NCBI GenBank assembly: GCA_949373085.1
Contig: CASICJ010000037.1
Span: forward strand, 1-57,653
DNA length: 57,653 nucleotides
Direction: 5' to 3'
Source of the DNA: an uncultured Verrucomicrobiales bacterium
GTDB lineage: Bacteria; Verrucomicrobiota; Verrucomicrobiia; Verrucomicrobiales; Akkermansiaceae
The position numbers and the translations under genes are program-made. Under the pieces are notes generated by a model. That model worked only from the letters and a program-made list of their open reading frames with translations. It did not search any database and was not told where the DNA came from. Shown piece after piece: positions 1-57,653 of the stretch. Position 1 is the first letter of the stretch; every line of letters begins with the position of its first letter.

Positions 1-3000
1 CGCTATTCGTTCGATACTGATGCGACTGACTCGGTCGGTGGCAACACCGGCATTCTCGAAGGCGGAGCGACCATTTCCTCTGGACAACTAAGTCTCACAG
101 GTCTGGGGTCATCTATCGATGCTAACCGTATGACCTTCACCAATCCCGTCGATATCGGCGGAAACTTCGGGGCTACTGGCGTGACCATCGAAACATGGTA
201 TACCGATACAGGCACCGGCACCTGGGGCAAGCTCTTCCAATTTGGTAACAACGCCGCTGGACAAGAACTCGCTTTCACACATACCCGAGCGAATGGACAA
301 CAAACCGGAGTCGACCGTGATGGTGCCCAGCTCATAGGAGAGCAGGTCAATCAAAACGAAGAGCACCACCTCGTAATCACCGTCTCACCTGACGGCAATC
401 TCAACACCTGGATAGACGGCGTCCAAAAACTCAGCGACCTCGACACCAACGACCTCGCCAACGTTAACACTGAGTTTGAAGCCATCGGCGCCACTAACTG
501 GGGTGACCCAGGAATGACCGGATCCGTCAACGAATTCCGTATCTATGAAGGCGAACTCACCCCTATCGAAGTCGCCGCTAGTTCCGAAGCCGGACCCAAT
601 AACCCTCTGGGACAAGGGTTTTCAATCAATTCTTTCGCTACCTCCCACGAACAAAGACAAGAGGGAGAATCAGCCTTCCTTTCTTGGGATATTGCAACCT
701 CAAATCTTACGGGATCACTTGCACTAGAGATTCGAAATTCCGCTAACGCAATTGTCCATACTTCTTCCAACCCCGCCGGAGATATTCCGATCACTGTTGG
801 AGATAGTGGAGGAATTATTTCCACTCAATCCTACACTCTAAAAGCGTGGGATACTAACTCTCCAGAAATGATCCAGTCGCGAACTTTAGAAATTAAAGTT
901 CATCCGGGTATTCCCACCGCCAACGAGCAATCCCTTCAGACAATTGCAAGCACCTCGCTCTCGATTACTCTTAGCGGCGTCGATTCTAACCTCCACCCAA
1001 AACCCGAGCTCAGCTTCATCGTAATCAGTCAGACCACTAACGGGAATCTGAGCGGCACCCCGCCAAATCTCACTTACACTCCTTTCCCGAATTTTACAGG
1101 TCTCGATTCTTTCACCTATAAATCAAGCGATAGCAAATACGAATCTCCACCCGCTAAAGTTACGATCACGGTCGATCAAGCCCCCAGCCCACCGAATGCG
1201 ATTTCATTAAGCTCACTCGACTTCTCGGCGGATCTTCCAATAGGCAACTATCTCGCTGCTCTCTCGACGATCGATCCTAACCTCAACGACTCTCACACCT
1301 ATTCACTAACCCCAGGCAAAGGAGATACACATAATAATCTCTTCACCATTGTAGGGAATCAACTCCGCACCGCTGCCGATTTCTCAGGAGAAGCCGATAA
1401 GATATTTAGCATTCGCCTCCGCGCTACTGACCAAATGGGTCTCTCTTTTGAAAAAAATTTCACTCTTCGTGCCATTAAAATCGCACAGACCATCGTAATT
1501 AACGAAATCTATGCCAATCCACCAGATAACCATATTGCCCAAGAATTCATTGAACTCCACAATCCTTCTTCTTCTTCTGTCGACCTTTCTAGTTGGCGAC
1601 TCAGCAGCGCTGTCAATTTCACTTTCCCTGCGAACACCACGATCGACGCCGGCGGCTACCTTGTGATTGCAGAAGACCCCGCCGTCCTCCAATCCACTCT
1701 TGGCGTCACCGCCCTCGGCCCCTTCTCTGGCAATCTCGATTCTTCCAGCGAGACCATCCGCCTTCGCGATGTCTCCGACACCATAATCGATGAAGTCGAT
1801 TACAAAGTGGGCTTCCCTTGGCCAGTCGCGTCAGATGGCAGCGGAGCCTCCATCGAACTAATCAATCCTTTCCTCAACAATTCCCTCGGCAGCTCCTGGC
1901 GAGCCTCCATCCCCCAAAACGCTATGCCCGAAGCGAGCCTCCTCGACTTCTCCTCCACCGGCTGGACCTGGCGACCCGGGGAAACCGAGGCCTCGATCCC
2001 CACCTCCGCCTGGCGCACTCCCGCATTTACTGAAGACACCTCCTGGAACACCAACACTCAACTTCCCATCGGTTACGGGGTAGTCAACGGCGTCACCTTG
2101 AACACCGTCGTCCCAAATATGCGATCCAACTTCAACTCCATTTTCTTACGCAATACTTTCACAATCGCCCCAGGCGAAATCCCCTCCCAACTCCTTCTTA
2201 ATTACACTGCTGACGATGGCTTTATCATCTGGATCAATGGCACCGAAGTCGACCGCTTCCGCTTTGACGAGAACGAAACTCCCACCATCGATGATACCGC
2301 AACCGGCACCGGTAGCGAAGGAGCTTTCGACCAAAAACTGATCCCCAATGCCGGCTCCTTTCTCGTCGAAGGCAATAACACGATCGCCATCCATCTATTC
2401 AATGCCACTGCCAGCAGCAGCGATCTCGGCTTCGATTTGCAAATCATCCGCCCCTCCGCAGAAGACGCCCTCGCCCAGCCCACCCCCGGCGCTCCTAATG
2501 TCAGTTCCGCTTCCAACGCTGCCCCTAATATCCGTAAGGTCAATCATACTCCAGTAGAACCTACTTCGTCCGATCCCGTCGTTATCTCAGCTCAAATAAC
2601 CGACCCTGATGGCGTTGCCTTCGGTCTCTCTCGAGTACCAGCTTGTCGCTCCTGGAGACTACGTTCCATCCCAGCTCCCCCTTCCGATTATCGGCAATAA
2701 TATCAACACTTCCCAACCCAGGTTAGAAAACCCTGCTTACGAAAAAAACTGGACTACAGTGCCGATGCTCGATGACGGTTCTAACGGCGATACTATCGCG
2801 GGCGACGATTTCTTCTCCGCCATCATCCCGGCCTTCGGCCATCGCCACCTCGTCCGCTACCGGATCACCGTAACAGACACAGCTAACAATACCGCCCGTG
2901 TTCCTTATCAAGACGATCCCTCGCGTAACTTCGCCTACTTTGTTTACAATGGAGTCCCTGCCTACCAGGGCATCGATGCCAACACCATGGCCAATACCAT

Positions 3001-5537
3001 CCCCGTCTACCACCTCATCATTCGAAAAGAAGACTACACGGAAGCCGTCGCCTACAACAGCAGCAACCAAATCAATCAAGGAACCTCGGCCCGCTTCCTC
3101 TACAATTGGAATGCCACCATGGTCTACGATGGAAAGGTTTACGATAATATCCGCTTCCGCCTTCGGGGCGCCAACGGCCGCTACCAGGGCCGTGGAAAGC
3201 GCTCCATGCGCGTTCGCTTCAACGATGGGAAAGTTCCTTGAGGCCCGCGATCAAAACGGAAAAAAATTTAAAAATCCCTGGCGGACTCTCACTCTGGGAA
3301 AAGCAAACAGCAATCGCCAAACCATGACCTTCGGCCTCAACGAAGCGGTCAACTACCACCTCTTCTCAAAAATGGGTGTTCCCGCCGCAACACCACTCTT
3401 CGTGCAGTGGCGTGTCATTGATGATGAGGCCGAATCCCCCGACCAATGGCGCGGTGACTACAACGGAACTTACTTTGTCACGGAAACTTACGATGTCCGT
3501 TTCCTCGAACAACACGACCTCGAAAAAGGAAATCTTTACAAGCTCATCAATCAAACCAGTGACTGGCAACAACAGCAACGATACCAAGGCAAGTTTGCAC
3601 CCTTCAATGGTAGCGACCACAACACCATCGAAAGAAACCTCGATGGCAATGATTCCCCCGCATACATCGACGCCCACGTTAACCTAGAGAAGTATTATGC
3701 CTATCATGCCATGGTCGAAGCTCTCCGCCACTACGATTACTGGCCCTCAGCCAACAAGAACATGGTCTACTACTTCGAGCCCAACTATCTTCCCGCCAAT
3801 AATAATAGAGGTAAACTTTGGATCCTCCCCTGGGACACTGATTCCACCTGGGGACCTACCTACAACAGCGGGCATGATGTCGCTTACAATGCGCTTTTTA
3901 ATGCCAGCGGAGGAGGAAGCGACAACTCCTCCAATCCTACCCTCTGGCCTGCCTACTACAACACTGTCCGTGAAATGCGTGACCTCCTCTGGCAGGAAGA
4001 TCAAATTAACCAAGTGATCGATGACTTCGCCTCCATTATCGCTCCTCTTGTCCCCGCCGACTTCAACCGATGGAAGGGAGCGCCCTCAGATGCCGGGAAC
4101 TATAACCACCTCTCAGGCCCCGGTATCAATTCCCTCAACAGCTATGTTCAAGATATGAAAAACTTTGCCTTCTCCGGCGGTTCGTGGCCCGGCGGGAATG
4201 GCTCTGCCATGCCCCAGGCCAACGACAACGGGGCAAGTGGACGCCAGGGTCGCGACGCTTGGCTCGACATTCATCAGGGCGAAAATGGCGAAGCCTCCCG
4301 AATCCCTGCGACTCCAGTCCTAAGCTACAACGGCGCTCCCGGATTCCCCACCAACGCCATCTCTTTCCATACCACCTCATTCTCCGACCCCCAGGGTAAT
4401 GGAACGTTCGGCGCTCTTGAATGGCGCCTCGCCCGCATCGATCAACCCGGCGATCTTGAAATCGACGCTTCCTGGGAATCCGGCGAACTCACTAAATTCT
4501 CCAACGTCATCAACCTCCCCACCACAGCTATCAAATCGGGTTCCACTTACAGGGCTCGTGTCCGACACCAAGACAATACTGGACGCTGGAGCCATTGGTC
4601 TGCTCCAGTGACATTCACAACCACCCTTCCCAACATCACTCCTTACATTGATGGCCTTGTCATCACCGAGGTCATGTATCATCCCGCTGATCCAAGCCCA
4701 GTCGAAGTTGCTGCCGGATTCGATGACGACAATCTCTTTGAATATCTCGAGCTCAAGAATATCGGCTTGACTACTCTCGATCTCAACGACCTCCGTTTCA
4801 CTAAAGGAGTTGACTTTGACTTCCTCAACGCTAGCCAAACCAAGCTTGCTCCTGACGAAATCATCCTCGTCGTGCGCAGCATTCCTGCTTTCGAATTCCG
4901 CTACGGCGAAGGGCTTCCAATAATCGGAGAATGGAACTCTAATAATAAGCTCAGCAATAGCGGGGAGCGGTTAAAGCTTTCTTTTGGTGCCGGCGATGCA
5001 ATTCGTGATTTTGTCTACTCCGATTCTACCCCATGGCCAACCAGCTCCGATGGTTCGGGTCCATCGCTTACCCTCCTTGCTCCCACGATCGGTTCCGACC
5101 ACGCTCTTGCCGCCAATTGGCGTAGCAGCTTCGCCAGCACGGGAACTCCCGGGGTTGACGAATCAGACACCCCCTTTGAAGACTGGCTTGGTAATCAAGG
5201 AGAAACCAATGCTCTCAATTCTTTTGAAAAATCTGATCTCACCAACTTCCTAGCGTATGCTTTTGGTGCCGACCTTACCACGGAAAATCCTCGGCCGGCC
5301 CTGTCGATTATTGATCAACGTGCCACTCTCACCTTTCGTGTCCGCAATGGCAATAACCCTCTTCGATACCTTGTCGAGGTATCCTCCAACCTGGAAAACT
5401 GGCAAAGCGGCCCCAGCCACACAACCCAAATTGATCAGCCTATCGATAATGGTGATGGAACATCCACTCTTTCATTTCAAGCTGTCAATTCTCTCACCAC
5501 CAAACAATTTCTTCGGCTCCGCATCACCCTGCGGTAA
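1..5537 (+). pseudogene. CotH-kinase / lamin-tail giant surface protein, partial at 5' edge and split by two frameshifts
   Basis: One exported multidomain gene read in three successive frames. The reading frame is open from base 1, so the true start lies outside the window. Order along the DNA: LamG/concanavalin-like domain (about 1-570), Ig- and cadherin-like modules (620-1480), lamin-tail domain (1490-1900, core VINEIYANPP), beta-sandwich (1930-2460), CotH-type kinase fold (about 2990-4180, with WILPWDTDSTWG as the acidic metal-site region), Fn3-like segment (4310-4625), second lamin-tail domain (4650-5160) and a C-terminal module containing YLVEVSSNLENW. An extra T near 2620-2621 moves frame 1 to frame 2 (DPDGVA continues as SVSLEYQLVAPG). 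An extra A within 3230-3232 moves frame 2 to frame 3 (RFNDGK continues as FLEARDQNGKKF). Removing both bases restores one continuous protein. The intact paralogue at 35029-40599 supports this reading. Either a young pseudogene or two assembly errors. CotH proteins are known as protein kinases in spore formers; the role here is unknown. Confidence 0.85.
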
Positions 5538-5610
5538 ACAAAGGCTGTTTCGCTCCACAACGCAGCAAGCCAATTCTCCGAAAATGGGCATTCTAGCGAA
5601 CGAAGAAGAA

Positions 5611-7191
5611 TTATTGTAAAAGCTTCACCCGGTAAAATTGGCGCTGTTTTTCAGCATTTAGAAAATCACTGATGCCCATCTCTCCACCGGTTCCCTTAAT
5701 GGGCTCACCGGAGTCCTCCCACTTTTGCAAGTCTACCGATCGCTGCATCTGATAACTAAAACCTTCAAAGGACTCAAATCGCAATTCACCACGCGAAAGA
5801 AACATCTTGGGCTGAAGCGCCCCGACCAACAATCCGTTGAGACGAATATTCCCCGGTTCTCGCTTCGCTTCTGTATAGGTGTTTTGAACTCCAAGGTCGA
5901 TCCGAATACTTCCTCCCGCCGGAATGCTCCGTAGCCCCGTCACCCGATAACTACCGCCACCAAGTTCAGCGAGTTTGGGCCCGCCCCAAACCACTACTGT
6001 CCTCTCATCGTCGGGAAAACTGAAGGTAAGAACCGGAGCTTCAAAGGGTTGGTTTCTGTTGTTTTTAAGAGTCACCCAACCATTGAAGCCGCTATCCCAA
6101 TCATCTCGTAGTTCCCACTCCGTGCTCCCGCGCCCTTTGCTGTCATCATCTTCGATCGTCATACTGGCAAGCGGCACCCCAATCGAAAGATCCACTGGGT
6201 TGGTCAATGATATCGAGAACACTTCCCGCTCTTCCATCACCGCATCATCGGTGATCGGAATCGTCAAAATTCCACGGTCCTCTCCCGCCGCAAATTCCAC
6301 TATGCCAACGGCAGAGTTATAATCACTGCCCGCTTCCGCAGTAACATCGGAAGTAGCGTAGCTAACCCTGGCGGTGCTTCCAACAGGGACCTCCTTGGAG
6401 AGACTAAGATTGACCGTCGCGGTGCCATCACCCTCATTGACTGTGGCACTTTCGATCGACACTACCGGATCCGCATCAGGATCGACCGGGTCGTTTGAAA
6501 AAATAATATCAGAGGTAGAAAAGAACACCTCGCCAACCGGATCGATTCGTTGCCAGGCCACGTAGAGAACATGCCTCCCCATTCGTGCAGGTAGTATCAC
6601 AGGGAGAGTATAGTCTTTCCCGCTTTTGGTGTGGGGAACCTGTCCGAGGTATTCCATTTTATCCCAGATCAATGGCGAACGATGATCGTAATCATCTTTG
6701 GTAATCCACACCTTGAAATAAGAAGGATCGTGAATCGCAGTTGCAAACCAGTCGATTTCGAGCGGTCCCGCCGCCACCGGGGTTGCCGGCCAACGCCACG
6801 CATCACTGGCCAGATCAAGCCCTGAAAAATCCAAGCCCGATTTCCCAATATTCCCACCGCTGGCAAGTTGGCCGTCTGGAATCACCGCAGCATAAGAATC
6901 ATTGAATACCGCGGCGGCGTAATTGGGCACGTTTTGAGAGATTTGGTTCCAAGTGTAATATTGATTACTTCCCGCCACCGCAAGGGCCGCCACTGTTGAA
7001 GGACTCCTCGCCGATTCTGGTCCCTCCTGTAAGATGCGATACACTCGGCTAGCCGGACTAATCACCGTGCCATGACCATATGAAATCTTTGGCCACAGCA
7101 TAAGAATAGCCCCCAGGACGATGAAGCTTCTTTTAGATACAATCGACAAAAAGCATTTAATTGACGAGTCCATTAGCCCTAAGCGTATCAT
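5611..7191 (-). CDS. AA10-family lytic polysaccharide monooxygenase with Calx-beta and CBM2-like domains
   Basis: Predicted secreted copper enzyme that oxidatively cleaves chitin or cellulose. The signal peptide ends at SYG, leaving His40 as the first mature residue (HGTVISPASRVY), as the LPMO histidine brace requires. The second brace histidine is probably His154 in TAIHDPSYF, and the FFSTSDIIF segment supplies the usual axial aromatic. Domains: AA10 core about 40-232, Calx-beta about 242-350 (VNEGDGTATVNLSLS), CBM2-like binding module about 358-445 (WDSGFNGWVTLKNN) and a C-terminal module about 455-526 resembling the end of other secreted proteins here. ATG codons at 7191 and 7173 are both possible starts; the second has AGGG three bases upstream, the first has AGG directly abutting it. 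It is divergent from the PSD1 gene at 7316 across 124 bp. Substrate preference cannot be read from sequence alone. Confidence 0.85.
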   Translation of the reverse strand: MIRLGLMDSSIKCFLSIVSKRSFIVLGAILMLWPKISYGHGTVISPASRVYRILQEGPESARSPSTVAALAVAGSNQYYTWNQISQNVPNYAAAVFNDSYAAVIPDGQLASGGNIGKSGLDFSGLDLASDAWRWPATPVAAGPLEIDWFATAIHDPSYFKVWITKDDYDHRSPLIWDKMEYLGQVPHTKSGKDYTLPVILPARMGRHVLYVAWQRIDPVGEVFFSTSDIIFSNDPVDPDADPVVSIESATVNEGDGTATVNLSLSKEVPVGSTARVSYATSDVTAEAGSDYNSAVGIVEFAAGEDRGILTIPITDDAVMEEREVFSISLTNPVDLSIGVPLASMTIEDDDSKGRGSTEWELRDDWDSGFNGWVTLKNNRNQPFEAPVLTFSFPDDERTVVVWGGPKLAELGGGSYRVTGLRSIPAGGSIRIDLGVQNTYTEAKREPGNIRLNGLLVGALQPKMFLSRGELRFESFEGFSYQMQRSVDLQKWEDSGEPIKGTGGEMGISDFLNAEKQRQFYRVKLLQ

Positions 7192-7315
7192 CCTTCCGAC
7201 CCAAAAACAAGATTCATTCTCTTTGCGACAAATAAGTTCAAATTCGTAAGCTCAGAAGAGAACTTGAAATTCTTTCTGTCCGCCTACCCAAGACTTATGA
7301 GAGGATCACTGAGGT

Positions 7316-10300
7316 ATGCCGAAACTGTTCAACAGCCTCGCCTTCATTCTTCTCATCGTCTCCTCTCACGCAGATACGATTCCGCCCAACCATGCGACGC
7401 GGATGAAGGCCGGGACGGATCTTTTCCAAAAAGCCATCCGTCCCGCTCTCATTGAAAATTGCCTGAAATGCCACGGGGACGAAAAGATCCGCTCTGGACT
7501 CGATATTTCAACTCGCGAACTTCTTCTTGAAGGAGGAGAGACTGAGGCCGCCATCAATCTCGAGAGACCCGAGAAAAGCTATCTTCTCAGCCTCATTCGC
7601 CACGAAGAGGAACCCGAAATGCCTCCCAAAAAAGCTAAACTCCCCGATTCCCTTATTGCCGACTTCCAAAAATGGATCGCTCTTGGAGCTCCCTACGACA
7701 AACCCTTACTGGAGAAAAAAGGCACCAAATCCACAGCGATGCAGGTCACCCCAAGTGATCGTGAGTTTTGGTCATTCAAATCCCTCGCAGACCCAAAACC
7801 ACCCGTCATTAACCACTCCCGAATCGAAAACGATCTCGACCACTTTACCTTCGCCAAACTAGCTGAGAAAAATCTTACTCCAAACCCGCAGGCCTCAGAT
7901 TCAGTCAGAATTCGCCGCGCTTACTTATCCGTCATAGGACTCCCACCTAGTCCACAACAACTGAAGGACGCCCTTTCAAAACCACATGCCGAACTTATCG
8001 ACGAGCTTCTTGCTAGCCCTCATTACGGTGAGCGTTGGGCGCGCCACTGGCTCGATGCTGCCCGCTTTGCCGAAAGCCATGGCTTTGAGCAAGATTACGA
8101 TCGTAAGTTTGCCTACCACTACCGCGACTTCGTCATCAAAGCCCTCAACTCTAATATGCCTTGGGATCAATTCATCCGCTGGCAACTGGCAGGCGACGAA
8201 ATTGCACCATCCAATCCTCTCGCTATGATGGCCACTGGATTTATGGGTGCCGGAGTCTTTCCGACCCAGCTCACCGAAAAGGAGTTCGAAAGCGCCCGCT
8301 ACGACGAACTCGACGACATGGCTGCCACCACCGGCACCGCCATGCTTGGCCTCACAATTGGTTGCGCAAGATGTCACGACCACAAATTTGATCCTATTCC
8401 AGTCAAAGATTACTACCAACTTCTCTCAGTTTTCACCACTACCATCCGGAGCGAGGTCGACGTCCAAATTGATTCGGAAGTTTATCGTATTTCACTTGAA
8501 AAATGGCAGAACCTCTACCAGTCAGACAAAAAATCTCTCGCCGCCTACGAGGACCACCCCGATACGACCAAAGCCTTCCGCCACTGGCTTGAAAGTAGAA
8601 ATGCAACGAATCTTTCCACTAGCGAATGGGATACCTTAGCCTTCCTCAAAACTACCTCAGATCAAGCAGCTACTACCCTGACTCGACAACCTGACGGGAC
8701 CATTCTGGCTACTGGTAAAGCACCAGCCAAAGAAACCTACAACCTGACCACAAGGGCTTACGCCCAATCCATCCGTTTCATTCGCGTCGAAGCACTCACC
8801 CATTCCTCTATGAACCGCCAAGGTCCCGGACGTGCCAGTAATGGCAATTTCTCTCTGACTGATCTCAAGATTTTTGTCAGTTCACCAGGAAAGAAAAAGA
8901 AAGCGATTCAATTCACCTCAGCTCAAGCCACTCATGAGCAGAACAAGAGTAATTTATCAGTCGCTTCCTCCTTCGATTCAGATACCAGCAGCACCGGATG
9001 GGCCGTCGATTCCGGCGGAATCAGTAAAGACCAAGCCGCCGTCTTTGAACTCTCCGAACCTCTTATGACCGGAGAGCGAACAACGCTTGAGTTTCAACTT
9101 AGATTCCACACCAACACACAACACAGCCTTGGCCGGTTCCGCATCTCGACCAGCGACAAAACATCTCCTCCCGTCAAAGTTGGAGGCGGTAATAACATCC
9201 AGCTTGAGTGGGCTCTCAAGGCTCTTCTAACCGGGCGCCTTACCGAAGAATATCGTAAAACTCTCTTCAATCTCTTCGTCCAAAACGATCCTCGCTGGAA
9301 TAAGCTCAACAAAGCTCTCCAGAAGACATTATCAGCAAAACCCAAGGTAGCTACAACCAAAGTTCAGGTCACCAGCGAGGGTTTCCGCCCCACCAAACAC
9401 CATGCCGACGGCCGGGGTTTTCCTCACTTCTATCCACAGACACACTTTCTTACCCGTGGCGACCCTACTCAGAAGAAGGGAATTGCCAATCCAAACTACC
9501 TTCAAGTCCTCATGAGAAATGGTAAATCTGGAGATCATTGGAAAGAAAAACCACCCCTTAACTGGAACCGCACCAGCTATCGGCGCCGCAGTTTCGCGAA
9601 TTGGATTACCGACTCGGAGAATGGAGCAGGCCACCTTGTCGCCCGTGTCGCTGTCAACAGAATCTGGCACCATCACTTCGGACAAGGAATCGTCGCTACT
9701 CCGAATGACTTCGGACTTCAAGGGGCACTCCCAACCCATCCCGAGCTCCTCGATTTCCTCGCCCAAAAACTCATCGCTAGTGGCTGGAATATCAAGGCAC
9801 TTCATCGCGAGATTCTCCTCAGCGCGACTTGGCTCCAAAGTAGCGACCCCTCTGCAGAAAAGACCGCCATTGATCCCACCAACAAATTCCTCTGGCGCTT
9901 TACCCCACGACGCCTCGAAGCAGAAGTGATCCGTGACTCCATCCTCGCAGCCTCCGGCCAGCTCGACACCACCATGTTTGGCCCGGGAACTCTCGATGAA
10001 AGTCATCGCCGCCGCAGCATCTACTTCATGATCAAAAGAAGCCGCCTCATTCCTATCATGCAGGTCTTTGACCAACCCGAGCCCCTTGTCAGTCAGGGCA
10101 GCCGACCTAGCACCACCATCGCACCCCAGGCTCTTCTCTTCATGAACAATCCACAGGTTGTCAAGTGGGCTCACGGACTTGCCCAAAACTTGGACGCCAG
10201 CCAACCCAACGAAGCTATTCGCCAACTCTACCTTCGAACTCTAACCCGCGAACCGAGTCTCACCGAACTCACCGAAAGTCGCGCCTTCTTTGACTCCCAA

Positions 10301-10399
10301 TCCGCCTCTTACTCCAAGGAAAAAAACGCCGCTCAACTCGCGCTCGCCGATCTCTGTCAGGTCATGCTTAGCCTTAACGAATTCATCTACCTCCCATGA
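7316..10399 (+). CDS. PSD1-type c-haem protein (PSCyt1 / DUF1549 / DUF1553) with inserted sandwich domain
   Basis: Exported 1027-residue protein of the planctomycete-cytochrome family typical of Verrucomicrobiota and Planctomycetota. Signal peptide about 1-19. N-terminal PSCyt1 domain with haem motif CLKCH (C49, C52, H53) and the MPPKK segment. DUF1549 (PSCyt2) ends with the second family motif CARCHDHKFDP (C350, C353, H354). The DUF1553 (PSD1) domain forms the C-terminus (NRIWHHHFGQGIV, RRLEAEVIRDSILAASG). A region of roughly 250 residues between DUF1549 and DUF1553 (about 8690-9330) resembles a discoidin/CBM sandwich and is missing from the shorter paralogue at 29551-31896. The stop overlaps the next start (ATGA at 10396), so it is translationally coupled to the DUF1501 gene. 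Catalytic role not established; probably a periplasmic or surface haem protein in glycan metabolism. Confidence 0.9.
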   Translation: MPKLFNSLAFILLIVSSHADTIPPNHATRMKAGTDLFQKAIRPALIENCLKCHGDEKIRSGLDISTRELLLEGGETEAAINLERPEKSYLLSLIRHEEEPEMPPKKAKLPDSLIADFQKWIALGAPYDKPLLEKKGTKSTAMQVTPSDREFWSFKSLADPKPPVINHSRIENDLDHFTFAKLAEKNLTPNPQASDSVRIRRAYLSVIGLPPSPQQLKDALSKPHAELIDELLASPHYGERWARHWLDAARFAESHGFEQDYDRKFAYHYRDFVIKALNSNMPWDQFIRWQLAGDEIAPSNPLAMMATGFMGAGVFPTQLTEKEFESARYDELDDMAATTGTAMLGLTIGCARCHDHKFDPIPVKDYYQLLSVFTTTIRSEVDVQIDSEVYRISLEKWQNLYQSDKKSLAAYEDHPDTTKAFRHWLESRNATNLSTSEWDTLAFLKTTSDQAATTLTRQPDGTILATGKAPAKETYNLTTRAYAQSIRFIRVEALTHSSMNRQGPGRASNGNFSLTDLKIFVSSPGKKKKAIQFTSAQATHEQNKSNLSVASSFDSDTSSTGWAVDSGGISKDQAAVFELSEPLMTGERTTLEFQLRFHTNTQHSLGRFRISTSDKTSPPVKVGGGNNIQLEWALKALLTGRLTEEYRKTLFNLFVQNDPRWNKLNKALQKTLSAKPKVATTKVQVTSEGFRPTKHHADGRGFPHFYPQTHFLTRGDPTQKKGIANPNYLQVLMRNGKSGDHWKEKPPLNWNRTSYRRRSFANWITDSENGAGHLVARVAVNRIWHHHFGQGIVATPNDFGLQGALPTHPELLDFLAQKLIASGWNIKALHREILLSATWLQSSDPSAEKTAIDPTNKFLWRFTPRRLEAEVIRDSILAASGQLDTTMFGPGTLDESHRRRSIYFMIKRSRLIPIMQVFDQPEPLVSQGSRPSTTIAPQALLFMNNPQVVKWAHGLAQNLDASQPNEAIRQLYLRTLTREPSLTELTESRAFFDSQSASYSKEKNAAQLALADLCQVMLSLNEFIYLP

Positions 10400-11823
10400 A
10401 CCAAACCGATTTTCACACCCGGCGTCATTGGCTCCAAAAAGCCGGAGCCGGCTTCGGAGGCCTCGGTCTTGCCTCGGTCCTCGCAGACGAAGGGCTCCTT
10501 GGAACAACCGATCCCCTCGCTCCCAAGGTCGCCCACTTTCCGGGTAAGGCGAAATCAGTCATCTGGCTCTTCATAAATGGAGGCCCCAGCCAAGTGGATA
10601 CTTGGGACTACAAACCAGAGCTTGAAAAAATGGATGGTAAGGAGCTCAAGGGCTTCGATAAAAACACTGGCTTCTTCGCCAACTCGGTCGGGCCACTTAT
10701 GAAGTCGCCCTTTGAATTCACCCCACGCGGACAGTGCGGTAAAATGGTCTCATCCATCTTTCCCAAGCTTGGGGAACACGTCGATAAAATGGCTTTTATC
10801 CATTCCGGCTACACTGAGTCGAACAACCACAGCCCGGCCCTTTTCATGATGAACTCCGGCCTCCCACGAATGGGTAATCCTTGCCTCGGTTCCTGGGTTA
10901 CTTATGGCCTCGGTAGTGAGAGCCGCGACCTTCCCGCCTTCGTCGTCATGTCCGACCCGCTCAATCGCGGCCTCCCTAAAGGAGCCGCCGCCAACTGGGG
11001 AGCGGGATTCCTTCCCTCCGTTTATCAAGGCACGTGGCTTAAGCCCAAAGGTGATCCAATTGACAATCTAAACCGCCCAGCCCACATGGATGATGCTCAA
11101 CAAACCCGACAGCTCGCTCTCCTTAAAAAGCTCAACGGTGGACATCTCGAAACCCGCCCCGGCGATGCCGAACTAGAGGCGCGCATCAAAAGTTTCGAAC
11201 TCGCCTACCGAATGCAGACCGCTGCTCCGAAGGCTTTTGACATCGAACAAGAGCCCGAGCACATCAAAAAACTTTATGGAATCGGCGAAAAACGCTGCGA
11301 CCACGTCGCGCGCCAATGTCTCACTGCCCGCCGCATGGTAGAACGAGGTGTCCGCTTCGTTCAAATTTACTCCGGCGGCATGGAAAACCAACGAAGCTGG
11401 GACGGCCACAACGACATCCAAGGCAACCACAGCCAATTCGCTGGTGAGACCGACACCCCCATTGCCGGGCTTCTCTCCGACCTTGAACAGCGTGGTCTGT
11501 TAAAAGACACCCTCGTCATCTGGGGCGGCGAATTCGGCAGACTTCCGCTTTCTCAAAAATCTCAGAAGCCTGGCCGCGATCACAACCCGCATTGCTTCAC
11601 CACTTGGATGGCGGGCGGCGGAATCAAAGGAGGCGTCAGCTACGGCGAATCCGACGAGATCGGCCACCACGCCGCCGTCGACAAAGCCCACGTCAACGAC
11701 ATCCACGCCACTATCCTTCACCAACTTGGCTTTGACCACGAAAAGCTCACCTATACTCACAATGGCCGCCGCTTTCGCCTCACTGATGTTGGTGGAAACG
11801 TGATTAAACCGATCTTAGCCTGA
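10396..11823 (+). CDS. DUF1501 protein (alkaline-phosphatase-like fold), Tat-exported
   Basis: 475-residue DUF1501 protein, a sulfatase/alkaline-phosphatase superfamily relative. The N-terminus carries a twin arginine (TRRHWLQKAGAG) followed by a hydrophobic stretch, suggesting Tat export of a folded, probably metal-bound protein. Family features: LFINGGPSQVDTWDYKP near residue 57, WGGEFGRLP, and the histidine-rich end (GRDHNPHCFTTWMAGGG, HVNDIHATILHQLG). The start overlaps the PSD1 stop by four bases, giving the standard two-gene unit also found at 28104-31896. That fixed pairing suggests a physical or functional partnership with the CxxCH protein. Substrate unknown. Confidence 0.9.
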   Translation: MNQTDFHTRRHWLQKAGAGFGGLGLASVLADEGLLGTTDPLAPKVAHFPGKAKSVIWLFINGGPSQVDTWDYKPELEKMDGKELKGFDKNTGFFANSVGPLMKSPFEFTPRGQCGKMVSSIFPKLGEHVDKMAFIHSGYTESNNHSPALFMMNSGLPRMGNPCLGSWVTYGLGSESRDLPAFVVMSDPLNRGLPKGAAANWGAGFLPSVYQGTWLKPKGDPIDNLNRPAHMDDAQQTRQLALLKKLNGGHLETRPGDAELEARIKSFELAYRMQTAAPKAFDIEQEPEHIKKLYGIGEKRCDHVARQCLTARRMVERGVRFVQIYSGGMENQRSWDGHNDIQGNHSQFAGETDTPIAGLLSDLEQRGLLKDTLVIWGGEFGRLPLSQKSQKPGRDHNPHCFTTWMAGGGIKGGVSYGESDEIGHHAAVDKAHVNDIHATILHQLGFDHEKLTYTHNGRRFRLTDVGGNVIKPILA

Positions 11824-11832
11824 GAATTAAGG

Positions 11833-11846
11833 CCAAGATATCTTGG
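11833..11846. other. 14-bp perfect palindrome after the DUF1501 stop
   Basis: CCAAGATATCTTGG lies ten bases after the DUF1501 stop, in the convergent gap before the gene ending at 11938. There is no spacer and no clean T run, so it is not a standard intrinsic terminator. It could be a weak terminator, a protein-binding site or chance. Confidence 0.3.
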
Positions 11847-11937
11847 AGTATTCTATTTAGTTCGCACCCTGGAACCACTAATGCGAAAAATCAGCTTTCC
11901 GACTTCAATAATTCTTTGATCTAGACTTCGAGTAATT

Positions 11938-12978
11938 TCACGGCTCCACCACCCGGACAAACTTTCGGCCGCTCCCTCGAGATGTCAAAAACTTGGCGAT
12001 TCCATCTTCCTCTTCTTCAAATTCTGCTTCGGTATCAACGACCCAGTTCGTCAAATCCCCACTCGTCTCAAGTTGATAGTTCCTCCCCACCAAAATTCTA
12101 AATTGGAGAGATAAGCGATCTACAGAAACATCAATTGAAATCACTTCCACCGAAGAATCTTTCACCTTGGGATTGGTCCCATCCTCAATCTCCTGAGCAT
12201 TATCTCGGCCGTCACCATCGAAATCAGCATCTCCTGGCTGATCTAAATTACCAAAAAAATCGGCCTCAATCGGATCAGGCATTCCGTCTCGGTCGACATC
12301 AGACCGATCATCCGATTCATAATTATCAAAACCAAAATCAATAGCGCCCGTTGGCTGGCCTGCGGCACCAAAAAGTCCTGCAGGTCCATTCTGGTAAATG
12401 TCATCTTCACCCTCCGCGAAAAAAATCGGCGTTGTCAAGTTCGTCACATCAAAAACCTCAGCAAGAAATCGAGCCCCATATCCATGGAAGACAAGCCGAT
12501 AATTTTTTTCAGGATCAAGAGGCGAATCAGCTTCCATCACTGTGGTGGGCTGCTCGAAATCAACCCTAGAAATATAAATTCGCCCTTCATCAGTATCAAT
12601 AGTCGCGGAATAGCCGCTCGTCGTCCCGAGACCCGGCGTTGTGATTCGTGCTAAAATTCCTACGTCTTGTTCGATCGCGGGGTCAAAAGGCGCCAAATCA
12701 ACCGCCACTCGAAATGCGGTGTAATTGACGTCAGCACGCATTGCCCCAATCCGAGCTTGTCCTAAAGCGTCTGGGTCAGGCGAAGCTCCAGACCGAATAC
12801 GATAACTTACGCCATCGGGAAACGCATAGGTCCCAACCACACCAGCCTGCGCGAGCGGATTCAGCCGAGTCCAACCTTCATCATCACCATCGTTAAAATC
12901 ATCTGAAATCTGTCCATAGCTTAGCAAGGGTGAGAGAAAAATAAACGAGGTAAGTGATTGAGGAACAAAAGAGTGCAT
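11938..12978 (-). CDS. Secreted LamG-like protein with calcium-type Asp repeats
   Basis: Exported protein of about 346 residues. Chosen start is the ATG at 12978 rather than the TTG two codons upstream. The signal peptide runs through SFIFLSPLLSYG. The N-terminal half is a beta-rich, concanavalin-like fold (DDFNDGDDEGW onward). The middle carries thrombospondin-3/EF-hand-like Asp runs (DVDRDGMPDPIE, DADFDGDGRDNAQE), which usually bind calcium. The end (YQLETSGDLTNWVV) matches the C-terminal module shared by other exported proteins in this window. No catalytic motif is visible; a glycan-binding or surface protein is the best guess. Confidence 0.7.
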   Translation of the reverse strand: MHSFVPQSLTSFIFLSPLLSYGQISDDFNDGDDEGWTRLNPLAQAGVVGTYAFPDGVSYRIRSGASPDPDALGQARIGAMRADVNYTAFRVAVDLAPFDPAIEQDVGILARITTPGLGTTSGYSATIDTDEGRIYISRVDFEQPTTVMEADSPLDPEKNYRLVFHGYGARFLAEVFDVTNLTTPIFFAEGEDDIYQNGPAGLFGAAGQPTGAIDFGFDNYESDDRSDVDRDGMPDPIEADFFGNLDQPGDADFDGDGRDNAQEIEDGTNPKVKDSSVEVISIDVSVDRLSLQFRILVGRNYQLETSGDLTNWVVDTEAEFEEEEDGIAKFLTSRGSGRKFVRVVEP

Positions 12979-13234
12979 AATCAAATTGAAAGGATGACTA
13001 TGACGATTCTTCCACCATGAGTCAAATTCATTTAGCTCTCAACGCTGCAAATCCTATCAAGCTTAGTCAAAATCTAGCCTTCAAATAAGCTGAGAGTAAA
13101 AATCCCTAAGTCTGACCTTCCTAGCAAACCGCTTGATGTAAGATTGCGACTCCAAGCGAAAATGAGTATTAACTCGTAGAGGCTCATTCCTCCAACTCTC
13201 ATACTCTAAACTAAACAGTTTTCCCATTCAAAAT

Positions 13235-14353
13235 ATGAACCTTATGAAATCCACTACACTCATTGCTCTCGGAGCCATTTTCGTCCTCCAGAGCTCATAC
13301 GCCAAGCGTCCGAAACCACCAGTCCGCGCCTTCGATGCCCCAGGCGCGCCTAGCTTTATTCGCCTCGATAATGAAGCTCAGGTCAACCCGCCAGTTGATA
13401 CCGTAGGTAATTATCTCATCGGCCCAGTTTACAAAGCTGCCCCCGAACGCAAAATAGGTAAGCATGTTCCCTACGCGAAAATCACCCAATTCACCATCGA
13501 TTCCAAAACCACCAAACTGCTCAACCCCGGCATTGCTCGTAACGAATTTGGGAAAGTTGATCCCAAGAACTTCAAAACCTTGATCGTCGAGACTCACGAA
13601 ATCGACTACTCCCGAAAGATCACGGTTTATGTACCTGCTCAATACAAGGCGGGCAGCGTTGCGCCGTTCATGGTTTGTCATGACGGGCCGAAAGGAAAAC
13701 CCAACCAAACTTTCTCTAACATCTTCGACAATCTCATTGCTCAAGAGCGTATCCCTCCGATGGTCGTGATCCAAATCGCTAATGGTGGTGGCGACGCTCA
13801 GGGACATCAGCGAGGCAAAGAATATGATACGATGTCGGGAGTCTTTGCTGAATACATCGAAACCGAAGTCCTTCCTCGAGTAGAAAAAAACTGTTCTGTT
13901 AAACTGACTAAAGATCCAGACGCACGTGCCGTTATGGGAAGCAGTTCGGGAGGATCAGCTGCTCTTATTATGGCCTGGTATCGGACCGATCTCTATCACC
14001 GGGTGCTCACCACCTCCGGAACTTTTGTGAACCAACAATGGCCCTTTAACTCAAAAACTCCGGGTGGGGCCTGGGACTTCCATGATAAGCTTATTCCTAA
14101 TACTAAAAAGAAGCCCATTCGCCTCTTCCTTGCAGTGGGTGACTATGATCTGCTCAATCCCAATGTGATGCGCGATGATATGCATGACTGGGTTGAGGCC
14201 AACCATCGCATGGCCAAAGTACTAAAAGCTAAAGGCTATGATTACCAATATCTCTTCTGCCAAAACTCAGGCCATGGGATTGGTAACGCCAAGACCCAGT
14301 TTCTCCCACATGCCATCGAGTGGGTTTGGCACGGTTACCAAAAGAAAAAATAG
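13235..14353 (+). CDS. Secreted esterase, enterochelin-esterase-like alpha/beta hydrolase
   Basis: 372-residue exported hydrolase with signal peptide about 1-23 (ending SSYA). An N-terminal beta region leads to an esterase core (RKITVYVPAQYKAG, PFMVCHDGPKG). The nucleophile elbow is GSSSG with Ser237 as likely catalytic serine, and NSGHGIGN near residue 347 supplies the histidine. It resembles the Fes/esterase-D group that includes sugar-ester and feruloyl/acetyl-xylan esterases, so it could remove acyl groups from polysaccharides. An in-frame ATG three codons later is an alternative start. No clear Shine-Dalgarno site. It is convergent with the propeller gene, 6 bp away. Confidence 0.8.
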   Translation: MNLMKSTTLIALGAIFVLQSSYAKRPKPPVRAFDAPGAPSFIRLDNEAQVNPPVDTVGNYLIGPVYKAAPERKIGKHVPYAKITQFTIDSKTTKLLNPGIARNEFGKVDPKNFKTLIVETHEIDYSRKITVYVPAQYKAGSVAPFMVCHDGPKGKPNQTFSNIFDNLIAQERIPPMVVIQIANGGGDAQGHQRGKEYDTMSGVFAEYIETEVLPRVEKNCSVKLTKDPDARAVMGSSSGGSAALIMAWYRTDLYHRVLTTSGTFVNQQWPFNSKTPGGAWDFHDKLIPNTKKKPIRLFLAVGDYDLLNPNVMRDDMHDWVEANHRMAKVLKAKGYDYQYLFCQNSGHGIGNAKTQFLPHAIEWVWHGYQKKK

Positions 14354-14359
14354 AAAAGT

Positions 14360-15802
14360 CTACTGACTGACATCGAAGCAGAAGACCAAATCCTGATCCC
14401 TTAAATAAAGCTTTCCATCCAACACAACTGGATGGGTCCAGACCTTACCATTTGTTCCTTCTCGGAGCTTCGTGACTTTGGGCATCGGGAAACGCCCCTT
14501 TTCACTAAACCCATCCGGAGTCGCAACAGCGAGAAAGACCGAACCGTCAGATTCATTCACACAATAGAGCATTCCATCTGCATAGTGGACTGCGCCTTTT
14601 TGAATCCCTTCACCGCTCTTGTTCCACTTTCTTTCCCCCGTCTTAAAATCCTGACAAATTAATCCTCTTCCGTCCGAAAAACCATACAGGTAACCATCCA
14701 CTAAAACAACTCCGCCATGGTGGTTTTTCATCTCTTTGTTTTCCCAGATATCCTTGGCCTCGGCACCAGAGATATCCACCAATTTACAGCCAGCTCCGTA
14801 ACCAGACGTCATGTAAACTTTCCCGTCCTGATAAATCGGAGTGGGGATCACAGCGGTCCTTCCCTTGGGCCACTTGGAAGTCCAGAGCAACTTTCCGGTT
14901 CCAGCATCAACCCCCGCCAAAGTCTTCATGAAGAGCTGAACGTATTGCTTCTTCCCGTTCACTTCCGCGATAATCACAGAAGAATACTCGGCTCGATCCG
15001 TGAGTTCCTTACTTCGCCAAATTGTCTTCCCGCTCTTTTTATCTAGGGCTGCAATCGCGCCGTCTTTCCCTCCGGGAGTGACAATGAGACGATCTCCATC
15101 CACAAGAACAGACTCAGAATAACCCCACGGTGGGACTTTCCCCCCAAAATCGCCAACCAGCTCTTTGCTCCAAACCTTCTTGCCATCAGCCGCATCGACC
15201 GCCATCAAGCTCCCGTTGGCACTAATGGCATAAACCACCCCATCGCTTACAGTCGGAGTTCCTCGCGGACCACTTCCCCAACCAGTTGAGTAACCTTTTG
15301 CGGGATCTTCACCTAGATCTGAAGTCCAGAGTTCCTCCCCATCTTCTCCATTCAAACAAATAATCTTGGCCTGTCCCTCAAATGACCCCGTGTAGTAGAC
15401 CTTCCCACCAACGATTGCCGGACCACTATACCCCTTACCGCACTCCCGGTATTCCCAAAGAAGCTTTGGGCCTTCCTTAGGCCAAGTTTTCAGCAATCCT
15501 TCGTCAGGCGAATGATCAGTCCTCGATGCCCCTCGAAAAGTCGTCCAACTCGTATCTCCTCCAGCCTTTCCTTGAGCAGTGACAAAATCCTGATCCGCTT
15601 TCGATAAGAGCTTCAGATCGATTTGGATCACCTTCCCATTGGAGCGCCTCACCGAAACCTTACCCTCATTCATCTTAACAAAAGCACCCTCTAAAGTGCG
15701 CCCAGTTTTGACGTCAGTCCAAGTGCGCCCTGAAGCAAGCAAGAACCCAAAAAGAAGCATAAGAGTGCTCAATACTGCAAATGGAAGAAATTTTGATTTC
15801 AT
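14360..15802 (-). CDS. SHD1 domain fused to PQQ-like beta-propeller, secreted
   Basis: 480-residue exported protein. A hydrophobic signal segment (about 5-24) is followed by an SHD1-like domain about 26-78 (RTWTDVKTGRTLEGAFVKM, LLSKADQDFV), a small module common in PVC bacteria. Residues 85-480 form a propeller with PQQ-like blades recognisable by recurrent GKVYY/DGVVY strands and W-motifs (DGEELWTSDLG, DGKKVWSKELVG). Relatives include BamB-like scaffolds and quinoprotein-like proteins. I see no proof that PQQ is bound, so a scaffold or binding role is equally possible. The DUF1080 gene lies 234 bp upstream on the same strand. Confidence 0.85.
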   Translation of the reverse strand: MKSKFLPFAVLSTLMLLFGFLLASGRTWTDVKTGRTLEGAFVKMNEGKVSVRRSNGKVIQIDLKLLSKADQDFVTAQGKAGGDTSWTTFRGASRTDHSPDEGLLKTWPKEGPKLLWEYRECGKGYSGPAIVGGKVYYTGSFEGQAKIICLNGEDGEELWTSDLGEDPAKGYSTGWGSGPRGTPTVSDGVVYAISANGSLMAVDAADGKKVWSKELVGDFGGKVPPWGYSESVLVDGDRLIVTPGGKDGAIAALDKKSGKTIWRSKELTDRAEYSSVIIAEVNGKKQYVQLFMKTLAGVDAGTGKLLWTSKWPKGRTAVIPTPIYQDGKVYMTSGYGAGCKLVDISGAEAKDIWENKEMKNHHGGVVLVDGYLYGFSDGRGLICQDFKTGERKWNKSGEGIQKGAVHYADGMLYCVNESDGSVFLAVATPDGFSEKGRFPMPKVTKLREGTNGKVWTHPVVLDGKLYLRDQDLVFCFDVSQ

Positions 15803-16036
15803 ATCTGGGAAAGTAAACCGAAGCAGATCCTTTGTGAAGGTCGTAAATAAAATGTTAAGGCAGAATCAGCTTATTTTAGTGAGCAGATTGCGCCAAAATA
15901 GGGTTCGTTCGTCATTCCGGAGAACTGGCATTGCAATAGGACGCGGAAACGCTGGTAGTTCCTACCTGCGCCTAACCGCCAACGGCGTCGGAGGAACAGC
16001 TTCCTCGTTAAAGCTGCCAGATTTAGATCCAGAAAA

Positions 16037-16918
16037 TCAGTCCTTAAGAGGGCGTACCCAAATGTTACGGAAACGGACTGGATTCCCATGGTCCTGCATC
16101 GAGATAGGCATCTTGTCTGGGTGAGCTTGATAATCGGAAGCGGCATGCGGCCCACGCCATCCAGTTCCACCACTCAATACGGTGTGATCTTGGATGAGGA
16201 CCCCGTTATGTAACACGGTGAAGGTAGCACGACGCGTGACCTTACCCTCTTTATCAAAAAGTGGGCGATGATAAATGATATCGTAACTCTGCCACTCACC
16301 GGGCTTGCGGGAAGCATTTACGAGTGGCTTGGATCGACCATAAAGCGCTCCGGCTTGCCCATCAGCGTAGGTCTGGTTTTGGTAGCTATCAAGAACCTGA
16401 ATCTCGTAAGTTCCCATCAAGAAAACTCCGCTGTTACCACGCCCTTGGCCACTGCCTTGCACTTTTGAAGGAGAAGCCCACTCGATATGAAATTGGCATG
16501 AACCAAACTTTTTCTTTGATTGAACGTATCCGGCGCGACGAACTGACTCCATAGCGCCATCAGCGACCTTCCATTTACTGGGGCCACCTTTCGTATCAGT
16601 CCAATTGGCACTGAAAGACTCCGCGCTTCCATCGAAAAGCACGACCGCATCCGATGGCGGAGCACCAAGTATTTTACCGGGCGAAACGACCGGAGGAAGC
16701 GGCTGTTTCGTCGTGTCAATTTCATGAACCTTAACGCCGTCGATATACATGTAAACCGCCTCCCTACCATTCGCATCCTTCTTTTTCTCAACCTTAATCT
16801 CAGGCTTCGTCATATCCTCCTGAGCATGGAGAGAAGGGGTGATCGCAGTCAGTACTAGCACTGCCACGGGAGTTAAGATTCGAAATAGATCTGTCATGGA
16901 AGATTTGCTTTTTAGCAT
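16037..16918 (-). CDS. DUF1080 protein (3-keto-disaccharide hydrolase family)
   Basis: Exported 293-residue protein. The start is placed at the ATG at 16918, with AGG about eight bases upstream; a GTG three codons earlier and an ATG at 16897 are alternatives. The signal peptide ends near SLHAQ. The core is a DUF1080 concanavalin-like sandwich: VVLFDGSAESFSANW, WKVADGAMES, FHIEWASP, GNSGVFLMGTYEIQVLDS and the C-terminal GNPVRFRNIWVRPL. The family includes hydrolases of 3-keto-glycosides that work with oxidoreductases of the Gfo/Idh/MocA type, one of which is encoded at 50031-51443. Activity of this member is inferred from family only. Confidence 0.88.
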   Translation of the reverse strand: MLKSKSSMTDLFRILTPVAVLVLTAITPSLHAQEDMTKPEIKVEKKKDANGREAVYMYIDGVKVHEIDTTKQPLPPVVSPGKILGAPPSDAVVLFDGSAESFSANWTDTKGGPSKWKVADGAMESVRRAGYVQSKKKFGSCQFHIEWASPSKVQGSGQGRGNSGVFLMGTYEIQVLDSYQNQTYADGQAGALYGRSKPLVNASRKPGEWQSYDIIYHRPLFDKEGKVTRRATFTVLHNGVLIQDHTVLSGGTGWRGPHAASDYQAHPDKMPISMQDHGNPVRFRNIWVRPLKD

Positions 16919-17166
16919 GAGTCGCACCTTATGACTTTACCACCTTGAGGGTCAACTTCCGATCCCGCTGCGAATCACTTAAGGGGCTTTATTAAGCAAG
17001 AGAGAGAGCAAAATCCTACTAGACAGATTTCGAACGAATTATCCGTATCTTTACACCAATAAAATATCAGGCTTTTGTGACTCTCGAATATGATGAAAAA
17101 AAGCATTTGTTAAAAACGCTAAACCCTCAAACAATCTACCTAAATATTTACAGCCCTCTTTTATCC

Positions 17167-17928
17167 ATGAAGTTCTTTTTTATTATCATTACATTTCTCG
17201 TATCTCCTCTCTGGAGCCAAGTTGAGGTGGCCAAACTCCCCGAAAACCTTGCCAAGAAGACCACCTCTCTTAATCCACAGTTTCTGATTTTTGGTAAGAG
17301 CCAGGCTACGAAGGATAAAAAAATCCCTCTCCTCATCTACCTCCACGGGGCCGGAGGGGTCGGGGATGAAATTCAAAAAGTGGAGCGGCAGCCACGGCGA
17401 CTTCTTGAAACCATCAAAAAGGCGGGCCACAAGTGTCTCTGCATTGTGCCTCAAGCCATGAAAAGGGCGCGCGATCAGAAAAAAAGAGGAGGCTGGATTC
17501 CAGCCGATCTTGATCTTCTTCTTGAACATCTTAAAAAAATCCTTCCAGTCGACGAAAAGCGAATTTACCTGACCGGCAACAGCATGGGTGGATATGGCAC
17601 CTTCGTCTGGGCCGCTAATTCACCCGATCATTTTGCAGCGATCGCTCCTATGGTCGGAGGCCTCGGATCAGGCGGCCCTAAAGATGTGACTCCGAAACTT
17701 GATGAATGGGGAAAGAACCTCGCCAACATTCCCATGAAAGCCTACTACGGAAAAAAAGATCGCGTCGTCCCAGCCGACCGAGGCGAAATGGTCATGAAAG
17801 CCATAGAAAAAGCAGGAGGAACAAAAGCTCAGCTCATCATTCTCCCCGAAAAAGGTCATGACGCAGGAAGAGTCCCTGCTGCCGATCCTAAATTTGCCGA
17901 TTGGATGTTCTCGCAGCAAAAGAAATAA
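17167..17928 (+). CDS. Secreted alpha/beta hydrolase (phospholipase/carboxylesterase type)
   Basis: 253-residue exported esterase. The frame stays open upstream to 17077, but the ATG at 17167 begins a clean signal peptide (MKFFFIIITFLVSPLWSQ), so that start is preferred. Motifs: LLIYLHGAGGVGDE oxyanion-hole region, GNSMGGYG nucleophile elbow, YYGKKDRVVPADRGE carrying the acid residue and EKGHDAGR with the histidine. The architecture matches poly(3-hydroxybutyrate)-depolymerase/feruloyl-esterase-like enzymes with a prominent HGAGG loop. It precedes the GxDLY SGNH hydrolase by about 80 bp on the same strand, suggesting a two-gene deacylation unit. Confidence 0.85.
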   Translation: MKFFFIIITFLVSPLWSQVEVAKLPENLAKKTTSLNPQFLIFGKSQATKDKKIPLLIYLHGAGGVGDEIQKVERQPRRLLETIKKAGHKCLCIVPQAMKRARDQKKRGGWIPADLDLLLEHLKKILPVDEKRIYLTGNSMGGYGTFVWAANSPDHFAAIAPMVGGLGSGGPKDVTPKLDEWGKNLANIPMKAYYGKKDRVVPADRGEMVMKAIEKAGGTKAQLIILPEKGHDAGRVPAADPKFADWMFSQQKK

Positions 17929-18008
17929 GTCACTCCGGCTTCTTGATTTTGCTTAAATTAAAAGATGTTTCTAGCCATCAAGCACTGCGGCTTGCAGGGT
18001 CGGATCTC

Positions 18009-19145
18009 ATGAACGTTTATCTCTTTCTCGCTCTTTCTCTTTTCATACTCAACCCGGTCCTCCGGGCCCAGAAAATCGACATTGAGAAGCTCGATCCAAA
18101 CATGACTTTGGAAAAGGCCGACTCGAAGGGGATCGCTTGGTTCGACCCACGCGCCGCGCCCTTCCGTCTCGTTGGTTTCCCGTGGATTGACGAAGACAAA
18201 GTCTACCGCAGGTTACCCCTGAAACCGAAATGGCCGATCCGCATAGCCGTTAACAGCCTCGCCAATTCAACCGCAGGCGGTCAGATCCAGTTCCAGTCGG
18301 ACAGCGCAAAAATTCTTCTCCGGGTTAAACTGCGGCAACCTTCCGGGATGTATCACATGCCCGCGACCGGACAGAGCGGATTCGATCTCTACGTTGGGGG
18401 GCCGTTCAAACAACGCTACCTCGCCACCTCGAAATTCAGCGCGACGGCCAAGGACTATGAAGTCACTCTCTTTAATGCCTCAAAAGGGAACCGTCACTTC
18501 ACCTTGAACTTCCCCCTCTACAACGGAGTCGAATCAGTCGAAATCGGAGTAATGGCGGGCGCAACCATTGCCCCTCCCCTTCCCTATGCCAACGATGGAC
18601 GAGTCGTCGTTTACGGAACCTCCATCACCCAGGGTGGATGTGCCTCACGCCCCGGCATGGCATACCCCAATATTCTCAGCCGACGGATCAATCAGGAATT
18701 CGTCAATCTCGGTTTCTCCGGAAACGGTAAAGGCGAGCCAGCCCTCGCAAAACTCATCAATCAAATTGATCATAAAAAGCTCATCATTCTCGACTACGAG
18801 GCGAACGCCAGAGAGACGATCCGAAAAACGCTCGCCCCTTTTGTTGATCTTCTTCGCGCGCACGACAAAGACGTCCCCATTCTGATCATCTCCAAAATCC
18901 GTTACGCAGGCGAATTAAACAGCCGCTCCCAACTTGAACCGGTCCGGGCCAGAGCAAAATTCCAAGCCGATTTTGTGAGAGCCCGGCAAGCCGCCGGTGA
19001 CAAGAACATCCATTTCCTCAACGGTGGCTCCCTCCTCGGTAAACATGCCCACGAGTGTACCGTCGACGGCGTCCACCCGACCGATCTCGGCTTCATGAAA
19101 ATGGCCGAGGCGATCCAGCCTATGATTAAAACGATCCTTGAATAG
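18009..19145 (+). CDS. SGNH/GDSL hydrolase with N-terminal GxDLY domain
   Basis: 378-residue exported esterase. The ATG at 18009 starts a signal peptide (MNVYLFLALSLFILNPVLRAQ); an upstream in-frame extension to 17901 overlaps the previous gene and is unlikely to be translated. The N-terminal sandwich contains GFDLYVGG, the GxDLY signature. The catalytic SGNH part shows block I with nucleophile serine (VYGTSITQGG), block II glycine (NLGFSGNGKGE), DYEANA, and the Asp-His pair in DGVHPTDLGF. Family members are mostly carbohydrate esterases, so removal of acetyl groups from polysaccharide is a reasonable role. Confidence 0.88.
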   Translation: MNVYLFLALSLFILNPVLRAQKIDIEKLDPNMTLEKADSKGIAWFDPRAAPFRLVGFPWIDEDKVYRRLPLKPKWPIRIAVNSLANSTAGGQIQFQSDSAKILLRVKLRQPSGMYHMPATGQSGFDLYVGGPFKQRYLATSKFSATAKDYEVTLFNASKGNRHFTLNFPLYNGVESVEIGVMAGATIAPPLPYANDGRVVVYGTSITQGGCASRPGMAYPNILSRRINQEFVNLGFSGNGKGEPALAKLINQIDHKKLIILDYEANARETIRKTLAPFVDLLRAHDKDVPILIISKIRYAGELNSRSQLEPVRARAKFQADFVRARQAAGDKNIHFLNGGSLLGKHAHECTVDGVHPTDLGFMKMAEAIQPMIKTILE

Positions 19146-19579
19146 AATCACGGGACTACCGACGGAATCAAAAAGGCAAAGAATGAAATTTCTTTCTCCA
19201 TATTCCATTAGACTCCGTCTTCTGGTCACCGGTCCGCTCTCACCCTGGAGCCCATCCAATGCAGGATCGACCTTTGCGAAAAAATCTCTATGATCTCGAC
19301 AATGCGAATGAAGAATATAACCACCCTCTTAGGTGAAGTGAAGCCATAACATGGAACGACCATGAGGTTCGCAAGCGATATCGATCTTGAATGGGGCCTG
19401 TATAAAGAAGGTGGCATTACAATTGAAATCAGAGACAAGACTGACTCACTCGGATCCACAAGGAAGCCCTTGGACTTAATATCTACCATGCGCCCCTCCT
19501 CCTCTGCGAGATAGACCGTCAGGCGGAGAAATTCTCATCTATCGATTATTGAATCACACTAAGAACACCACCCACCCAT
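19146..19579. other. 434-bp gap with possible decayed coding remnant
   Basis: No intact gene. A plus-strand stretch from the ATG at about 19361 reads MRFASDIDLEWGLYKEGG before stopping near 19520. A second frame over about 19470-19551 reads GLNIYHAPLLLCEIDRQ and further protein-like sequence to a stop. The two pieces could be frames of one decayed gene, but I recognise no family. Promoter elements for the gene at 19580 should lie at the right end; I could not pick out a convincing one. Confidence 0.3.
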
Positions 19580-20293
19580 ATGAAGCTCATCCAAACCCTC
19601 ATCATCACATTTTTAGCCCTCGGGTCCTGGCTCCTAGCAGGAGACGAAACGAACAATGGTTTCACTTCAATTTTCGACGGGAAATCGCTAGAGGGCTGGC
19701 GAGAAGCTCCAAAGGGCAAAGCGCTCGCCTGGTCGGTCAAGGACGGGGTGATTCGGGGAGAGGGTAAGGAGAATCGTCAGGTCTACCTGATCTACTCAGT
19801 TGATGAATCCCTGAGGGACTTCGAGTTGAAATTCCACTACCGGCTTCCAACTAAGGGAAATACAGGCGTGGAAACACGGGCGCGGGTGGACAAGACCAGA
19901 AAACGTGACTTTGAAGGATACCACGCCGACCTCGGTCATGTTGGGATTGGTGATGGGATTCTGGGTGCATGGGATTTCCACTTTGGAAAAGGAACAAGGA
20001 AAGAGTTTCCCTGCCCAAGGGGGGCGAGCCTCACCATCGATGAGAATGGCAAAGGGCATCATGAAAAAATTAAAAATGCGGTGGCCGTGGCTGAGATCAA
20101 AAAAGGCGACTGGAACTCCTGCCGAATCGTCGCAAAGGGGAATCACTTTCAATTCTTCATCAACGGAAAACTATCTTCAGAATTCACCGACAAGCTGGAA
20201 GGCCAGCAACTCAAGGAAGGGTTCATCGGCCTCCAACTCCACGACAAGGGAATGATCGTAGAGTTTAAAGATCTCTTCCTGAAGAAAAGATAA
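19580..20293 (+). CDS. DUF1080 protein (3-keto-disaccharide hydrolase family)
   Basis: 237-residue exported protein. Signal peptide about 1-20 (LGSWLLAG). One DUF1080 sandwich: FTSIFDGKSLEGWRE, WSVKDGVIRGEG, FELKFHYRLP, NTGVETRA, a wide loop containing GYHADLGH and C-terminal LQLHDKGMIVEFKDLFLKK. This short form resembles family members adjacent to PSD1 and oxidoreductase genes in PVC genomes. It converges with the cysteine hydrolase, leaving 3 bp between the two stops, so transcripts may overlap. Sugar-derivative hydrolysis or binding is inferred from family. Confidence 0.88.
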   Translation: MKLIQTLIITFLALGSWLLAGDETNNGFTSIFDGKSLEGWREAPKGKALAWSVKDGVIRGEGKENRQVYLIYSVDESLRDFELKFHYRLPTKGNTGVETRARVDKTRKRDFEGYHADLGHVGIGDGILGAWDFHFGKGTRKEFPCPRGASLTIDENGKGHHEKIKNAVAVAEIKKGDWNSCRIVAKGNHFQFFINGKLSSEFTDKLEGQQLKEGFIGLQLHDKGMIVEFKDLFLKKR

Positions 20294-20296
20294 TAC

Positions 20297-21178
20297 CTAC
20301 TTTCTTTTGTCTTCCTTGAACTTAAAAGCTTCTCCGCCCACCAGATCCCCACTTGTCAATGAGGGGCACCAATGTTGCTCGATGTGTTGGACGACGAGGT
20401 CCGTTCCGGTAAAGTGATCAACGCCCGGTGGACGCTCTGGGTTGTACATTGTATCTGTCATATCACGCATCAGGGCGACATTTTTCCCGAGCTTCACCAT
20501 TTGCCGAATCCCGAAAGGACGCCCCAGAACACACATGTTAAGGTGCACTCCACAAAGGATGACATTCTCAATTTTCCGTTCGGTCAAAAGGTTCCAGGTC
20601 TCCTGACCATTGTCGGTGATGGCGTCACCCTTCATGATCTCAATAATCTTGATCTGTCGGGTCCAGGCCTCTTGGATTTCACATTTCTCCCCGTGGCAAC
20701 TGCAACCCATGTCCGAGTCATCAATTGGAAGCACGCCCTCGAATTTTGGATCGGGCCAACACCAGTTGGTGCCCCATCTCTCTTTCGCGCTAAGCGAGAA
20801 GGGTGTTTTTGCAAAGGGGGCCGCTTTAGCCAGCTTCCGCTGAGGAGTCTCATCGTAAAACGAAACTACACTGCTAGGAGCATGAATGATGAAGACTCCT
20901 TTCTCCCGCGCCGCCTTCACCATCTTATTCATGGGTCCTGCTAACTCCCCCACCCGCCTCGCCGCAGATTCACACCAATGGTCATCCCACATGTCACAGA
21001 TGATCAAGGCAGTCTTTCCTAACTCCCATTCGATTTTGGTTTCCACCACTTTTTGGGGTGCCTCCTTCGATCGTGACCGAAGAGTCAGGTCCAGTTTCTT
21101 TTCTTCTGCCATGAGGTTTGCTACTAATACCATCCCGGTTAATAAAACCCGAAGTATCCGTTTCGAAAATTGATCCAT
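20297..21178 (-). CDS. Exported cysteine hydrolase (isochorismatase-like)
   Basis: 293-residue isochorismatase-superfamily enzyme with an N-terminal hydrophobic signal (LRVLLTGMVLVANLMA). Likely catalytic triad: Asp62 in TALIICDMWDDHWC, a lysine near 183 in IEIMKGDAI, and Cys216 in CGVHLNMCVLGRPF. The conserved VHLNMC stretch with a cis-peptide neighbourhood is typical. An insertion around 140-170 carries several cysteines (DMGCSCHGEKCEIQE), which could bind metal or form disulfides and is unusual for the family. Export is also less common than in the cytosolic nicotinamidase-like members. Substrate (amide, isochorismate-like or other) is unknown. Confidence 0.85.
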   Translation of the reverse strand: MDQFSKRILRVLLTGMVLVANLMAEEKKLDLTLRSRSKEAPQKVVETKIEWELGKTALIICDMWDDHWCESAARRVGELAGPMNKMVKAAREKGVFIIHAPSSVVSFYDETPQRKLAKAAPFAKTPFSLSAKERWGTNWCWPDPKFEGVLPIDDSDMGCSCHGEKCEIQEAWTRQIKIIEIMKGDAITDNGQETWNLLTERKIENVILCGVHLNMCVLGRPFGIRQMVKLGKNVALMRDMTDTMYNPERPPGVDHFTGTDLVVQHIEQHWCPSLTSGDLVGGEAFKFKEDKRK

Positions 21179-21264
21179 TTAGACACCCTAAAGAGCACCG
21201 GATCACCCGACAAGGTCAAACGACGCCCACTATCGATCAGCGAGGAAACTCCTAACAGATCGGC

Positions 21265-24200
21265 TCACTTCAGGCTCATAATCCAGGCCGAGATGTCCGC
21301 AACGTCCTGTGCGCTCAGCGTGTGTGCGAAGCTGTCAGGCATGATAGATTTTTTGGCGTCACTCCGTTTCTCCACCTCGTCAGGCTTTACCACGATCTGC
21401 TCTCCGGTCAGAAGCACTAGCTTCATACTCAGCGCGGTCTCCTCACCAATCATGCCGAACAAGACACGACCGTCCTTCATTTCCAGAATCGTTTGCTGGA
21501 AGCCTTCCACGATGTAGGCGTCGGGCTCAAGCGTTGATTGGATGACATAATCCATGTCACGGCGTTTCCCGATTCCCACCAGGTCCGGGCCGATAGCGAC
21601 ACCCCGATTTTCCACCTTGTGGCAGGCAAAGCAGGTTCCTCTTCCAAAAAATATCTCCCTCCCATGCTTCAGGTCGGCCTTGGGAAGCGCTTCCTTCGCG
21701 TCAGCGATAGTCGTTTTCTTGGCCCCTACTTTTGAGAGAAATACCTGATACATCGATTCGCCCCCGGAACCTCCGACCTTATTCCCACCAAGTATAACTT
21801 CTCCAGCCTTAACTGATCGCCGATAAACCGAAAAGGATTCACCATTACTCATGCCCACCACGAAGTCAGTCTTCTCCATCCCCTCAACTAGGGTCTTTGG
21901 TGGAGTTGTTCGTCCATCATACGCAAGATAAAGCGTTGCCGGCAGGTTAATGTGAAAGCGCAAAAACTCCGAACTACGATTACTCTTGTCGTCGTTGTGC
22001 GTGCGGAGCTGAGTGGCGCCCGCAAGAGTTTCCGGGATCTCCTTGAAAGTGAAATTACGGTCAGCATACACTGAAACACCTCGCTGCAATCCATTGAGTT
22101 TGGGGCGATAAAGTTTTGCAAAACCCTCGCCGCGAATACCTTGCACGAACAAACGATCCCTCCACTCAGACTCGGAGACCTTGTGAACTAGAAAAGATTC
22201 AACATCTGACACTCTCTTCTTCCCGTCAAAGAGCGCCGCCTTAATCATCGCATCTTCCGATACTATAATCTCCTTAACAGCCTTCTGGGATTCGTGTGTA
22301 GGTTTAGAATCATCTATGGTGAAACGAATTTGGAACGAAGCCTTAGTTTCGAAAGTTACTTTCGTTGACTCCCTAAAATTGGGCTGAGTCGATGAAATCG
22401 TCAGACCAATTCCGAAGCCTTCCCCAACACCCTCTATAAACTCCCCCGCCCGTCGCTGCAGATCCCGGTCGCCTTCCTCCATGAATCCCAATGCAGCCAT
22501 GCTTCGAATACCGGCCCGTTCATCAGAAAGCAGCTCACGGCGTTGTTTCTCCGACAACTGACGTCGCATCACCTGCCAATCAGTATAAAATTCAATACGC
22601 CCAGTCTCGGACGCGATCGCATCAAGAATGGCCTTGCTATGCTCACCCCAACCAATGCGATCAAGCGACTGCATCGCCGCGGCGCGAATCCGGGGAGATC
22701 TATCCTGCAAAAGTTTAACCAACAATGGCGTGGCATCTTTGATTTTATTCTCACCAAGAATCCGGGTCGCCTGAATACGGAGATTAGTGCCGGGATCATC
22801 TGTGGCAATTGCTCGCAGCTCGGCATGATCACTTTCTGCAGCCTTTGCAATGTGACCCAAGGCCCAGATTGCCCAAGTCTCTTGTGTCTCAGTCAGAGCG
22901 TTGGATCCAATCGTTTTCATTAGTTCCAAACGTATCGAATCACCGCGCCGAACCAACTCGTCCTGCGCGTTCACCCGCCAGACGTGCACTTGGTGGCCAA
23001 TGTCCTCCATAAGCTCTTCGAAGCTCCATGTCTTAATCTCCTTTTTGCGTTTCGCAGTATTCCATTTGGACTGAGCAATCAATGGCCTCTCATGACGCAG
23101 ACGAAACACCCGCCCCTGATACTTTGCGTTCTCTTCCGGAGTCCATTTTTCTTTGGAAACATACTCGGTGCCGTAAACCGAACCCCAACCAGCGATATAA
23201 AGAGCACCATCAGGACCGACTTCGATATCAGTCGGACGGAACAAGGAACGACCCGTTGCTCCCTTGTAACCCAGGTCACCAGCCTGGGTTACTCCGCCAT
23301 CAATTATCTTCCTCTTTTTTTCAGCAGGAACTTGCAAAGCCCCCTTCCATTTCGGTTTGTAGAGAAAGACACAGTTATTCGTCCAATCAGCAATCAGATG
23401 GCGGTTACGATATTCCTCTGGAAAGTGCTCTGAAGTGTAAAACACAACACCAGTCCCCGAACCACTGACACTGGGAAAAAGATCAGATGATGGGGCAACA
23501 GCGGGATGCTTGCCCATCCAGTCGAACTTCCACGGATGACGCATCGAGTAATGGCCATGACGAATCGGCATAAAAATACGGTCGGCCGGCGGCCCCGGAT
23601 CGTTGTCGGTGGCGAGCCAGTTGAACCCACTGTCCATGCACATGTCCCATGGATTACGCATACCGCGCGCATAGAGTTCGAGGTCGTGGCCGCCAACCCG
23701 GCACCGGAAAATCCCACCCTCTTTTTCATCCTTATTGATGGGATGGTAGCTCTTCTTATAGGTGTCCTTCGTGTAAACCTTACTGAGCGGATACTCCGTC
23801 TTGTCGTCGGACTTAATTCCCATTAGGTCGCGGATTGGCTTAGGCGCGTTCGGCTTCACCCAGGTATTACCCATCGTAAAGTACAGCCAGCCATCGGGCC
23901 CCCAGTTCAACCCATGCACGCTATGGCGGAGGTTGTTGAGACCGGTGAAAATGATCCGGTATTCGTCGGCAACATCGTCCCCGTCGGTGTCACGCAACAC
24001 TGTAATCTCGGGCGCATTGGCAACCCACAATTCGTCACCCTTCCAAGCCATCGACTGGACACAATTCAGCCCCTCGGCAAAGGTCTTCACCTTCTCTGCA
24101 AGCACCATCGCCATCCTCATCAATGAGGATTTTGATATAGTCGGTTGGGGAATCTTCCTTGGGCTGCCGGTATTGTGGTCCAGCACCAACATAGAGTCGT

Positions 24201-24364
24201 CCGTGTTTGTCAAAACACAGAGAAGAGGGATTGATGATATGGGGTTCTCGAACGAAAAAATCGACTTCGAATCCATCTTCGACATCGGGAAGCGCGTCTT
24301 TATCGACATCGGCGAAGAGGGCAGTGGCCGAAAAAATGGGAAGAATACAAAAGAACGTTTTCAT
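21265..24364 (-). pseudogene. PVC-type CxxCH haem protein with propeller and HEAT repeats, one frameshift
   Basis: Large exported protein of the PVC-type haem-binding CxxCH family. The ATG at 24364 starts the signal peptide (MKTFFCILPIFSATALFA). The first part (DALPDVEDGFEVDFFVREP, IDEDGDG) lies in one frame, and the remainder (EKVKTFAEGLNCVQSMAWKG onward) in another. One extra base within 24100-24103 explains the break. Domains: sorbosone-dehydrogenase-like propeller, HEAT-like repeats (NLRIQATRILGENK, PRIRAAAMQSLDRIG), and C-terminal cytochrome c module with CFACH at about 21619-21633. Removal of one base restores the whole chain, so this may be an assembly error. A cupin gene ends 34 bp upstream and is probably cotranscribed. 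Confidence 0.85.
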
Positions 24365-24398
24365 TAGGATAAAAGAACTACGATTGGAAACAGGCATT

Positions 24399-24758
24399 TC
24401 ACTCATCAACATAAAAAACATCGGAATCATCAATATCCGGGATCCCCACCACAAGCACTCGCATTTTCCCTACAGCACCATGTACCACGCCCGGGGGGAT
24501 ATGGACCATCGTTCCTGGCCTTACTTCTTGTTCCTCCCCATCAAGCAAGACTTTCCCCTCGCCCTCAAGAACGTAGTAGAGTTCGGTTGAGATTTTGTGA
24601 TAGTGAGTTTTAGCGCCGTCAATATCAACCGCGTGGGCCCAAGCTGCCACGCCTTCATCACCCTGACTGAGGAGGCGATAGCGGTGCCCACAAGCACTCC
24701 GTTCCTTGGCTACCTCGTCTTGGTGACGGATAATGAGATTGTTAGGGTTCTTTGCCAT
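24399..24758 (-). CDS. Small single-domain cupin
   Basis: 119-residue protein. The ATG at 24758 (MAKNPNNLIIRHQDEVAKE) is preferred to the TTG 13 codons upstream. Cupin motif 1 is visible as THYHKISTELYYVLEGEGKV (His-x-His, then Glu), and motif 2 as PGTMVHIPPGVVHGA, so the metal-binding residues are present. No signal peptide is seen, so it is likely cytosolic. It may be a sugar isomerase, dioxygenase or binding protein; small cupins are too diverse to be more specific. It lies 34 bp before the PVC-type CxxCH gene on the same strand. Confidence 0.85.
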   Translation of the reverse strand: MAKNPNNLIIRHQDEVAKERSACGHRYRLLSQGDEGVAAWAHAVDIDGAKTHYHKISTELYYVLEGEGKVLLDGEEQEVRPGTMVHIPPGVVHGAVGKMRVLVVGIPDIDDSDVFYVDE

Positions 24759-24864
24759 TTCGAATACTATACTCAGCGAGCCGAGCGTAATCTTCAAGCT
24801 AGGCGATCTTTTCTTGAGCGATTGAAAAATGAACCCCTAACACGCTCCTTCAAGGTTCCTATTT

Positions 24865-27800
24865 CTACGGTCCAATTCTACCATAACGGACACGAAAGCT
24901 TTGCTTTCTCGGCGAGCTTCCTAACGGGCGATAAAACAGATTTAGTTTAGGCCGGTTCTCAATATTTGGATTTTCGGCCGCCGTAATCGCATAACGCTGA
25001 TCATTCACACCAATATCGGCTGTAGAATTTACCCGCAGAAAAAGATATTTCCCACCCGCATAGCTTGAATTCTCTTCATAAAAATTTTGAAGATATTGGG
25101 TGATTCCACTCAACCGATTTGAGGTCACGGTCTCACCGCTATTACTTGTCGAGTAGTCGAAGATTGCGTCTTCCAATTTCAAAACAGCTGGATTGCCCGT
25201 CGGAGTCTCGCTGTATTCAAGAATGGGAGTTGTATCATCCTTAATCCCAAGCACCCACAAATCAGCATCCCACTGGGCGAAAGTGCGGACGACATGTAAT
25301 TCTAATTCGGCCAGTGCAATCTCCATTCCATTTCCAAGAACCGGCAATTCAAAAATCAGCACTGCATCTCTTCCACCAGCGGAGGGAATTGAACCCACTC
25401 TTAAAGTTTCAAAGCCACGAATCGCTGTAACCGGAGAGCCTTCGGCGAGCACATAGTCACTGGCATTGCCTTCAATCACCTCGCTACTGGAAAACCCGGG
25501 AACGGGAAGACTCAACCTCGTCGGCGTCCCTCCTCCTTCAAAGGTTCCTACCACCTTCCAATCGATAAGATCCGAAGAAGTCTCGATCTTAAAAAGCGAA
25601 GCGTCAGCACCTTGGACACTCCAAGACGCACCCTGCGGTTTCATCGAAAATCCAGATGCTTTCATGAAGCCCAAGCGCTCCGTCGTTTGCAACAGCTCTC
25701 TCTTCATAGCTGCCAAATCATCTGCTCGCTCCGGCAAAGAATAGAGATTGTTGATTTCATAAGGATCTCCATCACGACTCGCATCATAAAGCTCATTCCA
25801 ACTGCTATCGTCGGAATAGTTGACCAGCTTGAGCCCATCGGCCCGCCGCAATCCAAGATGAGGAACAACCGCCGCAGCTGGAAACTCCGGATCGATATTG
25901 TATGAAAAGATAAAAGAATCACGCCAATCACTTGGTGTAGATCCAGTCATTAAGGGGACGAGGCTACGACCCTGCATACTCTCGGGAACCGGCACTCCAG
26001 CCAGCTCAAGGATTGTCGGTGCAATATCAACATTTAGGGCAATTGGATCCACGGCAAGTGGTTTCGATTGACCGGCGGGATAGCGAATCATCAAAGGAAT
26101 TCTCAAACTTTCTTCATAAGCCGAACGTTTGTCACCTAACCGATGCTCTCCTCTAAAAAATCCATTATCGCTGATAAAGATCACGGCCGTATTATCCGCG
26201 ATTTGCAAATCATCGAGGTGCGCCAGAATATCACCTACATTTTGATCAATCCCCACTACTGTTCGCATGTAGTCACGGAGTTGACTCTGACTGGATCCCC
26301 CGTTCGCTCTTGGGGCAAATGGCGGAGGAACCGAGAGATTCGGAACCGCTACCGCAGTATCAGAGGAAAACAGTCCACGATTACGTGCCGGCGGGGTCCA
26401 AGGTTGATGAGGCGTTTTGAAGCCAAGGACTGTCAACGACGGACGCCCAGCCGCATGTTGGGCCGTAATAAATTTTTTGGCCTGCTCTGTCGAAACATCA
26501 TCGACCCAATCACTTTCCGATGAAGTGAAAAGCGAGCGACCCGACTCATCGAAGAATTCTGTATTAAAGTAAGTTCCTTGACCTTCGAATGACACGGCGG
26601 TGTCGAACCCCGGACGATTTTTTTGAGTGCCCATATGCCATTTACCAAAATATCCCGTGGCATAACCGGTCTCCTGCAACAAGGTAGCGTAAGTAGTGGC
26701 AGTTGCCGGGAAATGAGTGTGATTATCGGTGACGCGATGAAGATGGGGATATTGCCCTGTCAGCATTGTTGCTCGCGATGGTGAGCAGATCGAATAGACC
26801 ACAAATGCATTATTAAAGTGGATCCCTTCGCTAGAAAGCCGATCCATATTCGGTGTTTGTTTTACCGGGTTGGACAACCAAGGAAAACGAGCAACTCTTC
26901 CTCTAGACTCGATGGAATTTTGCATAAAACTTGTCGCGTCCCAGCGCTGGTCGTCAGGAATCATCACGATGATATTTGGTCCCTCCGGGATAGGCCGTGG
27001 GTCATCTGTCGGGTCGATCGAAACAAAACCGTTATTCTGATCTTTAAAAACACCCGAGAAGGCAACGTTGTCGATCTGCACATTTCCTCCCCCCGTGTTT
27101 CCCGACCAGACAAAGCGAAATGAAGCCTTTTCACCCGGAGGAATTCGACTCACCGAACCAATTATCGGCTCCAGGACCAAGGAAATATTTTCAACTCCTC
27201 GAGCAGTCCAAGTGTTGGTGTAAAGCAAGGTTAGATCAGCTACCTCAGAGTCGCTTGTCGCATTGATCAACTCACCAGGCGTCTGCCAAATAACGGAGCT
27301 CCAATGTATCTCGGAGAGGTCGCAGGATTAGCAAGTCCCCGCGCGTCAAAATGAATGGCGCCTAATTCAAAATGATAATCACTATGATTTGTGATGGAGA
27401 AATCTCCCTTTAACTGATTCTCATTACCGGAATCCGCAAATTTCCAAGAACTCGTTCCCGCATTTGCTTCGCCATTGGGCGGTGGATTCCCAAAAGGACC
27501 GATACGAACTCCGGGAGATCCATCTGCCAGAGTGGCGCTAGTGATGGCCAGAGACGCTCCAAACGTCCCTCCATTCAAAAAGTCTTTATTTGTGGCCTGC
27601 CCTAGTCCTCCCCATCCCTCTCCTGAGGCATTTACTCCGATACTCCCAGTTAAATAGAGATTCCCAAAACTCGACCCCATCGGAGTTGGATCATATGTGG
27701 AGTTCGAATCAGGAGTATCGTCCTGAATTCCGGAATTATTATTTCCAGCCCTATTATTTTCAAAGGTCTGCCACCCGATGATATGCTGCCGCGCGACCGA

Positions 27801-27878
27801 ATCTTGGACACTTAATAAACCGATGAGGCAAAGGATATAGATTTTAAAGATGTGCCTCTTTTGACGAATGGAAAACAT
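24865..27878 (-). pseudogene. Secreted multidomain sulfatase with DNRLRE-like C-terminus, one frameshift
   Basis: A single gene read in two frames. The first part from the ATG at 27878 has a signal peptide and a beta-sandwich (HIIGWQTFENN, FELGAIHFDARGLANPAT). The second, in another frame, continues that sandwich (EIHWSSVIWQTPGELINATS) and enters the sulfatase core. One missing base in about 27308-27325 accounts for the break. Core motifs: PNIIVMIPDDQRWD metal aspartates, SICSPSRATMLTGQYP with the CxPxR cysteine that becomes formylglycine, GYFGKWHMG, GFKTPHQPW, and FISDNG. The C-terminus adds a DNRLRE/CBM96-like sandwich (about 24900-25480), unusual for a sulfatase and probably glycan- or surface-binding. 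Likely acts outside the cytoplasm on sulfated polysaccharide. Confidence 0.82.
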
Positions 27879-28103
27879 GGGATTGTTAGCGTGTGATTTT
27901 TTAAATTCCTTTTAGCTAAAAGGATCTACGGGAGGATTAGGAAATAAAGATGAATCCCAAATGAACCGCTTGGCCTAACTACAAGTAAGACTGGCACCGA
28001 ATAAGTCAAAAAGAGCTCAGTGGTCGAATCCCTACTTTTTGGACGGATTCCTTATTTTTTAGTCAAAGAAGACGCTCATCCCGCTCTATTACCGGCTCCT
28101 CGG

Positions 28104-29546
28104 TCACGCAATCAGATCATGGACCACGTGGCCATGAACGTCGGTGAGACGATAGTCACGCCCAGAATAACGGTAGGTGAGCTTCTCGTGATCGAGGCCC
28201 ATGAGGTGGAGAATCGTCGCATTCATGTCGTGGACGTGGACGCGGTCCTCGACGGCTGATAATCCAAACTCATCGGTGGCACCGTAGCTAAAGCCTTTCT
28301 TGACTCCCCCGCCTGCCATCCAGGTCGTATAGCCGTAATGATCGTGGTCGCGGCCTTTCTTTCCTTCGGAAGTGGGCGCACGCCCAAACTCACCACCCCA
28401 AACGACAAGCGTCTCATCGAGTAAACCACGTCCCTCAAGATCTTTAAGCAAAGCTGCAATTCCCTGATCACAAGCTTTCGCAAGCTTCGCATGACCGCCC
28501 ACGATATCGCCGTGGCCGGTGTCCCAAGCAATATCGTATCCGTCGATAGAATGTGAGAGCTGAACGACGCGCACGCCCTCCTCGACTAGGCGTCGGGCAA
28601 TGAGACAGCCTTTGGCAAATTCGCTTTCCCCATAAAGTTTCCGGGTTTCCTCACTCTCCTTTGCAATGTCGAAGACTTCCGGCACCGAGAACTGCATCCG
28701 GAAAGCCATCTCCATAGCCTGGATCCCAGCTTCGAGATTTTGGTCCTGCTCGAGACGCTCAAGATGCAGCTTGTTGATCTTCGTCAAGAGATCAGCCTGC
28801 TTTCGCTGCTCCTCTCGTGAAAGATTCGAGTTTTTCAAATCACGAATCACGGCATCCGGCTTCATGTTCTGAATGTTGACGTATGAACCTGCGTAAGCCC
28901 CTGGCAAGAAGGCATTCCCCCAATTGGCCAGCTTCCCCCGCGGCTGGGCCCGCGGAGACATCGCCACAAATCCTGGAAGATTTTCGGTTTCCGCACCAAG
29001 TCCATAGGTCAGCCAAGATCCCATACTCGGGCGGTTAGGTTGCAGGGCCCCAAGGTTGGTCATAAGAATGCCACCGGCATGCTCGGGGATATCGGTATGC
29101 ATCGAGTGGACGAAAGTGATGTCGTCAACACACTTTGCGACCTCCGGAAAAATATCGCTGACCCACTTGCCACATTCACCGTACTGTTTGAATCCAAACG
29201 GCGAGGGCATGAGCCCCATTTTGGTATTACGAAGAGATTTCCGATCGACACTTTCGGGACGTTTCCCAGCATGTTTCGCAAGTAACGGCTTGTAGTCAAA
29301 GGTATCGACCTGCGACGGTCCTCCGGGCATGAAAAGCTGGATGAGCCGCTTTGCCTTTGGCGCGAAATGAGGTTTCTTTGGCGCGAGTGGATTCGCGGAA
29401 TTTTCAGCGCCAAAAGCGTTGTTTCCAAACATGCTCGCCAATCCGATACTACCAATTCCCGCCCCCATTTTTGCGAGCGCCTCCCGACGGGTGATTTGAG
29501 ATTGCATCGCCCGGCGATACGCCAGTTCGTGTTCGAGGAATTTCAT
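28104..29546 (-). CDS. DUF1501 protein (alkaline-phosphatase-like fold), Tat-exported
   Basis: 480-residue DUF1501 protein, partner of the PSD1 gene four bases upstream. A Tat-like start (ITRREALAKMGAG) leads to FMPGGPSQVDTFDYKPLL, WVSDIFPEVAKCVDD, PSMGSWLTYGLG, VVWGGEFGRAP, GRDHDHYGYTTWMAGGG and HVHDMNATILHLMG. It lacks the longer N-terminal loop of the copy at 10396-11823, but the order of motifs is the same. Same unit, opposite strand. Role unknown beyond predicted phosphatase/sulfatase-like fold and Tat export. Confidence 0.9.
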   Translation of the reverse strand: MKFLEHELAYRRAMQSQITRREALAKMGAGIGSIGLASMFGNNAFGAENSANPLAPKKPHFAPKAKRLIQLFMPGGPSQVDTFDYKPLLAKHAGKRPESVDRKSLRNTKMGLMPSPFGFKQYGECGKWVSDIFPEVAKCVDDITFVHSMHTDIPEHAGGILMTNLGALQPNRPSMGSWLTYGLGAETENLPGFVAMSPRAQPRGKLANWGNAFLPGAYAGSYVNIQNMKPDAVIRDLKNSNLSREEQRKQADLLTKINKLHLERLEQDQNLEAGIQAMEMAFRMQFSVPEVFDIAKESEETRKLYGESEFAKGCLIARRLVEEGVRVVQLSHSIDGYDIAWDTGHGDIVGGHAKLAKACDQGIAALLKDLEGRGLLDETLVVWGGEFGRAPTSEGKKGRDHDHYGYTTWMAGGGVKKGFSYGATDEFGLSAVEDRVHVHDMNATILHLMGLDHEKLTYRYSGRDYRLTDVHGHVVHDLIA

Positions 29547-29550
29547 AATA

Positions 29551-31896
29551 CTACTGGATCTGGATGAGTTCGTGGGCGCTTAACAAAACTTGTGCATATT
29601 GATGCCAGCTTTCGGAACTTGGATTATCGCCGAGCCATTGCTTCCCAAGCTCAGTTTCGGCAGGATCTGGGTAGCGAGAATAAAGTTGCTGGTAGACTCT
29701 TTTGATTCGGTCTGAAACTGGCTCCTTCATTCCGTTAAGATGATCGCCCAAGGTTCTCGCTCGCTCGTTCATGAAAGGACTATTCATCATAAAGAGATAT
29801 TGCTGAGGCACGGTGCTGGTTGGGCGGGAAGCGCTTGTCGAAACCGCCGCCGGAAAATCAAAAAGGCGCAGGAAGGCATCGGACTCAAAACGATCGCCGG
29901 TGCGGCTGATGGTGGCGTAGAGAGTACGACGCTTACTTCGTAGAATCTCCCCATCGGGTTTTCCCCCGACTCTTTGATCAAGTTCGCCAGTGACCGCGAG
30001 CAAAGAATCACGCCATGCTTCAACTTCGAGCCGGCGCGGGTTCATTCGCCACAGGAAGTTATTATCACCATCCACCGTGAATTTTTCTTTGTCGAAGCGG
30101 CTACTCATTTGCCACGTCGAGGAAAGCATGATCTGGCGATGAAGCCGTTTCAGCGACCACCCGTGTTCGACAAAGTCGCGGGCGAGCCAGTCGAGTAGTT
30201 GGGGATGCGTTGGCTTCTCACCGAGAACCCCAAAGTTACTAGGAGTTCTCACTAGGGCTTTGCCAAAATGCCATTGCCAGACTCGGTTGACAATGACCCG
30301 GGCCGTAAGGGGATTATCTGGACCGGTGACGGATTGGGCCAGTTCACGGCGACCACTCCCCTCGGTATAGGGTGGTGGCGATTCTCCAGCGAGGATTTGA
30401 ATGAATCGGCGAGGAACCAATTCCCCCTTCTTCCGCAGATCCCCTCTCAAGGCAACGTGCATGTCATTCTTACCAGCCTCTTGAAGAACATGGGCCGTCT
30501 CATATTTTTCAGGAGCTACTTTCTTCAAACGATCCAACTCGGCACGCATCGCAGAGACCTTCTTCTTCGCCTCTTCATCCATCGATTTCTCGATGTCTTT
30601 CCGCTCGATCTTGAGCCTTTTACTCTCATCGTTAAGGAACTGATTGACCGCATTATTCTGGTTTTTGATTGCGTCCTGACCTTGCCTGTAGGCGTCAACA
30701 ATAGCTTGGGGAACGAGAGGATGCTCGCCAATCCGGGTGTTCTTGAAAATACCAGCAATTGCGTAGTAGTCCTGCGTCGTAATAGGATCGAATTTATGAT
30801 CATGACATCTCGCACAAGCGGTAGTTAAGCCAAGGAAGGCCCGGGAAAAGGTGTCAACTCGGTCCGAAAGAGTCTCGGCTTGGGCCTGTGCTTTAGCCTC
30901 GGGGTCTCCCCCATCAGAGGTGTAACTTGGGCCAACTACAAAGAACCCAGTCGCAACTGGGTCCGGATGATCATCAATGACATCCCCAGAAATCTGACGG
31001 GAAACAAACTCGTTATACGGCATGTCAGCATTTAGGGCATTAACGACCCAGTCACGATATCGCCAGGCATCTGGCAGCGCCCTATTATCACCAAATCCAC
31101 CCAGGCCATCGCTGTAACGTGCAACGTCGAGCCAATGTCTTGCCCAACGTTCGCCGTAATGATCCGAGGCTAAAAGTCGGTCGACAACTTTCTCGAAAGC
31201 ATTTGCCGCTGCGTCCTCGAGAAACCCCTCGACTTGTTCCGGTGTCGGCGGCAGCCCTGTCAAATCAAGATAGGCCCGGCGTATGAGAATCCGCTTTTCA
31301 GCAGACGCATTCGGCTCGAGGTTCTTTGCTTCAAGTCTTGAAAGTGTATAGTAATCAATCGGCGACCGAGGCCAGGAGCGGTTTTCGACTGGCGGCAAGT
31401 CGGATTTTGTAACTGGTTTGAATGACCAATGCTCCCGACGAAAACGATCCCAATCGTAGGCTTCCTTAGGTTGAGCTTGGGCGATTTCGGAGCTCGACTC
31501 CGCCCGAGGCCAGGGAGCACCCATTTTCACCCAGTCGGTCAAAATTTTGATTTGTTCATCCTTTAATTTTCCCTTTGGGGGCATCTCCATGTCTTCGTTG
31601 CGGTAATTCACCGCTTCGACGAGAAAGCTTTTCGAAGGATCTCCCGGTGTGAGAGCAGATCCTGAATCTCCTCCCTTCAGGAGCCCAGCCCGTGAATCGA
31701 GAAAAAGCCCTGCTTTCAATTTTCCTTTTTCCTCTGCCTTGGTCGAGTGACACCGATAGCATTTGTCGGCAAGAAGCGGCCGCACTTTATTCTCGAAAAA
31801 TTCAAGCTGTTCGGCGTTCGGCGTTGCCGTGTCGACCGCAACTGCCAAAAAAACCCCAAAAAAGTTGGCGATTAAAACGATCGAACCCACTTTCAT
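29551..31896 (-). CDS. PSD1-type c-haem protein (PSCyt1 / DUF1549 / DUF1553), compact form
   Basis: 781-residue exported protein. Signal peptide about 1-21. PSCyt1 domain with CYRCH (C46, C49, H50) and MPPKGKLKDEQ; DUF1549 with HYGERWARHWLDVARYSDGLG and CARCHDHKFDPITTQDYY; a short coiled-coil-like charged stretch (DESKRLKIERKDIEKSMDEE); DUF1553 with NRVWQWHFGKALVRTPSNFG, RRLEVEAWRDSLLAVTGELD. It lacks the sandwich insertion present in the 7316 paralogue. It is the first gene of a two-gene unit with DUF1501 and is divergent from the PEP-CTERM gene across 269 bp. Likely a periplasmic or surface haem protein; reaction unknown. Confidence 0.9.
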   Translation of the reverse strand: MKVGSIVLIANFFGVFLAVAVDTATPNAEQLEFFENKVRPLLADKCYRCHSTKAEEKGKLKAGLFLDSRAGLLKGGDSGSALTPGDPSKSFLVEAVNYRNEDMEMPPKGKLKDEQIKILTDWVKMGAPWPRAESSSEIAQAQPKEAYDWDRFRREHWSFKPVTKSDLPPVENRSWPRSPIDYYTLSRLEAKNLEPNASAEKRILIRRAYLDLTGLPPTPEQVEGFLEDAAANAFEKVVDRLLASDHYGERWARHWLDVARYSDGLGGFGDNRALPDAWRYRDWVVNALNADMPYNEFVSRQISGDVIDDHPDPVATGFFVVGPSYTSDGGDPEAKAQAQAETLSDRVDTFSRAFLGLTTACARCHDHKFDPITTQDYYAIAGIFKNTRIGEHPLVPQAIVDAYRQGQDAIKNQNNAVNQFLNDESKRLKIERKDIEKSMDEEAKKKVSAMRAELDRLKKVAPEKYETAHVLQEAGKNDMHVALRGDLRKKGELVPRRFIQILAGESPPPYTEGSGRRELAQSVTGPDNPLTARVIVNRVWQWHFGKALVRTPSNFGVLGEKPTHPQLLDWLARDFVEHGWSLKRLHRQIMLSSTWQMSSRFDKEKFTVDGDNNFLWRMNPRRLEVEAWRDSLLAVTGELDQRVGGKPDGEILRSKRRTLYATISRTGDRFESDAFLRLFDFPAAVSTSASRPTSTVPQQYLFMMNSPFMNERARTLGDHLNGMKEPVSDRIKRVYQQLYSRYPDPAETELGKQWLGDNPSSESWHQYAQVLLSAHELIQIQ

Positions 31897-32165
31897 TACA
31901 AAATTTTACGCTTAGAGAGCGTCAATCTTTCTGAAAGGAATATTTTTTAGAACTAATTTCTTTATTTGGAGGGGCTCAGAGCCCGAAATTCGGGGAGAAG
32001 GGTATTTCCAAGAGCAACAAACTATCCTGCCCGCAAGGGGGTAGGGATGAGGAAATTTTTTTAAAATGCATCTTGTCAAATTTCATTTGAAGTGTTTTTC
32101 TAACAGAACGCCTGGAGGTAATTCGTCTCTAGGAAACCCAATTAACAAAGAACCGCTTATTAGTA

Positions 32166-32835
32166 ATGATTAATAAAAAATCCGCTTTTTTTGCCCTTAG
32201 CGCCCTCGGACTTTTGACCAACGCCAACGCCGCTACAATTGGATTTGGCACCGATTTGCCTAATCCGGCTCAGGATACGCCGTCAAATGGCACGAATAAC
32301 CAGATGCGCCAAAATATCAATACCACTGACACCGTGGTCCTCGGCGCGGGAACCTATCAAGCAGTATCTTGGTCCTATAATGCTGCTGCCGATGCGACAA
32401 ATGGAGCGACTCAGCCCGTTTTTTCCATTTCTCACAATCGTCAATGGGGTCGCAAATCACACTGTTGTGGCATATGGCATCACAATCGACACCGAACCTG
32501 GTGTTAACACTGATGTTCCCTTCGGTGGAGCCAACAATACCTTCACTATCGGAGAAGGTGGTGCAACGATCGCCGCTGGGGTGCAAAACCCGAGTGCAGA
32601 CGGCCACCAGAATAGCATCCTGACCGATACCTCCTTTGGAATTACAGATCATGCGAATTCGGGGAATTTCGATGACGCTGGCAGCGCCGGCGCAGCACTT
32701 GACAGCTTTGGATTCGCAAATCTTCCCCGAACCTACGGGTTCTCGATTGAAGTGGAGGCTGTGCCCGAACCATCAACTTCCCTTCTCTCATTAATCGCGG
32801 TCGCTGGATTCTGCGGAATGCGCCGCCGCCGCTAA
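32166..32835 (+). pseudogene. PEP-CTERM exported protein, one frameshift in a T6 tract
   Basis: Small exported protein with signal peptide (SAFFALSALGLLTNANA) and C-terminal PEP-CTERM sorting signal: VPEPSTSLLS, hydrophobic stretch, RRRR. This tag is recognised by exosortase-type systems that process and anchor proteins at the surface. The frame breaks in the six-T run at 32419-32424: NGATQPVF should continue PFLTIVNG, as it does in the downstream paralogue, but an extra T redirects it to an early stop. Removing one T joins both halves into about 222 residues. The body is one copy of a beta-rich module (NQMRQNIN, ITDTSFG, ADGHQNSI) repeated in the next gene. A homopolymer indel is a common sequencing error, so the gene may be intact in the organism. 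Confidence 0.82.
32229..32760 (+). repeat. Module copy 1 of an exported beta-rich domain
   Basis: Protein-level repeat shared with 33030-33540 (close) and 34250-34745 (diverged). Shared landmarks: TNNQMRQNIN, an AGTY/AGIY strand, GATQPVFPFLT, LTDTSFG, DHAN, LPRTY. Confidence 0.7.
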
Positions 32836-32863
32836 GATTCCAATCTTTTACTTTCAAGCAGAG

Positions 32864-32898
32864 CGCAGGTTCGGTTAATCCCAATCCTGCGTTTTTTT
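32864..32898 (+). terminator. Intrinsic terminator
   Basis: CGCAGG (32864-32869) pairs with CCTGCG (32886-32891), followed by seven T. Partial pairing continues inside the 16-base loop. It sits 28 bases after the PEP-CTERM stop. Confidence 0.75.
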
Positions 32899-32942
32899 CA
32901 CCCACTAAAATGGTATAAAAAGATTCAAATAGATTCAATGAT

Positions 32943-35012
32943 ATGAACATACACACCCCCACCAGAAATTTACTGGCCGCCTCCATCAGTTTCGCTCTGA
33001 TGACAGGAGCAAGTGCCGTTACCATCGGCTTTGGGCCGGACCTATTCGGAGTTCAAGACACCCAATCCAATGGCACGAACAACCAGATGCGCCAGAACAT
33101 CAACATCACCGATACCGTATTCCTCGCTGCAGGAATCTACCGGGCGACGACCTGGGACTATCAAGCCGGAGAAGATGCTTCAAACGGCGCTACCCAGCCA
33201 GTATTCCCTTTCCTAACGCTCGTCAACGGACCTGGGAACCACACCGTCCTCGCTTTCGGGGCCACTACCGACACTGAAGCAGGAATCCAGAACCTAGTTC
33301 CCTTCGGTGGAACAGACGACACTTTCGTTGTTCCCGAAGGAGGTGCTACCATCGCAGCGGGCATTCAAAATACGAATGCCGATGCGGTCCAAAACAGCAT
33401 CCTGACCGATACAAGCTTCGGCACAACCGACCACGCGAACGGATTAAATTTTGACGAAGCGGGCAGCGTTGGAGCTTCACTCACCTCGTTCGGACATGCA
33501 AACCTTCCTCGCACCTATGCCTTTTCGGTCGAAGTGGAACCGGTCGAACTCTCTAACCCAACACCCCCGGTCGTCACCGGTATAAAACCTAGCCTCAACT
33601 CAACCGAAGTCGCGATTAGCAGTGATCTGGTAGCGACATTCGACGAAATGATCGTGGCCGGTAACGGCAACATTACAATCAAGAACCTGACCGACTCGAC
33701 TCAGATCGCGATTCCGGTTAGCGACGCCCAAGTCACCATCAAGGGTGTTTTCTTGACCATCAAACCAACTGAATCTCTCGAAGGAGGCAAGGCATACGCC
33801 ATCCAGATCGATGCGACCGCGATCGATGACACAACAGGAGATAACTTTACTGGAATCGAAGATGACGTGACGTGGGCCTTCAATACCGCTGCGCCCGACT
33901 TTGACGCCCCGAAAATAGAAACCCTCTATCCTGCCATTGGCGGAATAGATGTCCCCCTTGTAAGTGATCTCGAAGCGACTTTTGACGAACGAATCGCGAT
34001 CGGCAGTGGTGATATCGTTTTAAAGAATCTCACCGACGGAACAGAGGTTGCAATCCCGGTGGGCGATGCCCAGGTTTCAATCTCAGGTAGCGTCATGACA
34101 ATCGACCCGACGGACGATCTCGAGCTTGGTAAAAACTATGCTGTCCAGATTGCTCCTACCGCAATCGATGACTTGGCAGGAAATAGCTTTGTGGGAATTA
34201 GCGATAACACAACTTGGAATTTTGCGACCCGGATTCCGGTGATTGGCGGTAGTATTATCGGTCCAGGTTCCGATATCACAGAAGCGATCCAATATGACAC
34301 CGCCAATCAAGAGCGCCTCAACATTGATCGAACAGCCTTTACCACCCTTAATGCGGGCACCTACAATGTGACCGACTGGAAACTCAACGTCGTTAGGAGC
34401 AATGACGGCACCGGAGAAGTTACCCCAATGCTCCTGACCGGAACACCGCCATCCTATTCTATCTTGTGGCTCGGATCAGCATTCGATCCGGATCTCGATG
34501 GCATTCAAACCGCACCAGAGACAGGGAGCTTCACTCTCGAAGCTCCGACAGATATTTACGCTGGATTCTTCACAACCAACTTAGGTTCCGAAATCATTGG
34601 GACAGACATCGATAATTCAGGCTCCGGATTCAGTTCAACTGATCACACCAACAATTTTATCGAGCCCACCGAGGTTGGCGAAACGATCGACAATTTCAGC
34701 CACTCCGGACTCGGTAGAACCTACGCTTTTGAGATTAACGTGGTAGAAGGCTCACAAAAGGGTCTTCAGATTACTAGCATCAAATACCTCGATGAAGAAA
34801 CCCCAAGAGTAGAATTCACCTTTAATTCCACTCCTGGACGTATCTATTTGATTGAGGCTTCCACCTCCCTGAAGCCCAATGGAGAACCCGGAGGATGGAT
34901 CGAACTCGACGACGGTTTTGAAGCCGAAGGGGACGAGAGCACATACGTAGATTTTCTTTCATTCGTCACTGGCCCACGCGTCTTCTACCGTGTTAAATTG
35001 ATGCCACGTTAA
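32943..35012 (+). CDS. Exported protein with two copies of the PEP-CTERM-gene module and two Big_5 domains
   Basis: 689-residue protein. N-terminal signal (LLAASISFALMTGASA). The first module (33030-33540) closely matches the body of the PEP-CTERM protein at 32166 (SNGTNNQMRQNIN and GATQPVFPFLT are shared). Two SbsA-type Ig-like Big_5 domains follow (about 33560-33900 and 33905-34240), each with a KNLTD.T.IAIPV strand and AIDD segment. A diverged third module (about 34250-34745) keeps the GLGRTYAFEINV ending. The C-terminal module contains GRIYLIEASTSLKP. It has no PEP-CTERM tag, unlike its neighbour. Only 16 bases separate it from the CotH gene, suggesting cotranscription. Likely surface or matrix protein; no catalytic motif. 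Confidence 0.8.
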   Translation: MNIHTPTRNLLAASISFALMTGASAVTIGFGPDLFGVQDTQSNGTNNQMRQNINITDTVFLAAGIYRATTWDYQAGEDASNGATQPVFPFLTLVNGPGNHTVLAFGATTDTEAGIQNLVPFGGTDDTFVVPEGGATIAAGIQNTNADAVQNSILTDTSFGTTDHANGLNFDEAGSVGASLTSFGHANLPRTYAFSVEVEPVELSNPTPPVVTGIKPSLNSTEVAISSDLVATFDEMIVAGNGNITIKNLTDSTQIAIPVSDAQVTIKGVFLTIKPTESLEGGKAYAIQIDATAIDDTTGDNFTGIEDDVTWAFNTAAPDFDAPKIETLYPAIGGIDVPLVSDLEATFDERIAIGSGDIVLKNLTDGTEVAIPVGDAQVSISGSVMTIDPTDDLELGKNYAVQIAPTAIDDLAGNSFVGISDNTTWNFATRIPVIGGSIIGPGSDITEAIQYDTANQERLNIDRTAFTTLNAGTYNVTDWKLNVVRSNDGTGEVTPMLLTGTPPSYSILWLGSAFDPDLDGIQTAPETGSFTLEAPTDIYAGFFTTNLGSEIIGTDIDNSGSGFSSTDHTNNFIEPTEVGETIDNFSHSGLGRTYAFEINVVEGSQKGLQITSIKYLDEETPRVEFTFNSTPGRIYLIEASTSLKPNGEPGGWIELDDGFEAEGDESTYVDFLSFVTGPRVFYRVKLMPR
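33030..33540 (+). repeat. Module copy 2 of the same exported domain
   Basis: Close protein match to copy 1 across its full length (QDTQSNGTNNQMRQNIN, ILTDTSFGTTDHAN, HANLPRTYAFSVEVE). It also supplies the frame reference that shows the T6 insertion in copy 1. Confidence 0.7.
34250..34745 (+). repeat. Module copy 3, diverged
   Basis: Weaker but co-linear match: AGTYNVTDWKLN corresponds to AGTYQAVSWSYN, STDHTNNF to TDHAN, and GLGRTYAFEINV to LPRTYAFSVEV. Confidence 0.5.
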
Positions 35013-35028
35013 TCTGGCCAGACAAAGT

Positions 35029-38000
35029 ATGGCATTTAGTGGGACTCCCCTTGCTTTCACGCTAGCCCTTGGCTTCCTCGGATTGGTATGTCACCCCGTG
35101 TCGGCATCTTCCGATGGAGTTGTCGTATTTAATGAGGTACAATACAACCCGGCGGGGTCCGATGAAAGTGGCGAATGGATCGAATTGTTTAACCAAATGG
35201 GAATCATCACCGACATCTCAGGGTGGCGGATCGATGGCATTGGGTATACTTTTCCAAAAGGCACTCTCGTAGACCCTGGCAGTTACATCGTGATCGCAAA
35301 GACGCCGAGTGCTGGCGAGTTTGGCCCGTTCACCGGGAATATCGATAATGGTGGTGAGCGCTTGAGACTTTATAACCAAAGCGACCGCCTCATGGACCAG
35401 CTCGACTTTGGAGATGATGGTCGATGGCCGGCCGCTGCAGACGGATCAGGAGCGACACTCGCCAAGCTTAAGGAGTATACCGCCAGTGGCAGATCAGATC
35501 TGTGGACTTATTCGGAGCAACTCGGAGGGACACGCCTAGCGGCCAACTTCCCTGATGCCGGAGGCTCTCCTCCCACGACGACCGTAGAGTTGATCACTCT
35601 TGCTGACATTTGGAGATATAAGGACACTTCGGCTGATCCAGGCGCAGGCTGGGCTGCGATCGCGCATCCAATTGGGGGTGATTGGAAGTCAGGGGCAGGC
35701 GGAATCGGCTTCGAAAGCGGTACTACCATTTCTCTGGGGACAGTGCTGAGCCACCCGAATGCCAACCCAAGCTATGTGTCCACTTATTACTATGAACGCG
35801 AGTTCGACTTAAGTGCCGCGCAGTTGTCGGGATTGCAGTCTCTTAAATTGCGGCACGGCTTTGATGACGGCGCGGTGGTCTATCTCAATGGAACGGAAGT
35901 TCTACGGGTGAATATGCCTGCCGGAGTCATCGACGCTAGCACCTCAGCTCTCAGTGGTGTGGAAATCGACAACCTTTCAGCCGATATGACACTCGCGACC
36001 AGCTCACTGGTTTCGGGAAGTAACCGGATTTCGGTTGAAGTCCATCAGGAAAGAATCGGCAGCAGTGACACCGTGTTCGGAGTCGAGCTGGATGTGGAAT
36101 TTGCCGACGTGATTCCGAGTTCCGTTCCGATGCTTTCATTTAATGAAGTGCCGCCCGCGACTGAGGCCAGCTTTTGGGTAGAATTAATCAATCCCGGTCC
36201 AGCTAATATCGATCTCACGGGAATCGTCATCTCGGCTGGTAATGATCCATTGCGCCGGTATCAGCTCGAGGCCGGACAGCTCGCCCCGGGAGCCCTACTT
36301 TTGATTGATGAAGCTACCCTCGGCTTCAAGCCTGCTGATGGAGAGAAACTTTTTCTTTTTGATGCCAACGACACAGTGGTTCTCGACGCCCGCGAGGCGA
36401 CTGGGAGGCTCCGCGGCCGTGCCGAAGAAAAGAAGGGAGCTTGGTGCTATCCGAACATTGCCACGCCAGGTTTGCCGAATGTTTTTGTGTTCAATCAAGA
36501 CATCGTGATTAGTGAAATCGCCTACAACCCGCCAGGTCTTGGCGGCAGTCCTGGAGTGCCTCCAACATTCGAGGTCATTCCACTCGTAGCGATGGAAGAC
36601 AGCTGGAGGTATAATAGTAACGACGTCGATTTGACATCTAGTTGGGTGACAGAAGAGCATCCGTCTGTCGGCGATTGGAAAACTGCGAGAGGGCCAATTG
36701 GTTTTGAGAGCGGTGCTTTGCCGGTGCCGCTTACGACGGTGCTTAGCAATTATACATCGTCGACCGTGACTTACTACTACGAGACGGACTTTGTTGTCTC
36801 AGCGGAGGTTTTCAACACCGCTGAATCGCTGGTAATGACCCATCAAATCGATGACGGAGCCGCGTTCTACATCAACGGGGTGCGCGTTGGCGAATTTAAC
36901 TTATCATCGGGCGCACTTAACCCAGAAACGCTTGCGAGTTCGAGCGTTGGCAACGCGGCTATTGAGACTTTGCAGATCCCAGTGTCTAGTCTCATCCTCG
37001 GCGTAAATCGACTCTCGGTGGAGGTGCATCAGAGTAGTACGGGTAGTAGCGACACGGTATTCGGGCTTGGGCTTGATGCGCGTGTGCAAACTTCTCCCGG
37101 TATGGCGGCGTTGCCGTTTCGCAACTCCGACAACCAGTGGATTGAGATTGCCAACCGTGGAGCAAGCGCGGTCGACCTTGGCGGCTGGGACTTCGACCGT
37201 GGGATCGCCTTCAATTTCCCTGCAGGCACGATGCTTGCATCGGGGGAGCATGCTTGCGTTGCGCGTGATTCGGCTCTTTTTTCCGCCGCATTTCCCGGCG
37301 CTCGACTTCTCGGTGAGTTCTCTGGCTCTCTGTCACGGACCAGCGAAAATATCCTGCTTCGTGATTCTTACCGCAACCCGGTGGACGAACTCAGATACTT
37401 CGATGGAGGACGCTGGCCTAAGGCGACTGATGGCGGTGGTTCGACCTTGGAGTTGCGCGATTTGAACGCGGACAATGGCGATGCGGTGGCGTGGGCGGCG
37501 AGCGATGAGTCCAACCGAACGGAATGGAAGACTTACACTTATCGAGAGAGGGCAGCGAGTAGTCGTGGGCCGGACAATCAATGGCGCGAGTTCAACATGG
37601 GACTACTTTCCGATGGCGAAATACTGATTGATGATATCAGCGTGATCGAAAACCCCGGCGGCGGTGCGGTGCAGAAGCTGAGCGATACAACCTTCAATAA
37701 TCCCGCCGCCTGGAAACTTGTTGGCAATCATCGACATGGAGAAATCATCGATGATCCGGATACCCCGGGAAATAAGGTTTTGCGGATCGTTGCCACGGGC
37801 GCGACCGAGCATATGCATAACCAAATTTTCACGAAACTCTCCTCGCCCATCTCAAATGGCACCGAGTATGAGATTTCGTTTCGTGCTCGCTGGGTTTCAG
37901 GGTCTCGACAGCTGCACACACGGCTCTATTTTAACCGCTGTGCCAATGTGAACCTGATCGATCGTCCCCAAGATGTCGGAACCCCATCTGCTCCTAACTC

Positions 38001-40599
38001 GCGCGCTGAGGTAAACATCGGGCCAACCTACTCGGGGATGAAGCACTCTCCGGCAGTACCCTCGGCCGGCGAACCCACCACTGTTTCAGTCGTGGCAAAC
38101 GATCCGGACGGTATTTCGAGCCTCACTTTATTCTACTCGGTCAACGGCGGGGTATTTCAAACTGTCGGAATGGGTGGTGGCGCGGATGGAATCTACAGCG
38201 GACAGGTTCCCGGGCAATCAGCCGGGGCACGCGTCCAGTTTTACCTGACTGGTGCCGACTCGGCCGGAGCCATGCAGACATTTCCGCAAGCGGGTCCGGA
38301 TTCGCGTGCCATGTTTCAAGTAAGCGACGGGTCGGCGGCCACCAACGGTTGGCGAAATTTTCGCATCATTATGACTGCGGCGGACTCCACTTTCCAGCAC
38401 CGGTCGATTGAAGTGATGAGCAATGACCGTCTCGGTGCCACCATCATCGATCGTGAGGGAGACATCTACTATGGCTGCGGCGTGCGATTGAAAAGTAGCC
38501 AGCGTGGACGTGCCAATCTTAACCGCGTCGGCTATAGCGTGCGTTTTCCATCGGATGGGCTCTATCGGGGCGCGCTCGACTCGGTCGCGATAGACCGATC
38601 TGAAAGCCAGAGGCCAGGCCAAAGAGAATTGCTCTTCGACATCATGATTGCCAATTCCGGCGGCGTCATCAGCCGCTACTATGACTTCGTCAAAATACTC
38701 GCTCCCAATTCATCGCTGACTGGCGGCGGGCTGTTGCAGATGGCTCGCTATGGTGACGTCTTCCTTGATTCGCAATTTGACAAGGGTGGCGATGGTCAGC
38801 TCTACGAGTACGAACTTATTTATTATCCAACAAGTGAGGACGGCAACGGTTTCAAACGTCCACAACCCGACAGCGTGATCGGATCGGGCGTCTCGAATGC
38901 TAGTGACGATCCCGAATTTTATCGCTGGTTCTTCCTCAATAAAAACAACCGGGAAGCCGATAACTTTTCGCCGATCATGGCCTACAATCAACATTTCCGC
39001 AATTCGGGAGCCTCCTTTGATGCTGGGCTCGAGGATATTGTTGATGTCGACAGTTGGTTCCGGGGCATGGCCTACGCTGTCTTGAGCGGAGCGGGAGACA
39101 ACGCCGGGTCTGGTAGCCAGCATAATGGGATGTATTACGCGCGTCCCGACGGACGTATCATGTTCCTACCGCACGATATGGACTTTGGTGCTGCCGGAGG
39201 AAACCCCACCGCATCGATCTTCGCCAACAGGGAATGTAGCAAGCTAGCAAACTCGAATTCGACGCCTGGCAACGCGCAACGCCGACGTATCTACTTCGGC
39301 ATTCTTCACGACATTGTTACGACGACTTGGAACAGCGCTTATATGTCGGACTTCACCACCCATCTGGCATCACTCGACTCGAGTCAGAACTGGGCCGGCA
39401 AGCTCTCCTCTTTTGACCAACGCCGCAATTATGTACTTAGCCAGATCAATAACTCCATCACTCCCACCAATTTTTCGATCACCACGCTTTCGCCATTAAC
39501 AGTAGCATCGAGTACGGCAACGATCTCTGGTAAAGGATGGGTGAACGTACGGGAGATCCGCCTAGCCGGCAGTTCTGATCCGCGGTCGGTCGAATGGACG
39601 GATGGTAATTCTTGGGCGGTGAATATCCCGGTGGCACCAGGCTCACATGCTTACCGAATTGAGGCCTACGATTTTTCTGGGGAGCTCATTAATACTGATA
39701 CGATTACGATCGATAATAATGGTACGGTCGAACCGGCCTCTGCATTGAATCTCGCCGTCTCCGAGTTGATGTACAACCCATCGGACCCGACGGCGGCAGA
39801 GGTGAATACTGGATTCATCGATGCGGACCTTTTTGAATTCATCGAGCTGACAAACATCGGGACACTGGATGTTGATCTTACAGGGGTGAGCTTTACTGCT
39901 GGAATCAATTACGATCTCCCAGCGATAATCATTCCAACAGGTATGCGAGTCATCCTTGCCCGTAATCGTGCTGCCTTCCTCCTACGCCATCCGGGGACGG
40001 CCCCATTTTTGCTCGCGGGCGAATACGGGATTGGCGATGCAAACAAGCTCGCCAATGGCGGTGAACAGGTTGTGATTGAAGATGCGTTGGGTGGCGATAT
40101 CCGTCGCTTTACCTACGACGACAAATTTCCCTGGCCCAATGTTTCTGACGGCGATGGACCGAGCCTGGTGTTGATCGCGCCCGATACGAATCCTGATCAT
40201 GCCTTCTCATCGAATTGGCGGGCTAGCGCTGCTTCCGGCGGTAACCCGGGCTCTTCAGAAGCCAAGTCCTTCGTTGGGGATCCGAATGCTGACCTCGACA
40301 AGAACGGAGTCCGCGACCTGGTTGATCACGCTTTGCTTGGCGATGGCTCGCAGATTCTGAGCTTCAGTGGCTCGACGGTTGGCTTCGAATTTAATCGTGA
40401 CCTGGCTGCGGACGACGTGGTAGTCGGACTTCAAGTCTCAACTGATTTGTCAAATTGGACGAATGGCTCTGAATTGTTCTCGGCGTTAGATCCGATCTAT
40501 CTTGGGACAGGAGGACAGCGAATACGTTATGAAGCTCAGAGCTCAGAATTGCCGGCAGAGCGCTTTTTCATCAGACTGCAGGTGGTGCTGACCAAGTAA
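35029..40599 (+). CDS. Giant CotH-kinase / lamin-tail surface protein (1856 residues)
   Basis: Intact paralogue of the broken gene at the left edge. Signal peptide about 1-26. Order: lamin-tail domain (28-150, VVFNEVQYNP), beta-sandwich (185-362), second lamin-tail-like domain (367-490), a third beginning VISEIAYNPPG that is interrupted by a second sandwich (512-688) and resumes as QWIEIANRGASAVDLGGW (692-810), CBM-like domain (831-980), Ig-like (990-1100), CotH fold (1110-1478, acidic segment IMFLPHDMDFG), Ig-like segment, final lamin-tail domain (about 1573-1740) and a C-terminal module (VGLQVSTDLSNWTNG). The lamin-tail domains probably bind ligands or matrix; CotH proteins elsewhere are protein kinases, but kinase activity here is untested. 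Only 16 bp follow the previous gene. A GC hairpin lies just after the stop. Confidence 0.88.
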   Translation: MAFSGTPLAFTLALGFLGLVCHPVSASSDGVVVFNEVQYNPAGSDESGEWIELFNQMGIITDISGWRIDGIGYTFPKGTLVDPGSYIVIAKTPSAGEFGPFTGNIDNGGERLRLYNQSDRLMDQLDFGDDGRWPAAADGSGATLAKLKEYTASGRSDLWTYSEQLGGTRLAANFPDAGGSPPTTTVELITLADIWRYKDTSADPGAGWAAIAHPIGGDWKSGAGGIGFESGTTISLGTVLSHPNANPSYVSTYYYEREFDLSAAQLSGLQSLKLRHGFDDGAVVYLNGTEVLRVNMPAGVIDASTSALSGVEIDNLSADMTLATSSLVSGSNRISVEVHQERIGSSDTVFGVELDVEFADVIPSSVPMLSFNEVPPATEASFWVELINPGPANIDLTGIVISAGNDPLRRYQLEAGQLAPGALLLIDEATLGFKPADGEKLFLFDANDTVVLDAREATGRLRGRAEEKKGAWCYPNIATPGLPNVFVFNQDIVISEIAYNPPGLGGSPGVPPTFEVIPLVAMEDSWRYNSNDVDLTSSWVTEEHPSVGDWKTARGPIGFESGALPVPLTTVLSNYTSSTVTYYYETDFVVSAEVFNTAESLVMTHQIDDGAAFYINGVRVGEFNLSSGALNPETLASSSVGNAAIETLQIPVSSLILGVNRLSVEVHQSSTGSSDTVFGLGLDARVQTSPGMAALPFRNSDNQWIEIANRGASAVDLGGWDFDRGIAFNFPAGTMLASGEHACVARDSALFSAAFPGARLLGEFSGSLSRTSENILLRDSYRNPVDELRYFDGGRWPKATDGGGSTLELRDLNADNGDAVAWAASDESNRTEWKTYTYRERAASSRGPDNQWREFNMGLLSDGEILIDDISVIENPGGGAVQKLSDTTFNNPAAWKLVGNHRHGEIIDDPDTPGNKVLRIVATGATEHMHNQIFTKLSSPISNGTEYEISFRARWVSGSRQLHTRLYFNRCANVNLIDRPQDVGTPSAPNSRAEVNIGPTYSGMKHSPAVPSAGEPTTVSVVANDPDGISSLTLFYSVNGGVFQTVGMGGGADGIYSGQVPGQSAGARVQFYLTGADSAGAMQTFPQAGPDSRAMFQVSDGSAATNGWRNFRIIMTAADSTFQHRSIEVMSNDRLGATIIDREGDIYYGCGVRLKSSQRGRANLNRVGYSVRFPSDGLYRGALDSVAIDRSESQRPGQRELLFDIMIANSGGVISRYYDFVKILAPNSSLTGGGLLQMARYGDVFLDSQFDKGGDGQLYEYELIYYPTSEDGNGFKRPQPDSVIGSGVSNASDDPEFYRWFFLNKNNREADNFSPIMAYNQHFRNSGASFDAGLEDIVDVDSWFRGMAYAVLSGAGDNAGSGSQHNGMYYARPDGRIMFLPHDMDFGAAGGNPTASIFANRECSKLANSNSTPGNAQRRRIYFGILHDIVTTTWNSAYMSDFTTHLASLDSSQNWAGKLSSFDQRRNYVLSQINNSITPTNFSITTLSPLTVASSTATISGKGWVNVREIRLAGSSDPRSVEWTDGNSWAVNIPVAPGSHAYRIEAYDFSGELINTDTITIDNNGTVEPASALNLAVSELMYNPSDPTAAEVNTGFIDADLFEFIELTNIGTLDVDLTGVSFTAGINYDLPAIIIPTGMRVILARNRAAFLLRHPGTAPFLLAGEYGIGDANKLANGGEQVVIEDALGGDIRRFTYDDKFPWPNVSDGDGPSLVLIAPDTNPDHAFSSNWRASAASGGNPGSSEAKSFVGDPNADLDKNGVRDLVDHALLGDGSQILSFSGSTVGFEFNRDLAADDVVVGLQVSTDLSNWTNGSELFSALDPIYLGTGGQRIRYEAQSSELPAERFFIRLQVVLTK
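35575..36110 (+). repeat. Internal beta-sandwich duplication, copy 1
   Basis: Encodes a 180-residue sandwich resembling that at 36565-37090 (shared YYYE, HGFDDGAVVYLNGTEV versus HQIDDGAAFYINGVRV, NRISVEVHQ versus NRLSVEVHQ, SSDTVFG in both). A more distant relative lies at 1930-2460. Confidence 0.7.
36565..37090 (+). repeat. Internal beta-sandwich duplication, copy 2, inserted in a lamin-tail domain
   Basis: Second copy of the sandwich at 35575-36110. It separates the first strand of a lamin-tail domain from the rest, so it looks like a domain inserted into another domain. Confidence 0.65.
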
Positions 40600-40600
40600 A

Positions 40601-40645
40601 GGGGGAGCTCGCCCCCTCAAAAGCTTTCAATCCTATTGGATTTTT
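40601..40645 (+). terminator. Hairpin pair after the CotH gene
   Basis: GGGGG (40601-40605) pairs with CCCCC (40612-40616) across a six-base loop. A second stem, AATCC/GGATT at 40629-40642, is followed by TTT. The second is the better intrinsic-terminator candidate. Confidence 0.5.
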
Positions 40646-40670
40646 GACAAAACCAAAAGTGCGAGAGACC

Positions 40671-43600
40671 ATGAAACAACCAATTCTCAAGATTTTCATG
40701 CTCGGCCTAGGCCTCGCCGGGCTAGCTGGCACAGTTTGGGTCATCACATCCATGATCAAAGAAGATCCGGATCGTTCTGGCTCAGGTCTTGCGCGCGGAC
40801 CATTCAAGACGCGCCGCGCAAAGGATTATCAACGACCAACTCAGGTTGCAGTGGACGGAGACTCGACCAGTATTGATTTTTCCAGCGTAGAAGCGAAAAC
40901 GGCTGCCGATTTACAATTAGAAAATCTTGATCCAGGCAAGGCCGGTTGGGACACCGAATTGCAAAGCGACTCTGCGGCCCGCGCGCTCACCCTTATTTTC
41001 GATAAAGATGGTGTCGATAAGCCGATCGCTGAGGACTTTCGGGGGACTCCGCTCAGGCCTGATTTGGTTGAAATCTATTCCAGTGATGGGATCCAAGTTC
41101 GGCGCTTGCAAGTCGGACAGTCTGGTGACGAAGTCCACGCTTTTGATAAGGTTACCTTTCTTAAGGCACTCCCAAAGCAACATGGCACTAGAAAGATTAT
41201 TCGTATTTTACGGAAGGGGAATGAGGGCAATTTCTCCACTCGGGTCATCGCTTCCACCCACGATGAGTCCGTCGTCGGGAAATGGCATCAAACAACCAGT
41301 GTATGGGATTGCAACTGGGAAGTCTCAGCTCTCAAATCTGACGGATTGCCACGTCTAAAACGACTCACGCTGCTTTCCCACGAAGAGGTCACTCGCACTG
41401 GAAAAAAACCGCTATTTGAAGATATCGCAGGCAACGTGCTCCCAGAAGAAATCGGTCCGCACGATTCGCCTGTGACACACTGGGCTCGATCCTTGACCAA
41501 AATCGATAATATAGATTTTTTTGGGCACCACGGAATCGCGATCGGCGATGCGAATGGTGATGGACTGGACGATCTGTATGTTTGCGACTGCGGCGGTTTA
41601 CCTAACCGCCTTTATTTGCAGAACACGGAAGGCACCACCCGCGATATTTCAGCGCAGGCCGGAGTCGATTGGCTCGAGTCTTCTACGTCGGCGCTGTTTC
41701 TTGATCTCGACAATGATGGTGATCAGGATCTGGTCGTCGCGACAGTGGCGCTGGTGCTTGTTTTGGAAAACGACGGGGAAGCAAATTTTTCGCTGCGCAG
41801 CGGAATCCCCGGCATGTCGAACCCACATTCATTGTCCGCAGCTGACTACGATAGCGATGGTGATCTCGATCTCTTCGTCTGTAATTATCTCGCTAATTCA
41901 GCCGCTGGCGGTGTCAGTGGATCTATGGCCGGACTACCATTGCCTTTCAACGATGCCGAAAATGGTGGTCGTAATGCGCTGCTGCGAAATGACGGCAGAC
42001 TACAATTTTCAGATGTTACGAGCGCCGCTGGAATTGCTACGGGTAGCGACCGTTGGAGCTTCGCCGCTTCATGGGAAGACTACGACAATGACGGAGATCA
42101 AGACCTCTATGTTGCAAACGACTTCGGCCGTAATAATCTATTCCGCAATGACGCCGGTCGGTTCACGGATATTGCTGCCGCTGCCGGCGTAGAGGACATT
42201 TCATCCGGGATGTCAGTGGCGTGGAGCGATGCCAATCGCGATGGGAGGATGGATGTCTACGTCAGCAATATGTTCTCCTCTGCCGGGGGGCGCGTTGCCT
42301 TTCAGCGACAGTTCGGCAAGGGCAATCCGGGCGCGACTGCCGATTTCCAACGGATGGCACGCGGCAACACCCTTTTCCTTGGGAGCGACAGGGGGAAATT
42401 TGATGATGTGAGCGAGTCTGCCGGAGTCAATGTTGGCCTCTGGGCATGGAGTTCTCAGTTCGCGGATCTCAACAACGATGGCTGGCAGGACCTGGTCGTC
42501 GCAAATGGTTACCTGACTAACCAGGTTGGCGGTCCCGACTTGTGAAGTTTCTTCTGGCGGCAGGTCGTGTCGCCATCACCGACGGATTTCACCGACAAAC
42601 AGGCAGTCGATACGTATACAAATTCTTGGGCGGCAATTATGGAATCGGCTCGCTCGGGAAGCTCGTGGAGCGGCTCGGAGACAAACCGTACTTTTCTAAA
42701 TACTGGTGGGGGTCAATTTTCGGACGCCTCTTATATTTCGGGATTTGGGTTTGATGATGACGGGAGGGCCTTGGCCATCACTGACTGGGATGGCGATGGG
42801 GATCTGGACCTGTGGGCGCACAATCGCACAGCACCTCGCTTACGTCTCCTGCGCAATAGCTCGCCAGAGGCGAATCGTTCGGTGGCATTCCGATTGAAGG
42901 GTGGAAAAAATTCGAATCGCGATGCGATTGGGGCCCGGCTAAAGCTGACGCTCTCCGATGGCAGCGAACTCCTGCAGACGCTGCGTGCAGGCAGTGCATT
43001 TCTTTCGCAATCATCAAAATGGATCCACTTTGGAATTGATCCGGGGGCGTCGCCATCTTCGCTACATGTGATTTGGCCGGATGGATTTGAAGAATCGTTT
43101 TCCGAAATCGCGGCAGGTGAGCGCTACCACATCGCGGAAGGGGGAGTGCTGAAGAAGGCCTCTCCGCGCGCGGCTCTTCGCTTAGGGCCGGCTCGGCAAC
43201 GACCGATCGCGCCGCAATCTCCTGAGCAGATGGTTTTACCAGGGAGAATTCCGCTTCCGAAGTTCCGCTATATCCCAGCGGGGAAATCGGAATCCGCCGG
43301 ACTTGCTCCAGGTGAGAAGCCGCTCTTCATAACCCTTTTCTCAGGAACCTGTGAATCCTGCACCGAGGAGTTGCGCGAATTCGCACGCGACGAGGAGCGC
43401 ATCAAGGCTGCCGGTCTCGAGGTGCTCGCACTCTCGGTCGACAAGTTGGTGGCCGGGTCCGATCATCTTGCAGCAGGCAAGCTAATCACTACGAGCAAGT
43501 TTCCTTTCCCAAGCGGGACAATAACGCTTCTCAGCGCAGATCACCTGCGCTTCTTACTCAAGTCGCTTTACGATTTCCCAGCATCATTCTCAGTCCCCAT

Positions 43601-44147
43601 CAGCCTCCTGTTAGATGAGGAACGGCGCTTATTCGCAATATATCGAGGTCGAGTCTCGACTGATCTTATCCTCCACGATGTCGCTTTCTCGAAAGCCAAT
43701 GACAACCAGCTTCGTGATCTTTCGGTCCCCTTCCCCGGCAGTTGGTTCACGCCCCTAATTACTCCATCGGAGCTTGCGGAGTTTATTGCAAACCCTTTCC
43801 ACAGCACCTTTCCTGATCAAAGGTTGCGCTATCTCGAACACGCGCTGGCGAGCCCGAACTCGAAAATTCGCAGCGCACGGCTAAAAGGAATAGTGAGTGA
43901 AGGCTATTACCAGCTCGCATTGCAGGAATATTCCAAGGGCAGCAAGAGCAAGGCGGCCGCTTATTACAAAAAAACACTCGCTATAAACCCTAGTAATTCC
44001 GACGCGCTCACCGACTTCGGTGCCCTCCTCGGAAATCAAGGGAAATTCAACGAGGCGGAAGCGCAGTTCCGCATGGCCTTGGAGCTCGATCCCGACAACC
44101 AGCTTGCCAAGAAAAATCTAGAACTGGTGATTCAGAGGCAACGATAG
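40671..44147 (+). CDS. FG-GAP / ASPIC-UnbV / thioredoxin-like / TPR protein with in-frame TGA: candidate selenoprotein
   Basis: The start is the ATG at 40671, preceded by GAGAG; a TTG at 40644 is less likely. An N-terminal membrane anchor (LGLGLAGLAGTVWVITSM) is followed by VCBS/FG-GAP blades about 270-620 with calcium-type loops (DANGDGLDDLY, DLDNDGDQDLVV, DYDSDGDLDLFV). At residue 625 the codon is TGA (42543-42545), after which the same frame continues without a break: SFFWRQVVSPSP, further blades, an ASPIC/UnbV domain about 744-822 (RDAIGARLKLTLSDGS), a thioredoxin-like domain about 883-1003 with CESC (C894, C897) and C-terminal TPRs about 1077-1153. Read through, the protein is 1158 residues. 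A hairpin directly after the TGA resembles a bacterial SECIS element. Alternatives: simple nonsense mutation, or two separate proteins. TGA is an ordinary stop elsewhere in the window (for example at 11821). Confidence 0.7.
42546..42580 (+). promoter_or_regulatory. Candidate SECIS hairpin immediately 3' of the in-frame TGA
   Basis: Nine bases after the TGA (starting 42555), TGGCGGCA (42555-42562) pairs with TGTCGCCA (42568-42575) over eight base pairs, one of them G-U. The loop is GGUCG. In the E. coli fdhF SECIS the loop is GGUC closed by a CA/UG neck at almost the same distance from UGA; here GGUC starts at position 21 counting U of UGA as 1, versus 22 in fdhF. The bulged U of fdhF is absent. 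The hairpin overlaps codons for WRQVV, so part of the similarity may come from protein constraint. Confidence 0.55.
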
Positions 44148-44380
44148 CTAGGTTATTCTGTTAGTTTCTCGCTAAAGGCTAAGCTCAGTCGCCACCCACG
44201 AAGGAGCAAAATTCCAAACATGATTCGCACTTCTCTGATTTTTAATAGTAGGATTCCCATTACAAAAATTCCTTAGAAGTAACATTGGAAGCTGGAAGTT
44301 TTATCTACTATTCGATCGTGCGGGGTTCTGACTTAAGGGCGATCGCTTTTTATCACTGGCACGAAAGGCTGAGGCCTCCA

Positions 44381-45871
44381 TTACTTACGTTTAAGCCCTT
44401 TAACGACCATATCAATCTCGAGGAGCGATTCACCAAAATTTCCATCCTTAATCGCTAATTCTGATTCGCGGATGAAGTTTCCTTTGGGGTCATAACTTCG
44501 GACGGCACATTCGTGCAGCACGCCGACCGCCTCACTCTCGTCGGCCCGCGTGAGCCTGAGAAAGAGTTTACCTCCGCCATCTTTTGCTGGACCCAATTTT
44601 CCGATGAGAGGAGTAAGATCAATCCCGACCTCGATCGGCGTTTTGTCCTCGGGACCAGCGATAGGCACATGCCCCGCGTTGCCCCCGCGAAAGAGAGGCC
44701 AGCCATTGAAGGCTTCCGGTGCAAATTCGTGCTCAGGAGCGCTAGCATCCTTATTACTAGCGATACCAATACTCATTCGGATATCCGTCCGATCGCTACA
44801 AGCGAGCTTCAACCTAAGAGTTCTTCGGGGAAGGTAGCGAGTCACTTCGGCACGGCCAAGGAAGTTCCCACGTTTCCATGTAGGATCAATCATCGCGCTA
44901 TAAAGAAGGAAGATCTTTCCATCCTTCGACCAATTCTCACCCCATGAATTAACGACGATATAGGCTCCCCGTTCCCAGTCAGCGAGAGTCACTTTACCAT
45001 CATCGTTAAGGTCAAGGTCATTGGTAATCTTGCCATCACCATTCACATCATAACCGACTTGGTCGTCGTATCCCACGCAGGTGATACCGTGCCCATAGCC
45101 ACTCGGCCCCCAGCGGACCCACACATCATCTCCAGCCCCATACTCGCCTTCCGGGATCGTTTTAGTGACCTTTTTCAATTCCCCCATTCGTCCATCTAGG
45201 GCAAAAATTCCACCAATCGTTTTCTTTCCTACCTTCTGTTGATTTCGATCAAAAAGCCATCCCCGTGCCTCATTCAACTGATCCACAGTATTAGCAGGCG
45301 AGTAGCGATAACCCGACACGCGATACTCCATAGCCTCGCGCCAGATCTGATAACCGTTTGGCCAGACGCCGATCTTATCCAAGCGAACGCCACCGTATGA
45401 TTTGGCAGTGGGAATGCCGATCCGCTTGGCGACCTCCCAACCATGATAAGCCTCGGATCCCACGTTCTCCGCTCGATTCATCATATTCCACGAAAAGTGA
45501 GCCGGAAAGCGAGTTGCATCAGAGTCTGCCGCAGTCCCATTTAAAACATTCATCTCATAGGTAAAGATAGATCCTATCGCTGCGAACTGACCGCATGTCC
45601 CCCACCTCTGTTTGTAAATTGGCGGGAACTGCTCGCGAGTGGAATTATCGACCTGGGAAGGCAGACGTTTCAGGTCAATTTTTCCCTCTCCCACATCCGG
45701 ACCCTTGGCATCCTTCCAGGTATCGTAGTCCTTCCCCTGCGAAGGGGGCCGCGCAAAACCACCAGGATATTCGGCCCGGGCATGCTCGACTTCGGCCGCG
45801 ACCAGCGGCCCCATGGAACTTGCGAACAAAAGGCTTCCAGCAGCTAGGAATCGTCTTGAAAAGGTAATCAT
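44381..45871 (-). CDS. Exported papain-like cysteine peptidase (C1) with calcium-type insert
   Basis: 496-residue exported peptidase. The ATG at 45871 begins a signal peptide (FLAAGSLLFASSMGPLVAA); an upstream GTG at 45898 is less likely. Papain features: Gln88 and Cys93 in YKQRWGTCGQFAAIG, His261 in SGYGHGITCVGYDD, Asn308 in IVVNSWGENW. Between the catalytic His and Asn lies a 26-residue EF-hand/dockerin-like segment (DVNGDGKITND and DLNDDGKVTLADW, about 275-300), in a position where papains normally have a short loop. This suggests calcium could affect the active site. The long propeptide-like N-terminus and beta-rich C-terminus (about 330-496) have no clear family. It stands alone between two plus-strand genes. 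Confidence 0.85.
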   Translation of the reverse strand: MITFSRRFLAAGSLLFASSMGPLVAAEVEHARAEYPGGFARPPSQGKDYDTWKDAKGPDVGEGKIDLKRLPSQVDNSTREQFPPIYKQRWGTCGQFAAIGSIFTYEMNVLNGTAADSDATRFPAHFSWNMMNRAENVGSEAYHGWEVAKRIGIPTAKSYGGVRLDKIGVWPNGYQIWREAMEYRVSGYRYSPANTVDQLNEARGWLFDRNQQKVGKKTIGGIFALDGRMGELKKVTKTIPEGEYGAGDDVWVRWGPSGYGHGITCVGYDDQVGYDVNGDGKITNDLDLNDDGKVTLADWERGAYIVVNSWGENWSKDGKIFLLYSAMIDPTWKRGNFLGRAEVTRYLPRRTLRLKLACSDRTDIRMSIGIASNKDASAPEHEFAPEAFNGWPLFRGGNAGHVPIAGPEDKTPIEVGIDLTPLIGKLGPAKDGGGKLFLRLTRADESEAVGVLHECAVRSYDPKGNFIRESELAIKDGNFGESLLEIDMVVKGLKRK

Positions 45872-46059
45872 AAGTAAAATCGTGAAGTAATACTTCACCT
45901 TACAGCAAATACTATCGTGAGATGGTGTATTATCGCTTTAGCGGAAACCCATTCTCTCCCCACCTTTAAAAACAAACATTCACCCTCTTATCAAAATTTG
46001 GCCGATAGATCACAGCCTTAACCAACAGTAAATAACGTCATGGCCCTCTTTGCGTAGGC

Positions 46060-48582
46060 ATGGAAACTACAATGAATCTATTCCTCACTCTTTCCAAAAC
46101 CCGGCTTGGCGGTACTGTCTTTTGTTTCTTGGCCTCAACCATTTTTTGTAGCGCTCAGAAATCATTGCCATCGGAAGATCCTCTCTCCTTGGCCAAAACC
46201 CGAGCCATCGGGCGCGCGAATTCAGCACTGTTGGCAAAAAAACAAGCGATCACAACGGAGAACGGAAAGCCATCTGCCAATCTCGCAGACTTCCAGAAGC
46301 ATATCTCACCGATTCTCACCAAGACCTGTGTTCAGTGCCATGGCCCCAAGAAAGCCAAAGGAAAATTTCGGATCGATACACTTGATCCCAATCTCATCGA
46401 GGGAGGCGACATCGATTGGTGGCTGGAGGTTCTCGATGCCGTAAGCAATGACGAGATGCCTCCAGAAGATGCCGATGTGAAACTCACAAGTGGAGAAATC
46501 AGTGAGGTCTCAGAATGGTTAAGTTCTGAAATTCAGAAAGCTTCAACTGAGCGCCGTCATGAGGGTCGCCATTCATCGTTTCGTCGCATGGCGCGATACG
46601 AATACGATTACGCGTTGCAAGATCTGCTAGGACTCTCCTACTCGCTCTCTGGAAACCTTCCTCCTGAAGCTGATTCGGAAAATGGATTCAAAAACAGCTC
46701 AGAAACGCTGCAAATGTCTGCGATGCAGTTTGAAACTTATCGTGAGACAGCGCTCAAAGCGCTTGAACACACCACCGTAGTAGGTGAGCAACCCAAAGCA
46801 GTTGTCTATCAGCTTCCAAATTCAGACGAGGATTCATCGGCCTTTGATCGCGACCAGGTTAGCAAAACTCACATCCTCACCCAAAAAACAAAAAAAGGTC
46901 AGGCTCCTCCAGAAACCGTCATTTTTGACCAGAGGAATCGATCCGTGAAATTTAATCTGAGTAATCACCTGCCCGACCAAGGCACGATGCGCATCACTCT
47001 CCGGGCCGGACGCTCGACGATGAAGGCTGATGAATTTGCGAGCCTCCATTTTATTTTCAGCGCTCATACAAGTAACAACGCCAACTTTTCCGAGGTCATC
47101 AGTAAACGCGCTATCCCGGTGACAGGCTCGATGACTGAGCCACAATTAATCCACCTAGATATTCCTCTCAGCGAAATCCAGCGAAACCCATTCCGAAACA
47201 ACAAGGAAACATTCCCGCGACGCGATGAATTTCTAACCATTGAATGCCAGTCAAGAACACGGGAAAAGGAACCGCTCAGTATCACCATTGATTTTATCGA
47301 AATTAGCGCACCCTTTTTCGAACAATGGCCGCCCCAAACCCATCGTGATATTTTCTTTAAAAGCCCGAATAAAAACGAAGAGGTTAAGTATGCCCGTGAG
47401 ATCTTAACTCGATTCATGGAACGAGCTTGGCGGCGGCCCGTAAGCTTAAATGAAGTGGCCCCCTTCGTCACGCTGTTCATGAAATATCGCCCTGAGTTCT
47501 CGACGATGGAGGAAGCGATGGTTGAGGTGCTGGCAACAGTCCTTGCAACACCGGAGTTTCTTTATTTGACACAAGAGGACTCTCCGACAATTAGCCAAAC
47601 AGAATTAGCCAGCCGGCTTTCCTTTTTTCTTTGGTCCAGCATACCAGACAAAGAGCTTAGAGACCTTGCGAAGGAAGGAACACTGGGAGATCCCACAGTT
47701 CTGAAGGCTCAGATCACACGAATGTTGGCCGATCCCCGATCCGCAAGATTCTCGAAACACTTCGTTCAGCAATGGCTCGGTTTGGATGGACTTAATAGCG
47801 TAGTCCATGTGACCGACAGCGCACTGATGGAAGCCATGCAAGAAGAGCCGATTGCCTTTTTTAAATATGTCCTTAACAGCAACCGGAACCTAATGGACTT
47901 CCTTCACTCGGACTACGCTGTGTTGAATGAACGGATGGCTACGCATTACCAAATTCGCGATGTTTATGGCCCTCAATTCCGCAAAGTTCCAATTGAACCC
48001 AATACCAATCGCGGCGGTATTCTGACAAATGCCGCAATCCTCACTATGAATTCCGACGGCAAGGATTCTCACCCGCTCAAACGCGGAATCTGGATGCTTG
48101 AACGAATTCTCCATGACCCGCCGCCACCTGCCCCACCAAATGTTCCAGAAGTCGATTTGACCAATCCAAAAATCTTGGAGATGACGCTCAAGGAGCGCAT
48201 CGTTGATCACCGCAATAAACCAGCCTGCATTTCATGCCATGCTAAAATAGACCCTTGGGGAATTGCTTTCGAAAACTATGACGCCTTGGGTATCTACCGG
48301 ACCAAAATCAAAAATAAACCGGTTGATGCAACCTCAGCCTTGTTCAACAAACAGGAATTAGCTGGGATGGAGGGCTTGAAGCGCTATCTGCTGGCGGAGC
48401 GACAGGATCAATTTGCGAGAGCCATGGTTCACAAAATAACCTCTTACGCCCTTGGCCGCCCGTTGACTTTTAGCGACCATGCTGAAATCGAAGCGCTGAC
48501 ATTTCAATTTCGAAAAAAGGAAGATCGTCTACGTGATTTGATACACTTGATCATTTGTAGCAGTATCTTTAATTCTAAGTAG
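46060..48582 (+). CDS. DUF1592-type c-haem protein (PSCyt1 / DUF1587 / DUF1595 / DUF1592 / DUF1588 / DUF1585)
   Basis: 840-residue exported protein. Signal segment about 15-32. PSCyt1 haem motif CVQCHG (C90, C93, H94). Then DUF1587 (RRMARYEYDYALQDLLGL), DUF1595 (ERAWRRPVSLNEV), DUF1592 (SQTELASRLSFFLWSSIPD), DUF1588 (RGGILTNAAILTMNSDGKDS) and DUF1585 (MVHKITSYALGRPLTFSD). A second CxxCH, ACISCHAKIDPWG, marks the DUF1588 end. The alternative start at 46072 is only four codons later. It is coupled to the DUF1552 gene, whose GTG overlaps its TAG stop. The pair is the counterpart of PSD1 with DUF1501. Reaction not known. Confidence 0.9.
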   Translation: METTMNLFLTLSKTRLGGTVFCFLASTIFCSAQKSLPSEDPLSLAKTRAIGRANSALLAKKQAITTENGKPSANLADFQKHISPILTKTCVQCHGPKKAKGKFRIDTLDPNLIEGGDIDWWLEVLDAVSNDEMPPEDADVKLTSGEISEVSEWLSSEIQKASTERRHEGRHSSFRRMARYEYDYALQDLLGLSYSLSGNLPPEADSENGFKNSSETLQMSAMQFETYRETALKALEHTTVVGEQPKAVVYQLPNSDEDSSAFDRDQVSKTHILTQKTKKGQAPPETVIFDQRNRSVKFNLSNHLPDQGTMRITLRAGRSTMKADEFASLHFIFSAHTSNNANFSEVISKRAIPVTGSMTEPQLIHLDIPLSEIQRNPFRNNKETFPRRDEFLTIECQSRTREKEPLSITIDFIEISAPFFEQWPPQTHRDIFFKSPNKNEEVKYAREILTRFMERAWRRPVSLNEVAPFVTLFMKYRPEFSTMEEAMVEVLATVLATPEFLYLTQEDSPTISQTELASRLSFFLWSSIPDKELRDLAKEGTLGDPTVLKAQITRMLADPRSARFSKHFVQQWLGLDGLNSVVHVTDSALMEAMQEEPIAFFKYVLNSNRNLMDFLHSDYAVLNERMATHYQIRDVYGPQFRKVPIEPNTNRGGILTNAAILTMNSDGKDSHPLKRGIWMLERILHDPPPPAPPNVPEVDLTNPKILEMTLKERIVDHRNKPACISCHAKIDPWGIAFENYDALGIYRTKIKNKPVDATSALFNKQELAGMEGLKRYLLAERQDQFARAMVHKITSYALGRPLTFSDHAEIEALTFQFRKKEDRLRDLIHLIICSSIFNSK

Positions 48583-48617
48583 TGACCAAAAGCCGGATGA
48601 CGCCCAAAACCGCTGAC

Positions 48618-49996
48618 ATGAATCGCCGAAACTTCCTTCAAGGAACAGGCATTGCTCTTGGCTTGCCGTGGCTAGAGACCTTTGCGGCAGATGATTCAAA
48701 TCCGGACCCTGCTCCCAAACGCTTTCTTAGTGTTTATCATCCCGATGGGGTCGGTCTTCCAGTCAAAGATGATCCAGCTTGGAAGGATTGGAGTTGGTTT
48801 CCCCGAGGTGGCGAAAGGAAGTTTCAAACTCACCAAAGTACTCGATGTTCTCGAGCCCTTGCGGAAGGAAATCACGATCTACTCAGGACTCTCCCATCCG
48901 GCAGCCAGAACGAGTTCACGGTCATTCCAATGCCGACCAATATCTGACCGGCGCAGACACAGGCGGGCATGGAGCCTACAAAAACTCGATCTCAATCGAC
49001 CAGGTTTATGCCGAACAAATAGGACGATTCACACGTCATTCCTCGTTGGTAATGTCGACCAACGGAGGGGTGGGCGGCCCAAGAGGAGCCCAGACCCAAT
49101 CCTACAGTCGGAGCGGACGGCCCATCCCTGCCTTAAATCACCCCAAGCAGATTTTTGACATGCTCTTTGTCACAAGCGGCAAAGAAGCAGCTGCGAAATT
49201 GGCCCGAAGCAAAAGCGCCCTGGATCTTCTCATCGCTAACACCCACTTGTTGGGCCGCAAACTTTCTCGACACGATCAAGGAACCCTAGAGCAGTATCTT
49301 GATGCGGTTCGCGATACTGAAGTGAAGTTAGAGAAGGCCCGGCAATGGATCGACAACCCAATTCCCAAGGTGGACACCAGCAACCTAACTCTGGAAGCCG
49401 GACCCAAGGAAGCGCAGCTTTACTTCGAGACGATGTATGAGCTGATTTATCTCTCCTTCCTGAGTGATTCGACACGCGTTGCGACCTTCCAACTTGGTCG
49501 CGAAAATGGCGGCGGACCTCATAACCTTCTGTCAACGGCCGTTGGCTTGGGAAATGCCCATGCCCTAACGCACGCCGTCAAAAAGCCCAAAGGCTGGGAG
49601 AATCTGGGAACCTACAACCGCTACCAAGCAGAAGAATTTGGCCGTTTCATCCAGAAGCTGAAGGACACAAAAGAGCCGAACGGGCAAGGAAACATCCTCG
49701 ACAACACCTTTGCAATGCATGGTTCCGCGTCCAGCAGTTTCCACCTCTCCCGCAACTACCCCATCATATCTGCAGGCGGAAAAAACTTAGGCTTCGAGAA
49801 TGGTCGCTATCTCAAATTCGGAAAAGGCAATGAGGACAACCAAGCCGGCGCCGGAATTGTGAGCGACAGCGGATGGCGGGGTAAGGTGGAGATTGAAGAG
49901 CTCCCACTCTCCAAACTCTTTATCACCATCTTGCAGAGACTCGGGGTAGAGGCGAATTCCTTTGCAGGAATTACCGGAACTCTAGAGCGGGTGTAA
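48618..49996 (+). pseudogene. DUF1552 protein, Tat-exported, split by two frameshifts
   Basis: The ATG at 48618 begins a Tat-type signal (MNRRNFLQGTGIALGLPWLE); GTG at 48582 and ATG at 48597 also lie in frame. Three frames are used. Frame 3 encodes the start through DWSWFPRG. An extra A within 48814-48816 shifts to frame 1 (GSFKLTKVLDVLEPLRKE, YSGLSHPAAR). An extra A at 48909-48910 shifts to frame 2 (RVHGHSNADQYLTGADTGGH to the end, including NNPIISAGGKNLGF-like C-terminal segments). Both corrections restore the DUF1552 order HGHS, SISIDQ, YFETMYELIYLSFLSD. Domain of unknown function; partner of the DUF1592-type protein. Could be a young pseudogene or an assembly error. Confidence 0.85.
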
Positions 49997-50030
49997 ATCC
50001 GGAATCCACCCTCCACCTCGAACTTTTCGA

Positions 50031-51443
50031 CTAAGCCAGCTTGTAATGGTCAGCCCATTCCTTTCGTGGCGCAGGGCCAGAGAGGAGCGTATTAGCCACC
50101 TTGTTACCAATGAACTTTTGGGTCTTACGATCAAAATTCAGGTCGGTGTTAAGATATTCCGCAATCATGCCCAGATTCAGAACTTGAGTGAGCGATCCTG
50201 ACACACTGAAGGGAGATTCAGTTTTACCATGACCCATACACGCTTGGGTAAAGGACTCCATATGATCATTTCCGGGCCCCCTGTTGTTAAGAGCTTCCTT
50301 GAGATCATCATGCTTGTTGGCTGAGATTAATTTGGACGATCCACTATGGGAATTCCGATGGACAAGATAGTCCTTTTGCTTGCGGTGAAGGAGAGTCCCA
50401 GCGCCGCCAAGCCCTGGAGCTTTCTTCCGTCCTAGATATGTTTTATCGATTGATGATGCGTGTTCGCCTCCAGCCTTCCAAACAACATGAACCGCCGGCT
50501 TGCTCTTACCACGAGACGGGAAGTCCAACTCGATATGCGAGCTTAGCGGAAAGCTAATCTTGTTATAGTCGCCGAGTGCCTTGGGCGAGATTTTAGTGGG
50601 CAAACCCAGATCAAGGTAGTGGTGGATGAAGTCAATAATGTGGCATCCCCAATCTCCGAACATACCGCCACCGTAAAGATGAAACCCACGCCAATCGAAG
50701 GGATGAAACATCGAGCTGAATTCCTTCATCTCCTGTGGCCCGCACCAGAGATCCCACGACTTTAGGGATTCTGGAATGGGCTGAGCTTTGGGGTAACCCT
50801 TGATTCGCTTTTTCTTGTCCATAAACCAAAGCGAAGCACTTTTCCAAGCCTCAACCTTTACGACATCGTTGACCACTCCGCCTGCAAGCATACGCTTAAA
50901 TTGCTCCGATCCACCGGAGGTATGGCCCTGGTTTCCCATCTGGGTCACCACTTTGAATTTCTTCTCACCTCGCATGAGTATCGCTGCCTCCTCAAAGGTA
51001 TGCGTCAGCGGCTTCTCCACATAAACGTGCTTACCCAATGACATCGCCTGAATGGCCGCAGTAAAGTGAGTATGGTCGGGGGTACCCACAGAGACCGCAT
51101 CAATATCTCCACCCATCTTGTCGAACATCTCACGGAAATCGTGGAAAAGCTTGGCTTTCGGGTTTCCCTTGATGATTCCAGCCGCCCGATTGTGATCAAC
51201 ATCACAAATCGCAACCGGGGTCGCATTACCTTTTCGGCATATTCCAGAGACTACGCTGGCCCCTCTTCCTCCTGCTCCAATACAGCCTAAGTTGATTCGC
51301 TGACTCGGAGGGCGTTGGGGGTTATTCTGGGCCCGTGCGCTCGTGAGATAAGCCGGAATAAAAGTAAATCCAAAGGCTGACGATGTCGCCTGAGTGAGAA
51401 ATTTACGACGAGTGGACTTAGAATGTATTTGATGGGTGCTCAT
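50031..51443 (-). CDS. Tat-exported Gfo/Idh/MocA family oxidoreductase
   Basis: 470-residue NAD(P)-dependent oxidoreductase. The ATG at 51443 begins a Tat signal (STRRKFLTQATSSAFGFTFI), so the longer frame to 51539 is not used. The Rossmann fingerprint is GCIGAGGRG (about 53-61), followed by the AICDVDHN strand, VGTPDHTHF, VEKPLTH and a HWGCH-like segment GDWGCHIIDFIHHYLDLG in the C-terminal domain. Exported members are frequent in Verrucomicrobiota and Planctomycetota; they typically act on sugars or inositols, and some form 3-keto-sugars used by DUF1080 enzymes. The sialidase-like gene ends 19 bp upstream, so the two are probably cotranscribed. Confidence 0.88.
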   Translation of the reverse strand: MSTHQIHSKSTRRKFLTQATSSAFGFTFIPAYLTSARAQNNPQRPPSQRINLGCIGAGGRGASVVSGICRKGNATPVAICDVDHNRAAGIIKGNPKAKLFHDFREMFDKMGGDIDAVSVGTPDHTHFTAAIQAMSLGKHVYVEKPLTHTFEEAAILMRGEKKFKVVTQMGNQGHTSGGSEQFKRMLAGGVVNDVVKVEAWKSASLWFMDKKKRIKGYPKAQPIPESLKSWDLWCGPQEMKEFSSMFHPFDWRGFHLYGGGMFGDWGCHIIDFIHHYLDLGLPTKISPKALGDYNKISFPLSSHIELDFPSRGKSKPAVHVVWKAGGEHASSIDKTYLGRKKAPGLGGAGTLLHRKQKDYLVHRNSHSGSSKLISANKHDDLKEALNNRGPGNDHMESFTQACMGHGKTESPFSVSGSLTQVLNLGMIAEYLNTDLNFDRKTQKFIGNKVANTLLSGPAPRKEWADHYKLA

Positions 51444-51462
51444 GGTATTGTTTGGGACTGTC

Positions 51463-52569
51463 TTAAAGATTTTCTGGATCAAGAATGACGTGCTTAACAC
51501 CTTTGCGATGGTAAGTGTAGCTGACGTGAATCTTTCCATCTTTAGTCTGAATCACTGCAGGATACGAATACTCGACCGAACGATCAGAGTTTTCAGCTTG
51601 TGAAGTTTTTTCAAGAGTCACCACAGGCGCCCAAATTGCTCCATCCTCAGAAATTGCGACATTAAGCATACGCCGGCCAGGCACTGTAGACTTTCGCGTA
51701 GTGTGATTATAGACAATGAGATGTCTGCCATCGGCAAGAGTCAATGCGTCTGTTCCCGCATTTGGATTTGGCAAAGAACTCGCCACCATCGGCCCCCACG
51801 TTTTACCACCGTCTGAAGACCTACTCTGAGTCACCACATTTTGGCGGCTTCGACATAAGATTTGAAGCCCCCCATTTTTCTGAGTGAGAAGACTAGGTTG
51901 GATGGCATCGAACTCGATTCCATCGTTGATCGGCCCGATAACTTTCCATGTTTTTCCGAGGTCACGAGTAATCTCAAAGTGCACTCGCCACTTGTCTCCC
52001 TTTTCGCTGCTGGAAGGGCAGAGAATCGATCCATCTTTAAGCTCAAGCGGCTTGTTTTTCACCGGGCCTAGGAGGTGCCCGATCGACGGGTTTTCCCCAA
52101 GTTTAGTAGGCCACGACCAGGTTTTACCGTGATCGGTTGAAGTCGTCATCATCCCCCACCAAGAACTAGGACTGGGGCCAACTTTATAAAAAAGGACAAG
52201 AGGGCCATTCTCAGGCTGAAAAAGCACCGGATTCCAGCAGGGATATCGTTTCGTGCGGCTTTGCACCCCGTTCACAACCTCTACAGGAACACTCCACTTT
52301 CCGTTTCTATATCGGGAGATCCAAATCCCGACATCTCGATGGCCCTCATGGGGGCCCCCAAACCAAGCCGCCACCAAACCTCCAGGTGTCTCGACAATTG
52401 TGGAAGCATGGCAGGATGAAGTTGGTTTTTTAGAGAGAGAAAAAATCTGACGCGCCTCTACTAATGGGCCCTCTCCCACTTTCGAAACAGGTGGAATCAA
52501 TTCTTGAGAAATCGCCAGCGGGCTAAGAAGGATCGCTAGGAAAAGAAAGAAAGTTTGGCGCGCCCTCAT
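51463..52569 (-). CDS. Secreted BNR/Asp-box sialidase-like protein
   Basis: 368-residue exported six-bladed-propeller protein. The ATG at 52569 starts the signal peptide (MRARQTFFLFLAILLSPLAI), preferred over an upstream in-frame extension to 52698. Asp boxes are visible as STDHGKTWSW, TRDLGKTWKV and SSDGGKTWGP. Other features: HASTIVETPGGLVAAWFGG, an arginine-triad-like RYPCWNPVLF, and YSYPAVIQTKDGKIHVSYTY near the C-terminus, which matches the GH33-like/BNR_2 group. True sialidase activity cannot be confirmed; many relatives act on other glycans. First gene of a two-gene unit with the Gfo/Idh/MocA gene. Confidence 0.85.
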   Translation of the reverse strand: MRARQTFFLFLAILLSPLAISQELIPPVSKVGEGPLVEARQIFSLSKKPTSSCHASTIVETPGGLVAAWFGGPHEGHRDVGIWISRYRNGKWSVPVEVVNGVQSRTKRYPCWNPVLFQPENGPLVLFYKVGPSPSSWWGMMTTSTDHGKTWSWPTKLGENPSIGHLLGPVKNKPLELKDGSILCPSSSEKGDKWRVHFEITRDLGKTWKVIGPINDGIEFDAIQPSLLTQKNGGLQILCRSRQNVVTQSRSSDGGKTWGPMVASSLPNPNAGTDALTLADGRHLIVYNHTTRKSTVPGRRMLNVAISEDGAIWAPVVTLEKTSQAENSDRSVEYSYPAVIQTKDGKIHVSYTYHRKGVKHVILDPENL

Positions 52570-52757
52570 ACGATTTTGGCAGCTTGCCTTTTTACATTCT
52601 AACCAACAAGTCAGAATCATGATCTTTGAATATAAGCTCATCAGGATTCTGATTCTTAGCAAAATCCATCGCTCGTTTTCCAAATCCAAAAACACCACGC
52701 AGTGGATAGGCCCCTATCCGCTTTCTAACCCAGCCAATTCACCAACAACCCTGCTAA

Positions 52758-52775
52758 AAGAAAAAATTTTTTCTT
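52758..52775. other. 18-bp perfect A/T palindrome before the sulfatase cluster
   Basis: AAGAAAAAA faces TTTTTTCTT at 52758-52775, about 43 bases before the first sulfatase start, in the divergent gap between 52569 and 52818. It could be a regulator site or curved upstream DNA; chance is possible in such A/T sequence. Confidence 0.35.
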
Positions 52776-52817
52776 CGCTTTCGCTTAGCCGACCAGTGTT
52801 TAGTCCAACTGTTACCC

Positions 52818-54500
52818 ATGCTCAGATTTTTTCTCCTATCTCTATTTTTACTGCTTCAGGTTGAGGGTTCTAAAAGGCCAAACGTTGTCCTCATTATCTG
52901 CGATGATCTCAACGATTACGTAGAAACGCTTGGAGGCCATCCTCAGGCGAAAACACCCCATATGAGGCGTCTTATGGAGCGCGGAGTCTCGTTTACTCAA
53001 GCGCACTGCAACATTCCAATCTGCAACCCTTCAAGAGCCAGTTTTATCACGGGCCTATATCCTCACACCTCACAGCTCTACGGCTTTGAAAAGTGGCGAG
53101 ATAACGAGATCACCAAGAACTCGAGAACCTTGATGGACCACTTCCGGAAGAATGGCTACCACACCCTCGGAACTGGGAAAATCATGCACAATGGCGAACG
53201 CCAAGAGTGGATTCACTACCAGAATGATGCGGACTACAGCCCCCTCGCCCACCGTGAGGGAAAAAATATTGCGCACCCTGATATCCCTGCTCCATTCCGC
53301 GACGAGTTCGAAGCCATCGATGGTTCATTTGGACCACTGCGAAAGGTGAAGGCTCCCTTTTCTTGGAAATCCGGAAACTGGAAGCGCATGAAAGATTTTC
53401 GCTACGAATCAGAGGACGATCGCGATCTCACTGCCGATGAACTCAATGGAAAATGGGCTGTCGAAAATCTTAAAAAACTTGCCACCACGGATAAGCCCTT
53501 CCTCATGGGAGTTGGATTCATTCGTCCACACACTCCACTCATTGTCCCCCAAAAATATTTTGACCTCTTCCCACTCGAATCCCTCGAGCTTCCCGTCATA
53601 AAAAGAGGAGACGTTGAGGACACCTTTAAACAAACCGTCAGTTCTGTGGAAGATGATCGAAGTGGTGATCGAGGATCAAAGATTTATGACACCCTGATTG
53701 CTTCTTTTGGAGGAAAGCGCGAACTCGCTCTCAAGAAATTTATCCAAGCCTACCTCGCCTCAGTTGCCTCTGTCGATGACCTCATTGGCGATATTCTTGA
53801 TACGATTGAAGACTCACCCCTTAACGATAATACCATCATTCTTTTAACTTCAGACCACGGCTGGGGGATGGGTGAGAAAGATTACCTCTACAAAAACTCT
53901 CTCTGGCAAGAAAGCACACGGGTGCCTCTTGTCATAGCAGGCCCGAATTTAGCTCAGGCTAAAACGTGCCAAAAACCAGTCAGCCTCATCGACCTTTACC
54001 CAACCCTCATTGATCTTTGCGGCCTTTCAAAAGAAACAAAAAAATCCGCGGAAGGTCGGCCACTCGATGGATATTCGCTCAAACCTCTTTTGCTGAATCC
54101 CGCTGGGAAATGGTCTGGGCCAGATGCCGTCCTCACTGCCATGTATAAATGGGCAAACTACTACGACCCCGCAAAGCAAAACTATGCTCTTCGCGATCAA
54201 AATTGGCGCTATATCCGATACGAAAATGGCAAAGAAGAGCTTTATGACGTTAAAAATGACCCCCATGAATGGCATAATCTTGCCCTTAATCCCGATCACC
54301 AAAAAACTTTAAAAGCATACCGGAAGGCGATGCTCGCAAGAGTTCCTGCCTCCATTCCTCCACCCAAACCCACCAAGAAAGATGCCGAAATTTGGAAAGA
54401 TCGTTATTTCAAAAAGCATCCAAGCGCTGATGCCGATCAAGATGGGAAACTCACTTGGCCAGAACTGCAAGCACACAAAAAATCTCAACTTAAAAAATAG
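52818..54500 (+). CDS. Sulfatase, S1-type, iduronate-2-sulfatase-like
   Basis: 560-residue exported sulfatase. Signal peptide about 1-17. Metal aspartates in VVLIICDDLND (D29, D30). CNPSR carries Cys69, which would be converted to formylglycine. Other motifs: GTGKIMHNG, GVGFIRPHTPLIVP, LLTSDHGWGMGE. The IRPHTP and DDLND features resemble iduronate-2-sulfatase-like S1 sulfatases. The C-terminal tail has an EF-hand-like DADQDGKLTWPE. It is first of three sulfatase genes spaced 7 and 13 bp apart. Likely substrate is a sulfated polysaccharide; linkage specificity not readable. Confidence 0.9.
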   Translation: MLRFFLLSLFLLLQVEGSKRPNVVLIICDDLNDYVETLGGHPQAKTPHMRRLMERGVSFTQAHCNIPICNPSRASFITGLYPHTSQLYGFEKWRDNEITKNSRTLMDHFRKNGYHTLGTGKIMHNGERQEWIHYQNDADYSPLAHREGKNIAHPDIPAPFRDEFEAIDGSFGPLRKVKAPFSWKSGNWKRMKDFRYESEDDRDLTADELNGKWAVENLKKLATTDKPFLMGVGFIRPHTPLIVPQKYFDLFPLESLELPVIKRGDVEDTFKQTVSSVEDDRSGDRGSKIYDTLIASFGGKRELALKKFIQAYLASVASVDDLIGDILDTIEDSPLNDNTIILLTSDHGWGMGEKDYLYKNSLWQESTRVPLVIAGPNLAQAKTCQKPVSLIDLYPTLIDLCGLSKETKKSAEGRPLDGYSLKPLLLNPAGKWSGPDAVLTAMYKWANYYDPAKQNYALRDQNWRYIRYENGKEELYDVKNDPHEWHNLALNPDHQKTLKAYRKAMLARVPASIPPPKPTKKDAEIWKDRYFKKHPSADADQDGKLTWPELQAHKKSQLKK

Positions 54501-54507
54501 ACGATCT

Positions 54508-55911
54508 ATGAAGATTTTCTTCGCCCTCTTCTCTCTAACCCTGGCTATTACAGGCCAAGAGAAACCCAACTTGATTGTCATCATGACAGACGACATGGGT
54601 TATGCTGACGTCGGATTTAATGGGTGCAAGGATATCCCTACACCACACATCGACTCGATTGCTTCCAATGGGGTCAGGTTCACCTCAGGCTATGTTGCCT
54701 ATTCGGTTTGTGGCCCGAGCCGTGCCGCTTTCATAACCGGCCGATACGGACAACGATTCGGCTTCGAGCGAAACCCACAGTACCGCACTCAGGACGAAAA
54801 TATGGGACTCCCATTGGATGAAGATACGATCGCTTCAGCCCTTCGGAAAGTGGGCTATTATTCCGGGGTGATTGGGAAATGGCATCTTGGTGCTACAAAA
54901 AAACACCACCCTCTCAAGCGGGGTTTCCAAGAGTTTTACGGGCACCTTGGAGGGGGGCATCAATACATGCCCGAGATGCTTAATATCGAAGATAGCTATG
55001 CGGCAAAGGATGAACCCCAGAGCTACCGCACTTGGATTCTCAAAGATCACAAGCCGGTTCGCCCTCGTAAGTACCTTACCGATGATTTTTCCGACGAAGC
55101 GGTCAGCTTTATCGAGCGGAATCATAACAAGCCCTTCTTCTTATTTCTCTCCTATAACGCGCCACACACCCCGCTCCAAGCACCGCAGAAGTATCTCGAT
55201 CGCTTTCTTAACCTTAAAGATAAAAAACGCAGAACCTATGCCGCTATGGTCAGTGCTGTCGATGATGGCGTAGGGCGCGTCCTTAGCTCCTTAAAAAAGA
55301 ACCAGATTAATCAAAACACCCTCGTCTTTTTTCTCTCGGACAATGGAGGCCCCAGCACCAAAAATGGCTCTAACAATGCCCCCCTTAGAGGAAACAAAGG
55401 CGATGCTTGGGAAGGGGGTTGGCGGGTTCCTTTCGCAGTTCAATGGCCACTTGGACTTCCGAAAGGAAAAGAATATGATCACCCCGTTGTTTCGCTCGAT
55501 ATCATGGCCACGATTACAGCAAGAGCAGAAGCACCAATCTCCATCGATCGACCGCTCGACGGTGTGAATCTCATCCCTTTCTTAACCGGAAAAAAAGAGG
55601 GGGCACCTCATCAAGGGATTTTTCTTCGCAAGTTTGACTCCGGATCGACAGCCGTCCGTAGTGGCAACCACAAGCTGGTGACCTATGAAAAAAAAGACTT
55701 CACCGGGCTTTATGATCTTCACGAGGATATCGGAGAATCCAAAAACATCCGCGATCAATCCCCGGAGGAAATCTCCCAATTGAAGATGCTTTGGAAGAAT
55801 TGGAACAAGTCTAATATCGACCCAGTGTTCAAAGGTCTTATCCACACCCCCGCTTGGCAAAAGAAGCGGAATCAAGCCACTCGTAAGAAAGCTAAAACAG
55901 ATCACAAGTAA
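54508..55911 (+). CDS. Sulfatase, S1-type, arylsulfatase-like
   Basis: 467-residue exported sulfatase. The ATG at 54508 gives a clean signal peptide (MKIFFALFSLTLAITGQ) seven bases after the previous stop; the in-frame extension to 54382 overlaps that gene and is not used. Motifs: IVIMTDDMGYAD (D28, D29), SVCGPSRAAFITG with Cys68 as the formylglycine site, GVIGKWHLG, YNAPHTPLQAP, FFLSDNGGP. Resembles the large S1 arylsulfatase/N-acetylgalactosamine-sulfatase-like group. Second gene of the three-sulfatase unit. Confidence 0.9.
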   Translation: MKIFFALFSLTLAITGQEKPNLIVIMTDDMGYADVGFNGCKDIPTPHIDSIASNGVRFTSGYVAYSVCGPSRAAFITGRYGQRFGFERNPQYRTQDENMGLPLDEDTIASALRKVGYYSGVIGKWHLGATKKHHPLKRGFQEFYGHLGGGHQYMPEMLNIEDSYAAKDEPQSYRTWILKDHKPVRPRKYLTDDFSDEAVSFIERNHNKPFFLFLSYNAPHTPLQAPQKYLDRFLNLKDKKRRTYAAMVSAVDDGVGRVLSSLKKNQINQNTLVFFLSDNGGPSTKNGSNNAPLRGNKGDAWEGGWRVPFAVQWPLGLPKGKEYDHPVVSLDIMATITARAEAPISIDRPLDGVNLIPFLTGKKEGAPHQGIFLRKFDSGSTAVRSGNHKLVTYEKKDFTGLYDLHEDIGESKNIRDQSPEEISQLKMLWKNWNKSNIDPVFKGLIHTPAWQKKRNQATRKKAKTDHK

Positions 55912-55924
55912 TCCCACTCCTCTG

Positions 55925-57343
55925 ATGAAGATAAAAATTCTTACGACCCTTTTCGCGCTCTTCTCGACTGCACTCAGCGATGATAAGAAGCCAAATATCA
56001 TTTACCTCATGCTTGATGAATGGGGATACTTTGAGTCCGGTCATATGGGGCATCCAGAATTACTGACTCCAAACATTGATCGTTTCGCAAGTGAAGGAAT
56101 GCGTTTCACCAATGCCTACGCAGGAGCCCCGGTATGCGGCCCAACTCGTTGTGTCCTTCTCACCGGCCTACATTCGGGTCACACTTCGATGCGATCCAAC
56201 AATGGATTTGCTTCTATCCGCGCGAATGAGCCCACCCTAGCAAGCATGCTTAAACCACAGGGCTATGCCACCGGAGGCTTTGGCAAGTGGGGGATTGGTG
56301 GTCGTGGAACCAGTGGAGTCCCTGAAAATCATGGGTTTGACGAATTCTTTGGATACTATGATCAGGTTCATGCCCACACTTTTTACCCGCAATACCTCAT
56401 TAGAAATAGTGAGGAAGTGCCATTAAAAGGCAATGACAGCACAAGCTTTTACGAAGGGAAAACCCACGCTCAGACCGAAATCTTTAAGGAATCGTTAGGC
56501 TTCATCGAGAAGCACCACGACAGGCCCTTCTTCTGCTACCTACCATGGACCCCGCCACACGGGCTCTGGGGTATCGATGAGGACCACCCTTCTTGGCAAC
56601 TCTTCAAGGACAAACCCTGGAAGGCTGGCCAGCGAACGAAGCGTGATGCACGGGTCTATGCAGCCTTCATGCACATGGTCGATCGACAGCTGGGAGAGAT
56701 CATCTCCCTCCTTAAAAAACTCAAAATTGATGACAACACTCTCATTTTCCTCTGCGGAGACAATGGAGGACAAGCCTACTTTAAAAGTCCAGATCGGCCC
56801 CATGGATTCTTCGGCCCCAACTTCAATCGTAAAACTGGCAAACGCTTTCGCGCCGGCAAGGGATCCCTTTATGAAGGAGGCCTCAAAGTCCCCTTCCTCG
56901 CTCGTTGGCCTCATAAGATCAAGGCAGGCGACGTGACCGATCACCTGTGTTACTTTCCAGATATTATGCCGACCTTAGCCGAGCTTGCCGGCGCAGAGTG
57001 CCCCAAAACTGATGGAGTCTCTTTCGTTTCCACTCTCAAGGCTCAAGCCCCACAAAAAACTCACGACTCCCTTTATTGGGAGTATCTCGGTCAAACAGCT
57101 GTCCGCATGAAAAACTGGAAAGCTTACCAAGCAAAAAAGGGAGAGTGGCAACTCTTTGACCTTTCCAAGGATCTCGAAGAAAATAACAATCTTTCGAAAT
57201 CTCAACCGGATATTCTTAATCAACTCATCGCAATCGCGAAATCGTCACACCGACCGATTCGTCCCGGAAAGATCTTCAACCGTGAACTGATTGATAAAGA
57301 CCGGAAGCAAGCTCCGCATGGAAAGAAACCAAAAAAGAAATAG
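55925..57343 (+). CDS. Sulfatase, S1-type, third of tandem set, with Asp-Glu metal pair
   Basis: 472-residue exported sulfatase. Signal peptide about 1-18. Formylglycine site Cys71 in VCGPTRCVLLTG. Other motifs: GGFGKWGIGG, YLPWTPPHGLW, LCGDNGGQ. The first metal motif reads YLMLDEWGYFESGH, giving Asp31-Glu32 instead of the usual Asp-Asp. The HxG after GFGK is also replaced (KWGIGG instead of KWHLG), as in a subset of S1 families. This suggests a different substrate or metal coordination. Converges with the CxxCH gene on the minus strand; the stops are 2 bp apart. Confidence 0.88.
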   Translation: MKIKILTTLFALFSTALSDDKKPNIIYLMLDEWGYFESGHMGHPELLTPNIDRFASEGMRFTNAYAGAPVCGPTRCVLLTGLHSGHTSMRSNNGFASIRANEPTLASMLKPQGYATGGFGKWGIGGRGTSGVPENHGFDEFFGYYDQVHAHTFYPQYLIRNSEEVPLKGNDSTSFYEGKTHAQTEIFKESLGFIEKHHDRPFFCYLPWTPPHGLWGIDEDHPSWQLFKDKPWKAGQRTKRDARVYAAFMHMVDRQLGEIISLLKKLKIDDNTLIFLCGDNGGQAYFKSPDRPHGFFGPNFNRKTGKRFRAGKGSLYEGGLKVPFLARWPHKIKAGDVTDHLCYFPDIMPTLAELAGAECPKTDGVSFVSTLKAQAPQKTHDSLYWEYLGQTAVRMKNWKAYQAKKGEWQLFDLSKDLEENNNLSKSQPDILNQLIAIAKSSHRPIRPGKIFNRELIDKDRKQAPHGKKPKKK

Positions 57344-57345
57344 CC

Positions 57346-57653
57346 TCACCTTTTTTGAAGATTCAGCGGCTGTGGACTTCGCAAATATGCAAAGAAATCA
57401 CTTAATTCCTGTTCACTGAGACCATTCAAAAGTCCGGGTGGCATCAAGCTTGCTCTCGTTGGCTCCAAAGATAGCACCTGGTCCGCAGCAATCGTCAAAG
57501 GAGCTCCGCCCGCAGGCTGCAAGATGATGACACGTTTATTTTTTGTCTTAAGAAAACCCATTAGCTTACGGCCATCCCCAACCTCCAGAATATAATTTTC
57601 GAAGCCTTCCCGGATTTCCCGGCTAGGTTCTAAAATTGAGGGGAGTAGAGTTT
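57346..57653 (-). CDS. PVC-type CxxCH haem protein, C-terminal fragment (runs off right edge)
   Basis: Open to base 57653 with no start in the window. The 102 visible codons match the C-terminal region of PVC-type haem-binding CxxCH proteins: SILEPSREIREGFENYILEV, DGRKLMGFLKTKNKRV, LMPPGLLNGLSEQELSDFFAYLRS and QPLN at the end. The CxxCH itself must lie beyond the edge. Third such protein type in the window, and it borders a sulfatase cluster. Confidence 0.85.
   Translation of the reverse strand, partial: TLLPSILEPSREIREGFENYILEVGDGRKLMGFLKTKNKRVIILQPAGGAPLTIAADQVLSLEPTRASLMPPGLLNGLSEQELSDFFAYLRSPQPLNLQKR

Follow-up and report, generated by a model that had tools for sequence, protein, structure and literature searches.

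A single in-frame TGA at positions 42543-42545 of the window, by which we mean the whole analysed stretch of 57,653 nucleotides from an uncultured Verrucomicrobiales bacterium, is almost certainly read as selenocysteine (Sec). It is residue 625 and the only internal stop of a predicted selenoprotein gene (40671..44147, plus strand, like all its parts below) that encodes 1158 residues when TGA is counted as Sec. The likely start is ATG 40671, and close homologues can be aligned from residue 1. It is also highly probable that this reading holds together with its proposed bacterial SECIS, a hairpin at 42555..42575. A preliminary description of the window had suggested a possible selenoprotein with a SECIS-like hairpin, and this suggestion is supported by the Sec machinery, by the TGA/Cys column in homologues, and by the conservation of the hairpin. 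The predicted Sec codon, the candidate SECIS, the machinery and the replacement of Sec by Cys are each evident from comparison of related sequences.

The protein has FG-GAP repeats followed by an ASPIC/UnbV domain (residues 752-819, 42924..43127; Pfam). The best FG-GAP_3 stretch covers residues 470-531, and one FG-GAP repeat (residues 592-615) lies just before the TGA. FG-GAP and UnbV_ASPIC score above the Pfam gathering cut-off in the window protein and are matched in all 40 members of alignment A2 at E up to 1e-3. A thioredoxin-like domain of the ResA/TlpA type, at about residues 852-990 (43224..43640), is indicated by the AF2 model, by a Foldseek match to ResA and by a profile match to TlpA/ResA. 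The AhpC-TSA family is under the Pfam cut-off in the window protein (23.3 vs 26 bits), the domain being clear by fold, and is matched in 31 of the 40 A2 members at E up to 1e-3. The CxxC motif of this domain is CESC (residues 894-897, 43350..43361), both C894 and C897 being at least 90% conserved in A2. The C-terminal part consists of helical repeats with TPRs (residues 1032-1157, 43764..44141; Pfam and the AF2 model). Translation and domain searches thus agree with the preliminary description of a 1158-residue frame with one TGA at residue 625 and FG-GAP, ASPIC/UnbV, thioredoxin-like and TPR content. The coding sequence is conserved on both sides of the in-frame UGA, as in bacterial selenoproteins.

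The neighbours of this gene in the window are Planctomycete-type cytochrome/PSD, DUF1592-DUF1552 and two sulfatase genes (29551-31896, 46060-49996, 52818-55911). No constant partner gene was found when the window-neighbour genes were searched in 48 named loci, several of them with short flanks. The two commonest neighbour query types, one of them a sulfatase, were observed in eight of the 48 loci each.

Homologues were collected from 192 related genomes with at most three candidates scored per genome, absences thus being unproven. At E up to 1e-3 the protein is matched in at least 147 of the 192 genomes, and one TGA is present in nearly all strong matches listed. In all 30 close loci the stop falls at residue 625 and the codon is TGA. 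At the same column, 40 further loci have TGA (24) or Cys (6), nine lack the motif, and one could not be aligned. The 80 named loci, obtained by scanning named genomes, comprise 52 with TGA, one with Ala (L136), one with Gln (L139), 25 without the motif and one not aligned; the TGA loci belong to Verrucomicrobiota (Akkermansiaceae, Roseibacillus), Planctomycetota and Acidobacteriota. Finally, 20 additional stretches yielded nine TGA (from the source genome and G510), three Cys, three Asp, one Gly, and four sequences without the motif. Cys occupies the column in nine loci (L054, L055, L057, L070, L071, L072, L193-L195), and Asp (L196, L197, L199) and Gly (L198) were observed in distant relatives. 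The Ala of L136 (at 7225) and the Gln of L139 (at 5321) stand exactly at the Sec position, and both loci keep the SFFWR motif. Six loci whose alignments lack the motif (L148, L149, L152, L155, L156, L167) were not counted as Cys forms. Where the motif is kept, homologues thus have TGA or Cys, as the preliminary description would have it, with Ala, Gln, Asp and Gly as exceptions. Position 625, as predicted from these codons, is not always a chalcogen.

In alignment A3, in which the two TGA subfamilies are combined with four Cys forms, the Sec column, Asp two positions before it and Trp four positions after it are invariant, as are the later Gly and Glu of SxSGxE. Alignment A2 excludes L097, for its ambiguous bases, and L125, for its broken frame; all 40 of its rows have U625, written as C. 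When 41 of the 52 named TGA loci were read in the matched frame over 639-1219 codons, exactly one stop was found in 40 of them, L125 being the frame-broken exception. Downstream of the TGA the frame stays open and conserved in homologues.

The source genome (3.41 Mb, 72 contigs, 81.1% complete) contains a tRNA-Sec gene above the Rfam cut-off (53.6 vs 47 bits), identified by ARAGORN as SeC(tca), that is, with the anticodon UCA. The genes selA (483 bits), selB (317.8 bits) and selD (268.7 bits) all score above their curated cut-offs; selA, selB, selC and selD, named in the preliminary description as the genes to look for, are thus all present. The selD gene itself has an in-frame TGA in ASCGG*ASKLGQAE, which we take to be the usual Sec site of SelD, and is split over two frames (contig C8 of G000, 1589-2519; L012, L013). 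A selA match was obtained for 89 of the 192 related genomes, in 87 cases above the cut-off. The TGA form was found, among the matches listed, in 51 genomes, and selA is matched in all 51, compared with 89 of 192 overall (hypergeometric probability 1.7e-22, ignoring relatedness). For 48 of these 51 genomes, all but G008, G020 and G095, the position of the TGA at the Sec column was checked; in one TGA-form genome (G158) selA is a fragment under the cut-off. Three genomes with TGA inside the match but off the Sec column (G132, G147, G150) are excluded from the 51. Some selA-positive genomes have no TGA form among the matches listed. Of the genomes with Cys forms, G010, G132 and G150 contain selA, and no selA match was found in G111, G144 and G147.

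The candidate SECIS has a stem of eight base pairs formed by the 5' arm 42555-42562 (UGGCGGCA) and the 3' arm 42568-42575 (UGUCGCCA), with the loop GGUCG at 42563-42567. The stem starts nine bases past the TGA, and 17 nt separate the TGA from the loop. Folding reproduced the hairpin of the preliminary description in its stem length, loop and distance from the stop; the lack of a bulged U, also pointed out there, is seen in the fold as eight pairs without a bulge. The 40-mer starting at the TGA has a minimum free energy of -14.2 kcal/mol, a second small hairpin included. The bSECIS model, as given in the legend of Fig. 2 of PMC13188914, has a loop of 3-9 nt, an upper stem of 4-16 bp, G in the first two loop positions, a UGA-to-loop distance of 16-37 nt and a free energy of at most -7.5 kcal/mol. 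By these limits the window hairpin (5-nt loop, 8 bp, G first, 17 nt, -14.2 kcal/mol) falls within the model. Compared with shuffled sequences the z-score of the 40-mer is only -1.71, and nine of 200 shuffles fold as well; one copy of the hairpin alone is not exceptional. It is the conservation of the TGA, of the inner six pairs and of the codons that places the hairpin far beyond chance. A search of window positions 42300-42900 against Rfam gave no match.

This conservation was analysed in 110 TGA sites, of which 107 are distinct; merging of identical sequences left 97 distinct 33-mers. Their division into groups A (79 sequences) and B (18 sequences) follows codons +5 and +6, counted from the TGA; as this division uses letters of the stem itself, the contrast in register between the groups is partly built in. 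In group A, the pairs 19/25, 18/26, 17/27, 16/28, 15/29 and 14/30 form in 78, 74, 76, 79, 74 and 75 of the 79 sequences, respectively. The outer pairs of the window stem are poorly kept (13/31 in 31 and 12/32 in 42 of 79). The pair 17/27 joins the third base of an Arg codon to the first base of a Ser, Ala or Pro codon and occurs as GU, AU, GC, CG and UG. It forms in 76 sequences where 61.3 are expected, and the pair 19/25 in 78 where 72.5 are expected (p about 5e-5 for each; 20,000 permutations, ignoring relatedness). These are two of the five group-A pairs permuted; no covariation was found at 18/26, 14/30 and 13/31, the first two being too invariant to show any. A tree was constructed from residues upstream of the Sec site for 78 of the 79 group-A rows. 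On this tree, whose bootstrap is unsettled and whose long branches were flagged, a minimum of 33 changes is needed for the type of the 17/27 pair and of three, which may be gains or losses, for its C-G form. Group B, mostly of the WRTVV type, has a shifted register with the loop GGUC, and its pairs form in 18, 16, 18, 18, 15 and 14 of the 18 sequences. Pair counts and tree together show a hairpin conserved in relatives with compensatory changes, the pattern that the preliminary description had proposed to look for.

The preliminary description had also cautioned that the hairpin might in part mirror conservation of the WRQVV residues. Codon usage answers this: relative to the background of the same genes, GTG is used at.97 vs.37, TCG at.92 vs.22, CAG at.95 vs.61 and GTC at.81 vs.40. 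Codons +6 to +9 are strongly skewed, and codon agreement declines past +10. Codons +1 to +3, ahead of the stem, are skewed too, Ser at +1 the most. Where the codon directly after the TGA (window 42546-42548) encodes Ser (76 cases), AGT or AGC is used in 98%, compared with about 35% in the same genes. The same caution is answered by members in which the protein is altered and the hairpin kept (RVT, HVV); thus a member from the source genome (L180/L209) encodes WGRVAP, yet retains a stem with the GGUCG loop. As a control, eleven homologues without Sec were folded, and nine of them have no such stem. The other two, the near-identical Cys forms L071 and L072, have a bulged stem at the same place, without the GGUC loop.

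In the AF2 model, built with Cys at position 625 (mean pLDDT 85.3, pTM 0.87), residue 625 starts a helix (624-633) within an insertion between propeller strands. The best Foldseek match in the PDB is mouse CRTAC1 (E 5.0e-24), and the best redox fold is ResA (2.3e-6). The N-terminus, judged by eye, resembles a signal or membrane segment. The TGA is very probably decoded by the standard route of SelA, SelB, SelD and tRNA-Sec, directed by the hairpin 42555-42575. The product would then be a CRTAC1-like beta-propeller of the FG-GAP/ASPIC type, probably exported, in which Sec opens a short helix. In this extracytoplasmic protein, Sec could be the reactive residue of a redox enzyme, active in thiol/selenol-disulphide exchange or in peroxide or sulphoxide chemistry, and in the subfamily of the window it might be recharged by the fused ResA/TlpA-like CxxC domain. 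This picture of an exported redox protein with a reactive, CxxC-served Sec is drawn from the AF2 model, the fold matches and the conserved U625, C894 and C897, and we offer a redox role of Sec tentatively, as having a little less than an even chance.

Alternatively, Sec may bind a metal or another ligand in a structural, sensing or transport role and take no part in redox catalysis. U625 follows the invariant D623, and shorter frames in subfamily B suggest that there is no general CxxC partner; both observations agree with a binding role. A passage of PMC13188914 predicts the binding of atoms or moieties, mostly metals, for about 20% of the known selenoprotein families, which also favours this possibility. 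On the other hand, redox use agrees with the position at the N-terminus of a helix and with the presence of a fused ResA-like domain, and a binding role seems unlikely, if not to be dismissed.

Another possibility is that the TGA is a regulated stop, producing a short protein and a separate C-terminal one, with Sec inserted only under a plentiful supply of selenium. That termination at Sec codons can be partial is well known and would fit such a switch, as would a downstream GTG (42567) that gives an ORF of 526 aa. However, the TGA lies between conserved parts of the propeller, with FG-GAP before it and FG-GAP and ASPIC after it, and U625 and the surrounding residues are conserved as a protein site in which Cys substitutes; a switch is therefore very improbable. 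Reassignment or readthrough of TGA to Trp or another ordinary amino acid, with which an open frame counting TGA as a residue is compatible like any decoding, is rejected as having almost no likelihood, since 40 of the 41 homologues read have a single stop in the gene, TGA terminates six of the 27 window ORFs that reach 280 aa or more and so is a normal stop too, Cys forms occur at the column, and tRNA-Sec is present. A lone in-frame stop in a MAG gene usually means a pseudogene or a sequencing or assembly error, here a nonsense change splitting one gene in two, and this MAG is incomplete (81.1%, 72 contigs) with its own selD in two frames, but such an origin is hardly conceivable and is rejected, as the same TGA stands in the same column in separate assemblies of three phyla, the frame past it is open and conserved, and selA occurs in every TGA-form genome listed.

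With the TGA taken as a Sec codon, the family appears to be large in some genomes. In the source genome, TGA is accompanied by the motif at 12 sites, 11 of which fold a stem; the remaining one (L183/L212) has no stem of such shape. The DNA pattern TGA-x-F-F-W occurs there at ten sites, compared with four in the reversed control, those on contigs C17, C37 and C40 being members. Ten relatives were searched closely with at most 77 candidates scored, counting a TGA inside the match without placing it at the Sec column. As lower bounds, matches with an in-frame TGA number 17 each in G068 and G026, 14 in G060, 13 in G188, 12 in G020, and nine each in G131 and G190. G022 has one listed match, without TGA and ending ahead of the Sec column, and no match was found among the candidates scored in G001 and G024. 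A phylum-wide search, with at most nine candidates scored per genome, gave matches in at least ten of 387 genomes at E up to 1e-12, with TGA in two of them (the source genome and G510); as sampled, the family looks patchy across the phylum. In Planctomycetota bacterium bin33 (L147), three subfamily-B TGA genes stand in a row within about 6 kb, at 4656, 7264 and 9878. At one locus on contig C36 of the source genome (L182), subfamily-B TGA sites lie on both strands, one on each. The open frames of subfamily B are often shorter, roughly 800-1050 aa, and because many are so, the fused CxxC partner is probably not general to the family. COX1-family heme-copper-oxidase genes (PF00115) were found in all 16 TGA-form genomes searched, which suggests that these bacteria respire oxygen.

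Gene callers would normally cut such genes at the TGA, and a large family may therefore be mis-annotated across many genomes. A CRTAC1-like propeller would join the list of selenoproteins, and single genomes would have an unusually large selenoprotein set from one family. The two hairpin registers provide a natural test of the SECIS requirements of SelB. Selenoproteins are rarely retained in aerobic bacteria according to a passage of a 2026 review, and this family would be placed in bacteria with heme-copper-oxidase-family genes. It is conceivable, if somewhat doubtful, that an old and widespread family of exported Sec-dependent beta-propeller enzymes accounts for a main part of selenium use among Verrucomicrobiota, Planctomycetota and some Acidobacteriota that respire oxygen, and that its copies may suit different cell-surface substrates. 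If true, this would contradict the view that aerobes rarely keep selenoproteins.

No FG-GAP, ASPIC/UnbV or CRTAC1 family is among the 119 prokaryotic families and subfamilies of Table 1 of PMC13188914 (2026), nor was a motif like DLUSxxWR found in this table. The family is not mentioned in the main-text portions covered of PMC13188914, PMC12013277, PMC5330540 and PMC4807772, term searches within the text of PMC9312934 and PMC2398784 gave no match for it, and no report of it came up in literature searches. In NCBIfam release 20.0, the window protein matched five models, all in the TPR end and far under cut-off, and 38 Sec-segment sequences matched two weak models, none of them a selenoprotein model. 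This is apparently an uncatalogued selenoprotein family, its location of Sec and its fold having been found in no catalogue, although priority is not proven. With the bacterial selenoproteins of Table 1 of PMC13188914, as far as the table describes them, it shares the in-frame UGA, a bSECIS directly downstream, Cys homologues and the Sec machinery.

The window hairpin resembles the SECIS of E. coli fdhF in the GGUC of the loop, the CA/UG neck and the closeness to the UGA, and differs from it in lacking the bulged U, in the loop GGUCG and in the 17 nt from UGA to loop. The fdhF element has GGUC in the apical loop, a CA/UG neck and a bulged U in the upper stem of a hairpin that follows soon after the UGA. 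The domain at residues 852-990 shares the thioredoxin fold and the CxxC motif with the ResA/TlpA oxidoreductases; unlike them, it is fused behind an FG-GAP/ASPIC propeller, and the Sec residue belongs to the propeller, outside the CxxC. Mouse CRTAC1 (9etn) has the FG-GAP propeller and ASPIC/UnbV in common with the window protein (TM 0.72 by target length; profile match 4.7e-31), whereas the five aligned profile stretches, by mapped profile positions, miss the Sec segment, and miss the thioredoxin-like and TPR parts as well.
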